Of a stretch of DNA of 41,400 nucleotides, positions 1 to 41,400 are shown piece by piece (within the stretch, counting starts at the first letter, position 1; the number at the start of each line of letters is the position of its first letter). The notes under the pieces were generated by a model. That model ran no database searches, was not told the DNA's origin, and saw nothing but the letters and a program-made list of their open reading frames with translations. The stretch is from positions 1-41,400 of the forward strand of contig NZ_AZDA01000128.1 in NCBI RefSeq assembly GCF_001434575.1, in the 5' to 3' direction. The position numbers and the translations under genes are program-made. This DNA is from Loigolactobacillus bifermentans DSM 20003 (GTDB lineage: Bacteria > Bacillota > Bacilli > Lactobacillales > Lactobacillaceae).

Positions 1-50
1 TTCGTCGAAACTTTGTTCAGTTTTCAAAGGTCTACCAAAGCTGATAAACA
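1..50 (-). other. 5' leader of an rRNA operon (16S gene outside window)
   Basis: Read on the minus strand, this edge contains CTTTGAAAACTGAACAAAG followed by TTTCGACGAA. A TTTGAAAACTGAACAA stretch is characteristic of leader and spacer segments of Bacilli rRNA operons. With three strong minus-strand promoters directly upstream, the simplest reading is that a 16S rRNA gene begins just left of base 1. The rRNA itself is not visible, so this is inference. Confidence 0.6.
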
Positions 51-58
51 GCTTTTCA

Positions 59-88
59 AGTGTATCAGATAAGCTATATCCTTGTCAA
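59..88 (-). promoter_or_regulatory. rRNA promoter, proximal copy
   Basis: On the minus strand TTGACA (83-88) is followed after 18 bp by TACACT (59-64). It is the closest of three similar promoters to the predicted rRNA leader. Confidence 0.6.
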
Positions 89-155
89 GAACTTTTTTAA
101 ATTAATGAATGTTTATGCAGTTATTAATTTGTTTCGTTCAATTGACAACTTTTAT

Positions 156-184
156 ATCTTATCAAAATGATTTGTTGTCGTCAA
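156..184 (-). promoter_or_regulatory. rRNA promoter, middle copy
   Basis: On the minus strand TTGACG (179-184) is separated by exactly 17 bp from TAAGAT (156-161). It lies 97 bp upstream of the proximal promoter. Confidence 0.6.
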
Positions 185-249
185 GGACTTTTTGAAACAC
201 ATTTGAATGAATCAAGCTGTGTTGGTGCGTCTTTTTGACAACAGAGACT

Positions 250-278
250 ATCTTATCAGCAATTACAGCATTCGTCAA
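250..278 (-). promoter_or_regulatory. rRNA promoter, distal copy
   Basis: On the minus strand TTGACG (273-278), 17 bp spacer, TAAGAT (250-255). Both hexamers and the spacing are identical to the middle promoter 94 bp away, which suggests duplication of a promoter unit. Confidence 0.55.
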
Positions 279-289
279 CTACCATTTCA

Positions 290-698
290 GATTCATTTTC
301 AGGTTTAAAATCAGCATCAATCTTCGGCTTCTTAAGATTACAATTGCATAATAATCATTTTTTCGACTAATTAGTCATTCCCACTCAGTCATTTTATGAA
401 CAAAATGATGTAATGAGAGCCAATTGTTCGCTTATAGTGCCTATTTCCCACAAATTTTATGCGATCAATTTGCTTTTCGACACAAACCCTGAGCTGTTTC
501 TACTATAATATAGTTCAAATTTAATTCGGCCTCTGTGATCTACAGGTTTACCCTAACTTTTTTTAACCATTTCAGCAATAATGTAATCGATTTCAGTAAA
601 TTCCCTTATTAGCAAGATTTGCATAACTATTTTCAAAATAAAATCTATTAAAAGAACTCATATCTGATTGTTTTTTAGCACTAACAAACTTTATTTAG
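290..698. other. AT-rich stretch without a recognised gene
   Basis: Stops are frequent in all frames and no start with a ribosome binding site opens a plausible protein. On the minus strand from about 893 down to 744 there is an open stretch ending in residues like ALAISQIEVLFSSWAQ, which could be the end of a decayed gene, but I do not recognise it. Confidence 0.4.
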
Positions 699-699
699 A

Positions 700-727
700 T
701 TGACGCTGTTTTTAAATTGTTTAATAC
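700..727 (+). promoter_or_regulatory. Possible promoter of the fic gene
   Basis: TTGACG (700-705), 16 bp spacer, TAATAC (722-727). It would give a leader of about 165 nt before the Fic start codon. Confidence 0.4.
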
Positions 728-896
728 TTAAGATGGTTCCTGTTTAATGTGTTGGTACTGGCAAGCTAACCACTTGATCAGCCTGCGCCCAGGAAGAAAA
801 TAATACTTCTATCTGACTAATGGCTAAGGCATATTCATTCAACTCAAATTTAAAATTTCTGACGCTATTAGTAGATGGCTTTGAGGAGGAAATACA

Positions 897-1628
897 ATGA
901 TCAAACTTGTCAGTGAGCTTATTCAGCAACGTGATGCCCAGACACCTGGAAGTTTATATTATTGGACTCAGATTCTATTTTCGTACAATAGTAATCACCT
1001 GGAAGGGACACAACTTACACAGGACCAAACCCAAGAACTTTTTGAAACTGGCCGGCTCACCACCACAACCAGTATCAAATTCGATGACGCATTGGAAACA
1101 GCAAATCATTTTCGTGCCTTTGACCAGATTTTGAATACGATTGATGATCCATTGTCAAAACAATATATTTTTGACTTACATCAGATTTTAAAAGGTGGCA
1201 CGAGCCAAGACTGGGATCCCCGCTATAATGTTGGAGGCTTCAAACGCGAGGCCAAAATGCTTACCGGTCAACAACTTTCGACATCGGCAGCCGAGGCGCC
1301 TGACCAAACGATCCACCTGTTCTGTGAATGGAACCGGCATCAGTATACAGACTTGGCCGATTTCGCAGCCTTTCATAAGCGATTTGAAGTGATCCATCCC
1401 TTTAGCGATGGTAGTGGCCGCATTGGCCGTTTATTGCTTTTCAAAGAACTATGTCGTTGTGGTCAAATGCCATTTTTCATTTCAAGCGACCGACACACTG
1501 ACTATTTAGACGCACTGGCTGCTTATACAGCTGATCCAGGCCAATTACGTCACTTATTTGCCACTGAACAGCAAGCTTATACGCAGGCTGTTTTACAATT
1601 AAACGCCCTAGAAACAACGTCGAAATAG
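897..1628 (+). CDS. Fic domain protein, probable AMP transferase (class II)
   Basis: The protein has 243 residues. Fic enzymes transfer AMP, or sometimes another phosphate-containing group, onto hydroxyl side chains of target proteins. The signature HPFSDGSGRIGR is at residues 167-178, with catalytic His167 and acidic Asp171; the usual HxFx(D/E)GNGRxxR has Asn where this protein has Ser173. An N-terminal SNHLEG at 32-37 matches the inhibitory (S/T)xxxE(G/N) helix motif, so Glu36 would block the ATP site as in class II Fic proteins, which need no separate antitoxin. The start is supported by GAGGAGGA six bases upstream of ATG. It stands alone with a probable promoter at 700-727. The Fic assignment is firm; the transferred group and target are unknown. 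Confidence 0.9.
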   Translation: MIKLVSELIQQRDAQTPGSLYYWTQILFSYNSNHLEGTQLTQDQTQELFETGRLTTTTSIKFDDALETANHFRAFDQILNTIDDPLSKQYIFDLHQILKGGTSQDWDPRYNVGGFKREAKMLTGQQLSTSAAEAPDQTIHLFCEWNRHQYTDLADFAAFHKRFEVIHPFSDGSGRIGRLLLFKELCRCGQMPFFISSDRHTDYLDALAAYTADPGQLRHLFATEQQAYTQAVLQLNALETTSK

Positions 1629-1676
1629 CCTTAACAACGAACAAAATAACTTTTGATTAAATTTTGTATTCATTCA

Positions 1677-1685
1677 TGTTATAAT
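1677..1685 (+). promoter_or_regulatory. Extended -10 promoter of a possible small RNA
   Basis: TG at 1677-1678 followed by one base and a perfect TATAAT at 1680-1685 forms an extended -10 element. No good -35 is seen at 16-18 bp, which is normal for extended -10 promoters. Transcription would begin near 1692. Confidence 0.5.
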
Positions 1686-1691
1686 GACATT

Positions 1692-1773
1692 GTCAAATCG
1701 CGTAATCATGTTCCTGTGTGGCTTAACCACCCACACCAATAAGCCACTCCCTGATAGGGGTGGCTTATTTTTT
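1692..1773 (+). ncRNA. Candidate small regulatory RNA, about 80 nt
   Basis: Between the extended -10 promoter and a strong intrinsic terminator there is no convincing ORF with a ribosome binding site. The predicted transcript has two hairpins: GTGTGG pairing with CCACAC, then the terminator stem AATAAGCCAC/GTGGCTTATT with a T run. Its 3' end overlaps the 3' end of the converging flavodoxin gene, so an antisense contact of a few bases with that mRNA is possible. I do not recognise an RNA family. Inference from promoter, terminator and structure only. Confidence 0.4.
1738..1773 (+). terminator. Intrinsic terminator
   Basis: AATAAGCCAC (1738-1747) pairs with GTGGCTTATT (1760-1769), followed by TTTT. 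The T run is on the plus strand only. Confidence 0.75.
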
Positions 1774-2280
1774 GAGCCAATGTTGAATAGCACGTTGCGC
1801 GCACCAAGCGTTGGTGCCACGAATGGCCAGTCCTGGTTGCAGCTCAGCGGCTGGTACCAGTTGTTTAAGCTCGCTGATCGTGCTGCCAAAGTGACTGCCT
1901 TCATGCGTACAAAATGGGGTTAGTGTCACTTGCAAAGCATACTGCTGTTTTAAAAAGGTCACCACTGGCCGTGGTAAATGCCCCCACCATACTGGAAAGC
2001 CTAAGTAGAGTTGGGTCACTTGACCTAAGGATTGCGGTAACGGCTTTAATGCCGGTAATTGTTGTTGCTGTAATTCCTGTTGTGTGCGTTGTAAAACCGT
2101 TTTGTAGGCCGTTTCATAGGCCCTGACCGGTTGAAGCGCCACTAACGGTCGTTGCAAGGCCACTGCAATTTGACGAGCCACCAACAGGGTATTGCCTTGA
2201 TTTAGAAATTGGCAGGTGCCACCATACAAATTTTCGCCGGGCCTTGAAAAATAGACAACTGCCGCTTTAGGCCTGGCCAT
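1765..2280 (-). CDS. Flavodoxin-like protein
   Basis: A 171-residue flavodoxin-fold protein, expected to bind FMN and carry electrons or reduce a small substrate in the cytoplasm. The N-terminus AAVVYFSRPGENL resembles the phosphate-binding loop of flavodoxin-type NAD(P)H-dependent reductases, and LYLGFPVWWGHLPRPV is the typical second FMN-contact segment. A longer reading with a TTG start at 2301 is possible, but the ATG at 2280 fits better because it sits at the end of the upstream gene with a 14-nt overlap. It is the last gene of the SDR-cupin-CMD cluster, a combination often seen in LysR-controlled redox clusters of lactobacilli. Substrate unknown. Confidence 0.8.
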   Translation of the reverse strand: MARPKAAVVYFSRPGENLYGGTCQFLNQGNTLLVARQIAVALQRPLVALQPVRAYETAYKTVLQRTQQELQQQQLPALKPLPQSLGQVTQLYLGFPVWWGHLPRPVVTFLKQQYALQVTLTPFCTHEGSHFGSTISELKQLVPAAELQPGLAIRGTNAWCAQRAIQHWLKK

Positions 2281-2590
2281 AAGTTTGCTTGACCAAGTCA
2301 AAGGCAGACCAAGCTTTCGGCCAACCCGTGTAAAAAGCCAGCTGGGTCACTAAAGCGACGATTTCCGTTTGCGTCACACCGTTGGCCTGCGCCATTTTCA
2401 AATGTGCTTTTAGTTGCGGAAATAACCCTTGGGCTATTAAGGCGGCACATGTGATCAAGCTCCGATCGCGTGCCGATAATTCATCTGTTTTAGCCCACAC
2501 TTCCCCAAAAAGCACATCATCGTTTAAGGCGGCAAATTGTGGGGCCAGGTCACCTAATTGTTGGCGACCTGCTGTTTGTTTTTTCACCAT
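2267..2590 (-). CDS. Carboxymuconolactone decarboxylase family protein
   Basis: A 107-residue, all-helical CMD/AhpD-superfamily protein. The pattern from VWAKTDELSARDRSLITCAA through LKAHLKMAQANGVTQTEI to FYTGWPKAW matches the CMD family core. No CxxC pair is present, so peroxidase activity of the AhpD kind is unlikely. The start ATG at 2590 is preferred over an upstream in-frame ATG at 2620 because GGAGG lies six bases before it, inside the last codons of the cupin gene. Linked to a cupin and a flavodoxin, it may form an oligomeric enzyme acting on a small carbonyl or aromatic compound; the reaction is not known. Confidence 0.82.
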   Translation of the reverse strand: MVKKQTAGRQQLGDLAPQFAALNDDVLFGEVWAKTDELSARDRSLITCAALIAQGLFPQLKAHLKMAQANGVTQTEIVALVTQLAFYTGWPKAWSAFDLVKQTYGQA

Positions 2591-2591
2591 T

Positions 2592-2984
2592 TTAATCCTC
2601 CAGTGCTTGATACTGTTCATCGCTAACTGGTTCTAGCCATTCAGGCGTTCCAGTTGTGATTGCCACATGGCTAAACCAACTATCCTTCGTTGCACCGTGC
2701 CAATGTTTGACACCATCATGGGTCACAACCACGTCGCCGGGCTTTAAGTGGCGTGCTGGTTGCCCAGCTTCTTGGTACCAGCCTTCACCAGCTGTCACTA
2801 ACAAGATCTGATACCCTTGATGATGAATGTGCCAATTATTACGACACCCCGGTTCAAACGTCACTTGTCCAACGCCAATATTGACTTCTGGGTCAGCCAC
2901 TAAGTTTTGTAAATAACTTTGCCCAACAAAAAATTGTTGGTAAGTCTCATTTTTCGGCCCTTTTGGAAAAATACTTGTCATCAT
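2592..2984 (-). CDS. Small cupin-domain protein
   Basis: A 130-residue single-domain cupin. The first cupin motif is WHIHHQGYQILLVTAGEG (His ligands near residues 52-55), the second is PGDVVVTHDGVKHWHG; both carry His residues suited to bind one metal ion. Proteins of this size next to CMD-family and SDR genes are common in lactobacilli and are often annotated as quercetin-dioxygenase- or mandelonitrile-lyase-like cupins, without a proven reaction. The start has AAAGGTG upstream. The stop codon is separated from the next start by one base, so translation is probably coupled. Confidence 0.85.
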   Translation of the reverse strand: MMTSIFPKGPKNETYQQFFVGQSYLQNLVADPEVNIGVGQVTFEPGCRNNWHIHHQGYQILLVTAGEGWYQEAGQPARHLKPGDVVVTHDGVKHWHGATKDSWFSHVAITTGTPEWLEPVSDEQYQALED

Positions 2985-2995
2985 AGATCACCTTT

Positions 2996-3748
2996 CTATG
3001 CTTGTTTTGTCGGATAAACGGTCATGTCGCTGACGCTCATATCTGCTGGCTGATCGACTGCAAAGTTCACCACTCGGGCAATGGCCTCAGGGGAAATGCC
3101 CACTGCTTGGTAAAGTTGTGTCATCCCTTTTAGCGTGGCCTCGTCAGTAATGGTTTGCAGTAATTCCGTATTGATTGCAGCTGGATACACCGTCGTCGTG
3201 CGGATATTGGTGCCTTCGGTGGCACTTTCTTGACGGATCACTTCCATTAAATTTCGAACTGCAAATTTTGTAGCACCATAAACCCCAGCACCAGGAAATG
3301 ATTTCAAGCCAGCCACAGATGACGTGGTAATGATCTGTCCTGCTTTTTGAGCGGTGAAAATCGGCATTACCGCGGCGACCCCATTCAATACCCCTTTCAA
3401 ATTAATGTCGATCATGTCATCCCATTCTTGTAAATGTAAAGCGCTGATCGGCGCACTTGGCATAATGCCCGCATTATTAAAGATCACATCGACGCCACCA
3501 AATTCTGCCTGGGCCAGCGCGACTAAAGCCTGTACCTCTGCTAAATGCCGCACATCTGTGACGCGATAGGCTGCCTGCCCACCTGCTTGTTGGATCGTTG
3601 CCGTAAGCGCGGCTAATTTGTCGGCACGGCGCGCACCGAGTACGACATTGGCGCCGTTTTGTGCCAATAGCTGTGCCGTAGCGGCGCCGATCCCACTGGA
3701 AGCGCCTGTGATCACAATCGTTTTATGTTGAATCGTCAGTTTCATCAA
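2996..3748 (-). CDS. Short-chain dehydrogenase/reductase
   Basis: A 250-residue classical SDR that interconverts an alcohol and a carbonyl using NAD(P)H. The cofactor motif TGASSGIG is at 14-21, NNAG at 91-94, and the catalytic tetrad is Asn116, Ser144, Tyr157 and Lys161. Arg40-Arg41 after the second strand (LGARRADKL) favours NADP(H). It is the first gene of the four-gene minus-strand cluster and follows the LysR gene by 127 bp; that gap contains the dyad operator described at 3794-3819. Substrate cannot be read from sequence. Confidence 0.9.
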   Translation of the reverse strand: MMKLTIQHKTIVITGASSGIGAATAQLLAQNGANVVLGARRADKLAALTATIQQAGGQAAYRVTDVRHLAEVQALVALAQAEFGGVDVIFNNAGIMPSAPISALHLQEWDDMIDINLKGVLNGVAAVMPIFTAQKAGQIITTSSVAGLKSFPGAGVYGATKFAVRNLMEVIRQESATEGTNIRTTTVYPAAINTELLQTITDEATLKGMTQLYQAVGISPEAIARVVNFAVDQPADMSVSDMTVYPTKQA

Positions 3749-3793
3749 GTCCTTTCTTCTTGCTAAGCAAGCTTAGTGTAACGCGCTGAAACT

Positions 3794-3819
3794 GATACGA
3801 AAAATACCTAAATCGTATC
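3794..3819. promoter_or_regulatory. Dyad operator upstream of the SDR cluster, probably LysR site
   Basis: GATACGA (3794-3800) and TCGTATC (3813-3819) form a perfect 7-bp inverted repeat with a 12-bp centre. It sits about 45-70 bp upstream of the SDR start codon and next to a LysR gene, the usual position of a LysR activator site. A minus-strand -10 like TACACT lies between it and the gene. Confidence 0.6.
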
Positions 3820-3837
3820 TGATCATGCCTAAAAAGC

Positions 3838-3877
3838 ATAAAAAAATACCAAGCTTATTTTGCGTAAGCTTGGTATT
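3838..3877 (-). terminator. Terminator of the lysR gene
   Basis: AATACCAAGCTTA (3845-3857) pairs with TAAGCTTGGTATT (3865-3877), a 13-bp stem with a 7-nt loop, followed on the minus strand by a T run. The stem includes the LysR stop codon region. Confidence 0.8.
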
Positions 3878-4760
3878 AATGTTCAAATGCGGTTTTAAAC
3901 CGCTGGATATAATCGGAAACCAGCGGCGTCAACACCCGATTTTTGCGCCAAACCAGGACACAATGGGTGGTCACGGCTGGCGCCAACGGTACAAAGCGCA
4001 ACACATCAGGGTCCAGGTTGTGGGTGACGCCTTCAATGGCCAAGGCGCTGGCCACTTGGCGTTCAATTAAGGCCAGTGAGTTAAACATCAAATTGTAGTG
4101 CCCTACGATTTGCGGCGGTGGATTTTCACCTTGCCACTGTTGTAACATGGCCTGTACTTCTGGTCGTGGCGAAAGCATCAGCGGGATACCACTTAGATCT
4201 GCTGGTCGGATCACCGGCTGCTGGGCTAAAAATGAGCTGGTGGCCGTCAGCAGTCCCCATTTTTCAACGCGCGGGAGTTGCAACGTAAAATATTTTGCCG
4301 TATCGATCGGTTCAATCATAATCGCCACATCTAATAGGCCTTTATCCAGCCGTTCTCCGATCAGCGCACCATCGCCGGTGTAAATTGAAAACGTCACTTC
4401 TGGATAGTCTTGCGTCAGCTCTTCCAGCAACATCGCCATGGTATCCGAATTGTCCGCTTCCACACACCCGATATGAATCGTCCCACGCATCACGGTTTGT
4501 TGACGATCAACAAAGCTCTGTTGCGTTTGCTGGGTCAACGCTAAAATTTCTTCAGCGCGACTTTTTAAAAATAACCCAGCTTCCGTTAAGATCAAACGTT
4601 GATGCCGCCGTTCAAACAGTGGCGCCCCCAGTTGCTGTTCGAGTTCTTTTAATTGCCGACTGATCGTCGGCTGGGTTACATGTAGCCGCTGAGCTGCTGC
4701 TGAAACGGTTCCTGCATCAGCCACCGTCCAAAAATATTGTAACAAACGCATTTCAAGCAT
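3876..4760 (-). CDS. LysR-family transcriptional regulator
   Basis: A 294-residue LysR regulator. Residues 1-60 form the winged helix-turn-helix, with the typical VSAAAQRLHVTQPTISRQLK recognition region; the rest is the two-lobe effector-binding domain. The start at 4760 is chosen because AGAGGTGG precedes it and the HTH begins there; an in-frame extension to 4862 has no role in the family. The gene is on the same strand as the cluster it probably controls, rather than divergent. Its own promoter is likely TTGCGC (4907-4912), 16 bp, TATACT (4885-4890). The effector is unknown. Confidence 0.9.
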   Translation of the reverse strand: MLEMRLLQYFWTVADAGTVSAAAQRLHVTQPTISRQLKELEQQLGAPLFERRHQRLILTEAGLFLKSRAEEILALTQQTQQSFVDRQQTVMRGTIHIGCVEADNSDTMAMLLEELTQDYPEVTFSIYTGDGALIGERLDKGLLDVAIMIEPIDTAKYFTLQLPRVEKWGLLTATSSFLAQQPVIRPADLSGIPLMLSPRPEVQAMLQQWQGENPPPQIVGHYNLMFNSLALIERQVASALAIEGVTHNLDPDVLRFVPLAPAVTTHCVLVWRKNRVLTPLVSDYIQRFKTAFEH

Positions 4761-4808
4761 CGCGCCACCTCTTTCTCCTTTTATTGTAGGTGAATTTGTA
4801 ACGCCACG

Positions 4809-4846
4809 CAAAATAAAATAGACGAAATAATTGCGATTTCGTCTAT
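4809..4846 (-). terminator. Hairpin with T-rich tail in the lysR leader
   Basis: ATAGACGAAAT (4818-4828) pairs perfectly with ATTTCGTCTAT (4836-4846), followed on the minus strand by TTTATTTTG. It lies between the predicted lysR promoter and its start codon, so it could act as an attenuator, or end an upstream minus-strand transcript. Confidence 0.45.
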
Positions 4847-4884
4847 CTATCTGGAAGTCCAATATAAAAACATGCCTTAACCAT

Positions 4885-4912
4885 AGTATAACAAAAATAT
4901 TTTTTAGCGCAA
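4885..4912 (-). promoter_or_regulatory. Promoter of lysR
   Basis: Minus strand TTGCGC (4907-4912), 16-bp spacer, TATACT (4885-4890). Confidence 0.5.
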
Positions 4913-4937
4913 CATATTCTTTTGAATATTTCTATCT

Positions 4938-4966
4938 TTGCTTATTGCGTTCGCATGGCCTATCAT
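4938..4966 (+). promoter_or_regulatory. Promoter of the GGDEF-EAL gene
   Basis: TTGCTT (4938-4943), 17-bp spacer, TATCAT (4961-4966), giving a leader of about 37 nt. Confidence 0.55.
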
Positions 4967-5009
4967 AACCCATATAAGTCGTTTTTAATTCATGAAATGA
5001 GCTGATCAA

Positions 5010-6794
5010 ATGATGCAGATCCACACGCTCCCTTTATTCACCTGGGCCATGCAGTTGGTCCTAGCCTTTCTTTTAATTCTTGGATTCATTCAAGTTTATC
5101 AGTATATCGGGCGACGAACATGGTCCGTTAATATCACAACTGGCTTGCGGCTAGGCTTTACCTTAAGTTTAGGCCTTGGCTTGATGCACGTTGCGGCATC
5201 ACTCACCCTAACGACAACCCTTTACGCTAACGCCGGCCTTTTCGTTTTAACCTTACCGTTATTCGATACTCGGTCGACCAATTGGGGCTACGGCTGTCAA
5301 GCATTGGGATTGCTAGGCATCTGGTTACGCTACCACACACCAAATTCCCTGGTTGCCACACTGACGTTGATCCTGCTCCTAGGTGGTTTATGGGGGATAC
5401 GTCTGATCCACCTATCCCCACGGCAACGCTTATTTGTGGAAGCCCTGGTAACATTGCTCTTTGGCACCATTTTTTGGTGCTTGCGTCCTCATTGGCAAGG
5501 GGCTGTGGCAGCCTGGCTGATGTTTGTGATCATGACAGGCGCAACCATGAGCTACTGGTTTTTCGTGCAACACCGTAAACTGGTGGCTAACGTGGCACTT
5601 GACCCCCTGACCGGTGCGAAAAACTACGGCGCCTTTGAACAAGAACTCCAAGCTGCTTTTGGAACTGCCCAACAGCGCCAACAACCCCTCACACTGGTCA
5701 TGTTAGATATTGATTATTTTAAAAATATCAATGACACTTACGGCCACCTTGCTGGCGATCAAATCTTGACAGATTTCACAGCTGCGCTGCAACAGCAGTT
5801 AGCAACGGCCGGCTTTCAACACGTGCTCTACCGAACTGGCGGCGAGGAATTCAACGTTATTTTAGCTGGGCAAAGCGTTACCGATAGTCGCCCATTGATT
5901 GCTGAGTTTTGGCAAAAGATCCGTAACACCACGTTTACTTATGATGACCAACCCATTAATTTTACAATTTCAGTGGGGATGACCCAACTGCGCCCCACGG
6001 ACACCCAGGTCCGCGCCTTATATAAACGGGCCGACCGTTATCTTTACCAATCAAAACACGAAGGCCGCGATGCCATCACGATTGAAGGCACCTCACACTA
6101 TAGCATGCGCCACAATTCGTTGGTTGCCACCTATGCGTTTTTCACCCAGGCTGTTTTGGATTTTGAAAAAGATCAATCGATTCGCAATGAGCTGTTAATG
6201 CGGGTGTATTACCCTGAGCGTGGTAAATGGCTACGACCGCTGGACTTTAACATGGCCGTTAGTGACCAGATTGCGCTGATGCGGCGCACCATTGCACATT
6301 CCACCATTAAATCGGTGGCGCTTAATTTAACGCCACAACAATTTCGGAATGAAGCAGTGGCCACCGAACTGATTCAGTTTAACCGCCAGTTGCGCTTTCA
6401 AAATCAAACGGATGCCGGCGAACGTTTGGTATTAGAAATCACCCACGCGCCCGATCTGACCACCATGCAACGGATGAGCCAGATCTATCACGCTGGGCAC
6501 ATCAAACTCACCATGGATAGCGTCGGCACCATCAACGCTTACGAGCAAGTCGCCCCATTGCTCCCTTACTTAGATTATTTGAAATTTTCGGTCCAACGGC
6601 TAGATGATGCCCAACGCCGCACGGAAGGCTTAACCTTGATCAAGTTTTGGAAACAAGTCGCGGATGACCACCATCTCATGTTTATTGTAGAAGGCGTTGA
6701 AACGGACGCTGATCTAAGCACTTTAAAACAAATTGGCGTCCGCTATGCGCAAGGCTATTACTTTGGCGAACCTGTTTTACCACGGATGACTTAA
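5010..6794 (+). CDS. Membrane diguanylate cyclase with degenerate EAL domain
   Basis: A 594-residue protein. Residues 10-185 hold about six membrane segments; a GGDEF domain spans about 195-360 and an EAL domain about 375-592. The cyclase signature is intact: DPLTGAKN at 198-205, MLDIDYFKN at 231-239 with metal ligands, and GGEEF at 277-281. The RxxD inhibitory site nine residues before GGEEF is absent. In the EAL domain ELLMR (394-398), Asn439, Glu476, Asp503, Lys525, Glu561 and QGYYF (581-585) are kept, but the second Asp of the DDFG motif is Ser504 in MDSVGT. Hydrolysis of cyclic di-GMP may therefore be weak or lost, and the domain may only bind it. The start is one of two adjacent ATGs at 5010 and 5013. 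A single-gene unit ended by its own terminator. Confidence 0.88.
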   Translation: MMQIHTLPLFTWAMQLVLAFLLILGFIQVYQYIGRRTWSVNITTGLRLGFTLSLGLGLMHVAASLTLTTTLYANAGLFVLTLPLFDTRSTNWGYGCQALGLLGIWLRYHTPNSLVATLTLILLLGGLWGIRLIHLSPRQRLFVEALVTLLFGTIFWCLRPHWQGAVAAWLMFVIMTGATMSYWFFVQHRKLVANVALDPLTGAKNYGAFEQELQAAFGTAQQRQQPLTLVMLDIDYFKNINDTYGHLAGDQILTDFTAALQQQLATAGFQHVLYRTGGEEFNVILAGQSVTDSRPLIAEFWQKIRNTTFTYDDQPINFTISVGMTQLRPTDTQVRALYKRADRYLYQSKHEGRDAITIEGTSHYSMRHNSLVATYAFFTQAVLDFEKDQSIRNELLMRVYYPERGKWLRPLDFNMAVSDQIALMRRTIAHSTIKSVALNLTPQQFRNEAVATELIQFNRQLRFQNQTDAGERLVLEITHAPDLTTMQRMSQIYHAGHIKLTMDSVGTINAYEQVAPLLPYLDYLKFSVQRLDDAQRRTEGLTLIKFWKQVADDHHLMFIVEGVETDADLSTLKQIGVRYAQGYYFGEPVLPRMT

Positions 6795-6797
6795 CTC

Positions 6798-6846
6798 AAA
6801 AAAGAGACAAACTCACATTTCTCAATTGAGAAATGGCGTTTGTCTC
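6798..6846 (-). terminator. Terminator of the amino acid transporter gene
   Basis: GAGACAA (6805-6811) pairs with TTGTCTC (6840-6846), with an inner stem CATTTCTC/GAGAAATG. On the minus strand the hairpin is followed by six Ts. Confidence 0.7.
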
Positions 6847-6854
6847 CATTCTGG

Positions 6855-6883
6855 ACAACTTCCGCAATTGGAAGTTGTTTTTT
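6855..6883 (+). terminator. Terminator of the GGDEF-EAL gene
   Basis: ACAACTTCC (6855-6863), loop GCAATT, GGAAGTTGT (6870-6878), then a T run on the plus strand. Confidence 0.75.
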
Positions 6884-6889
6884 ATTGAC

Positions 6890-8362
6890 TTAATTTGATT
6901 TTGCTAACCGATGTTCGAATACGGCCAACAACCGTGAAATCCCGAAAGTCAATACGAAGTAGATCAATGACGCAAACATCAATGGTGAAAATGGCTTGAA
7001 GCTAGCGCCTTGCACCACGCCGGTTTCAAACATCAATTCGCCGACCCCGATCACTGATACCACTGAGGAGTCTTTCAATACCGTGATAAATTCATTGCCT
7101 AGCGCTGGCAAAATGTTTTTAATGGCTTGCGGTAAGACCACGTAACGCATGCTGCTGGTTTGACTGAGCCCTAAGGAACGCGCAGCTTCCAGCTGGCCTG
7201 GCTTCACCGAGCCGATCCCAGAACGAATAATTTCAGCCACATAAGCCCCAGAGTTCAGCGACACGGCAATCATACTTGAAACCAAGGCTGACAACCCTAG
7301 GCCTAACATTTGGGCCCCGAAGAACGCGATAAATACTTGGATCAGTAACGGTGTCCCCCGAATGAACTCGATATAAACAATGGCAATGGACTTCAGCAAT
7401 AGGTTTTTACCACGTTTCATAAAGGCTAACAGTGTCCCGAGGATCACCCCGAAGAAAACCCCTACAATGGCAATCGCTACCGTATACAAGGTCCCCTTAA
7501 CAAAGTAACTGCCATACTGTTGAAAGAAGCCTTGCTTTTGAAACATCAACGCATTGGCTTCTTGCTTATATTGCGTCATTAAATGTTTTTTGTTCACTGT
7601 GGTAATGGTCTTGTTGATCTGTGCCGTTAAAGCCGGCGCATCTTTTGGTAAGGCCACTGCTGTTGGCTTAGTCGAATTCGCAAATGTGGTTTTCGTGATC
7701 GTAAAATCTTTGTTCTTTTGGACATAAGCATCTGCCACTGGTTTTTCCATCACAACGGCTTTTAATTTATTGTTTTGCAGGTCTAACACTAAATCGGTGG
7801 TTTTTTGCAAAGAAGTGACTTTCGCACCAAACAATTCTTTTTGGGCTAGTTCTTCTTGAGTGGTTTGCTTTTGTGCCCCCACTGCTACGCCGTTGTAATC
7901 AGCAGACGTTTTGAACTTGCTGGCATCTTCCTTTTTCGCAAGTACCACTTGTTTAACGTACAAGTAAGGCTTGGAGAACGTCACTTGCTTGGCCCGTTCA
8001 GGTGTTTCCGACATCCCCGAAATGATCATATCGATCTTGCCGGTTTTCAAAGCACCTAATAAGGCATCAAAGCCCATTTCATTGACCTTCAGCTCCACGC
8101 CCATATCCTTGGCGATCTTTTTGGCTAGGCTAATATCAAACCCAACGATCTCATCTTTCCCTTTAATGGTTTGGTGAAATTCGTAAGGCGGGTAGTCTGC
8201 CGACAACCCCACCGTAATATAGCCTTGCTTTTTAATTTTCTTTAAGTGGCTATCTGTTACCGTAGCGGCCTGCGTTGACGTTGTGGTTAACGCGGACCAA
8301 CCGACAAATGGCGCAAACAGTAATATGGTCAACATCAACCATTTCATGAATTTCGATTTCAT
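6890..8362 (-). CDS. glnP: Amino acid ABC transporter, fused binding protein and permease
   Basis: A 490-residue fusion typical of GlnP-type importers in lactic acid bacteria. Residues 1-32 are a signal peptide, about 38-265 form a family 3 solute-binding domain (YITVGLSADYPPYEFH opening, FDALLGALKTGKIDMI core), and about 285-482 form a HisM/GlnP permease with five or so membrane helices and the EAA loop EAARSLGLSQTSSMRYVVLP. Polar amino acids such as glutamine, glutamate or asparagine are likely cargo. Only one binding domain is present, while some GlnP proteins have two. No ATPase (GlnQ) gene is adjacent, which is unusual; it must be supplied from elsewhere. Promoter at 8395-8423. Confidence 0.88.
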   Translation of the reverse strand: MKSKFMKWLMLTILLFAPFVGWSALTTTSTQAATVTDSHLKKIKKQGYITVGLSADYPPYEFHQTIKGKDEIVGFDISLAKKIAKDMGVELKVNEMGFDALLGALKTGKIDMIISGMSETPERAKQVTFSKPYLYVKQVVLAKKEDASKFKTSADYNGVAVGAQKQTTQEELAQKELFGAKVTSLQKTTDLVLDLQNNKLKAVVMEKPVADAYVQKNKDFTITKTTFANSTKPTAVALPKDAPALTAQINKTITTVNKKHLMTQYKQEANALMFQKQGFFQQYGSYFVKGTLYTVAIAIVGVFFGVILGTLLAFMKRGKNLLLKSIAIVYIEFIRGTPLLIQVFIAFFGAQMLGLGLSALVSSMIAVSLNSGAYVAEIIRSGIGSVKPGQLEAARSLGLSQTSSMRYVVLPQAIKNILPALGNEFITVLKDSSVVSVIGVGELMFETGVVQGASFKPFSPLMFASLIYFVLTFGISRLLAVFEHRLAKSN

Positions 8363-8394
8363 TTTAACACCCGCTCTTTTTTATTATTAGGGGT

Positions 8395-8423
8395 ATTATA
8401 CATGTAAAAATATTTTTATGCAA
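8395..8423 (-). promoter_or_regulatory. Promoter of the GlnP-like gene
   Basis: Minus strand TTGCAT (8418-8423), 17-bp spacer, TATAAT (8395-8400). Upstream at about 8457-8475 is TATACA-N7-TGTATA, a small inverted repeat that could bind a regulator. Confidence 0.65.
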
Positions 8424-8493
8424 TATAAAGCCAAAAATAATTAAAAATAGTCTATTTTATACATTTATGCTGTATAAAATAATCAATTTATGT

Positions 8494-8520
8494 AAAAAAA
8501 GAAGAGGTCACGTTGACCTC
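8494..8520 (-). terminator. Terminator of the aldehyde dehydrogenase gene
   Basis: GAGGTCA (8504-8510), CGT loop, TGACCTC (8514-8520), followed on the minus strand by a T-rich tail. Confidence 0.75.
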
Positions 8521-8536
8521 TCCTGCAAAAAATCAA

Positions 8537-9910
8537 TTATTTTTCAGCTGCGTTGATCACTAAATGCTCATTGACAAAGGCATTAAAGCCCAATGCACTT
8601 AATTCACGGCCATAACCGGAATTCTTCACACCGCCAAATGGCAATTCTGGCAAACTCATCCAGTAAGCATTGACAAACGTCATCCCCGCTTCGATTTGTT
8701 CAGCCACTTTTTGTGCGTGTTCTGGGTTGCTTGAGATCACAGAGCTGCCTAAACCATAGCTAGAGTCATTAGCCAAAGCAATGGCTTCTGCTTCATTAGC
8801 AACTTTGTAAACTTGCGCGACTGGGCCAAAGATCTCAGTGTTATAAGCAGGGTTATCCTTCTTAATATCCGTTAAGATCGTCGGTTGGATAAACTGGCCT
8901 GGTAAGTCAACGGTTTCATTACCATAAACCAGCGTTGCGCCACCAGCAATGGCTTGGTCGATTTGCGATTGCACTTTGACCTTGGCCTTAGCAGATGATA
9001 GTGGGGCTAAGGTTGTGGCTGGGTCCAATGGGTCACCCGGCTTAACAGCGGCAAAGGCTTCTTTCAAGATTACGATAAATTTATCGTAATCTTGTTCCAA
9101 AACAATAAAGCGCTTGGATGATGTGCAAACTTGACCAGCGTTATAAAGGCGTGCTTGTGGGGTGATTTCTTTAACCAGATCCCAGTCTGCATCGTCTAAA
9201 ATCACAAAGGCATCATTGCCGCCAAGTTCCATGGTAGACTTCTTTAAATACTTCCCAGCCGCTGCCGCAACGGAACTACCGCCGCGTTCAGAGCCTGTCA
9301 AAGCAACCCCACTTACACGTGGGTCGGCAATGGCTTTTTCAACTTGGTCATAGCTAATAAACAAGTTGGTCAAGCTGCCAGCAGGTGCGCCGGCTTCGAG
9401 GACTAGATCCGCAAAAGCTTTGGCGGACGTTGGGCAAATGGAAGCATCCTTTAAAATCATGGGATTCCCCACCATAAAGTTTGGGGCAAAAACCCGCACG
9501 ATCTGGTACAGTGGGAAATTCCAAGGTTCAACGGCGACTAAAACACCAGTGGCTTGCTTCACATAGTAAGCTTTACCGGCAGCAGTGTCTAACGGCACTG
9601 GCTGTAGAAAGTTTTCAGCTTGGTCGGCATAATAGTCGGCAATATCGGCACATAGGTCGACCTCGCCTTCAGATTCACCAATGAGTTTGCCCATATCCTG
9701 GGTCATGATCTTCGCCAATTCTGCTTTGTGTTCGCGTAATGCTGAAGCGATTTTGTGCAAGATCGGTTTACGTGTTGCGGCGGGTTCCTGCCGCCATTGG
9801 TGGTATAATGCTGCGCTAGTTGTCAGAACTTCTTCTAACTCAGCATCGGTTGCATTGTTGTATGACTTAAGAACCTCATTTGTGTAGGGATAAATTGTTT
9901 GATAGGCCAT
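8537..9910 (-). CDS. gabD: NAD(P)-dependent aldehyde dehydrogenase, succinate-semialdehyde type
   Basis: A 457-residue aldehyde dehydrogenase close in type to succinate-semialdehyde dehydrogenases of lactobacilli. The oxyanion Asn is in EPWNFPL (Asn131), the general base Glu228 in STMELGGND, and the catalytic Cys262 in GQVCTSSKR; TGSERGG at 205-211 is the cofactor turn. The ATG at 9910 is preceded by GGAGGAATT, so the in-frame extension to 10036 is rejected. A monocistronic gene with its own promoter, cre box and terminator, implying repression by CcpA when glucose is plentiful. The exact aldehyde is uncertain. Confidence 0.88.
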   Translation of the reverse strand: MAYQTIYPYTNEVLKSYNNATDAELEEVLTTSAALYHQWRQEPAATRKPILHKIASALREHKAELAKIMTQDMGKLIGESEGEVDLCADIADYYADQAENFLQPVPLDTAAGKAYYVKQATGVLVAVEPWNFPLYQIVRVFAPNFMVGNPMILKDASICPTSAKAFADLVLEAGAPAGSLTNLFISYDQVEKAIADPRVSGVALTGSERGGSSVAAAAGKYLKKSTMELGGNDAFVILDDADWDLVKEITPQARLYNAGQVCTSSKRFIVLEQDYDKFIVILKEAFAAVKPGDPLDPATTLAPLSSAKAKVKVQSQIDQAIAGGATLVYGNETVDLPGQFIQPTILTDIKKDNPAYNTEIFGPVAQVYKVANEAEAIALANDSSYGLGSSVISSNPEHAQKVAEQIEAGMTFVNAYWMSLPELPFGGVKNSGYGRELSALGFNAFVNEHLVINAAEK

Positions 9911-9943
9911 TGGTAAAATTCCTCCTTCATAAGATGTGAGTTC

Positions 9944-9972
9944 ATTATAAGCGCTTTCCTCATTTAAGACAA
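9944..9972 (-). promoter_or_regulatory. gabD promoter with CcpA (cre) box in the spacer
   Basis: Minus strand TTGTCT (9967-9972), 17-bp spacer, TATAAT (9944-9949). The spacer contains GGAAAGCGCTTATA, two mismatches from the cre consensus TGNAANCGNTNNCA. Confidence 0.65.
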
Positions 9973-10170
9973 CCAAAATCATAATGTTTTTTAAATTGGT
10001 ATAGTTTGTGATTAAAGACGCATATACGCCAAACATTTAAATTTCTTCGATTAAATTACAAATGGTATACGGTAGCACTGGGAACGGTTAAAAATGAAAA
10101 ACAAAGTAACTGATGAACAAAAAAACTTTTTGTAAATAAATTTTAAAGCCGAAAATTTCATGAATGTTTT

Positions 10171-10839
10171 TCAACGATGGGCGACTACGTCCACATGTTG
10201 TTTCAGGCTGGTGAAAATATGATGATCCGCCCAAGCCACGATAGATCCCTGTACCAATAAGGCCACCACGGTCCCATAACCAATCGCATCAAGTCTTTTG
10301 AGCCAGAATCCGCAAAATACCAATAATAACAATGGTGGGATGTAGCTGGCCCACTGTCCAAAGGTCGCTGAACCGTTTAAATATTTAAAGCGGATAATGT
10401 AGGCCAGATCATCAGTTGGGTGCAAAATCAAGTTTGCGCGCTGGTAAATAGACCCGCCTGTGCCAACGATCACAATGCCCAAAGTATCCAAAATCAGGCG
10501 CACAGGTAAGTTCAGCTGCCCCACCCCGAGCCATTGCCAAAACACGGTAAATGCTGCGACTAAATAGCTAAACGGCAGCGTGAACAAAATATTTGAGATC
10601 AAACGACGCCGGTCAAAATGGCCTAGTAGTAACTGATTAAGCACTGTGACCGCAATGCCAAAGACAAACAAAGTATTGCCTAACTGGGCATGAAACACGT
10701 GGGCTAAATTCACAGTGGTCCCAGTCCAAACCGCACTGCCTAAATGCGTTGCGATTGCCAGCGCATTGCCAGCGCCTAATAAAAATAGCGCAATTAACAA
10801 AAAATAAAACCGTTGTTTAAAATCAACTAAATGAAACAC
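10171..10839 (-). CDS. YczE/YyaS/YitT-type membrane protein
   Basis: A 222-residue integral membrane protein with five to six hydrophobic helices. The N-terminal segment LFLLGAGNALAIATHLGSAVWT is typical of the YczE/YyaS group, whose molecular role is not established. It starts 17 bp after the aldo/keto reductase gene and is probably co-transcribed with it. A second, divergent member of the same broad family lies at 21469-22119. Confidence 0.75.
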   Translation of the reverse strand: MFHLVDFKQRFYFLLIALFLLGAGNALAIATHLGSAVWTGTTVNLAHVFHAQLGNTLFVFGIAVTVLNQLLLGHFDRRRLISNILFTLPFSYLVAAFTVFWQWLGVGQLNLPVRLILDTLGIVIVGTGGSIYQRANLILHPTDDLAYIIRFKYLNGSATFGQWASYIPPLLLLVFCGFWLKRLDAIGYGTVVALLVQGSIVAWADHHIFTSLKQHVDVVAHR

Positions 10840-10856
10840 GACGACACAACCTTTAT

Positions 10857-11699
10857 CTAAATAACATCCAAGCCTTGCTTGCGCGTTGGGGCTGGATAGT
10901 CTTGTTCTAATTGGTGAATCTCAGCTGCACTTAACGTCAGCTGTAACGCGGCTAAGTTGGCTTGCATGTGTGCTGGTTGGCCTGCTTTGGGAATCGTGAG
11001 GTAGCCTTGTTGTAAGGTCCACGCCAACATCACTTGTTGCACGCTAACCCCTTTAGCCGCTGCTAAAGCTTTTAAAGCTGGTTTCACCTGGAAGAAATCG
11101 CCATGCTCGGACCCAAACGGCGCATAGCCAATAAATGCGATTTGGCGCTGTTGTTGCCAAGGCAACACTGAAAATTCCACGCCACGGCTGCCTAAATTGT
11201 ACAAGTCTTCGTTGGCAAAGCAATGGCGGCCATTTTCAGTGGTCCACAATTCTTGCAAATCCACTAAGTCAAAATTGGACACGCCCCAATGGCGAATGTA
11301 ACCGGCTTGCTGAAGTTGTTCCAAGCCTGTCACCGTTTCCTGCAGTGGGGTATTGCCCCGCCAATGTAGCAAATACAAGTCTAAATAATCAGTGCCTAAA
11401 CGCTTTAAACTGGCGGTTAAGCTTTTCTTCATTAAAGCAGGCGTGGCGTGATGGGGATAAAACTTGGAAATCAAGAAAACATTGTCCCGTTGGACGTCAC
11501 GTAAGGCCCGGCCAACCAAGATTTCTGCCCGGCCTTCGCCGTACATTTCGGCGGTGTCGATCACATTGATGCCACCTTGTAACCCCAGTTTTAACGCCGC
11601 TAATTCTTGTTCTGTTTGCTGTTGATTGCCTTCACCTAAATGCCAAGTGCCTAGGCCTAAAGCTGAAACTTGTTCGGTGCCAAATTGAATTTGTCGCAT
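10857..11699 (-). CDS. Aldo/keto reductase
   Basis: A 280-residue TIM-barrel oxidoreductase using NADPH. The catalytic tetrad is visible as Asp48 and Tyr53 in IDTAEMYGEG, Lys79 in LISKFYP and His112 in LLHWRG. GVSNF in the middle and IPKAG near the C-terminus are the usual substrate and cofactor motifs. Close relatives reduce aldehydes or diketones such as methylglyoxal, but the substrate here is unknown. First gene of a likely two-gene unit with the YczE-like protein; it follows the glpF terminator, so it needs its own promoter near 11705-11770. Confidence 0.9.
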   Translation of the reverse strand: MRQIQFGTEQVSALGLGTWHLGEGNQQQTEQELAALKLGLQGGINVIDTAEMYGEGRAEILVGRALRDVQRDNVFLISKFYPHHATPALMKKSLTASLKRLGTDYLDLYLLHWRGNTPLQETVTGLEQLQQAGYIRHWGVSNFDLVDLQELWTTENGRHCFANEDLYNLGSRGVEFSVLPWQQQRQIAFIGYAPFGSEHGDFFQVKPALKALAAAKGVSVQQVMLAWTLQQGYLTIPKAGQPAHMQANLAALQLTLSAAEIHQLEQDYPAPTRKQGLDVI

Positions 11700-11774
11700 G
11701 ACTTGCCCTTCTTCCCAGTTTTAGTTTCATCATAGCACTGTCAGCAACTGGTGTTTTATTAAAACACTTGCAGC

Positions 11775-11803
11775 AAAAAAGCGACTGCAGTGCGCAGTCG
11801 CTT
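11775..11803 (-). terminator. Terminator of glpF
   Basis: AAGCGACTGC (11779-11788), 5-nt loop, GCAGTCGCTT (11794-11803); T run on the minus strand. Confidence 0.8.
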
Positions 11804-11863
11804 GGTTTAGGATTATGTATGATCCTGAATTGACTTTCCCTGATTGTAAAGTGGCATGCAACA

Positions 11864-12595
11864 TTAAACGAAGAGTTGCTTGTAAGCAAAAACAGCGGCT
11901 GTAGCGCCTAGGATCGGGGCTAAAACGGGTACCCATGAATAGTCCCATTGAGAAGATCCTTTATGCTTCAATGGCAATAATGCGTGTAACAAACGTGGCC
12001 CTAAATCACGGGCCGGGTTTAAAGCAGGTCCAGTGGCGCCCCCTAAGGAAACCACTAATGTTCCGACTAAGATCCCGACACAGAAGTTGGCCAACCCGAT
12101 ATTGGATTCAAAGGCAATGTTCCCAGTCATGCAAAGGGCACCGAAGAAAAGAATGAAGCTCCCAAAGAATTCGTTGATCATCCCATCTTTATTAGAATGA
12201 ACGGCATCAATGGTTGAGAAAGTCCCTAAAATAGCTTCTGGATCAGTGGTCTTATCATAGTAAGGTTTGTAACACCAAACCACAACCAGCTGCCCCACAA
12301 TGGCACCGGCAAACTGTGCCACAACATATGGCACAACTTCATTCCAAGGGAACATGCCATTTAGCGCCAGCCCAATGGTGAAAGCCGGGTTAATGTGGTT
12401 CCCTGAAACATGTCCGATCATCATGGCCGGAATCAACACCCCACAACCGTAGCCGATCCCAATCAAGATCCAGCCACCTTTTGTACCTTTGGTGCCTTTC
12501 AGTTCCACATTCGCAACTGAGCCGTTCCCTAAAATGAGTAAGAAAGCGGTACCAAAAAATTCCGCCATCACGCGAGTGAATAAAGTATAATGCAT
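11864..12595 (-). CDS. glpF: Aquaglyceroporin (glycerol facilitator family)
   Basis: A 243-residue MIP channel with six membrane helices. The two pore motifs are NPA at 69-71 (NHINPAFTIG) and NPA at 193-195 followed by Arg196-Asp197 (NPARDLGPR); the Asp after Arg marks the glycerol-facilitator branch rather than strict water channels. Some Lactobacillus GlpF proteins also pass lactic acid, dihydroxyacetone or small polyols, so cargo is not certain. No glycerol kinase gene is next to it. Control by CcpA is likely from the cre box in its promoter. Confidence 0.9.
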   Translation of the reverse strand: MHYTLFTRVMAEFFGTAFLLILGNGSVANVELKGTKGTKGGWILIGIGYGCGVLIPAMMIGHVSGNHINPAFTIGLALNGMFPWNEVVPYVVAQFAGAIVGQLVVVWCYKPYYDKTTDPEAILGTFSTIDAVHSNKDGMINEFFGSFILFFGALCMTGNIAFESNIGLANFCVGILVGTLVVSLGGATGPALNPARDLGPRLLHALLPLKHKGSSQWDYSWVPVLAPILGATAAVFAYKQLFV

Positions 12596-12658
12596 AGATT
12601 CTCCTACTTTCTGTCAATGAGTGAACAATAAGGGAATGTCAAAAATACTCACGAATAA

Positions 12659-12687
12659 ATTTTATCAGCTGGAAGCGCTTTCGTAAA
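12659..12687 (-). promoter_or_regulatory. glpF promoter with CcpA (cre) box in the spacer
   Basis: Minus strand TTTACG (12682-12687), 17-bp spacer, TAAAAT (12659-12664). TGGAAGCGCTTTCG at 12670-12683 matches the cre consensus at all but the last base. Confidence 0.7.
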
Positions 12688-12862
12688 GCTAAATTTTTAA
12701 AAGCTTGATCTAGCGGTACTTACACCTACTTTTCCAATAAAACAAAAAAGTTTTTTAGCTAGAATAGCATTATTATATTAAAAATATTTTCATATATACT
12801 GAACCTGGTTCTAAACCAGCGGTCTTGCCTATTAAAATGCTCACTGAGTAACAAAATCTTGG

Positions 12863-12892
12863 TTGAAGTGTGCGTCACAAAGATAGTATACT
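12863..12892 (+). promoter_or_regulatory. Promoter of the nucleoside hydrolase operon
   Basis: TTGAAG (12863-12868), 18-bp spacer, TATACT (12887-12892). The predicted start near 12899 leaves a leader of about 90 nt. Confidence 0.55.
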
Positions 12893-12927
12893 GAAGCCAT
12901 TGCATTTATCAAATCAAGGCTTGCCTT

Positions 12928-12966
12928 GGACTGGTTCGGAAACTTCCCAGGATAAAAAACCAAGAA
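12928..12966 (+). promoter_or_regulatory. Candidate preQ1-I riboswitch
   Basis: The leader contains CTGGTTC (12931-12937), eight bases, CCCAG (12946-12950), then GATAAAAAACC (12951-12961). This matches the preQ1 class I layout GGTTC, eight bases, CCC, closing P1 strand, then ATAAAAAAC. P1 would be CTGG/CCAG; P2 of the pseudoknot would pair GG at 12938-12939 with CC at 12960-12961, which is short. The ribosome binding site AAGGAGG begins at 12974, about 13 bases later, so control of translation start is plausible. Based on memory of the consensus, not a covariance search. Confidence 0.55.
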
Positions 12967-12987
12967 CTTCGCTAAGGAGGTAGGAAA

Positions 12988-13974
12988 ATGAATGCAAAAA
13001 AACCTTTGATCATCGACTGTGATCCTGGTATTGATGACAGTCTAGCACTGTTGTTAGCGCTAAATTCACCTGAATGGGACGTATTGGGAATCACCACCGT
13101 CAGTGGCAATGTCCCAGCAACATTAGGGGCTGAAAATGTGCTCAAGATCCTCAAGCTGACAGATCGGTTAGATGTGCCAGTTTATGTTGGCGCGGCGCAA
13201 CCGTTGCAAGTACCCTACACCAGCGCCCAAGATACGCATGGTGACGACGGCTTAGGCAATAGCCAATTACCGGCTGTTACAACAGTGGCGGTACATGATG
13301 ATGCTGTTGGCTTTTTACGAAAAACGCTGATGGCACAACCTGACACCACGGTTTTAGCTTTAGGTCCGTTAACCAACTTGGCCGCACGGTTGCAAGTGGC
13401 ACCAGAATTATTTGCGCAAGTCAACCGCTTTGTCGCCATGGGTGGGTCGTACAAGTCCCATGGTAATTGCTCCCCAGTGGCAGAATACAATTTTTGGTGC
13501 GATCCGGATGCGGCTAAAATTGTGCTGGAAAACACCCCGGTGCCATTGGAAATGGTGGGCTTAGATGTGACCCGCCAAATCGTGTTGACGCCTAGTCTTT
13601 TAAGCTACATGAAACGCGTGAATCCGGTACTCGGTGACTTTATTGCACAGATCACGCAATTTTACTTTGATTTTCATTGGCAATATGAACGGGTGATCGG
13701 CTGCGTCATTAATGATCCCTTGGCCATGGCCTTTTTGATCGACCCGACTTTGTTAAGCGGCTTTGACAGCTACACCACGGTTGCCACCACTGGCGTTGCC
13801 CGTGGTCAAGCCATTGTTGACGACCATGATTTTTGGCATCAACAGGCCAACAGCCACATTTTAACCCAAGTTGACGTGCTCGCTTTTTGGCGACTCTTTT
13901 TGACCCGAGTGCTAAAAGCCACTGACCCTGATCTCAGCACCACCTTGCATCAGTTATTGGAGGTGGGCGCATGA
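12988..13974 (+). CDS. Nucleoside hydrolase, possible queuosine hydrolase
   Basis: A 328-residue inosine-uridine nucleoside hydrolase family enzyme, which splits the N-glycosidic bond of ribonucleosides. The calcium-binding DCDPGIDD is at 10-17 and the core MGGSYKSHGNCSPVAEYNFW follows family pattern. The usual catalytic His of the VHDP motif is replaced by Asn242 in INDPLA, suggesting a changed base or mechanism. The start has AAGGAGG. It is translationally coupled (ATGA overlap) to an ECF-type S-component and sits behind a preQ1-like leader. QueK, a member of this family, releases queuine from queuosine; the context makes that role attractive. Ordinary purine or pyrimidine nucleosides remain possible. 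Confidence 0.85.
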   Translation: MNAKKPLIIDCDPGIDDSLALLLALNSPEWDVLGITTVSGNVPATLGAENVLKILKLTDRLDVPVYVGAAQPLQVPYTSAQDTHGDDGLGNSQLPAVTTVAVHDDAVGFLRKTLMAQPDTTVLALGPLTNLAARLQVAPELFAQVNRFVAMGGSYKSHGNCSPVAEYNFWCDPDAAKIVLENTPVPLEMVGLDVTRQIVLTPSLLSYMKRVNPVLGDFIAQITQFYFDFHWQYERVIGCVINDPLAMAFLIDPTLLSGFDSYTTVATTGVARGQAIVDDHDFWHQQANSHILTQVDVLAFWRLFLTRVLKATDPDLSTTLHQLLEVGA

Positions 13975-14525
13975 ACCGAATTAAAATCCGCATTTTAACG
14001 GTTTCGGCTTTGTGCATTGCCCTGAATGTGGTGGGCAGTAACTTGGCGTTATTATTGAAACTGCCGATCTATTTGGATTCAATGGGCACCCTGCTGGCCG
14101 CCGCGATGTTTGGCCCGCTTGCTGGGATGGCCGTTGGGGGCTTAACTGGCTTGTTCGTTGGCGTAACCACCGACCTCTATTCCCTTTTTTTCTTACCGAT
14201 TCAATTGGTCTTAGGGTTACTAGCCGGATTAGCCTTCCGGCGCTTATCCCCTAGCAAGCTCAGCCACAACTGGTGGTTAGCCCTTGTCATTGCCTTACCG
14301 GGCACCCTATTATCGACGTTGATCACCGTACAGTTTTTCGGTGGGATCACATCATCAGGTTCTAGCTTACTGGTTCAATTATTACTCGGCACTGGTTTAA
14401 GCAAAACTGCCGCTGTTTTGCTGATCCAAGTCGGCACCGACTATTTGGATCGCTTGGTTAGTTTAACTGTGGTGGGCCTTGCCTATCGCGTAATCCAGCG
14501 CCGGTTGCCTGATTTATCACATTAA
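13971..14525 (+). CDS. ECF transporter S-component-like membrane protein
   Basis: A 184-residue membrane protein with five to six helices. The arrangement of a first basic end, LPIYLDSMGTLLAAAMFGP and the Gly-rich GMAVGGLTGLFVGVTTDLY is that of substrate-binding S-components of energy-coupling factor importers. Such proteins use a shared EcfA-EcfA'-EcfT module, which is not in this window. Overlap with the nucleoside hydrolase means the two are made together, so the cargo is probably the nucleoside or its base. It does not look like a textbook QueT, so cargo is inferred from context only. Confidence 0.7.
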   Translation: MNRIKIRILTVSALCIALNVVGSNLALLLKLPIYLDSMGTLLAAAMFGPLAGMAVGGLTGLFVGVTTDLYSLFFLPIQLVLGLLAGLAFRRLSPSKLSHNWWLALVIALPGTLLSTLITVQFFGGITSSGSSLLVQLLLGTGLSKTAAVLLIQVGTDYLDRLVSLTVVGLAYRVIQRRLPDLSH

Positions 14526-14529
14526 CTTT

Positions 14530-14575
14530 AAGCACGCTTGACCGGCTTCTTTTTAAGGTCAAGCGTGCTTTTTTC
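14530..14575 (+). terminator. Terminator of the nucleoside hydrolase operon
   Basis: AAGCACGCTTGACC pairs with GGTCAAGCGTGCTT (14-bp stem) followed by TTTTTC. Confidence 0.85.
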
Positions 14576-14682
14576 TTTACGGAATTTTAAAGGCATTGTG
14601 GCTAGGTTTTTTAAACTTTTTCGGCTATGCTTAGCTGTGAAGGTCGACCAATCCTTCATATCTTATGAAACCAGGTGAGCGG

Positions 14683-15183
14683 ATGACAACCCTTTACTTT
14701 GAAAAATATGAATTTAACCAACAACAATATTTTCTCGCTGGTACCGCAAAAGGTTTAAGCTTTGTCGGCAGTCCTAACGGTGACATTGATGAGATTCACG
14801 ACTTCATTACGGACGCCACATTAGTGCCGAGTCAATATCGCTTTGCAGCAGCCGCCGATTATTTAACCGCCTACTTAAGTGGCCAACGCCCAGCACAACT
14901 GCCAGCATTTGATTGGCAAAGTGGTACTGCGTTGCAGCAACAGGTCTGGCAAGCCTTGTTGACCATTCCTTACGGTGAAACCCGTACTTATCAGGAACTG
15001 GCTGTTTTAGTGGGCCATCCCACAGCTGTTCGTGCCGTGGCCACAGCCGTGGCGAAAAACCCACTCTTGATCGTGATTCCGTGCCATCGCATCGTTCGTA
15101 GCGACCATACCACTGGTCAATATCGAGCTGGCGCTGCTTTTAAACAAGACCTCTTAGATATGGAAGCCCGCCAACATGCTTAG
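14683..15183 (+). CDS. ogt: Methylated-DNA--protein-cysteine methyltransferase
   Basis: A 166-residue suicide repair protein that moves the alkyl group of O6-alkylguanine to its own cysteine. The acceptor Cys134 is in IPCHRIV, the helix-turn-helix with Arg117 (the base-flipping finger) is in TAVRAVATAVAKNP. The ATG at 14683 is preferred over that at 14665 because AGGTGAG precedes it at the right distance. It overlaps the next gene by 8 nt, an HhH-GPD glycosylase, forming an alkylation-repair pair. No Ada domain is attached. Confidence 0.92.
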   Translation: MTTLYFEKYEFNQQQYFLAGTAKGLSFVGSPNGDIDEIHDFITDATLVPSQYRFAAAADYLTAYLSGQRPAQLPAFDWQSGTALQQQVWQALLTIPYGETRTYQELAVLVGHPTAVRAVATAVAKNPLLIVIPCHRIVRSDHTTGQYRAGAAFKQDLLDMEARQHA

Positions 15184-15805
15184 CATTACCCAGCTTTATC
15201 GTGCGCTAACCCAAGAAATTGGCCCTTCCGGCTGGTGGCCAGCGGATTCCAAGCTGGAAATTATGTTAGGAGCCTTGTTGGTCCAAAACACCAATTGGCG
15301 GAACGTGGCCCGTTCCTTGCAAAATCTCAAAGCGGCAACTGCATTTCAAGCAGATACTTTGCTGGCGTTAGATCAAGCCCAACTGACTGAACTCATTCGA
15401 CCAAGCGGCTTTTACCACAACAAGGCCATTGCCATTCGCACCGTGGCCACTTGGTTTGCACAGTATCACTGGGATTACGCCCACATTGCAACCCACTTTG
15501 GCACGGCGCTTCGGTCAGAATTATTAACGTTACGCGGGGTTGGACAGGAAACCGCAGATGTGTTTTTAGTCTTCATTTTCGATCAACCCGCCTTTATTGC
15601 CGATCATTATGCCCGCTTGCTTTTCCAGCAACTTGGCTATGCCAACACCCAAACTTATGCTGGTTTGCAACAACAGATCCAGCTACCTGCAAATTTTACA
15701 TTCCAAGATGCCCAAGAATTTCACGGCTTGATCGACGAATTTGGCAAGCAATTTCTACAACATTCCGGCGATTTTAGTCGCAGTCAACTGGCCCAACAAT
15801 TGTAA
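15176..15805 (+). CDS. HhH-GPD family DNA glycosylase
   Basis: A 209-residue endonuclease III superfamily protein. The helix-hairpin-helix LRGVGQETAD is at 119-128 and the catalytic Asp143 is in FIADHYARLL. The lyase Lys expected two positions after the GVG of the hairpin is Glu125, and the C-terminal four-cysteine iron-sulfur loop is absent, so it should be a monofunctional base-removing enzyme. Coupled to ogt, it probably removes alkylated bases. The start overlaps the ogt stop. Confidence 0.85.
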   Translation: MLSITQLYRALTQEIGPSGWWPADSKLEIMLGALLVQNTNWRNVARSLQNLKAATAFQADTLLALDQAQLTELIRPSGFYHNKAIAIRTVATWFAQYHWDYAHIATHFGTALRSELLTLRGVGQETADVFLVFIFDQPAFIADHYARLLFQQLGYANTQTYAGLQQQIQLPANFTFQDAQEFHGLIDEFGKQFLQHSGDFSRSQLAQQL

Positions 15806-15897
15806 TTATTGCGTTTTCTTTAAATAACCCGTTATGTCCTTCATAACCAGTGGTTTTTAGGTATAGTATTAGCGCATTAACATTTCTTGGAGGACTT

Positions 15898-16539
15898 ATG
15901 AAAAAAAACAAAACACATGCTGGGCGGATCATCGTTGGGACGATTTTCTTAATGGTTGGCCTCACCGCGCCCTTTGATTCTGGTCCATTAAGTGACAATT
16001 TAGCCGCCGGGGTCGTGGCGTTGGTCATGGCTTACTTTATTTTTCCTAAAAACATTCGTGCCTGGTTTTTAGGGTTGTTCCATCAACGACAACCGGCACA
16101 GCCCCAAAAGTTAAATGCGGATCAAACCGACTTTGTCACTTATGAGTTACAAAAAGTCGATCAATTGTCCGCGACAAATTTTACCAACTACTTTAAATTA
16201 CTGCTAACCAAACTGGGGTATGCGCATTTGGTGGTAATACCGGCAGTCCAACTGCAGGCCACCCACAAAAATCTGACCTACACCTTTTACTGCGATATTT
16301 CGAACAGCCCTTTTAGTGCGCAAGATGTGAATGCCTGCTTGCAACAGGCAGCACCAGCCGTTGGGCAAGGGATATTGGTCACTAATCAAATGGCCACGCC
16401 TCACGCCATTGAAGCCGCTCAAGCGCGCCACTACCAAATTTGGGATCGTAGCGCTTTGGCCGAATTATTAGCCGATAGTACGGTTAACGTCTCAAATGCA
16501 ACTTTAGCCCATGATTTAGAAAATTGGGCTGATTTTTAA
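15898..16539 (+). CDS. Membrane protein with Mrr-like restriction endonuclease domain
   Basis: A 213-residue protein. Residues 10-50 contain two membrane helices, then a linker, then a domain from about 80 to 200. Its later part, GILVTNQMATPHAIEAAQARHYQIWDRSAL in outline, matches the end of Mrr_cat nuclease domains, where a strand is followed by AxxxAxxxxIxLxDxxxL. The central acidic residue would be Asp in YCDISN, but the usual QxK is not clear, so activity is uncertain. The ATG at 15898 follows GGAGGACTT. Possible roles include cleavage of foreign DNA or membrane quality control. Single-gene unit with terminator. Confidence 0.65.
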   Translation: MKKNKTHAGRIIVGTIFLMVGLTAPFDSGPLSDNLAAGVVALVMAYFIFPKNIRAWFLGLFHQRQPAQPQKLNADQTDFVTYELQKVDQLSATNFTNYFKLLLTKLGYAHLVVIPAVQLQATHKNLTYTFYCDISNSPFSAQDVNACLQQAAPAVGQGILVTNQMATPHAIEAAQARHYQIWDRSALAELLADSTVNVSNATLAHDLENWADF

Positions 16540-16564
16540 AAAAGTCAGTGCTGCTGGCTTTTTT
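16538..16564 (+). terminator. Terminator after the Mrr-like gene
   Basis: AAAAAAGTCAG (16538-16548) pairs with CTGGCTTTTTT (16554-16564), one G-T pair, followed by ATTTT. Confidence 0.65.
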
Positions 16565-16610
16565 ATTTTGTGCTAGTATAGATGCCAACATCGATGAGAG
16601 AAGTGGTTAC

Positions 16611-17351
16611 ATGCACTGGAACACGCAATTATACGATCAAAAACACAATTTTGTCGCCAAATATGGCGAAAACTTACTGCATTTTTTACCGCAAGCACCA
16701 CAACAAACAATTTTAGATTTAGGCTGCGGCACGGGCACTTTAACCGCTGAGCTCCAAGACTACGGTCAAGTAACCGGCATGGATGCCTCTATTGACATGA
16801 TTGCCAAGGCTCGCCAGCACTATCCGCAACTAAAGTTTCAAGTTGGCAATGGGTTAACCTTAGCGCCTACGCCACAATATGATCTTATTTTCTCCAATGC
16901 CGTTTTTCATTGGATTCCCGATCATCCCACCTTATTGGCCCATATCTTCCAGGCTTTGAAACCTGGCGGCCAATTAATTTGTGAGTTTGGTGGCGCTGGT
17001 AATATTCAAACCATTGAAACCGGCTTTGCCCAAGCACTGGCCCAAGTTGGTGGTACTCACCAACAACGCTTTAATTTCCCCACCACAGATACGTTTGGTC
17101 AAGCGCTGACTCAGGCTGGTTTTCACGTGAAACATTTGGTAACGTTTAAACGACCAACCCCGCTGGCTGCTGGTGAAGCTGGCTTAGCCAACTGGGCCCG
17201 GCAATTTTTTGCACCTGACCTAGCGCACTTAACTGCGGCGCAACAAACTGCCGTTTTAGCTCAATTAGCGACCAACGTCTCTGAATTGTGGCAAAATGGC
17301 ACTTGGATCGCCGATTATCAACGACTTCAAGCGGTCGCCAGCAAACCTTAA
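16611..17351 (+). CDS. Class I SAM-dependent methyltransferase
   Basis: A 246-residue methyltransferase. Motif I LDLGCGTGTL is at 35-44, acidic motif II is MDASIDMI, and FSNAVFHWIPDH is the usual motif IV segment. The start MHWNTQLYDQKHNFVAKYGE and overall length resemble trans-aconitate methyltransferase-like proteins of Firmicutes, but the substrate is not evident. The ATG at 16611 is chosen over an in-frame upstream start because GAGAGAAGTGG precedes it and the family begins there. Confidence 0.85.
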   Translation: MHWNTQLYDQKHNFVAKYGENLLHFLPQAPQQTILDLGCGTGTLTAELQDYGQVTGMDASIDMIAKARQHYPQLKFQVGNGLTLAPTPQYDLIFSNAVFHWIPDHPTLLAHIFQALKPGGQLICEFGGAGNIQTIETGFAQALAQVGGTHQQRFNFPTTDTFGQALTQAGFHVKHLVTFKRPTPLAAGEAGLANWARQFFAPDLAHLTAAQQTAVLAQLATNVSELWQNGTWIADYQRLQAVASKP

Positions 17352-17362
17352 AAAATGGGTGG

Positions 17363-17467
17363 GCCATAATGCGTTTAGGTTCCGAGTATTAACGAAAAGT
17401 AGCTCCGGACTCTGGTTTTTGAGTCTGGAGCTACTTTGTTGTTAAAGGTCGGAATCTGCATTATGGC
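17363..17467. repeat. Long imperfect palindrome with perfect 10-bp ends
   Basis: A 105-bp inverted repeat. The ends GCCATAATGC (17363-17372) and GCATTATGGC (17458-17467) match perfectly, and the centre is a 17-bp stem (17396-17412 with 17421-17437, one wobble) around an 8-nt loop. The sections between (TTCCGA and TCGGAA) also pair. No T run follows, so it is not a simple terminator. It could be a miniature inverted-repeat element or a structured RNA between two convergent genes. Confidence 0.55.
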
Positions 17468-17477
17468 GCACGTTAGA

Positions 17478-17518
17478 GGCCGATTTTGTTCCTTTTTCAG
17501 ATAAATTTAAAATCGGCC
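17478..17518. repeat. Inverted repeat
   Basis: GGCCGATTTT (17478-17487) and AAAATCGGCC (17509-17518) form a perfect 10-bp stem with a 21-nt loop, 10 bp beyond the longer palindrome. Confidence 0.55.
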
Positions 17519-17598
17519 GGGTGCGGTGTGCAAACCAAAATAAGTAATTATGGCTCAGCCTCTTGTATTTTGTTAGACGCAGAACACCCTTCTACGAA

Positions 17599-19023
17599 CT
17601 AATGTGGTTCAGCAGCGTGCTGCTGAACGTTTTTAATTTGCGACGTGATGATCAAAGCAATCACCACTAAAATCAAGACGAACATAAAACCGGCGTGAGT
17701 TCCGCTGGTTAGCCCAGCCACGCCGACTTGACGCGCGCTGCCCATGGCAATCAAACTGGTTGCAATCGCCGTCGAAACAGCGCCGACAACTTGTTGCAAC
17801 GTATTCATCACCGCACTGCCATCTGCGCTGGTGGCACCTTTCAAACTACTTAAGCCGTAAGTTTGAACAGGCGACATGGCTAACGGCGCGCCGATCATTA
17901 ACACCACATGACCGAAGATCAACCAGGCAATGGAACTGTGCGCATTGCTAAAGAATAAGCACAACGCACCGATACCGGCAATCAAAAAACCGCCACGCGC
18001 CAACCACTTCGCACCGTGGCTATCGTATAAGCGACCAGCAATCGCAGACACAACAGCATTCATCACACCACCAGGCAGCATCACGATCCCGGTTAACGCC
18101 ACTGGTAATCCTAGCACCCGCTGTAAGTACATGGGTAACAAGTACATGCTGGCTAAAATAATACCAAAATCTAACATGACTAATAACGTGCCCACCGTAA
18201 ATTGCTTGGTTTTAAAGATTTTTAAATTAAGCATCGGTTGCGGCAACTGTAATTGGCGCCGTGCATAAACAACCAGCGCAATGATCCCGATCAACAACGC
18301 AACCAGTACTTGCCAAGATAGCCAGCCGAGGTCACTGGCCATTGACGCCCCCATCACGATCCCAGCAAAGCCGATGGTCGATGTCACAATTGACAACCAA
18401 TCCACAGGTGTTTTCGTTTGCGGATAAATATTATCCAACCCAATTTCGGTTAACACAAAAGCAAGCACCAAAACAGGCACAAATAATCCGAAAATATAAT
18501 GCCACGTCAATTTAGCCAGAATCAGACCCGTTATGGTGGGCCCCACAGCTGGTGCAACCATGATCACCAAAGATGCTAACCCCATGATCGTCCCTAATTT
18601 ATAAGATGGAAAAATTTGTAATGCCACTGAAAACATCAATGGCAACACTACACCAGTTCCGATGCCTTGCATCATTCGGCCGAGTAATACCATGGGAAAA
18701 GCACTGGCTAAAGCCGAGATCAAGGCCCCTAACATAAAAGCACCTAATGCAAATAAAACGATCCGCTTTGTCGTAAACCATTTTGTGATCAAACTTGATA
18801 ACGGCATGCAGATTCCAATGACTAACATGTAACCTGTGACCAACCATTGTACGGTGCCCTGAGTCACATGCAACGCGGTCATTAAGCTTGGTAACGCAAT
18901 GTTTAAGGCCGTTTCTGAAAACATCCCAACAAATGAACCGATCATTAACCCTAAAATGGCCAAATTGGGATGGGCGATTTTAACCCGCGCCTGGGGCATT
19001 TCTTTTGTTTGTGTTGCTTGCAT
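17599..19023 (-). CDS. DHA2-family MFS drug efflux transporter
   Basis: A 474-residue transporter with about 14 membrane helices, the size of EmrB/QacA/LmrB proteins, exporting drugs or toxic metabolites against protons. VAPAVGPTITG near residue 155 is the antiporter motif C. It is preceded by a TetR-family gene with a 61-bp gap on the same strand, the usual regulator-pump unit. Substrates unknown. Confidence 0.9.
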   Translation of the reverse strand: MQATQTKEMPQARVKIAHPNLAILGLMIGSFVGMFSETALNIALPSLMTALHVTQGTVQWLVTGYMLVIGICMPLSSLITKWFTTKRIVLFALGAFMLGALISALASAFPMVLLGRMMQGIGTGVVLPLMFSVALQIFPSYKLGTIMGLASLVIMVAPAVGPTITGLILAKLTWHYIFGLFVPVLVLAFVLTEIGLDNIYPQTKTPVDWLSIVTSTIGFAGIVMGASMASDLGWLSWQVLVALLIGIIALVVYARRQLQLPQPMLNLKIFKTKQFTVGTLLVMLDFGIILASMYLLPMYLQRVLGLPVALTGIVMLPGGVMNAVVSAIAGRLYDSHGAKWLARGGFLIAGIGALCLFFSNAHSSIAWLIFGHVVLMIGAPLAMSPVQTYGLSSLKGATSADGSAVMNTLQQVVGAVSTAIATSLIAMGSARQVGVAGLTSGTHAGFMFVLILVVIALIITSQIKNVQQHAAEPH

Positions 19024-19084
19024 AACATTGAACCATCCTTATTTAATGTCGTTGTTATGAATTAAGGCGGTTCGTTTTCGGACA

Positions 19085-19651
19085 CTAGGCTGGTAATTGC
19101 GCGCGAATCAATTGTTGCAATAAACGGGCGGTGACCAGCAATTGTTCCGGCTGGCCTTTCGTCGCTACAATGGTACAAGAACCTTCAGTAGCAGCTTGAA
19201 TCAGCTGTCCTAATGCTGCTGCCGCCTCACTAGCGATACCACTGGCTTCCAATTTTGCTGTATACATGGCCTCCAGTTCCGTAAACAGTCGGGTGCAAGC
19301 TTGTTGTAGACTAGGCTCATCTGTGGTTTCTAATGCAACTAAACTAATGGAAACATTATCCAAATGGCCTGTTTCTGAAATATGCGCAGCAATTTCACTA
19401 AATAAGCGTTCAATGGCCTTAGCGGGATCGACCTCACTGGCTAAAGCAGCCTGAACGTGATTTTTAATATTTGTGCCGGCATAATCAATGGCAGCCGCGA
19501 TCAACTCTGTTTTGCCTTTGGGAAAATAATAATAAAGTGACCCTTTAGGCGTGCCACTGACCTTTAAAATTTCAGCCAATCCGGTTGCCCGCACGCCTTG
19601 ACGTTGAAACAACGTTGCGGCAGTGACAATCAATTTTTCACGTGTACTCAT
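19085..19651 (-). CDS. TetR-family repressor, LmrA/YxaF type
   Basis: A 188-residue repressor. The N-terminal HTH (TGLAEILKVSGTPKGSLYYYFPKGKTEL in outline, residues 20-50) and the C-terminal ligand domain follow the LmrA/YxaF subgroup. The ATG at 19651 follows AAGGAGGAACGC; an in-frame extension to 19729 is rejected. The promoter region contains TATAGACCAGTTGTTATA around 19666-19685, which resembles the TAGACC half-sites bound by this subgroup, so autorepression and control of the downstream pump are likely. Confidence 0.88.
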   Translation of the reverse strand: MSTREKLIVTAATLFQRQGVRATGLAEILKVSGTPKGSLYYYFPKGKTELIAAAIDYAGTNIKNHVQAALASEVDPAKAIERLFSEIAAHISETGHLDNVSISLVALETTDEPSLQQACTRLFTELEAMYTAKLEASGIASEAAAALGQLIQAATEGSCTIVATKGQPEQLLVTARLLQQLIRAQLPA

Positions 19652-19665
19652 GCGTTCCTCCTTAA

Positions 19666-19713
19666 TTATAACAACTGGTCTATATATTAATCCTGCTGTC
19701 CCTATTTCGTCAA
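19666..19713 (-). promoter_or_regulatory. Promoter and likely operator of the tetR-DHA2 operon
   Basis: Minus strand TTGACG (19708-19713), 17-bp spacer, TTAATA (19685-19690), with TATAGACCAGTTGTTATA just downstream. Confidence 0.55.
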
Positions 19714-19729
19714 GCCTTGAACTGATCAA

Positions 19730-19974
19730 ACATCACACACTGGGAAATTGTATTTAGGCGCCTGGCTTAAGCGTTCTTTGGCTGCTAACCGAATAGGCTG
19801 GCAATTGCTGTTTCTTGGCCGTGACCCTATTGAGTAGCTATCAATGCCGTGTGCAATTCGATTCACATGGGCGTGGGCCTCAACAGGCGCCAGCACCTCC
19901 CCACCGTGCCTGACTGAACGTTATCCTTTTCATTATAGTAGTCGCACGCTGCGGGGTAAACGATTTAATTTCAG
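19730..19974. other. Gene-free stretch with an open minus-strand frame
   Basis: On the minus strand a stop-to-stop frame of about 65 codons runs from about 19926 to 19734, including VLAPVEAHAHVNRIAHGI. It has no good start or ribosome binding site. GGCGCCTG near 19756 and CAGGCGCC near 19892 are an inverted pair. I cannot assign it. Confidence 0.3.
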
Positions 19975-20004
19975 TTGACGCTGCGCCCCTTAAACCTCTA
20001 AGAT
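19975..20004 (+). promoter_or_regulatory. Promoter of the AEC transporter gene
   Basis: TTGACG (19975-19980), 18-bp spacer, TAAGAT (19999-20004). Confidence 0.6.
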
Positions 20005-20032
20005 AGTGAAGACAGTTACAAATGATGAAGGG

Positions 20033-20974
20033 ATGGTTTTATTGGCTGAATTTCAAATTGTGATCCAACAAATTGGTTTGTTTGTGATTTACATGATCAT
20101 GGGTGTATTACTGGTGAAAACCAAGGTTTTAAATGAGCGTGGGATTGCTGGGGTCTCTGCAGTGGTAATCAAATTAGCCTTACCGCTGTTGATTTTTACC
20201 AACACACTGCACGGGGTTACTCGTACCGTCTTATTTCAAACCTGGCCGCTATTAGTGCTGGCGGCACTTTTATACGGGCTATTGCTAGCTTTAGGAACAG
20301 TGGCCGCAAGTTTGTTTCATTTACAGGCGCCACGGCGGCAAGTATTTGAAGCCGTTAGTCTATTTGGGAATGTGGGCTTTATGGGAATTCCCATTCTTAC
20401 CAGCTTATTTCCCAGTCGGGGCATGTTATACGTGGCCGTATTTTCCATTGTGGACCAGCTGATGTTATGGACCGTTGGCATCAAGTTAACCAGTGGCGAG
20501 CGCTTTAACTGGCATAAATTGATCAGCCCCGCCACCGTCGGCATCGCGTTGGCGTTGCTGATGATTTTAGTCGGGGTGCAGTTACCGCCCTATTTAGACG
20601 GCGCCCTTAGTAAAGTCGGGGCCACGGCGACCCCGCTGGCATTGATCTACTTAGGCGCCGTGTTTGCTGGTTTGCAAATTAGGCGCTACTTAAAGTGCCG
20701 GGAACTATACGGCTTAGTGCTCTATAAAATGCTGATCTTGCCATTGCTGATTTTTATGGCGTTGCAGTTTGTGCCGATTCCAGCTAGTATGCGTTTTACG
20801 CTGATGGTCCTGACGGGGATGCCGGCAATGTCCGCAATCGTCATGTTAGCCAAACATGCTGGCTCGGATGGTGATTATGCGGTTGGGGCAGTATTTGTCA
20901 CAACCATTGCTGCCATTTTCACCCTTCCAATCATCTGCTGGATCGCTGTTCAATGGCTACTTCCACTGTTCTAA
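20033..20974 (+). CDS. AEC-family transporter (auxin efflux carrier / malate permease type)
   Basis: About 313 residues with ten membrane helices, of the AEC family, whose bacterial members carry malate, malonate or other organic anions. GVSAVVIKLALPLLIFTNTL and SLFGNVGFMGIPI are typical N-half segments with the conserved Asn-Xn-Gly-Ile-Pro. The start is uncertain: GTG at 20006 is too close to the -10 box; ATG at 20033 directly follows AAGGG; TTG at 20042 has better spacing from it. The stop is three bases before the MarR promoter. Cargo not predictable. Confidence 0.82.
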   Translation: MVLLAEFQIVIQQIGLFVIYMIMGVLLVKTKVLNERGIAGVSAVVIKLALPLLIFTNTLHGVTRTVLFQTWPLLVLAALLYGLLLALGTVAASLFHLQAPRRQVFEAVSLFGNVGFMGIPILTSLFPSRGMLYVAVFSIVDQLMLWTVGIKLTSGERFNWHKLISPATVGIALALLMILVGVQLPPYLDGALSKVGATATPLALIYLGAVFAGLQIRRYLKCRELYGLVLYKMLILPLLIFMALQFVPIPASMRFTLMVLTGMPAMSAIVMLAKHAGSDGDYAVGAVFVTTIAAIFTLPIICWIAVQWLLPLF

Positions 20975-20977
20975 CCA

Positions 20978-21022
20978 TTGACAAAAGGCTTGCTTTGGAA
21001 TTTAATGGAGATATCCATTAAA
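20978..21022 (+). promoter_or_regulatory. marR promoter with overlapping dyad operator
   Basis: TTGACA (20978-20983), 17-bp spacer, TTTAAT (21001-21006). TTTAATGGA (21001-21009) and TCCATTAAA (21014-21022) form a perfect 9-bp inverted repeat over the -10 and start site, fitting autorepression by the MarR protein encoded next. Confidence 0.7.
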
Positions 21023-21041
21023 TTTGAAAGTAGGTCCTTTT

Positions 21042-21476
21042 TTGCAAACATCGCCTTTAACCAAATACCTTTCTGGCGTTTATCGCCTGTCAAAAGGTGC
21101 TTTGAATCAGCAAATCGCTAAATTAAATGTGCGCGCCACTCAAAGTGATCTATTGCTCTTTATCAGCGATCATCCTAACCTGACCCAGGCAAAAATTGCC
21201 AAAGCCAACAGTGTTGACCCTAGCTTACTTGCCAAGGACCTGCAGGTATTGGAACAACACGGCTGGGTTCAGCGTCAGGCCAACCCCGCCGATAAACGCA
21301 GTCGTTTGGTGGCCCTCACCGCTACTGGTGAACAAACCGCTGCTGAATTGAAAAACCTCAACGCCCAATGGTGGCAACAATTTTCCCAAGCCCATCCTGA
21401 GATCGACTTAGCACAATTACAACACGAATTAGAACATGTTTATGACGCCTTGCGCCAGGAGGCACCACATGACTAA
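21042..21476 (+). CDS. MarR-family transcriptional regulator
   Basis: About 144 residues. The winged helix LTQAKIAKANSVDPSLLAKDLQVLEQ and the wing with NPADKRSRLVALTATGE are typical MarR. Two TTG starts are possible: 21024 lies only about 11 nt after the predicted transcript start, whereas 21042 has AAAGTAGGT before it and is preferred. It overlaps the YitT-like gene by 8 nt, so it probably represses itself and that membrane protein through the operator at 21001-21022. Ligand unknown. Confidence 0.85.
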   Translation: MQTSPLTKYLSGVYRLSKGALNQQIAKLNVRATQSDLLLFISDHPNLTQAKIAKANSVDPSLLAKDLQVLEQHGWVQRQANPADKRSRLVALTATGEQTAAELKNLNAQWWQQFSQAHPEIDLAQLQHELEHVYDALRQEAPHD

Positions 21477-22119
21477 TACTTGGCAACATCAATTACGCCA
21501 TTATGCTACTTTGGTGCTGGGAATTTTAATCATGGCCATGAGTATTGCCTTAGCCAAAATTGCCACCCTAGGCACTTCCCCAATCTCTAGCGTCCCTAAT
21601 GTACTATCGATCATTACCCCACTGACGATTGGTCAAAACACTATGATTTTCATGACGTTAGTGGTGGTCTTAGAAGCCATTGTTCTGGGACGTGATTTTA
21701 GTTGGCGGAACGTGCTTCAATTGGTGCCGACCATTATCTTTAGTGCACTGATCGACTTTTTTATGACTGTCTTTAGCTTTTTAACCCCGCAAACTTACTG
21801 GGCCAAAGCGATTCTCACCTTGATCAGTACGGTCTGCTTAGCCTGGGGTGTCTTTTTCGAAGTCAACTCCCGAGCCATTGTCATGGCAGGAGAAGGCATT
21901 GCCGCGGCCTTAGCTTTTCGTTTCCATCAACCCTTTGCCAAAATGAAAGTTCGTACCGACATTACGATGGTGGTCATGGCAATCGGCTTGGCCTTTATTT
22001 TCAGTCATCGTTTGATCGGCGTGCGTGAAGGCACCTTAGTGGCAGCCATCCTCACCGGACGTATCATTGGGTGGATCGAAGCACATTTTAGCGGTTTACA
22101 AAATTGGTTGCAACACTAA
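21469..22119 (+). CDS. YitT/YczE-like integral membrane protein
   Basis: A 216-residue protein with about five hydrophobic helices. ALAKIATLGTSPISSVPNVLS near the N-terminus is the family signature of YczE/YyaS/YitT proteins. Function is unestablished; with a MarR repressor it may be an export or stress-related protein. ATG at 21469 has CAGGAGG upstream, within the end of marR. Confidence 0.78.
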   Translation: MTNTWQHQLRHYATLVLGILIMAMSIALAKIATLGTSPISSVPNVLSIITPLTIGQNTMIFMTLVVVLEAIVLGRDFSWRNVLQLVPTIIFSALIDFFMTVFSFLTPQTYWAKAILTLISTVCLAWGVFFEVNSRAIVMAGEGIAAALAFRFHQPFAKMKVRTDITMVVMAIGLAFIFSHRLIGVREGTLVAAILTGRIIGWIEAHFSGLQNWLQH

Positions 22120-22212
22120 AACGTTTACATGAACTTATTGCTACCATCCCTATTTCATCTGCGGTATACTAGTCCCTGTTTAAAAAGAAATTACCGTGGA
22201 GGCACATGAAAC

Positions 22213-22599
22213 ATGAAATCAATTAATCGTTTTGGACTGGGCGTACTAGTCGTCGCTGCATTTGGGTTATTAGGCGGCTGGCAAAGTCAACTTGATGTAC
22301 GCGTTCCGGCAACCGCATCTGCTAGCTCAACGCAGATCCAAGGCATCACATCTGCCGGTGCTAAGGTACAATTTACCCGTAATGGGCAAGTTGTGGAAAA
22401 CACCAGTGCTGACGCACAAGGCCATTTTGTTGCCCGGCATTTAGCTGCTGGTACTTACCAAGTTGTGGCCACACAAAACGGTCGCCAAAGTACCTCCCAA
22501 ACCTTAAAAGTGACAAATCAAAAGGCCAACGCTGCTGCTAATGATGGCGCAACACAACCTAGCCAAACAAAGCAACGTATCGAACAACGTTGGCGTTAA
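22213..22599 (+). CDS. Small secreted protein with Ig-like fold
   Basis: A 128-residue protein with an N-terminal signal or anchor segment (GLGVLVVAAFGLLGGW). Residues 40-102 read as one small beta-sandwich repeat, GAKVQFTRNGQVVENTSADAQGHF then LAAGTYQVVATQNG, which is the pattern of carboxypeptidase-regulatory or SpaA-like domains. The tail is Ala/Gln-rich and basic. No LPXTG or further domain. GGAGG precedes the start. Role unknown, probably at the cell surface. Confidence 0.7.
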   Translation: MKSINRFGLGVLVVAAFGLLGGWQSQLDVRVPATASASSTQIQGITSAGAKVQFTRNGQVVENTSADAQGHFVARHLAAGTYQVVATQNGRQSTSQTLKVTNQKANAAANDGATQPSQTKQRIEQRWR

Positions 22600-22605
22600 G
22601 CTTTG

Positions 22606-22637
22606 AAACCACATGCGACTTGCATGTGGTTTTTTAA
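22606..22637 (+). terminator. Terminator
   Basis: AAACCACATGC (22606-22616) pairs with GCATGTGGTTT (22622-22632), then T-rich tail. Confidence 0.8.
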
Positions 22638-22689
22638 TTGCCATTGGCCACCCTTTCAAAGATTTTTTATCAAAACACAGGCGTATCAA

Positions 22690-22727
22690 TTGCGCTGAGC
22701 TTCACATATCAATTATGATAATGATAA
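22690..22727 (+). promoter_or_regulatory. Promoter with PerR/Fur-like box
   Basis: TTGCGC (22690-22695), 18-bp spacer, TATGAT (22714-22719). TTATGATAATGATAA at 22713-22727 covers the -10 and matches the PerR consensus TTATAATNATTATAA at 13 of 15 positions. Confidence 0.55.
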
Positions 22728-22754
22728 GATAAATTATGCGAAGGGGTGTTTTTC

Positions 22755-23228
22755 ATGTTGGGACGATCATTCAAACGAGGTTTTATGTTGCTGTTAGGTT
22801 TATCACTATTTGGAACAGCTGTTGCGGCGCAAAATAATGAAAGCGGTTCCTTAAAAGTCGATATTCTCGCGCCAATTGAACAAGTAACGCCACTATTGGC
22901 CAATTGCGCTTATGATTTAACCGGGTCCCAATCAACAACTGTAACGCAAGTTAATTTTTACTTAGCCCCACACACGACGGCTGATAACATCAAAGCCGTT
23001 GAAACCAACATTCAACTTTATACCGCACCAGCCTTAGGTCAAAAGGCCACTGTGGTCAAAACATTAACACCAACGTTAGCTGTTGATCCGGCAACCAATG
23101 CTTGGGTGGGCAACGCAACGTTTGATAACTTAGATAGTTTCTGGTTTGTACAAGGCTTTATCACAGTGGTTCGCAATGATGGCACCGTGCAAACCACCCC
23201 GATCAGTCTCCGCCAGATGATGCTTTAA
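22755..23228 (+). CDS. Small secreted protein of unknown function
   Basis: A 157-residue protein with a clear signal peptide (MLLLGLSLFGTAVAAQ, cleavage likely after AVA-A). The mature part is mostly beta-strand-like and has one cysteine. I recognise no family. The ATG at 22755 is chosen because AAGGGGTG precedes it. A PerR/Fur-like box on its promoter suggests response to peroxide or metal levels. Confidence 0.7.
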   Translation: MLGRSFKRGFMLLLGLSLFGTAVAAQNNESGSLKVDILAPIEQVTPLLANCAYDLTGSQSTTVTQVNFYLAPHTTADNIKAVETNIQLYTAPALGQKATVVKTLTPTLAVDPATNAWVGNATFDNLDSFWFVQGFITVVRNDGTVQTTPISLRQMML

Positions 23229-23252
23229 AGCCTGTGATCAGGCTTTTTTAAT
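23227..23252. terminator. Bidirectional terminator
   Basis: AAAGCCTG (23227-23234), loop TGAT, CAGGCTTT (23239-23246), T run on plus strand; it lies between two convergent genes. Confidence 0.7.
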
Positions 23253-23262
23253 TGGTCAACTA

Positions 23263-23668
23263 CTACCGTTGTAATATTGCTAAAAACACACTGATAACAA
23301 ACGGGATAAACACCAACCCAATGACCATCAAGCCCGGTGCCTCTCCACCAGCCGCCATTTAATAAATCACTTGGCAACAAAGCCCGACGCAGGCCCATTT
23401 TAACCGCGCTAAAGCTGTAACGGCAAGTGGTGTCAAGGCCTGCCGTTTTGCAACATCCCCGAGCAATTGCCAAGCAGACCCAACACGCTGCCAAAATGGC
23501 GAACGTTCCTAGTAATAAGCCGACGCCAAACAGACTGGCAAACCCTAGTTCATGATAAAACGTTAATAACCGCACCGGTAACCGCCATAAAACACCGCTT
23601 GCAAGGCCCACCGTTATCGCTGCAATTAACAGCAGACACCCACTTAAAAGTAACCTTCTAAAACGCAT
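23263..23668 (-). pseudogene. Small membrane protein gene, probably frameshifted
   Basis: From ATG at 23668 the frame encodes two or three membrane helices (LLLSGCLLLIAAITVGLA, then FGVGLLLGTFAILAACWVCL). After NGGWW the frame becomes Trp/Arg/Cys-rich without hydrophobic order. In another minus frame, from 23358 to 23263, is MAAGGEAPGLMVIGLVFIPF and a further hydrophobic stretch ending ILQR and a stop, a convincing last helix. The natural protein probably shifts from the first frame to the second near 23345. It could also be two overlapping small genes. No family recognised. Confidence 0.5.
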
Positions 23669-23854
23669 CTCACCAACCCCTTTAATATGTTTGTTAGCGT
23701 CGTAGCCGACTGCTTTGCTGCAACCTCCCTCTGCGTATGACAACACTTTATCAAAAAAAATATTTTATAACAACCTTTTTAAAGTTTTCTTAAACGTGTG
23801 TTCCCGTCTAAAAATATTATCACTGAAAGCGACTTTTTTTGCGTAAATGGTAAT

Positions 23855-23897
23855 AAAAAATCGTTTACTGCCAATAAAGCAGTAAACGATTTTTTTC
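23855..23897. terminator. Terminator of map, bidirectional
   Basis: AAAAAATCGTTTACTG (23855-23870) and CAGTAAACGATTTTTT (23880-23895) form a 16-bp stem with T runs on both strands. Confidence 0.8.
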
Positions 23898-23898
23898 A

Positions 23899-24693
23899 TT
23901 ACAATAAATATTTTGCATCTAGATCTGGATCTTGGCTGGTCAAAATTTTAGGACCATCATTGGTCACCACAATGGTATGTTCATATTGGGCACAATCAGA
24001 ACCATCAGCGGTGACATAGTATTCCCAGTCTTCATGTGGTTGTGGCCGGCTGGCGATTTCCCAAGTACCGGTGGTGATCATCGGTTCAATGGTCAAGGTC
24101 ATGCCAGCTTTTAAACGTAAGCCATGGCCTGGTTTGCCATAAGCTGGCACATCTGGTGCTTCATGCATGGTCGGTTGAATCCCGTGGCCGATCAATTCAC
24201 GCACATCCCCGTAACCTTTCAGATCTTCGGTGTAATGCTGAATTGCATAACCAATATCACCTAACCGGTTGCCAACAACCGCTTGGTCAATGCCTAAATA
24301 CATGGCTTTTTTGGTGTCATCCATTAATTGCTGACGCTTAGGGCTGATTTCACCTACCGCATAAGTCCAGCAAGAATCGGACATAAAGCCTTGCCAGTTT
24401 ACCACGGTGTCCACTGCCACAATGTCGCCAGCCTTCAGCATTAAGCCGCGGCGTGGTGCGGCATGCGCCACTTCATCATTGATCGAAACACAAGTGGCAT
24501 AATTGTAGCCATCAACGTTTTTTTCTTCAGGTGTCGCGCCATGACTTTCAATCCATTCGCAAGCGAATTTTTCAATTTCCCAGCTGGAGATTCCTGGCTT
24601 AATAATGTCGCGTAGACCAACATGCATTCCGGCTAAAATCGCGCCAGACTTGGCCATCCCTTCAATTTCATAATCTGATTTTAATGTAATCAA
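23899..24693 (-). CDS. map: Methionine aminopeptidase, type I
   Basis: A 264-residue enzyme that removes the initiator methionine from nascent proteins. The substrate His77 is in EVAHAAP, and the five metal ligands are Asp95 and Asp106 (AVDTVVNWQGFMSD), His170 (GHGI), Glu203 (TIEP) and Glu238 (YEHT). No zinc-finger extension at the N-terminus. Lactobacillales often carry one such gene; it is essential where it is the only copy. Single-gene unit with terminator. Confidence 0.95.
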   Translation of the reverse strand: MITLKSDYEIEGMAKSGAILAGMHVGLRDIIKPGISSWEIEKFACEWIESHGATPEEKNVDGYNYATCVSINDEVAHAAPRRGLMLKAGDIVAVDTVVNWQGFMSDSCWTYAVGEISPKRQQLMDDTKKAMYLGIDQAVVGNRLGDIGYAIQHYTEDLKGYGDVRELIGHGIQPTMHEAPDVPAYGKPGHGLRLKAGMTLTIEPMITTGTWEIASRPQPHEDWEYYVTADGSDCAQYEHTIVVTNDGPKILTSQDPDLDAKYLL

Positions 24694-24734
24694 CGTGTTG
24701 CCCCCTTATTTACTGTGCTCATCAAGCTTAGCAC

Positions 24735-24817
24735 ATTGGCGCTAAAATTTCATTCACTGGTGCATCAGTTTCCAAGTCATGTTGCGCTGACAAATGACAC
24801 TGATTTTAAGCGCCAAT
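24735..24817. repeat. Inverted repeat in the map upstream region
   Basis: ATTGGCGCTAAAAT (24735-24748) and ATTTTAAGCGCCAAT (24803-24817) are inverted copies differing by one inserted base, 54 bp apart, in the 200-bp gap before map. Confidence 0.45.
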
Positions 24818-24895
24818 TTGGCATGCCGTGCGGTCACCGGGGGCACACCTGAAAATCAGTTATGACCGATCATCAGACGGTAGCGCCTGGTTCAT

Positions 24896-25858
24896 TTAAT
24901 GGCTGCCTGCCACTTGCAACAAAATTTTACCGTGACTGTGACCAGATTCCAACTGCGCATAGGCCTGCGCCCCGTTTTGCAAGGGGATGATCGTAGGTGG
25001 TGCAACTTGTAGCGCGCCCTGGCGGAGATAAGTCAATAGGCGCTGACTACGCTGGAAGCGCGCTTGATAACTGGTTAAGTAGTCCCATAGGTCGCCTGTT
25101 AACAGACTTTTGGACACATTTAAAAGTGCGATTGGATCGAGTGCTGGTGGATTGCCACCAGCCATCCCGAAAAAGACCACTTTACCACGATGTTGCACTA
25201 ATTTTAGACTTTGCGGCAAGGTACGCCCGACACCATCGTAAACCGTGGCATACTGCCCTTGTTGTGCACCTTGTTCTAAATTTTGACGTAAAAAGACCTG
25301 TGTTGCCCCTTGTTGTAAGGCCAGTGTTTGCTTGGTAGCTGTCGACGTAATGCCGTCCACTTGCAGCCCATCCGCCACTAAAATTTGTAACAACAGTTGC
25401 CCGACACCACCGCTGATCCCTTGTACCAATACCCGCTGACCTGGTTGATTTTGACCTAAATCGTGTGCCAAAAAGTCAGCCGTTAAGCCTTGCAAACCGA
25501 TTGCTGCAATCGTTTCTGGGGCCAGGTCAGTTGGCACTGGTAGCGCATGGCTTTCAGGTACGACCACGTATTCTGCTTGTGCTAACGGAGTGTCCACAAA
25601 GAAAACTGCGGCACCAACTTGATAATGCGTAACATTTTCACCAACGGCCGCAACAGTGCCTAGTCCTTCATAGCCGTTAATATGCGGCGTATGGGGTTCC
25701 AAATGATACGTGCCACGACGGCGATAAATGTCCGCAAAATTCAGACCTGCATATTGCACCTGTACCAACACATCGTCAGCACCAGGTACCGGCGTCGCAA
25801 CCGTGCCATACTGTAGCACCTCATTGCCACCAAATTCGTTAAAATACAAAGCCTTCAT
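24896..25858 (-). CDS. Quinone oxidoreductase-like zinc-independent alcohol dehydrogenase
   Basis: A 320-residue MDR-superfamily protein of the zeta-crystallin/QOR type, which reduces quinones or alkenals with NADPH. The N-terminal catalytic domain has GLNFADIYRRRGTY and GYEGLGTV; the Rossmann fold carries VQGISGGVGQ. The zinc-binding Cys/His positions of true alcohol dehydrogenases are missing. It follows a His-rich small gene by 24 bp and is probably co-transcribed. Confidence 0.88.
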   Translation of the reverse strand: MKALYFNEFGGNEVLQYGTVATPVPGADDVLVQVQYAGLNFADIYRRRGTYHLEPHTPHINGYEGLGTVAAVGENVTHYQVGAAVFFVDTPLAQAEYVVVPESHALPVPTDLAPETIAAIGLQGLTADFLAHDLGQNQPGQRVLVQGISGGVGQLLLQILVADGLQVDGITSTATKQTLALQQGATQVFLRQNLEQGAQQGQYATVYDGVGRTLPQSLKLVQHRGKVVFFGMAGGNPPALDPIALLNVSKSLLTGDLWDYLTSYQARFQRSQRLLTYLRQGALQVAPPTIIPLQNGAQAYAQLESGHSHGKILLQVAGSH

Positions 25859-25882
25859 TGAAACACTTTCTTTCCTGGTTGG

Positions 25883-26128
25883 TTAATGGTGACAGTGCTG
25901 TTGCTTGAAACGATGATGACGGCAATGGGCTTGTACGTGCAACCGCATGAAGTGGTGTAACCGGTGCTGGTGTTGACAATGACTGTGCTGACAGCCATGC
26001 TGAGGGGCCTGTGCTGCAGCTAATGATGCGTGATACTGGCGTACGGCGGTTCGCAGATTAACCGCTGCTAATAAGAAATTCAAACCATCCAAAACCAACA
26101 TGGTGCGACGCTGTTGCTGACTTAACAT
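25883..26128 (-). CDS. Small His-rich protein, possible metal binder
   Basis: An 81-residue protein. The first 40 residues contain one hydrophobic helix (MLVLDGLNFLLAAVNL); the last 40 hold about 17 histidines and several cysteines, for example HGCQHSHCQHQHRLHH and a CHH end. Such tails are typical of nickel, zinc or copper storage or chaperone proteins, but no known family is recognised. AAGGGA lies upstream of the ATG and a TATAAT is 33 bp upstream. The histidine run could instead be a chance product of CAT/CAC-rich DNA. Confidence 0.5.
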   Translation of the reverse strand: MLSQQQRRTMLVLDGLNFLLAAVNLRTAVRQYHASLAAAQAPQHGCQHSHCQHQHRLHHFMRLHVQAHCRHHRFKQQHCHH

Positions 26129-26160
26129 GCTAAAACTTCCCTTCCAAATAAATTGCCCTT

Positions 26161-26166
26161 ATTATA
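26161..26166 (-). promoter_or_regulatory. -10 element for the His-rich/QOR operon
   Basis: Perfect TATAAT on the minus strand, directly after the upstream terminator; the -35 region lies inside the terminator hairpin and is weak. Confidence 0.4.
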
Positions 26167-26168
26167 GC

Positions 26169-26195
26169 AAAAAACCGCCTCAACTTGTGAGGCGG
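26169..26195 (-). terminator. Terminator
   Basis: CCGCCTCA (26175-26182), loop ACTTG, TGAGGCGG (26188-26195), with six Ts on the minus strand; probably ends the eamA transcript. Confidence 0.75.
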
Positions 26196-26208
26196 AAAAA
26201 AGGATATT

Positions 26209-26283
26209 ATGAAATTAACATTTAAGAAATTAGCTTGTCCAGGTCCAATTTCTTTAGGAGTATCTTCAGTGTACGGTGTTTAG
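26209..26283 (+). CDS. Candidate 24-residue peptide
   Basis: ATG at 26209, preceded by AAAAAGGATATT, opens a 24-codon frame for MKLTFKKLACPGPISLGV and six more residues, ending at TAG. A basic start with one Cys followed by Pro-Gly-Pro is unusual. It is more AT-rich than the neighbours. No promoter is clear. Could be a signalling or regulatory peptide, or chance. Confidence 0.3.
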   Translation: MKLTFKKLACPGPISLGVSSVYGV

Positions 26284-26318
26284 TCATGGGGTTCAATGAA
26301 TATACATCAGTTTCCCAT

Positions 26319-27197
26319 TTATTTTGCCCTAACTCGCCTTTGTGCCCAAGATTGTGCCAATTGGGCAATGGTGACGCTGGCAAAGACAATGGTAGCGCCG
26401 ATCAGTTGGCGGGGACTCAGCCGTTCGTTGAGAAAGTAAAACGCAAATCCGGCGGCGAAGATCGGCTCTAAGGAGTAGATCAAGCCTACCGTAACCGCCG
26501 TTAAATAATGTTGGACATTGGTTTGGACGATAAAACCAAAGGCACTACAGATCAAGCCTAACGCCAATACGGCGCCCCATTGGGTTGGGGTTTGCGGTAA
26601 ACGAACTTGCCCGGCAAAGGCACTGGCAATCAGGCCTTCAACGCCAGCAACGCCAAGTTGTAACACGCTAACGCCTAAACCGGCGCTGCCTTGGTGGGCG
26701 TAATGCGACGTAACCAGAATATAAATGGCGTACACCACCGCAGCTAAAATACAAAACAAGGCACCGCCGTTCATTTGCAGCGGTCCGCTGGCCAACATTA
26801 AGTATAGGCCTAACAACATGGTCAGCGTGGTGGCTGTAGCAACCGGTGTGGGCCAAGTTTGCTGGATGATCGCGGTTAAAACGATTACGAAAATCGCCGT
26901 AGTACTGGTGAGAAAGCCCACTGTGGCAGCGCTGGTGTGTTGTAACCCCACTAATACCGGGGCAAAGGTCAGAAATAGTAATGTGCCTAAAATAAGGCCT
27001 ACTTTGACTTCATGCCGGGTCAACCGTTGGAGAGCGTTATGAAACACCACACCAGTGACCAGAAAGGCGACCGTAAAACGTAGCCCTAACAGCATCAGAG
27101 GTGCTAAGCTGACCAGCGCCACTTTCATCCACATGTAGGAGGCACCCCACGCTGCCACAACCAAAATCATCAGCCACAGTGCCCGTCGATCGGTCAT
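26319..27197 (-). CDS. EamA/DMT-family exporter
   Basis: A 292-residue protein with ten membrane helices and two EamA repeats (WGASYMWMKVAL in the first; SLEPIFAAGFAFYFLNERLS in the second). DMT exporters of this sort move amino acids or metabolites out. An AraC-type regulator on the same strand lies 103 bp upstream and may control it. Cargo unknown. Confidence 0.88.
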   Translation of the reverse strand: MTDRRALWLMILVVAAWGASYMWMKVALVSLAPLMLLGLRFTVAFLVTGVVFHNALQRLTRHEVKVGLILGTLLFLTFAPVLVGLQHTSAATVGFLTSTTAIFVIVLTAIIQQTWPTPVATATTLTMLLGLYLMLASGPLQMNGGALFCILAAVVYAIYILVTSHYAHQGSAGLGVSVLQLGVAGVEGLIASAFAGQVRLPQTPTQWGAVLALGLICSAFGFIVQTNVQHYLTAVTVGLIYSLEPIFAAGFAFYFLNERLSPRQLIGATIVFASVTIAQLAQSWAQRRVRAK

Positions 27198-27300
27198 GGC
27201 CGCTCACTTCCCAATTTATTAACACCCTGCATTTCCTCAGTCCTTTTGCATCATTTTTTTCATTATAAAACGCTTAGGCCAGAAGTACACCCTTTTTCTA

Positions 27301-28275
27301 TTAATGCACCAATTGTTTCCGGTACTGGGCCAAGGTTTCACCGGTCCAGCGATGAAAGGCCCTTGCAAAAGCGCTGGGTTCAGCATAACCCACTAAATAG
27401 GCAATTTCCGCATTGCTGAGTTTAAAGTCCTGTAAGTAATTCACCGCTAATTGGCTTTGCGTTTCCTGTAATAATTTGTTAAAAGTGGTTTTCTCTTGTG
27501 CCAGCTTCCGTTGCAGGGTGCGTGGGCTTAAGCCTAACGTTTGACTGATGGCTTCAATACTAAATTGACCACTAGGAATGGCGGTGATCAGGTCTTTGCG
27601 AATGGTTGCGGCCAAGGAAGCAGCGGCTGTCAGTTGCGCAAGCTTGGCCTTTAACGTTGGCTCTAAATACTGCCACATGACGTTATTTTCTGTTTTAAAC
27701 GGTTTTTGCAAAGCGGCTTTGGTCAATACAATTTGATTGTCATCGCTAGCCAGTGGCATCACGTCACAATAATCTTGGATCGCCGCACCATAAGTGACCG
27801 GGCTTTTGATCTTCAACGGGACAATGTGCTGGCGGGTGCCGGTGCGTAATAGGCTTAATAGCGAGAGTTGTTCGACTAACAAGGCTAAGCGCGTTTGCGC
27901 CATAGCGGGATAAATAAAATCAAAGTGCACCGCCACCGTTGTGGTCGTTTCCGTCAATTGGGCTGTTACCGGGCCGATCAATTGTTTATAGGCCACTAAA
28001 CGTTGGACTGCTTGATAGCCGTTTTGGGCCGCTAGCGCTGCAAATAGTGGTGGGAAAAAGAATTGTACGTTGGCCACGTCGCTTAACGCCAAAATTTGGT
28101 CGTCCGTTAATTGGCTGTCAATAGCTTGTAAAAATTGATAATACGCCATTGGGGTCAGCGTGATGGTTTCCTGCCAAGTTCGGTCCGGTAAACCGGCACG
28201 TTGAAATAAATCAGCAAGATCTAAGCCAATTGTTCCAAGAAAACGACGTAATTGTGTGTGCACTGCGTATTTCAT
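27301..28275 (-). CDS. AraC-family transcriptional regulator
   Basis: A 324-residue regulator. Residues about 20-200 match the arabinose-binding-like N-terminal domain of the OruR/ArgR type, and about 225-320 hold two HTH motifs (FSIEAISQTLGLSPRTLQRK and LSNAEIAYLVGYAEPSAFARAF). The latter ends in the usual FHRWTGETLAQYR. Neighbouring genes on the same strand are an EamA exporter and an SDR, possible targets. Confidence 0.88.
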   Translation of the reverse strand: MKYAVHTQLRRFLGTIGLDLADLFQRAGLPDRTWQETITLTPMAYYQFLQAIDSQLTDDQILALSDVANVQFFFPPLFAALAAQNGYQAVQRLVAYKQLIGPVTAQLTETTTTVAVHFDFIYPAMAQTRLALLVEQLSLLSLLRTGTRQHIVPLKIKSPVTYGAAIQDYCDVMPLASDDNQIVLTKAALQKPFKTENNVMWQYLEPTLKAKLAQLTAAASLAATIRKDLITAIPSGQFSIEAISQTLGLSPRTLQRKLAQEKTTFNKLLQETQSQLAVNYLQDFKLSNAEIAYLVGYAEPSAFARAFHRWTGETLAQYRKQLVH

Positions 28276-28373
28276 TTGTTAACCTGCTTTCTCTGTTCCT
28301 CGATCTACTGTTAATGGTACCACGTCAAGATGACGTTTTCCTAAGATTTTGCGAACACGATGAGTCCTTTGGT

Positions 28374-29162
28374 CTAGGTGAAGTGCACCATTAACCAATC
28401 AAAGCTGCGCGTGGGTAACAGGGTATGCAGCAACACCAGTGGTTTAGCACCGGCACCGACTAAATAGCGCGGCCGGGGATGACGACGCTTGACGGCTTTT
28501 AAAACGGTATTGGCAATGACGGTTGGTTGCGATAACCAACGTGAATGATAGGTCGCTGCTAATTGTTGCGCTGCCTTTTGAGCTTGTTGTGCGTAGGCCC
28601 CGCCTTGGGCTGATTGTACCAAATGGTCAGCTGCGATTTGGCCCCAAGGTGTGTTAATGCCACCAGGTTCAATGAGGATCACTTGAATGCCAAACGGCTT
28701 GCTTTCCATGCGTAACGCATCGGTGAAGGCCTCCAGCGCATACTTGGTGGCGTGATACCAAGCCCCCAGATAAGTGGTAAAGCGGCCGCCCATGGAACCG
28801 ATGTTGATGATCCGGCCGTGCCCTTGTGCCCGCATTTGTGGCAACACCAGTTGGGTCAGACGGGCTAAGCCAAACAGGTTCACGTCAAACTGGCGGCGGG
28901 CTTCAGCCAACGTAACGTCTTCAATGGCACCATAAGCCCCATAGCCTGCGTTGTTGACCACCATATCCACCGGCCCCATTTGCGTGACCATTTTTTCAAT
29001 CGCCGCCTCATCTGTCAGATCCAGATACAATGGGATCACATTGGCTGGCATTTTCGTCACCTGTCGCGCCGCCCCATAAACCTGATACCCTTGCTGCACT
29101 AAAGCCGTTGCAATTTGGTAGCCCATCCCACTACTGGCGCCTGTTACTAAAATTTTGGTCAT
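28374..29162 (-). CDS. Short-chain dehydrogenase/reductase
   Basis: About 262 residues. TGASSGMG at 7-14, NNAG at 70-73, catalytic Asn105, Ser123, Tyr136 and Lys140. The C-terminal extension (PRYLVGAGAKPLVLLHTLLPTRSFDWLM in part) is found in SDRs that act on hydrophobic substrates and often called oxidoreductases without known role. A GTG at 29171 is an alternative start. It precedes the AraC gene by 98 bp on the same strand. Confidence 0.88.
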   Translation of the reverse strand: MTKILVTGASSGMGYQIATALVQQGYQVYGAARQVTKMPANVIPLYLDLTDEAAIEKMVTQMGPVDMVVNNAGYGAYGAIEDVTLAEARRQFDVNLFGLARLTQLVLPQMRAQGHGRIINIGSMGGRFTTYLGAWYHATKYALEAFTDALRMESKPFGIQVILIEPGGINTPWGQIAADHLVQSAQGGAYAQQAQKAAQQLAATYHSRWLSQPTVIANTVLKAVKRRHPRPRYLVGAGAKPLVLLHTLLPTRSFDWLMVHFT

Positions 29163-29456
29163 TGTCTTCACCGTTCCTTTTCAAGTTAATGGCTTTAGTT
29201 TACGGGCAATTGACGTCTTTTAATAGGACAATTCACGTCAATTTAAGCACAATTGATGCCAATCAGTTACAGTTTAATCGTAATTGGCCGCCAAATTTTC
29301 AAAATAATGATTGTCAGGTTACGCAAATTAGTTTTTAATAAGAATAAGCGTGATTGTCCTGCGTCACTTTTGACGGCAAAATCACCGCTACACGCTAACT
29401 TGCGTTTAAATTTGATTTGAATCACACGCACTTACAGTATTTTGGAGGAATTACTT

Positions 29457-30020
29457 ATGAAAAAAGGCATCACGCTGTGTCTCACATTCGTTGCCGCGCT
29501 AACGCTGGCAGCCTGTGGTCGACAAAATGCGGATTGGTCGCAATCACGACGAAATTCAATTCAAGTTGCTGATCAACTAAAAGTTAAAACAACCAAGACG
29601 TCAGCTCAAACCGATAAAAAAGCTGCTAAAAAACGGGCCAAGGCCAAAGCGGCTTCAGAAAGCAAAGCAAAGGCTAAATCAGAAAGCCAGGCCAGCGCAG
29701 ATGCTGCTTCGGCGGCTGCTTCATCTTCTGATGACGCCGCTACCCAGGCTAGTACAGATGCTGCCGCGGCCGAAGCGTCTACTGCGACTGACCAAACCAC
29801 CCAACAAACGACGGCTGCTAGCAGTGACAACAATACCGCCACAAGCAGTGCAACGGACAATGCCAATAGCACCGCCGATACTGGTACTGACACCAGTAAT
29901 AACACTAGTAACACAAACACTGACAATAACACGAGTGCTAGCAATGATACCAACGCCAGTACAAGTGCTGGTACCAGCCCAAATACAGGAGCGGCCGACA
30001 ACAATCAAACCGGTTACTAA
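29457..30020 (+). CDS. Low-complexity surface lipoprotein
   Basis: A 187-residue protein with a lipobox: signal sequence to LAAC, so Cys20 should be lipidated and the rest lie outside the membrane. Residues 50-185 are almost wholly Ala, Ser, Thr, Asp, Asn, Lys and Gln, first charged (KKAAKKRAKAKAASES), then Thr/Asn/Ser-rich. It probably spans the wall as an unstructured stalk; no catalytic domain. GGAGGAATTACTT precedes the ATG at 29457. Confidence 0.75.
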   Translation: MKKGITLCLTFVAALTLAACGRQNADWSQSRRNSIQVADQLKVKTTKTSAQTDKKAAKKRAKAKAASESKAKAKSESQASADAASAAASSSDDAATQASTDAAAAEASTATDQTTQQTTAASSDNNTATSSATDNANSTADTGTDTSNNTSNTNTDNNTSASNDTNASTSAGTSPNTGAADNNQTGY

Positions 30021-30027
30021 GATGGAA

Positions 30028-30063
30028 TCAAAACGAGCCAGGCGAACGCTTGACTCGTTTTTT
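30028..30063 (+). terminator. Terminator
   Basis: AAAACGAG pairs with CTCGTTTT with an inner GCG/CGC stem, followed by TTTT. Confidence 0.65.
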
Positions 30064-30119
30064 ATGCTGTTTTTCGCTAACAATACTGATGATTGGCGCG
30101 CACGTTTACAGTGTGGCCG

Positions 30120-31382
30120 CTAAAATTGCATGGCGAAAGTGGTTGCTTGTTCAAAGGCTTTGCGTAAAGTGACCAGCGACACACAAGGCGTTTCAGCCGG
30201 CTGGATTGGAAAAGCATGGCGCGTCCAAGATTGGTAATGTGCCTTTTTTTGGTCGGTGACCAGGACACAGGCTGTTGGCTGTAATGGTGTCATTAAACGG
30301 GTATCGGCAGCCGTGAAAATCACTTGCCCTTTGGCATTTTTGGCCAATACTGCAATTAACGCCGTAAAGCGAGGTACGTCTAAAGCCGTGCGGGGCAAAA
30401 CAACCAAGGCGTTTGGGTTATGATAAGCTTCAATGAGACCTCCCAAACAGAAAATCACATGTTTTAGCGGCAACGGCAACTCATTTAATTGCGGCCCTCG
30501 TTGCGTATTGATCCGAATCCGATGCCAATTATGAAAATCATTTTGAAAAAGATCGAGTCGCAAATCAGGCTTTAAAACGGCTAAAATGTAATTGATCTGG
30601 CGCATAATGCGCTTGGCTTCACGATAATCACCTTCCAGCACTAATTCAGGTGTGTCCATCGCAATCGGTGTTATCCCTGAAAAATGATTAGGAAGTGGAA
30701 ACGCCGGTTCAAGATCATTGGTTTCATGAAATGTATAAAGGCTCATTTGCCGCAACCAATCGATCAATTGGTTGCGAACCTCCTCCAGGCGTTGGGGCAA
30801 TACCCTTTGCGATAATAAATTGTCACAGCCCCAAGAAAATAAAAACGAGCTATTACGTGCTTCGATCTCCTGTTGCAGTTGCTTTAATAAATACCAGCGC
30901 GCCACACATTGACATGCTTTGGGGGTTAAATACCAAAGGGGCAAGTGCTGCGCGTCTTCCTCAGTTGTTGCTAAATCTGGATTACGATAATCTAATAAAA
31001 TCTGAGTTGTTGCCACGCCAATATTTTGGCAGCACACTTTTTCCCGGACGACTTGGACACCATTCATCTTCCATTTAGCCAAATTTGTTTGGGTAAATGC
31101 CACTTGATAAGTGATCAGTGCTTGATCCATTTTAAAGGTCAATTCAATTTGACTGACTTGTTTTAGTGTTGCCAGCGCCGTACTGGCTTCAACAGCGCCG
31201 ACCGTTTGGCCGCGATCCATCATTTCCCGCATAAATTTGAAAATGTCACCGATTTGAATGGCCAATTTCGCCTGCGTCAGCGGGTAAAGTCCTAATACTG
31301 GCCCGACCTGTCGAAAATCAATGGTGCCGTCCTGAATGTCCTTGATATTTTCCACGTGTAACTGTTGTAACTTTAATGCCAT
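30120..31382 (-). CDS. Degenerate AAA/OLD-like ATPase
   Basis: A 420-residue protein. The start LKLQQLHVENIKDIQDGTI and GPVLGLY is the first strand and P-loop lead-in of AAA_15/OLD-family ATPases, where GLYGQNGSGKT is expected; here it reads GLYPLTQAKLA (31-41), keeping only Lys39. Near the end ELPLPLKHVIFCLGGLIEAY replaces the LSxG signature, NALVVLPRTALD replaces Walker B, and QVIFTAADTRL lacks the switch His. All ATPase motifs are thus lost, yet the frame is intact over 420 codons. Relatives act in abortive infection or DNA metabolism. Probably a non-catalytic binding protein; assignment rests on pattern only. Confidence 0.55.
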   Translation of the reverse strand: MALKLQQLHVENIKDIQDGTIDFRQVGPVLGLYPLTQAKLAIQIGDIFKFMREMMDRGQTVGAVEASTALATLKQVSQIELTFKMDQALITYQVAFTQTNLAKWKMNGVQVVREKVCCQNIGVATTQILLDYRNPDLATTEEDAQHLPLWYLTPKACQCVARWYLLKQLQQEIEARNSSFLFSWGCDNLLSQRVLPQRLEEVRNQLIDWLRQMSLYTFHETNDLEPAFPLPNHFSGITPIAMDTPELVLEGDYREAKRIMRQINYILAVLKPDLRLDLFQNDFHNWHRIRINTQRGPQLNELPLPLKHVIFCLGGLIEAYHNPNALVVLPRTALDVPRFTALIAVLAKNAKGQVIFTAADTRLMTPLQPTACVLVTDQKKAHYQSWTRHAFPIQPAETPCVSLVTLRKAFEQATTFAMQF

Positions 31383-31489
31383 GTTTAAAGCGCTCCTTAA
31401 TTGAATTAAAGCGGTTTTTGACCTGCTCTATAATTAAGATGCGCTAAAACATTTGATTTCGTTTTTTTATTTTAAAATTTTTTAAAAAA

Positions 31490-31520
31490 ATAACGCCGCA
31501 CACTGGCGACGTTGATCAAT
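31490..31520 (-). terminator. Terminator of the alpha/beta hydrolase gene
   Basis: On the minus strand AACGTCGCC and GGCGTT form a short stem, then seven Ts. Confidence 0.55.
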
Positions 31521-31523
31521 CAT

Positions 31524-32450
31524 TTATAAATGCGCTTGGAAAAATGGCACAAACTGCGCTAATGCTTGCTTCACAGGTGCTGGTTGGTCATACAGATCAT
31601 AGTGACTAACACCGGGTAACACTGTCAATGTTTTATCAGTTGCTGCCGCCCGATCATAAATTTCCCAACCAAAGCGGTAAGACCCAAACGCACCTGGCTT
31701 TTCACCGACCACCAAACACAATGGTTGAGTCAGCAGCTTTTCCACCAAGTGACCGGCGTCAAAGCCCAGTACTTGCGCCAAACTGGTAAAGCGCAAGTGA
31801 TTAGGTGCGAATTCGTCTTGCCCACGCGGTGTTCGGTAATAGTCCACTGCTTCAATATAATCCCGATCTTGATAACCAGCTTGTTCCAATTCAGCTGGGC
31901 TATTCGGGATCCACTGCGTGATCATGGGTTCAGCGCCTTGTGCTTCCGCTGTTCGTTGCTGGCCAATTTGCTCTAAGGTTTGCAACAAAGTCGCATCTGG
32001 GCCAAATGCTTCGCGATAAACCGCCCCAACATTGGCAGCTGCGGCTGTAGCCACTGCTTTGATCCGGCGGTCTGTTTTAGCGGCATTAATGGTGTAACCA
32101 CCACCTGCGCAAATTCCCAGCGCCCCAATCCGGTTGGCATCCACGTAAGGCAACGTCACCAGATAATCGATGGCAAAGCTAATGTCTTCCGTCCGCACGG
32201 CAGGGTCTTCAATGTAGCGCGGTGTGCCTTCACTTTGACCTTGATAACCAGCATCAAACGCCAAAGTAATGAAACCTTGCGCTGCTAGTTTTTGCGCATA
32301 TAAACCAGATGTTTGTTGCTTGTCACTGCTGCTGGGATGACTGACCACGATTGCGGGATGTTGCACCGTCGTGTCCAAATGATCTGGCAAATTTAGGACC
32401 CCTGCTAAGTTAAAATGCCGACTGGCAAATTGAATTTGTTTTTGTTCCAT
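31524..32450 (-). CDS. Alpha/beta hydrolase, YcjY-like with cysteine nucleophile
   Basis: A 308-residue alpha/beta hydrolase. The nucleophile elbow reads GICAGGGY, putting Cys114 where most family members have Ser, as in dienelactone hydrolase and the YcjY group. The His is in GVSHYDLYD near the C-terminus. SHPSSSDKQQTSGLYA and FDAGYQGQSEG are typical of YcjY-like proteins, whose natural substrates are unknown. AAGGAGCG precedes the ATG. It is divergent from a TetR gene that probably controls it. Confidence 0.85.
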   Translation of the reverse strand: MEQKQIQFASRHFNLAGVLNLPDHLDTTVQHPAIVVSHPSSSDKQQTSGLYAQKLAAQGFITLAFDAGYQGQSEGTPRYIEDPAVRTEDISFAIDYLVTLPYVDANRIGALGICAGGGYTINAAKTDRRIKAVATAAAANVGAVYREAFGPDATLLQTLEQIGQQRTAEAQGAEPMITQWIPNSPAELEQAGYQDRDYIEAVDYYRTPRGQDEFAPNHLRFTSLAQVLGFDAGHLVEKLLTQPLCLVVGEKPGAFGSYRFGWEIYDRAAATDKTLTVLPGVSHYDLYDQPAPVKQALAQFVPFFQAHL

Positions 32451-32512
32451 TGTTAAACGCTCCTTTATAATACACTTGTGTTACTTACTGCTCACGAGTA
32501 TATTATTAAAAG

Positions 32513-32560
32513 TAGCGCCACAACACAATGACCAATTGGCGCCAACTGTTACTTAAGTTA
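32513..32560. promoter_or_regulatory. Candidate TetR operator region
   Basis: The gap between the divergent hydrolase and tetR genes holds the palindrome TTGGCGCCAA and, just after it, ACTTAAGT. GCGCCA occurs again upstream in the same gap. Confidence 0.4.
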
Positions 32561-32586
32561 CAAATTTCAAAAAGTGTGGTGTTAAC

Positions 32587-33135
32587 ATGCCTCAATTAGA
32601 AGACCGGCGGGTCAAGCGTTCACGCCAACAGTTGCAACTGGCATTACAAACCTTATTGCAACATGAACCCTTAGATAAAATCACCGTGAAAGGCCTTTGC
32701 GCCACCAGCGATATGGCCCGGAAAACCTTTTATCTGCATTACGTCGATAAATACGCACTGGTCGCTGAAATGGTGACGCAATTATTTCAAGCGTTAGCAA
32801 AAATTTGCGAACAGATCAGCGATGACGATTTCCAAGCGAAAACACTGGTCTGGTTAGACTTTTTTGACCAGCATCAGCCCTTGATCCAAGCGATTTTGGC
32901 CAGTAGTGCCGCCAGCGATTATCGCCAACAATTATTAACCTTTGTCCAAACGCAGATCCAGCAAAAGGCGCTGTGGCGCAATAATCCAGCACTTCAACAC
33001 GATCCTGTGCGACTACAATTTCTCGCTTCTGGTGTGATCGGCGTCTTAGACCAATACGTTTTAGCCGCGCAAACAGCACAACAACAGCAAATTGCCCAAC
33101 GTTTAAGTGATTTATTGCTGGAAAATCTTCATTAG
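32587..33135 (+). CDS. TetR-family regulator
   Basis: A 182-residue TetR regulator with HTH ITVKGLCATSDMARKTFYLHYVDKYAL at 32-58 and a C-terminal domain of the DhaS-like (TetR_C_8) type. The divergent alpha/beta hydrolase is the likely target. The ribosome binding site is weak (GTGG). Confidence 0.82.
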   Translation: MPQLEDRRVKRSRQQLQLALQTLLQHEPLDKITVKGLCATSDMARKTFYLHYVDKYALVAEMVTQLFQALAKICEQISDDDFQAKTLVWLDFFDQHQPLIQAILASSAASDYRQQLLTFVQTQIQQKALWRNNPALQHDPVRLQFLASGVIGVLDQYVLAAQTAQQQQIAQRLSDLLLENLH

Positions 33136-33212
33136 TGTTTCTTTTTACCAAAAATTCCGCTAAAATACAAAAAGATTTGTTACTTTTTAGATTTCAATAT
33201 AAGGAGGCTCAC

Positions 33213-33257
33213 GTGCTCTTTCACAATAAAGCACCAGGGTCCGTGGTTGTCGCTTGA
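33213..33257 (+). CDS. Leader peptide upstream of the APC permease
   Basis: A perfect AAGGAGG (33201-33207) is followed five bases later by GTG, opening a 14-codon frame (MLFHNKAPGSVVVA) that ends 25 bp before the permease start. GTGCT and AGCAC inside it can pair. Good ribosome binding site for so short a frame suggests a regulatory leader; the amino acid sensed is unclear, with three consecutive Val codons near the end. Confidence 0.4.
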   Translation: MLFHNKAPGSVVVA

Positions 33258-33281
33258 CACTACAGACTTTGGAGGTAATTT

Positions 33282-34925
33282 ATGCAACCTGAAACAAAAC
33301 AAAAACACTATATTCCTTGGGTGATCGTGGGACTGATGGATTTCGTGACCGTGATCGGCTTTGATGACATTATTTATAACTTTCAAAACCAAGGTTTGGT
33401 CGCCGTTACATCTTGGGTGATCATGACCATTTTTTATGTCATTCCGTATAATTTGATTGTCGCGCACATGGGGTCCACATTTGCGGAACACGGCGGCGGG
33501 ATCACCAGCTGGATGCGCCAAACAAACGGCGATACAGTCGGGTATTTTGCCGCTTGGTTTTATTGGATCACCGGCCTGCCTTACGTGGTGGATGTGGCCA
33601 ATTCCGTAGTCATTTCCTTTGGCTGGATCAAAAACGGGAACGGCAATATTCAAGCCAATTTAGGCAACGCTTGGTTCGGTATTTTAACCGCTGTGATTTT
33701 CATTGTCTTCATTTGGCTCCAACATTTTTTTAAAAATAAATCACTGGAAGTCATGTCCACCATTGGGGGTGGCGCCATGTTTGTGATGACCGTGCTGTTT
33801 GTGATCATGACCTTCGTCGGACTGGCCCATGGCAATCCGGTTGCCACCCATCCTTTCCATTTCAGTTCCTTTATGCCGAAAAATTTTTGGTCGCTGAGCT
33901 TCCTATCGACCTTTGGCCTGTTCGTATTTGCCATGAACGGTTCTGAACTCGCCGCGCCGTATACGGCAGATATGAAGCATCCGGCAAAGGATTTTCCGAA
34001 GGCGTTAAAAATGATTGCCATTATGACCATGTTTTTAACTTTGTTTGGCACCTTCTCCTTAGGTGTGTACTTTAACGCCCATCACCTCCCAAACGACTTG
34101 AAAATGAACGGTTCATACTACGCTTTTCAAGCCATCGGTAAACAATTTGGCATGGGCAACGGTTTAATGTACCTGTTTGCCGTGGTCCAAGGAATTTACA
34201 TGTTAGCCCAATTAGCCGTCATTTTGGACGCCTCTACTCGGGTCTTCTTATCCGATGTGGCCAAGCGTTTCATGCCCCGGCAATTAACCAAGAAAACCGC
34301 CGATGGTCTACCGATCAACGGCTACTGGTTGACCACCGTTTTATGTGCGTTGATCATGGCATTAGGTGGGATGTTGCCAAAAATCAATGATATTTTCAAC
34401 TGGCTATTAAACTTAAACGGCATTGTATCACCGTTTTCAACTTGTTTCTTATTCTGGTCTTACATCATGGTGCGGCGTCATGCAGACCGTTTTCCAAAAC
34501 CAGATTACACTTTCATCAAATCAGATAAATTAGGCTTTATCGTCGGATTGTGGATGCTAGTGGTCACCTTCTTGTTGGCAGTGCTAGGCTTCTTCCCTAC
34601 CGATGCCAACGAAAAAACCTTTGCGCTAATGCTTACCTTGAATATTGTGGTGCCAATTGGCATGGTCATTCTAGGCTTTATGATGCCTTGGATCGCCAAA
34701 CGGCAACAAACAGGGAATGCCTTTGGCAAAGGACTGTGGTGGCTATTTACCGTGATTATGATCGTGGCCTTGGTCTACCTGGTTACCCAAGGCATCACCA
34801 CAAGCCTGTTGCCGCACGCTGCCGCTGGCCTGCGTTACGGTAGCGCCGCAGTGGTCGATGTGATCGTGGTTGGTTTGATTTTATATATGACCCATAATGG
34901 CCGAAAAGGCCTTGTGGCAGCTTAA
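33282..34925 (+). CDS. APC-family amino acid permease
   Basis: A 547-residue transporter with about 12-14 helices, larger than most APC permeases. GFDDIIYNFQNQGLVAVTSW, HGGGITSWM and SELAAPYTADMKHPAKDFPKA are APC-type motifs of helices 1, 2 and 6-7. Relatives in lactobacilli are annotated as amino acid or glutamate/GABA-type permeases; cargo is open. GGAGG precedes the ATG. Confidence 0.88.
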   Translation: MQPETKQKHYIPWVIVGLMDFVTVIGFDDIIYNFQNQGLVAVTSWVIMTIFYVIPYNLIVAHMGSTFAEHGGGITSWMRQTNGDTVGYFAAWFYWITGLPYVVDVANSVVISFGWIKNGNGNIQANLGNAWFGILTAVIFIVFIWLQHFFKNKSLEVMSTIGGGAMFVMTVLFVIMTFVGLAHGNPVATHPFHFSSFMPKNFWSLSFLSTFGLFVFAMNGSELAAPYTADMKHPAKDFPKALKMIAIMTMFLTLFGTFSLGVYFNAHHLPNDLKMNGSYYAFQAIGKQFGMGNGLMYLFAVVQGIYMLAQLAVILDASTRVFLSDVAKRFMPRQLTKKTADGLPINGYWLTTVLCALIMALGGMLPKINDIFNWLLNLNGIVSPFSTCFLFWSYIMVRRHADRFPKPDYTFIKSDKLGFIVGLWMLVVTFLLAVLGFFPTDANEKTFALMLTLNIVVPIGMVILGFMMPWIAKRQQTGNAFGKGLWWLFTVIMIVALVYLVTQGITTSLLPHAAAGLRYGSAAVVDVIVVGLILYMTHNGRKGLVAA

Positions 34926-34927
34926 TG

Positions 34928-34964
34928 AAAAGCACGACTCGGATTGGCGAGGTCGTGCTTTTTG
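34928..34964 (+). terminator. Terminator of the permease gene
   Basis: AAAGCACGAC pairs with GTCGTGCTTT, then TT and further Ts. Confidence 0.75.
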
Positions 34965-34965
34965 A

Positions 34966-35232
34966 TTACGATTCTAATGGCGTCAACGCCAATGTCACTT
35001 GAAGCCCTAAGCCTTTGGCATAACGATTTAACGTTGTCAGTGACGGCATCGACTGCAATTGTTCAATTTTAGCCAATTGCGGTTGCTTCATGTCGATCAA
35101 GGCCGCGAAGTCTTGTTGGGTGATGCCCAATTTAATGCGTTGCGCAACAAGGAAAGCGAGTAATCGGCTTTGCTGTTGTGTGGTAGGTGATAGGCTGGTT
35201 TGATGTTGTTGCACAGTGGTCCAAGTTAACAT
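34966..35232 (-). CDS. XRE/HigA-like helix-turn-helix protein
   Basis: An 88-residue protein whose last 60 residues are an HTH_3 domain: RIKLGITQQDFAALIDMKQPQLAKIE then SLTTLNRYAKGLGLQVTL. The LGLQV ending is typical of HigA-type antitoxins and their relatives. No toxin gene of HigB type is recognised beside it, so it may be an orphan antitoxin or a stand-alone regulator. The ATG at 35232 is chosen with AAAGGGG upstream; 35256 is an alternative. Confidence 0.75.
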   Translation of the reverse strand: MLTWTTVQQHQTSLSPTTQQQSRLLAFLVAQRIKLGITQQDFAALIDMKQPQLAKIEQLQSMPSLTTLNRYAKGLGLQVTLALTPLES

Positions 35233-35256
35233 TATAGTAAGCGCCCCTTTCATCAT

Positions 35257-35605
35257 TTAGCCCTAGCATAACTGGACGTTTGCTATTTCGCAAGCGGTTT
35301 ACTGCAGCGATAATTGACGCAAGACGCTGGCAAAGATAAAACACAGCATCCAATACATAAAAGCCTCGCCTAGAAATAGTCAAGCACCTTTAAAGCCGTG
35401 CTGACGGCCTTCCTGCATGACCCTCAGATAATTTGGCTCTTACGGAAAGATTCCTATGGAAAAGTCCAAACAACAACATCACCACTTCATGTCAAATAAC
35501 GTCGGATTGATCATAACAGTCATTCTCATTTTAAATTAATTCAATTATCATTTGATATAGCAGCTATGAAAGCTGTTACGCTTGCATTCAATTTGAAATA
35601 GCCAC
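35257..35605. other. Gene-poor stretch with one possible micro-ORF
   Basis: No family is recognisable. On the plus strand ATG at 35456, after GGAAAG, opens 27 codons (MEKSKQQHHHFMSNNVGLII and seven hydrophobic residues) to 35539, a possible one-helix membrane peptide. Confidence 0.3.
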
Positions 35606-35634
35606 TTTACAATTAAAAAATAATGCGTTATGCT
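35606..35634 (+). promoter_or_regulatory. Promoter of the T-box operon
   Basis: TTTACA (35606-35611), 17-bp spacer, TATGCT (35629-35634). Confidence 0.65.
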
Positions 35635-35640
35635 ACTACC

Positions 35641-35930
35641 ACATTAAAAAATAATTAAAAAGTGATGAAAAGCAGGAGTACTGATTTGAAGTTTCAGCGA
35701 GCGTTCTGGTGATGTGACGAACGTAACTTAACAATCAGGAAAGTAGGCTTGGAGCGATGGCGGCGACGAAAGAAGTCGTCATTGACTGCCCTCATTATCG
35801 GGCCAGCGAATCTGTCAAATTTATTTGACACGCTCGCAAGGCTGCTGTAACTTAGCGGCAAAAACAAGGTGGTACCGTGCAATCTCAATTGCGCCCTTCG
35901 AGGATTTTTCTTCGTAGGGCGTTTTTTATT
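35641..35930 (+). promoter_or_regulatory. T-box riboswitch, valine type
   Basis: All parts of a T-box leader are present. Stem I has AGTA (35677-35680) opposite GAAAGTAG (35739-35746), between the stems CTGATT/AATCAG and AAGC/GCTT; by the GAA-N-codon pattern the specifier is GTA (35743-35745), a valine codon. The apical GAGC...GGTGATGTGA region is typical. The T-box AAGGTGGTACCGTG is at 35866-35879 with TGGT pairing to a tRNA ending in A plus CCA, as tRNA-Val does. The terminator CGCCCT/AGGGCG with T run is at 35892-35927. Uncharged tRNA-Val should switch on the genes below. Confidence 0.88.
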
Positions 35931-35961
35931 TCAAATTTGATTCACTGGAGGTCGATTTATC

Positions 35962-36699
35962 ATGAACTTATTACATTATCTCAGCACCCATCCCCAAACA
36001 ATTTTACCGGCGGCCGGTGATGGCGCCACATACCAACTTTTAAACGCTGGGCAAGCACCCGCCATTTATTTAGATGCCACGTTAACCACAACAACCTTGT
36101 TGGCAGAACGTAATCCTGGGTTATTGACCATTTCAGAATACGCCAAATTTGTCCGCGATCTACAACTGAAAAAAACAGTGCCGGTGATTGCTGACTTGCA
36201 GTCTGGTTTTGGCAACCCGCTAAACACCTATTACGCCGCACAAGAATTGGAACGCTCGGGTGGTGATATTTTACTGCTAAATGACCAAACTTATCCGGCG
36301 CACAATATGGCACAACCGGCCACTACCACGCCTGCCGATCTGCTAGGCAAAGTGCGCGCCGCCAAGGACAGTTTTGAAAATCCTGCTACCCAACTTTGGG
36401 TGAAACTAGACGGCCTTTGGGATTATGGCGGCGCTGGTGCGCAACAACGCATTCAGTATTTAGCGAAAGCCGGTGCCGATGCCATTGTCCTAGCCCACGC
36501 GGCGACAACCTTGTTGCAAGCCCTAACCGCCAGACCACAACCGCTCCCATTGCTGGCCACTTGGACCCCTGCCACCAATATGATCGACGGGATCACCGGC
36601 TGGTTGGATACCGGTTATTTGGCCCAACAAGCCCACCAGGCCCAGGCTACAGCGTTACAGACGTTATTGAAAGGAGCACTCGCTTATGCTGAAAAATGA
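35962..36699 (+). CDS. Non-catalytic isocitrate lyase/PEP mutase-like protein
   Basis: A 245-residue TIM-barrel of the ICL/PEPM superfamily by its VIADLQSGFGNPLNTYYAAQ segment (76-94), which aligns with ADADTGYGN. The metal ligands have changed: the second Asp of DxDxGxG is Gln80 and the IED Glu is Asn107. The active-site loop with Cys (KRCGH type) is missing between 110 and 125. It should bind but hardly cleave a substrate, and may regulate or partner the next protein, with which it overlaps by 14 nt. First gene after the T-box; GGAGG precedes the ATG. Confidence 0.75.
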   Translation: MNLLHYLSTHPQTILPAAGDGATYQLLNAGQAPAIYLDATLTTTTLLAERNPGLLTISEYAKFVRDLQLKKTVPVIADLQSGFGNPLNTYYAAQELERSGGDILLLNDQTYPAHNMAQPATTTPADLLGKVRAAKDSFENPATQLWVKLDGLWDYGGAGAQQRIQYLAKAGADAIVLAHAATTLLQALTARPQPLPLLATWTPATNMIDGITGWLDTGYLAQQAHQAQATALQTLLKGALAYAEK

Positions 36700-37591
36700 A
36701 CAAATGCGTTATCAATTTAAAACCGAAGTCATGAGTGGCCACATTGTCCGCATGGTGGTTGCCCCAGACGCCTTAGCCGCTAAAATTGCTGAACAAGCTG
36801 GTGCCCAAGCAATTTTCTCTGCTGGTTATGCCACCAGCGCGTCTACCTTAGCCATGCCAGACCGTGGCATTAGCGATTTCAGTATGGCGCTCGAACGGTG
36901 TCGGGAGATCATTAATGCCACCAACATTCCAGTTTTTGCTGACGCCGATACCGGCTATGGTGACTTGGATAACGTGCGCCGAACAGTTGAAAATTATGAA
37001 GCCATCGGTGCCTGTGGCATTTTCATCGAAGATCAAGTTTGGCCGAAACGTTGTGGCCACATGGCCGGTAAAAAGGTTGAACCCACTGAGGTCTTAGAAG
37101 CTAAAATTCGGGCCGCCAAAGCCGCCCGGAAACACGACGACTTTTTGATCATGTCGCGTACAGACGCCCGGGCTGTTTATGGCTTAGCTGATGCCATCGA
37201 CCGTAGCCGACGTTACCAAGCCGCTGGCGCCGATCTGATTTTCATCGAAGCCCCACAAAGTGTCGCTGAATTAGAACAGATCCACGCGGCTTTTCCACAA
37301 ACACCACTCATGGCCAACATGATCGAAGGTGGCAAAACACCACTCACCACGGCTGCTGATTTGGAACAATTAGGCTTTAACATCGTGGTCCACCCAACGG
37401 CCATGACCTACACTCAAGCTTATGCTGAAGAACAATTGCTCCAAACACTACAGCATGACGGTACCACCACGGCTGCCGAAGCACAAATGATTACTTTTAA
37501 CAAGTTCAATCAATTTGTCGGTTTGAATCAAGTCAACACCCGTGAGGCGCAGTACGCCCCAGAAAATATGACGCAATATATGGAGGGCTAG
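36686..37591 (+). CDS. Isocitrate lyase/PEP mutase family lyase
   Basis: A 301-residue enzyme with all active-site features: DADTGYG (Asp86, Asp88), IEDQ with Glu115, the loop PKRCGHMAGK with Cys123 and His125, SRTDA with Arg158 and MANMIEGGKTP. These fit the 2-methylisocitrate lyase, 2,3-dimethylmalate lyase or oxaloacetate hydrolase branch, which splits a C-C bond of a 2-hydroxy dicarboxylate to give a 2-keto acid such as pyruvate. No methylcitrate synthase or dehydratase gene is nearby, which speaks against the propionate cycle. AAAGGAG precedes the ATG. Valine-type T-box control suggests that a product feeds valine synthesis. Confidence 0.82.
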   Translation: MLKNEQMRYQFKTEVMSGHIVRMVVAPDALAAKIAEQAGAQAIFSAGYATSASTLAMPDRGISDFSMALERCREIINATNIPVFADADTGYGDLDNVRRTVENYEAIGACGIFIEDQVWPKRCGHMAGKKVEPTEVLEAKIRAAKAARKHDDFLIMSRTDARAVYGLADAIDRSRRYQAAGADLIFIEAPQSVAELEQIHAAFPQTPLMANMIEGGKTPLTTAADLEQLGFNIVVHPTAMTYTQAYAEEQLLQTLQHDGTTTAAEAQMITFNKFNQFVGLNQVNTREAQYAPENMTQYMEG

Positions 37592-37593
37592 TT

Positions 37594-38883
37594 ATGGAAG
37601 CAAAATTAAGTTTAGAGCAACAACTCAACACGGCGCGAGAAACGCCTTTATTCTATAAAGTATTCGCATTGGCCAGTGCCGGGATGATTTTAGATGCTGC
37701 CGACGTGTACATGGCCAGTGCCATTAACAGCGCCATGGTGGCCCAAGGCTTTGCCACGATTCAACAAGGCTCCCTCTTTTTATCTAGCGGATTTTTAGGA
37801 TTATTTATTGGCTCAGTTTTATCTGGCTATATTGGTGATTTTTATGGGCGTAAAAAATCTTATCAAATCAACTTGCTATTATTCGGTGCCTTTACCTTGC
37901 TAGCTGCTTTTGCACCTAATATCACCCTATTGATCATTTGTCGGTTAATTGCTGCTATTGGATTAGGCGCCGAGATCGTCACTGGTTATGCGGTGGTCAA
38001 CGAATTTGCCCCTATTAAACGGCGGGGACACTGGTCAGGCTTAAATGCCATTGTGGCCAATACCGGCGCACCGATCACGTTGTTGATTGCCACCTTTGCG
38101 ATTCCACGGTTAGGCTGGCGTTCAATGTTCATTATTATGGGCCTGTGCGCATTACTGCTATGGCTGTTACGGCGGCATTTTCCTGAATCTCCCCGTTGGT
38201 TGTTGGCCAAAGGGCGTCGGGATGAAGCCGATGTTATCATTCAACAATTAACCACCCGTGGATTGTACGCTGACGATGACTTTAGTGACCACCATCAGCC
38301 GGTTAGCCACGTTAGCTTTGCTCACGGTCTATTTATCGCCATTGTTGGGGTCAGTGCCACCTTATTATGCCAATACACGTTCACGTCATGGATGCCAACT
38401 TTGTTGTTAAAACGTGGCATTAGTATTGTGAGCTCCATTGGATTTTCCGCCATTATGATGTTAGGTGCGCCAGTTGGTGCTGCGATTGGCGCTGCCTTAG
38501 TGGATCATGCTGGTCGGAAAAAAGTCATTATCACCACCTTTATGACTACTGCCATTTTAGGGATTATTTACGCTTACGAGACCACCACCATTGGAATCGT
38601 CTTAAACGGCTTCTTGCTGACCATTTCACTGTATGCGTCTATGGCTACGGTGATCAGCGTTTATACGAATGAATTATTCGAAACCACTCATCGTTTCCGT
38701 GGTGCTGGAATTGCCAATGGTGTTTCAAAGCTGTTAAACGTTTTAATGCCAACGGTTGTTGCTTTTATGATCACCCAAGTTGCCACTGCTTTCATTTATT
38801 ATGGGATTGCGGTCTTAGCCTTGATTGCCGCAATCGTCATTGGGTTATGGGGCCCTGAAACCAACGATAAGGCCATTAAATAA
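37594..38883 (+). CDS. MFS transporter, metabolite:H+ symporter type
   Basis: A 429-residue permease with 12 membrane helices. Motif A is GDFYGRKKSYQ between helices 2 and 3, and PESPRWLLAKGRRDEA follows helix 6 as in sugar-porter and aromatic/organic-acid symporters. Third gene of the T-box operon, two bases after the lyase stop codon and with its own GGAGG. It probably imports the lyase substrate, an organic acid, though export cannot be excluded. Confidence 0.85.
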   Translation: MEAKLSLEQQLNTARETPLFYKVFALASAGMILDAADVYMASAINSAMVAQGFATIQQGSLFLSSGFLGLFIGSVLSGYIGDFYGRKKSYQINLLLFGAFTLLAAFAPNITLLIICRLIAAIGLGAEIVTGYAVVNEFAPIKRRGHWSGLNAIVANTGAPITLLIATFAIPRLGWRSMFIIMGLCALLLWLLRRHFPESPRWLLAKGRRDEADVIIQQLTTRGLYADDDFSDHHQPVSHVSFAHGLFIAIVGVSATLLCQYTFTSWMPTLLLKRGISIVSSIGFSAIMMLGAPVGAAIGAALVDHAGRKKVIITTFMTTAILGIIYAYETTTIGIVLNGFLLTISLYASMATVISVYTNELFETTHRFRGAGIANGVSKLLNVLMPTVVAFMITQVATAFIYYGIAVLALIAAIVIGLWGPETNDKAIK

Positions 38884-38902
38884 CCGCTGATTTTAAAAAG
38901 CT

Positions 38903-38939
38903 GATTGCGCGATACATTTCATAACGCAATCCGTTTTTT
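38903..38939 (+). terminator. Terminator of the T-box operon
   Basis: GATTGCG (38903-38909) pairs with CGCAATC (38925-38931), then CG and seven Ts. Confidence 0.7.
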
Positions 38940-38990
38940 TGATGGCCAGTGTTTCATTTTGATTGTTCATTCACAAAAAGCCTTTCAATT

Positions 38991-39035
38991 CACCCCACTA
39001 GCTTTTACAATAAAAGCTGGTGGGGTGTTTGTTTT
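38991..39035 (+). terminator. Second terminator-like hairpin
   Basis: CACCCCACTAGCTTTT (38991-39006) pairs with AAAAGCTGGTGGGGTG (39012-39027), 16 bp with one wobble, followed by TTTGTTTT. It either backs up the previous terminator or lies in the upstream region of the next gene. Confidence 0.65.
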
Positions 39036-39077
39036 ACAACAGCGCCCTGGCAATTATTGTAATCGGAGGACTCGCAC

Positions 39078-40073
39078 ATGAAAACTTTGTTCAAACAGTT
39101 CAAGCCCACCACGCATTTTTCAGATGACGCCGTGCGCCAAGCTGAACCGGTGGCCGTGCTTGACATTGTACCCACTCGTCAGTCCCAACTCGAAAACGCC
39201 GCTATCCTTTTTCATTACCAACCTTTAACTCATTATGTCGCCCGCTATCAAATTTACGTCGAAAATGATAGCGATTACACATTGTGGGTCGACTTAGGCC
39301 TGGAAAATCAGCTCTGTCTTGGTACGTTGACGCTGACAGCAGACACTGCCGCTAAGCTTCAACAATATGGTGATAACCTGGCCGCCCATTATGCCCGCGA
39401 TACCCACAAATTACGATTAATGGTGGCCTTGTTTACCGGTCCCTTGATCAGCGCCTATCGCAATCATTTTTTAGCTAATTTAGCGACTAACGACCAGCAA
39501 CTTTTTTCACCTTCAGAAGGACTGTTTAAAGTTCCTACCGTATCTGAACCAGTGGCCCAACGTACGATTCCGGTGGACCACCAGTATGACGCCTTGTTAA
39601 ATGCAGGCCACACCACAGCCGAATGTTTTAAAATTCTACGCGATCAGGCCGATTTTCACCTAAGCAGTCAGTTAAATATGCCAAACGGTGATCCAGCCAC
39701 TGGCCCATTGCCAGCGTTTGAAAACTTAAAGTTGGCGCTGTTTGATGCGCCAGTGAACGCAACTTATCAAGATACAGCCGTCACGCTTGCGCCGGATGCC
39801 AGTGCACTTACCGTTCAAATCACCCGGCCAGATCTATTTCAAATGTCAGCTTTACAGCTCTGCTATAAACCGCACACCAACATTAACTTTTTAAGTCGGG
39901 TCAACGCGCAACACGCGCCCTACCAGTTTGGTCGCATTCAGTATAATGTATTGGCGCATTTAGACGACCAATGGCACTGCTACTACTTGCCAGATTGGCA
40001 CTTCACATTGAACACCACGGATGCACTAGAACAAATTTTTATTAACGATTATTTATTTTTCTTCCATTATTAG
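39078..40073 (+). CDS. Protein of unknown function
   Basis: A 331-residue soluble protein with no signal peptide or membrane helix and no family I recognise. It is rich in Leu, Ala, Asp, Gln and His, with long mixed helix and strand stretches, e.g. YQIYVENDSDYTLWVDLGLE and a YYLPDWHF-containing end. GGAGGACTCGCAC precedes the ATG. A single-gene unit with its own terminator. Confidence 0.6.
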   Translation: MKTLFKQFKPTTHFSDDAVRQAEPVAVLDIVPTRQSQLENAAILFHYQPLTHYVARYQIYVENDSDYTLWVDLGLENQLCLGTLTLTADTAAKLQQYGDNLAAHYARDTHKLRLMVALFTGPLISAYRNHFLANLATNDQQLFSPSEGLFKVPTVSEPVAQRTIPVDHQYDALLNAGHTTAECFKILRDQADFHLSSQLNMPNGDPATGPLPAFENLKLALFDAPVNATYQDTAVTLAPDASALTVQITRPDLFQMSALQLCYKPHTNINFLSRVNAQHAPYQFGRIQYNVLAHLDDQWHCYYLPDWHFTLNTTDALEQIFINDYLFFFHY

Positions 40074-40083
40074 ACTGATACTG

Positions 40084-40117
40084 CCCAGCAAGGTGACTAA
40101 CCTTGCTGGGTATTTTT
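40084..40117 (+). terminator. Terminator of the unknown gene
   Basis: CCCAGCAAGG (40084-40093) pairs with CCTTGCTGGG (40101-40110), then TATTTTT. Confidence 0.8.
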
Positions 40118-40121
40118 GATG

Positions 40122-40366
40122 ATTCAATATTTAACACGTCGCGATGTGTGTCGGTCACTAACAACCACAAAGTCAGCGTACCGCAGTAACGCGATAGCGC
40201 AATAACCAATCGCCGCCACTAACACGCAATTCACGATTGCCTTTTAAGGTGTGCTCTCGATACGCATATCGTTTTTCAAGATTATTTGTCGTAATTGTAT
40301 ACAATACCAACCTAGCTGCGCCTCTACGCTACATTGCACGTGCCTGTTTTTTAAACAGTTTTGCTT
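40122..40366 (-). pseudogene. Decayed YafQ/RelE-family toxin
   Basis: One minus frame reads KRYAYREHTLKGNRELRVSG then GDWLLRYRV before a stop at about 40170, which matches the YRDHxLKGN...DWLLIYRI core of YafQ toxins. The next bases read LLVTDTHRDVL in another frame, matching the LVRTGTHSDLF ending, so a frameshift separates them. The N-terminal part (FKKQARAM, stop) is also interrupted. It directly follows a DinJ-like remnant, confirming a former toxin-antitoxin pair. Confidence 0.65.
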
Positions 40367-40522
40367 GCCCAATCTTCACGTTGGGTTAAATCCTTAAAAC
40401 AGTCATTGACGCTTTGGAAACTATTATAGTCACCACGTTTTATTTCATTATGAGCTTGTAATGTTGCCTTATCCAATGGATCGCAATTGCTTTTTTTAAT
40501 CAATATTAATTGCTGTCATCAT
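40351..40522 (-). pseudogene. Decayed DinJ/RelB-family antitoxin
   Basis: From ATG at 40522 the frame reads MMTAINID then a stop, the usual MTAINIR opening of DinJ/RelB antitoxins. In another frame follows KATLQAHNEIKRGDYNSFQS and VNDCFKDL, the typical last helix with SVNDCFKDL like SVDDLFEDL. The total of about 57 codons is far below the usual 85-95, so the middle has been deleted and shifted. Confidence 0.6.
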
Positions 40523-40789
40523 TGTATCGCCCCCAATACTTTGCATATTAGCTATCCAAATCAACCACCTATTGATCGAAATTATCTAACGCCTTAAACC
40601 CAATTTGATCACGTTTTGATCTGACACGGCTATTATTACAACCCACTAACACAAAGTCAACCGGCTACGCGAACATCCGTTTGAAAATGAGTTGTGTAAC
40701 GCTTGGCAATTCACTGACCAGCCCTATAAAATAAATTTCAAAACTATTTTTTAAATTTTTCAGTATTATTTTGCGTATCAACCGCAAGC
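40523..40789. other. Degenerate stretch
   Basis: No intact gene. On the minus strand VDFVLVGCNNSRVRSKR is readable near 40595-40660. CACTAAC and CACAAAGTCA recur in the same order in the toxin remnant (about 40156-40174) and here (about 40650-40667), hinting at a duplicated remnant. Confidence 0.3.
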
Positions 40790-40820
40790 AAAAACCACCA
40801 TTCACAGCGAATGGTGGTTT
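40790..40820 (-). terminator. Terminator of the surface-protein remnant
   Basis: AAACCACCATTC (40792-40803), 5-nt loop, GAATGGTGGTTT (40809-40820), T run on the minus strand. Confidence 0.75.
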
Positions 40821-40825
40821 CACAG

Positions 40826-40933
40826 TTAGTTTGATTTTCGGGTCAAGGCTTTGCCGAGCGTTGTGCCAATTGCCAACAAGCCTAAGCCGATCATCGTTAG
40901 CAACGACGATTTTGTCTCATCTGTTTGCTACAA
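40826..40933 (-). pseudogene. C-terminal remnant of an LPXTG surface protein
   Basis: The minus frame from 40933 reads L, stop, QTDET, then KSSLLTMIGLGLLAIGTT and LGKALTRKSN before a stop. This is a sortase tail: LPXTG-like motif (LPQTGDE degenerated to L-stop-QTDE), hydrophobic helix, basic end. The Pro codon became a stop and the Gly codon is missing. Nothing of the exported protein remains upstream, where the csbD promoter now lies. Confidence 0.6.
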
Positions 40934-40941
40934 CACATTGC

Positions 40942-40971
40942 TTGAATCCTAGACTTGACGCTTGTTACAAT
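40942..40971 (+). promoter_or_regulatory. Promoter of the csbD-like gene
   Basis: TTGAAT (40942-40947), 18-bp spacer, TACAAT (40966-40971). Confidence 0.5.
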
Positions 40972-41001
40972 AACAGTATTCCTAGGAAAGGTGGTTCAAA
41001 C

Positions 41002-41208
41002 ATGACCGAAAACGAAAAATTTGAGAGCCAAAAGGACCAACTTGCCGGCAAAGCGAAGGAAGCCGGCGGCAAGCTCACCGACGACAAAGAACTTGAAGCG
41101 GAAGGCAAAACCCAAAGCACTGCTGGGAAAGCCAAGGAAAAGTTAGCGGACGCCAAAGAAACAGCCAAAGGCGCCGTGGACGAACTGAAACGGAAACTCA
41201 AAGACTGA
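41002..41208 (+). CDS. CsbD-family stress protein
   Basis: A 68-residue, highly charged protein of Lys, Glu, Ala, Gly and Asp. KDQLAGKAKEAGGKLTDD then AEGKTQSTAGKAKEKL are the two CsbD repeats. Such proteins are induced by general stress in Bacilli; the mechanism is unknown. The ATG at 41002 follows GAAAGGTGG; a longer in-frame extension to 40771 crosses the surface-protein remnant and is rejected. Confidence 0.88.
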   Translation: MTENEKFESQKDQLAGKAKEAGGKLTDDKELEAEGKTQSTAGKAKEKLADAKETAKGAVDELKRKLKD

Positions 41209-41214
41209 TTCAAA

Positions 41215-41252
41215 AAAGCACCTTATCCTGTGTGGGCGATAAGGTGTTTTTT
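41215..41252 (+). terminator. Terminator of the csbD-like gene
   Basis: CACCTTATC (41219-41227) pairs with GATAAGGTG (41238-41246), then TTTTTT. Confidence 0.8.
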
Positions 41253-41400
41253 GGTGGGCACTGTGAACTGCCTAGGATTTTACAATAAACGGTATTGTGT
41301 GATTGTTTGTGTTTTTATTAATATTCTGCGCAATTTTCTATTTCTAAGCCTGAATTATGCATATCTTTTCCTAAACCTTAACGAGAATGCTGCTACACCA

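Follow-up and report, generated by a model that had tools for sequence, protein, structure and literature searches.

Among the T-box-regulated transporters described in PMC2494555 are MFS proteins for lysine and LIVCS proteins for valine. In Loigolactobacillus bifermentans DSM 20003, the T-box leaders of valS, ilvB and one brnQ carry a GUA specifier and share the architecture of the leader reported here. In the same family of bacteria, leuABCD clusters occur with an adjacent MFS transporter of the family encountered below, and most of these clusters carry a leucine-rich leader peptide. On the enzyme side, the systems to be compared are PrpB (2-methylisocitrate lyase) and the petal death protein of carnation (1zlp), which we take to be a 2-alkylmalate lyase/oxaloacetate hydrolase. 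The latter accepts several 2-alkylmalates.

The window, that is, the whole stretch of DNA analysed, comprises 41,400 nucleotides of L. bifermentans DSM 20003 (GCF_001434575.1, NZ_AZDA01000128.1, positions 1-41,400, forward strand), and all coordinates are given in window numbering. The features of the locus are as follows.

35656-35901, + strand: T-box leader (RF00230), valine type, detected by cmscan
35743-35745, + strand: specifier codon GUA (Val), reading frame set by comparison with other leaders of the genome
35870-35873, + strand: UGGU antiterminator bulge, read from the sequence
35891-35922, + strand: intrinsic terminator hairpin, then a T-run to 35927 (RNA fold, -21.3 kcal/mol)
35962-36699, + strand: 245-residue paralogue of the PEP-mutase/ICL superfamily (PF13714, 43.8 bits, cut-off 31.5)
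36686-37591, + strand: 301-residue lyase, proposed (2S)-2-isopropylmalate lyase (PF13714, 148.4 bits; KRCGH)
37594-38883, + strand: MFS transporter, proposed isopropylmalate importer (PF07690, PF00083)
38903-38940, + strand: probable operon terminator, GATTGCG...CGCAATC and a T-run, read by eye

A T-box leader with a valine specifier

The leader is a genuine T-box that reads valine. The RF00230 match scores 100.4 bits (gathering score, 93; E 3.8e-21) and covers positions 1-219 of the 219 of the model, in agreement with the full T-box leader proposed in the initial annotation. The terminator overlaps the 3' side of the T-box and forms the alternative to the antiterminator. Around the specifier, GAA (35739-35741) and one nucleotide (35742) precede GUA, which is followed by a purine (35746).

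The frame was calibrated by eye on 14 other T-box leaders of the genome, for which the script list offers several frames per leader. A rule of codon, then purine, then 8 nt with AG at their end gave the expected codon in nine of them (valS GUA, ilvB GUA and AUC, brnQ GUA and AUC, leuS CUC, trpS UGG, serS UCC, panE-like AUC); applied to the window leader, it gave GUA. In the remaining five (ileS, cysS, pheS, tyrS and hisZ, gene names assigned by eye), the expected codon and purine were present at a different 3' spacing. When the spacing of 9 seen in pheS was applied to the window leader, AGU was obtained. GUA was preferred over AGU because the valS, ilvB and brnQ leaders of the genome have GAA[AG]GUA[AG] in common; the serine reading is also disfavoured by the frame calibration and by the valine-rich leader peptides of related operons. 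The bulge does not exclude serine, contrary to what had been argued at first, since the serS and trpS leaders of the genome carry UGGU too. In a pattern check of the T-box leaders L087-L108, with the window copy counted in, GAAAGUA[AG] was found in 22/22 and UGGU likewise in 22/22. This conservation and the calibration confirm the GTA (Val) specifier assigned earlier, and the operon appears to be switched on by uncharged tRNA-Val.

The encoded lyase, its paralogue and the transporter

Judged by its profile match, its conserved residues and its structural model, the 301-residue protein is a member of the PEP mutase/isocitrate lyase superfamily in which fold and catalytic residues are intact. 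Residues D86, D88, E115, K121, C123, R158, E188 and N211 are invariant in 31 lyase sequences; DxD, ED, KxCGH, R158, E188 and N211 are presumably the catalytic residues of the superfamily. When the AlphaFold2 model (pLDDT 92.1) was compared by Foldseek, the top match by E-value was a methylisocitrate lyase (3eoo), and the 1zlp chains took ranks 2 and 4 (1.5-1.6 Å, 40% identity); PrpB-type structures had 31-35% identity among the matches listed. By sequence, the best PDB match was the petal death protein (211 bits), whose KxCGH and SGY/AGY motifs are also present in the lyase, and a Ser of which aligns with the invariant Pro237. The lyase shares its fold and catalytic residues with PrpB, but its score on TIGR02317 (248.6 bits) lies under the equivalog cut-off of 354.4, and a role in the methylisocitrate cycle was rejected on this ground. 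By eye, no prp genes were recognised in the neighbourhoods examined.

The gene of the 245-residue paralogue overlaps that of the lyase by 14 nt. Its product is a family member by profile, devoid of the metal and catalytic residues: D78-x-Q80 replaces DxD, N107-D108 replaces ED, and KxCGH is absent. Because these residues are missing and because both proteins are fused into one in one genome (L130), it is probably a partner subunit of the lyase. In the AlphaFold2 model of this natural fusion (pTM 0.60), the lyase half scored mostly over 90, the paralogue half mostly 47-85 and the linker about 30.

The transporter scored 174.4 bits against TIGR00895 (aromatic acid/H+ symporter), under the cut-off of 418.55, and its closest relative in the genome is the MFS protein of the leu cluster (54%). 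Profile matches, residue alignments and the fold comparison of the lyase bear out what was recognised initially: a lyase with its catalytic residues, a paralogue without them, and a transporter.

Valine control and transporter distribution in relatives

A survey of 397 genomes of the family yielded 37 homologous operons in 33 genomes. In the relatives, leader peptides and specifiers were identified by eye, supplemented by some pattern checks; among 36 distant relatives (L050-L057, L059-L086), the T-box pattern search covered L063 only. A GUA T-box was present in 22 of the operons and a valine-rich leader peptide in four, next to one isoleucine-rich leader peptide, one isoleucine-type T-box (the Ile elements are those of L122 and L123), two atypical T-boxes and seven operons where nothing was seen. 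The operon and its valine control recur across genera, but the control is not valine-type throughout: the two Ile cases and the seven operons without a visible element depart from it.

Short leader ORFs with runs of Val or Ile codons were seen by eye before a terminator in L122, L124, L125, L126 and L127. The hairpins were computed for L125, L126 and L127 and identified by eye for L122 and L124, where the script chose another T-run. As a control, 342 upstream regions of other genes contained 0 VVV, 3 III and 11 LLL. The valine link thus has support beyond the T-box, because four operons have a valine-rich leader peptide instead. Four genomes contain a second paralogue-lyase set, which lacks a Val element and adjoins a regulator-like gene (Mga by Pfam in L118).

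The genome of the window contains ilvB, ilvC, ilvA and bcaT; ilvN and an ilvD-like frame, truncated where the locus ends, were recognised by eye. A substitute for an absent valine pathway is ruled out there by these ilv genes; the proposed route would therefore supplement de novo synthesis. A BCAT match was obtained in 31/33 lyase genomes (28 above cut-off). In these genomes ilvC is enriched (18/33 versus 30/364, uncorrected for kinship), with 15/33 lacking a match. Together with the Ile-element operons and the broad specificity of the petal death protein, this enrichment would suit another 2-alkylmalate as substrate (e.g. citramalate or 2-ethylmalate), whose cleavage would supply the branched-chain pathway with pyruvate or 2-ketobutyrate. 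We hold this to be very improbable: it leaves unexplained both the lyase of the 15 genomes without ilvC and the transporter of the leuBCD clusters described below.

The lyase might also recycle internal 2-isopropylmalate, if a LeuA that lacks the regulatory domain draws too heavily on 2-ketoisovalerate and the lyase turns the product back into 2-ketoisovalerate during valine shortage. The genome of the window has leuABCD (leuA product of 399 aa) as well as ilvC, and leuA matches were found in 28/33 lyase genomes, none above the full-length cut-off, all of which would agree with such recycling. However, leuA matches are absent from five lyase genomes and ilvC from 15, and the transporter family is present in all 33; we regard this explanation as quite unlikely.

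The MFS family occurs in 33/33 lyase genomes versus 45/364 others, and in 72/90 genomes with leuA or the lyase versus 6/307 with neither; chance was rejected as the source of this link (Fisher p 6e-27 and 3e-54, uncorrected for kinship). Among 100 MFS matches, 57 lie near leu genes (40 near leuA) and 31 near the lyase. Out of 29 near neither leuA nor the lyase, 16 are in leuBCD clusters (for one, located where a contig ends, just leuCD was seen), and another comes after leuB. Six lyase genomes have a lyase operon without an MFS gene; their only MFS copy sits in the leu cluster. In the MFS tree, the copies linked to the lyase and those linked to leu genes mostly group together, but neither set is monophyletic (at least 2 and 3 changes). 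Four genomes, each 99% complete, have leuBCD-MFS and no leuA, and export of surplus isopropylmalate is unlikely for this reason. One leuB-MFS pair stands alone (L203) in a genome without a leuC match, a pattern compatible with 3-isopropylmalate or with decay.

These distributions also bear on the cargo. A transporter of branched-chain 2-keto or 2-hydroxy acids (ketoisovalerate, ketoisocaproate), with the lyase doing another job or acting on another 2-alkylmalate, would account for three loci (L186-L188) where a Val T-box lies directly 5' of the MFS gene without a lyase gene beside it; in two of these genomes (G162, G267) no lyase match was found at E <= 1e-40. Two 41% MFS paralogues, moreover, are encoded in one operon together with BCAT-like and panE-like genes, as would fit keto or hydroxy acids. 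Against this, leuBCD-MFS without leuA needs isopropylmalate and not a keto acid, and a MatC/CitMHS-type dicarboxylate carrier is the third operon gene in Aerococcus (L048), with look-alikes at that place in L217-L219. We regard such a cargo as improbable.

Proposed route and comparison with known systems

The reading that we favour, with a probability of about 0.65, is that a valine-starvation switch controls the scavenging of 2-isopropylmalate. Uncharged tRNA-Val would allow the GUA T-box to permit transcription past the terminator, and the MFS protein would import 2-isopropylmalate from outside the cell, where yeast or plant material would supply it. The lyase, which resembles the petal death protein, would cut it by a retro-Claisen reaction to acetate and 2-ketoisovalerate, probably with help from the non-catalytic paralogue, and a branched-chain aminotransferase would convert the 2-ketoisovalerate to valine. 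In the leu clusters, 2-isopropylmalate imported by close relatives of the transporter would pass through LeuCD and LeuB to leucine. The substrate was narrowed to 2-isopropylmalate because LeuCD and a 2-alkylmalate lyase could both act on this compound. The initial proposal, that a branched 2-hydroxy dicarboxylate is imported and cleaved to a 2-keto acid that feeds valine, agrees with the valine-rich leaders found in some genomes that lack the T-box and with the transporter family linked elsewhere to leuABCD/leuBCD. Several observations speak against the favoured reading: the Val T-box before the MFS gene without an adjacent lyase gene (L186-L188), the L203 pair, the MFS paralogues beside BCAT-like and panE-like genes, the second paralogue-lyase set, the de novo valine genes of the window's genome, and the methylisocitrate lyase that heads the Foldseek comparison.

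We lean, with less assurance, towards a broader isopropylmalate economy in Lactobacillaceae and relatives. A dedicated importer would take up the 2-isopropylmalate lost by yeasts or plants; leucine attenuators would direct it through LeuCD/LeuB to leucine, and valine T-boxes or attenuators through the lyase/pseudoenzyme complex to valine, some leuA-less species living on it for leucine. 2-Isopropylmalic acid is listed among the metabolites of fermented vinegar (PMC11219324) and of coffee fermentation (PMC12294674). Among the open-access papers listed, the phrase "isopropylmalate transport" occurs in two on sideroflexins and one on rice genomes, and "isopropylmal" is absent from the main text of PMC5660601.

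If correct, these proposals would add a valine route that starts at an intermediate of the leucine branch, and would assign a function to a transporter and to a pseudoenzyme family. They would imply that, in fermented foods, a metabolite is exchanged by lactic acid bacteria with yeasts or plants, and leuA-less leuBCD clusters would be scavenging pathways rather than broken ones. Among the matches listed from the open-access literature, no description was found of this route to valine, of an isopropylmalate lyase, of a bacterial isopropylmalate transporter, or of a T-box before such genes; if the proposals are right, the importer and the lyase would be additions too.

Compared with the petal death protein, the lyase is bacterial, and its operon, which is under valine control, also encodes a pseudoenzyme and a transporter. 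The leuABCD-MFS clusters serve leucine and contain no lyase, whereas the operon of the window is tied to valine. Finally, unlike the T-boxes of valS, ilvB and brnQ, that of the window precedes genes for a lyase, for a pseudoenzyme and for a transporter of the organic-acid type.

T-box leader and its specifier codon

The Rfam model recovered the T-box read in the initial annotation (score 100.4 bits, family threshold 93), and three closely packed genes follow it. The features of the window are as follows.

35656-35901, + strand: T-box leader
3' of the leader, first gene: paralogue, 245 aa, PEP-mutase superfamily
second gene: lyase, 301 aa, overlapping the paralogue gene by 14 nt
third gene: MFS transporter, 429 aa
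12925-12969, + strand: PreQ1 riboswitch (40.5 bits, threshold 39)
39078-40073, + strand: 331-aa reading frame, unmatched in Pfam and NCBIfam (E <= 0.001)
40771-41208, + strand: reading frame whose end resembles, by eye, a CsbD-type stress protein

The leader ends in a strong terminator hairpin and its specifier loop reads GAA-A-GUA-G. T-box matches in the same genome number 43 at E <= 0.001, and 18 exceed the cut-off. The reading frame was calibrated on 14 other leaders of this genome with a recognisable downstream gene (gene names from NCBIfam, the rest by eye), with a 3' count in which the codon is followed by a purine and then by eight bases that end in AG. This rule returned the expected codon in 9 of the 14: GUA for valS, GUA and AUC for the tandem ilvB leaders, GUA and AUC respectively for two brnQ leaders, CUC for leuS, UGG for trpS, UCC for serS and AUC for a panE-like gene. 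In the remaining five (ileS, cysS, pheS, tyrS, hisZ), the expected codon and purine are present with a different spacing. For the window leader the rule gives GUA, and its GAAAGUAG agrees with the Val leaders of the genome; the valine assignment proposed initially is thus upheld. The argument that the UGGU bulge excludes serine proved weak, because the serS and trpS leaders of this genome also carry UGGU.

Other T-boxes were seen as well: an Ile-type one (AUC) upstream of a panE/ApbA-family reductase in the same genome (locus L014), and tandem Met-type ones upstream of a uroporphyrinogen decarboxylase/corrinoid methyltransferase-like protein (L010, L026; by eye).

The lyase, its paralogue and the putative reaction

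By sequence, the closest solved relative of the lyase is the petal death protein. When the structure model (pLDDT 92.1) was submitted to Foldseek, the top entry by E-value was a methylisocitrate lyase, at 34% identity and 3.2 A; the petal death protein ranked second and fourth (40% identity, 1.5-1.6 A). The catalytic residues are unchanged across 31 sequences, and the initial reading of an intact enzyme holds. In 20 sequences of the paralogue, read from the outset as non-catalytic, DxQ[SA]GFG, [NS]DQ and PxH are conserved, whereas the Glu, the Cys motif and the second of the metal Asp residues have been lost. Paralogue and lyase are fused in one genome as a single 546-aa frame, and the paralogue is probably a partner subunit of the lyase.

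The petal death protein acts as a lyase of (2R)-2-alkylmalates. The product of LeuA is (2S)-2-isopropylmalate and, since isopropyl ranks above carboxymethyl in naming, this compound and (2R)-2-ethylmalate share the same spatial arrangement. The lyase would cleave 2-isopropylmalate to acetate and 2-ketoisovalerate, from which one transamination would yield valine. A branched-chain aminotransferase (BCAT) match was obtained in 31 of the 33 genomes with the lyase; two weak matches and a fragmented one among these fall short of the cut-off.

Spread of the operon and its leaders

The lyase was found in 33 of 397 Lactobacillaceae genomes (11 of 40 genera, 37 copies, E <= 1e-40), and the upstream regions of all 37 copies were inspected. 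Conservation of the T-box before this gene set, on which the initial reading depended, was observed at 22 copies, with GAAAGUA[AG]. At two more (L110, L111) the T-box has an atypical stem I, and at L123 the same 3' count gives AUC (Ile), but C comes next. A short ORF with a valine run replaces the T-box at four copies (L124-L127; L124 also has a leucine run), and one with an isoleucine run at L122, in the genome that holds the valine copy L125. Comparable VVV leaders were absent from 342 upstream regions of other genes at the fetched loci, which gave 11 LLL and 3 III leaders. Neither a T-box nor a leader ORF was found upstream of the other seven copies, four of which adjoin a gene resembling a regulator, identified by Pfam as Mga at L118.

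At L118-L121, four genomes hold a second paralogue and lyase copy, with an MFS gene in opposite orientation; an amino-acid leader was looked for and none was seen, and the regulator-like gene, checked by Pfam for L118, is in pieces in L119.

In the order-wide search, the lyase occurred in 5 of 315 genomes (E <= 1e-70), three of them outside Lactobacillaceae. A GUA T-box was present at two of these three loci; none was seen at the third, L217. The Aerococcus loci L048 and L058 carry a GUA T-box.

The transporter, the leu clusters and the direction of transport

The closest relative of the transporter in its own genome (54%, 493 bits; runner-up 91 bits) lies directly 3' of leuABCD. A search of the 397 genomes at E <= 1e-80 gave 100 rows, one G335 gene being counted twice: 40 have leuA at a distance of up to 6.5 kb, 31 have the lyase gene no more than 5 kb away, and 29 lie elsewhere. 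All 29 were inspected: 16 are in leuBCD clusters (at L209, at a contig end, leuCD alone is visible), one is 3' of leuB alone (L203), three (L186-L188) are preceded by a Val T-box alone, two (L192, L202) by a Leu element and two (L193, L194) by a T-box of unclear type, the two at L204 and L205 lie in an operon that includes a BCAT-like gene, and the three at L195, L201 and L214 have no clear context. The L204 and L205 operons encode a 41% transporter paralogue and, by eye, alcohol-dehydrogenase-like, panE-like reductase and branched-chain-aminotransferase-like proteins, the last a weak BCAT match.

Among 47 inspected leuA loci, 41 have leuABCD, with an MFS gene of this family 3' of leuD in 25. 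Most leu clusters have a leader peptide ending in leucines, replaced in three by a T-box (L132, L159, L179); leuA without adjoining leuBCD has its own Leu-rich leader at L137, L158, L163, L164, L178 and L180. The transporter was present in all 33 lyase genomes versus 45 of the 364 others (association tests, here and for ilvC below, ignore kinship). Six lyase genomes (G151, G215, G297, G344, G362, G379) lack an MFS gene at the lyase and have just one transporter copy, located in the leu cluster, as though it were shared by the two.

Furthermore, leuBCD-MFS occurs without leuA in four genomes of 99% completeness (G096, G287, G342, G352), the sole sign of leuA in any of them being a weak 21-bit match in G096. 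LeuBCD without LeuA would be sensible only with an external supply of isopropylmalate, which suggests that this compound is imported. In Aerococcus-type operons, the third gene encodes a dicarboxylate carrier of the MatC/CitMHS type, assigned by Pfam for L048 and by resemblance for L217-L219.

Some observations do not fit this route. In G162 and G267, the Val T-box and transporter are present and no lyase match was found (E <= 1e-40); G082 has leuB and the transporter, and neither leuA nor leuC was found; and among the 90 genomes that have leuA or the lyase, the transporter is absent from 18. In addition, ilvC is commoner in lyase genomes (18 of 33 versus 30 of 364), so that the route would often be a supplement.

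In the open-access literature searched, neither this combination nor its substrate nor the route was found described; the T-box, the lyase fold and the MFS transporter are each of a known kind.
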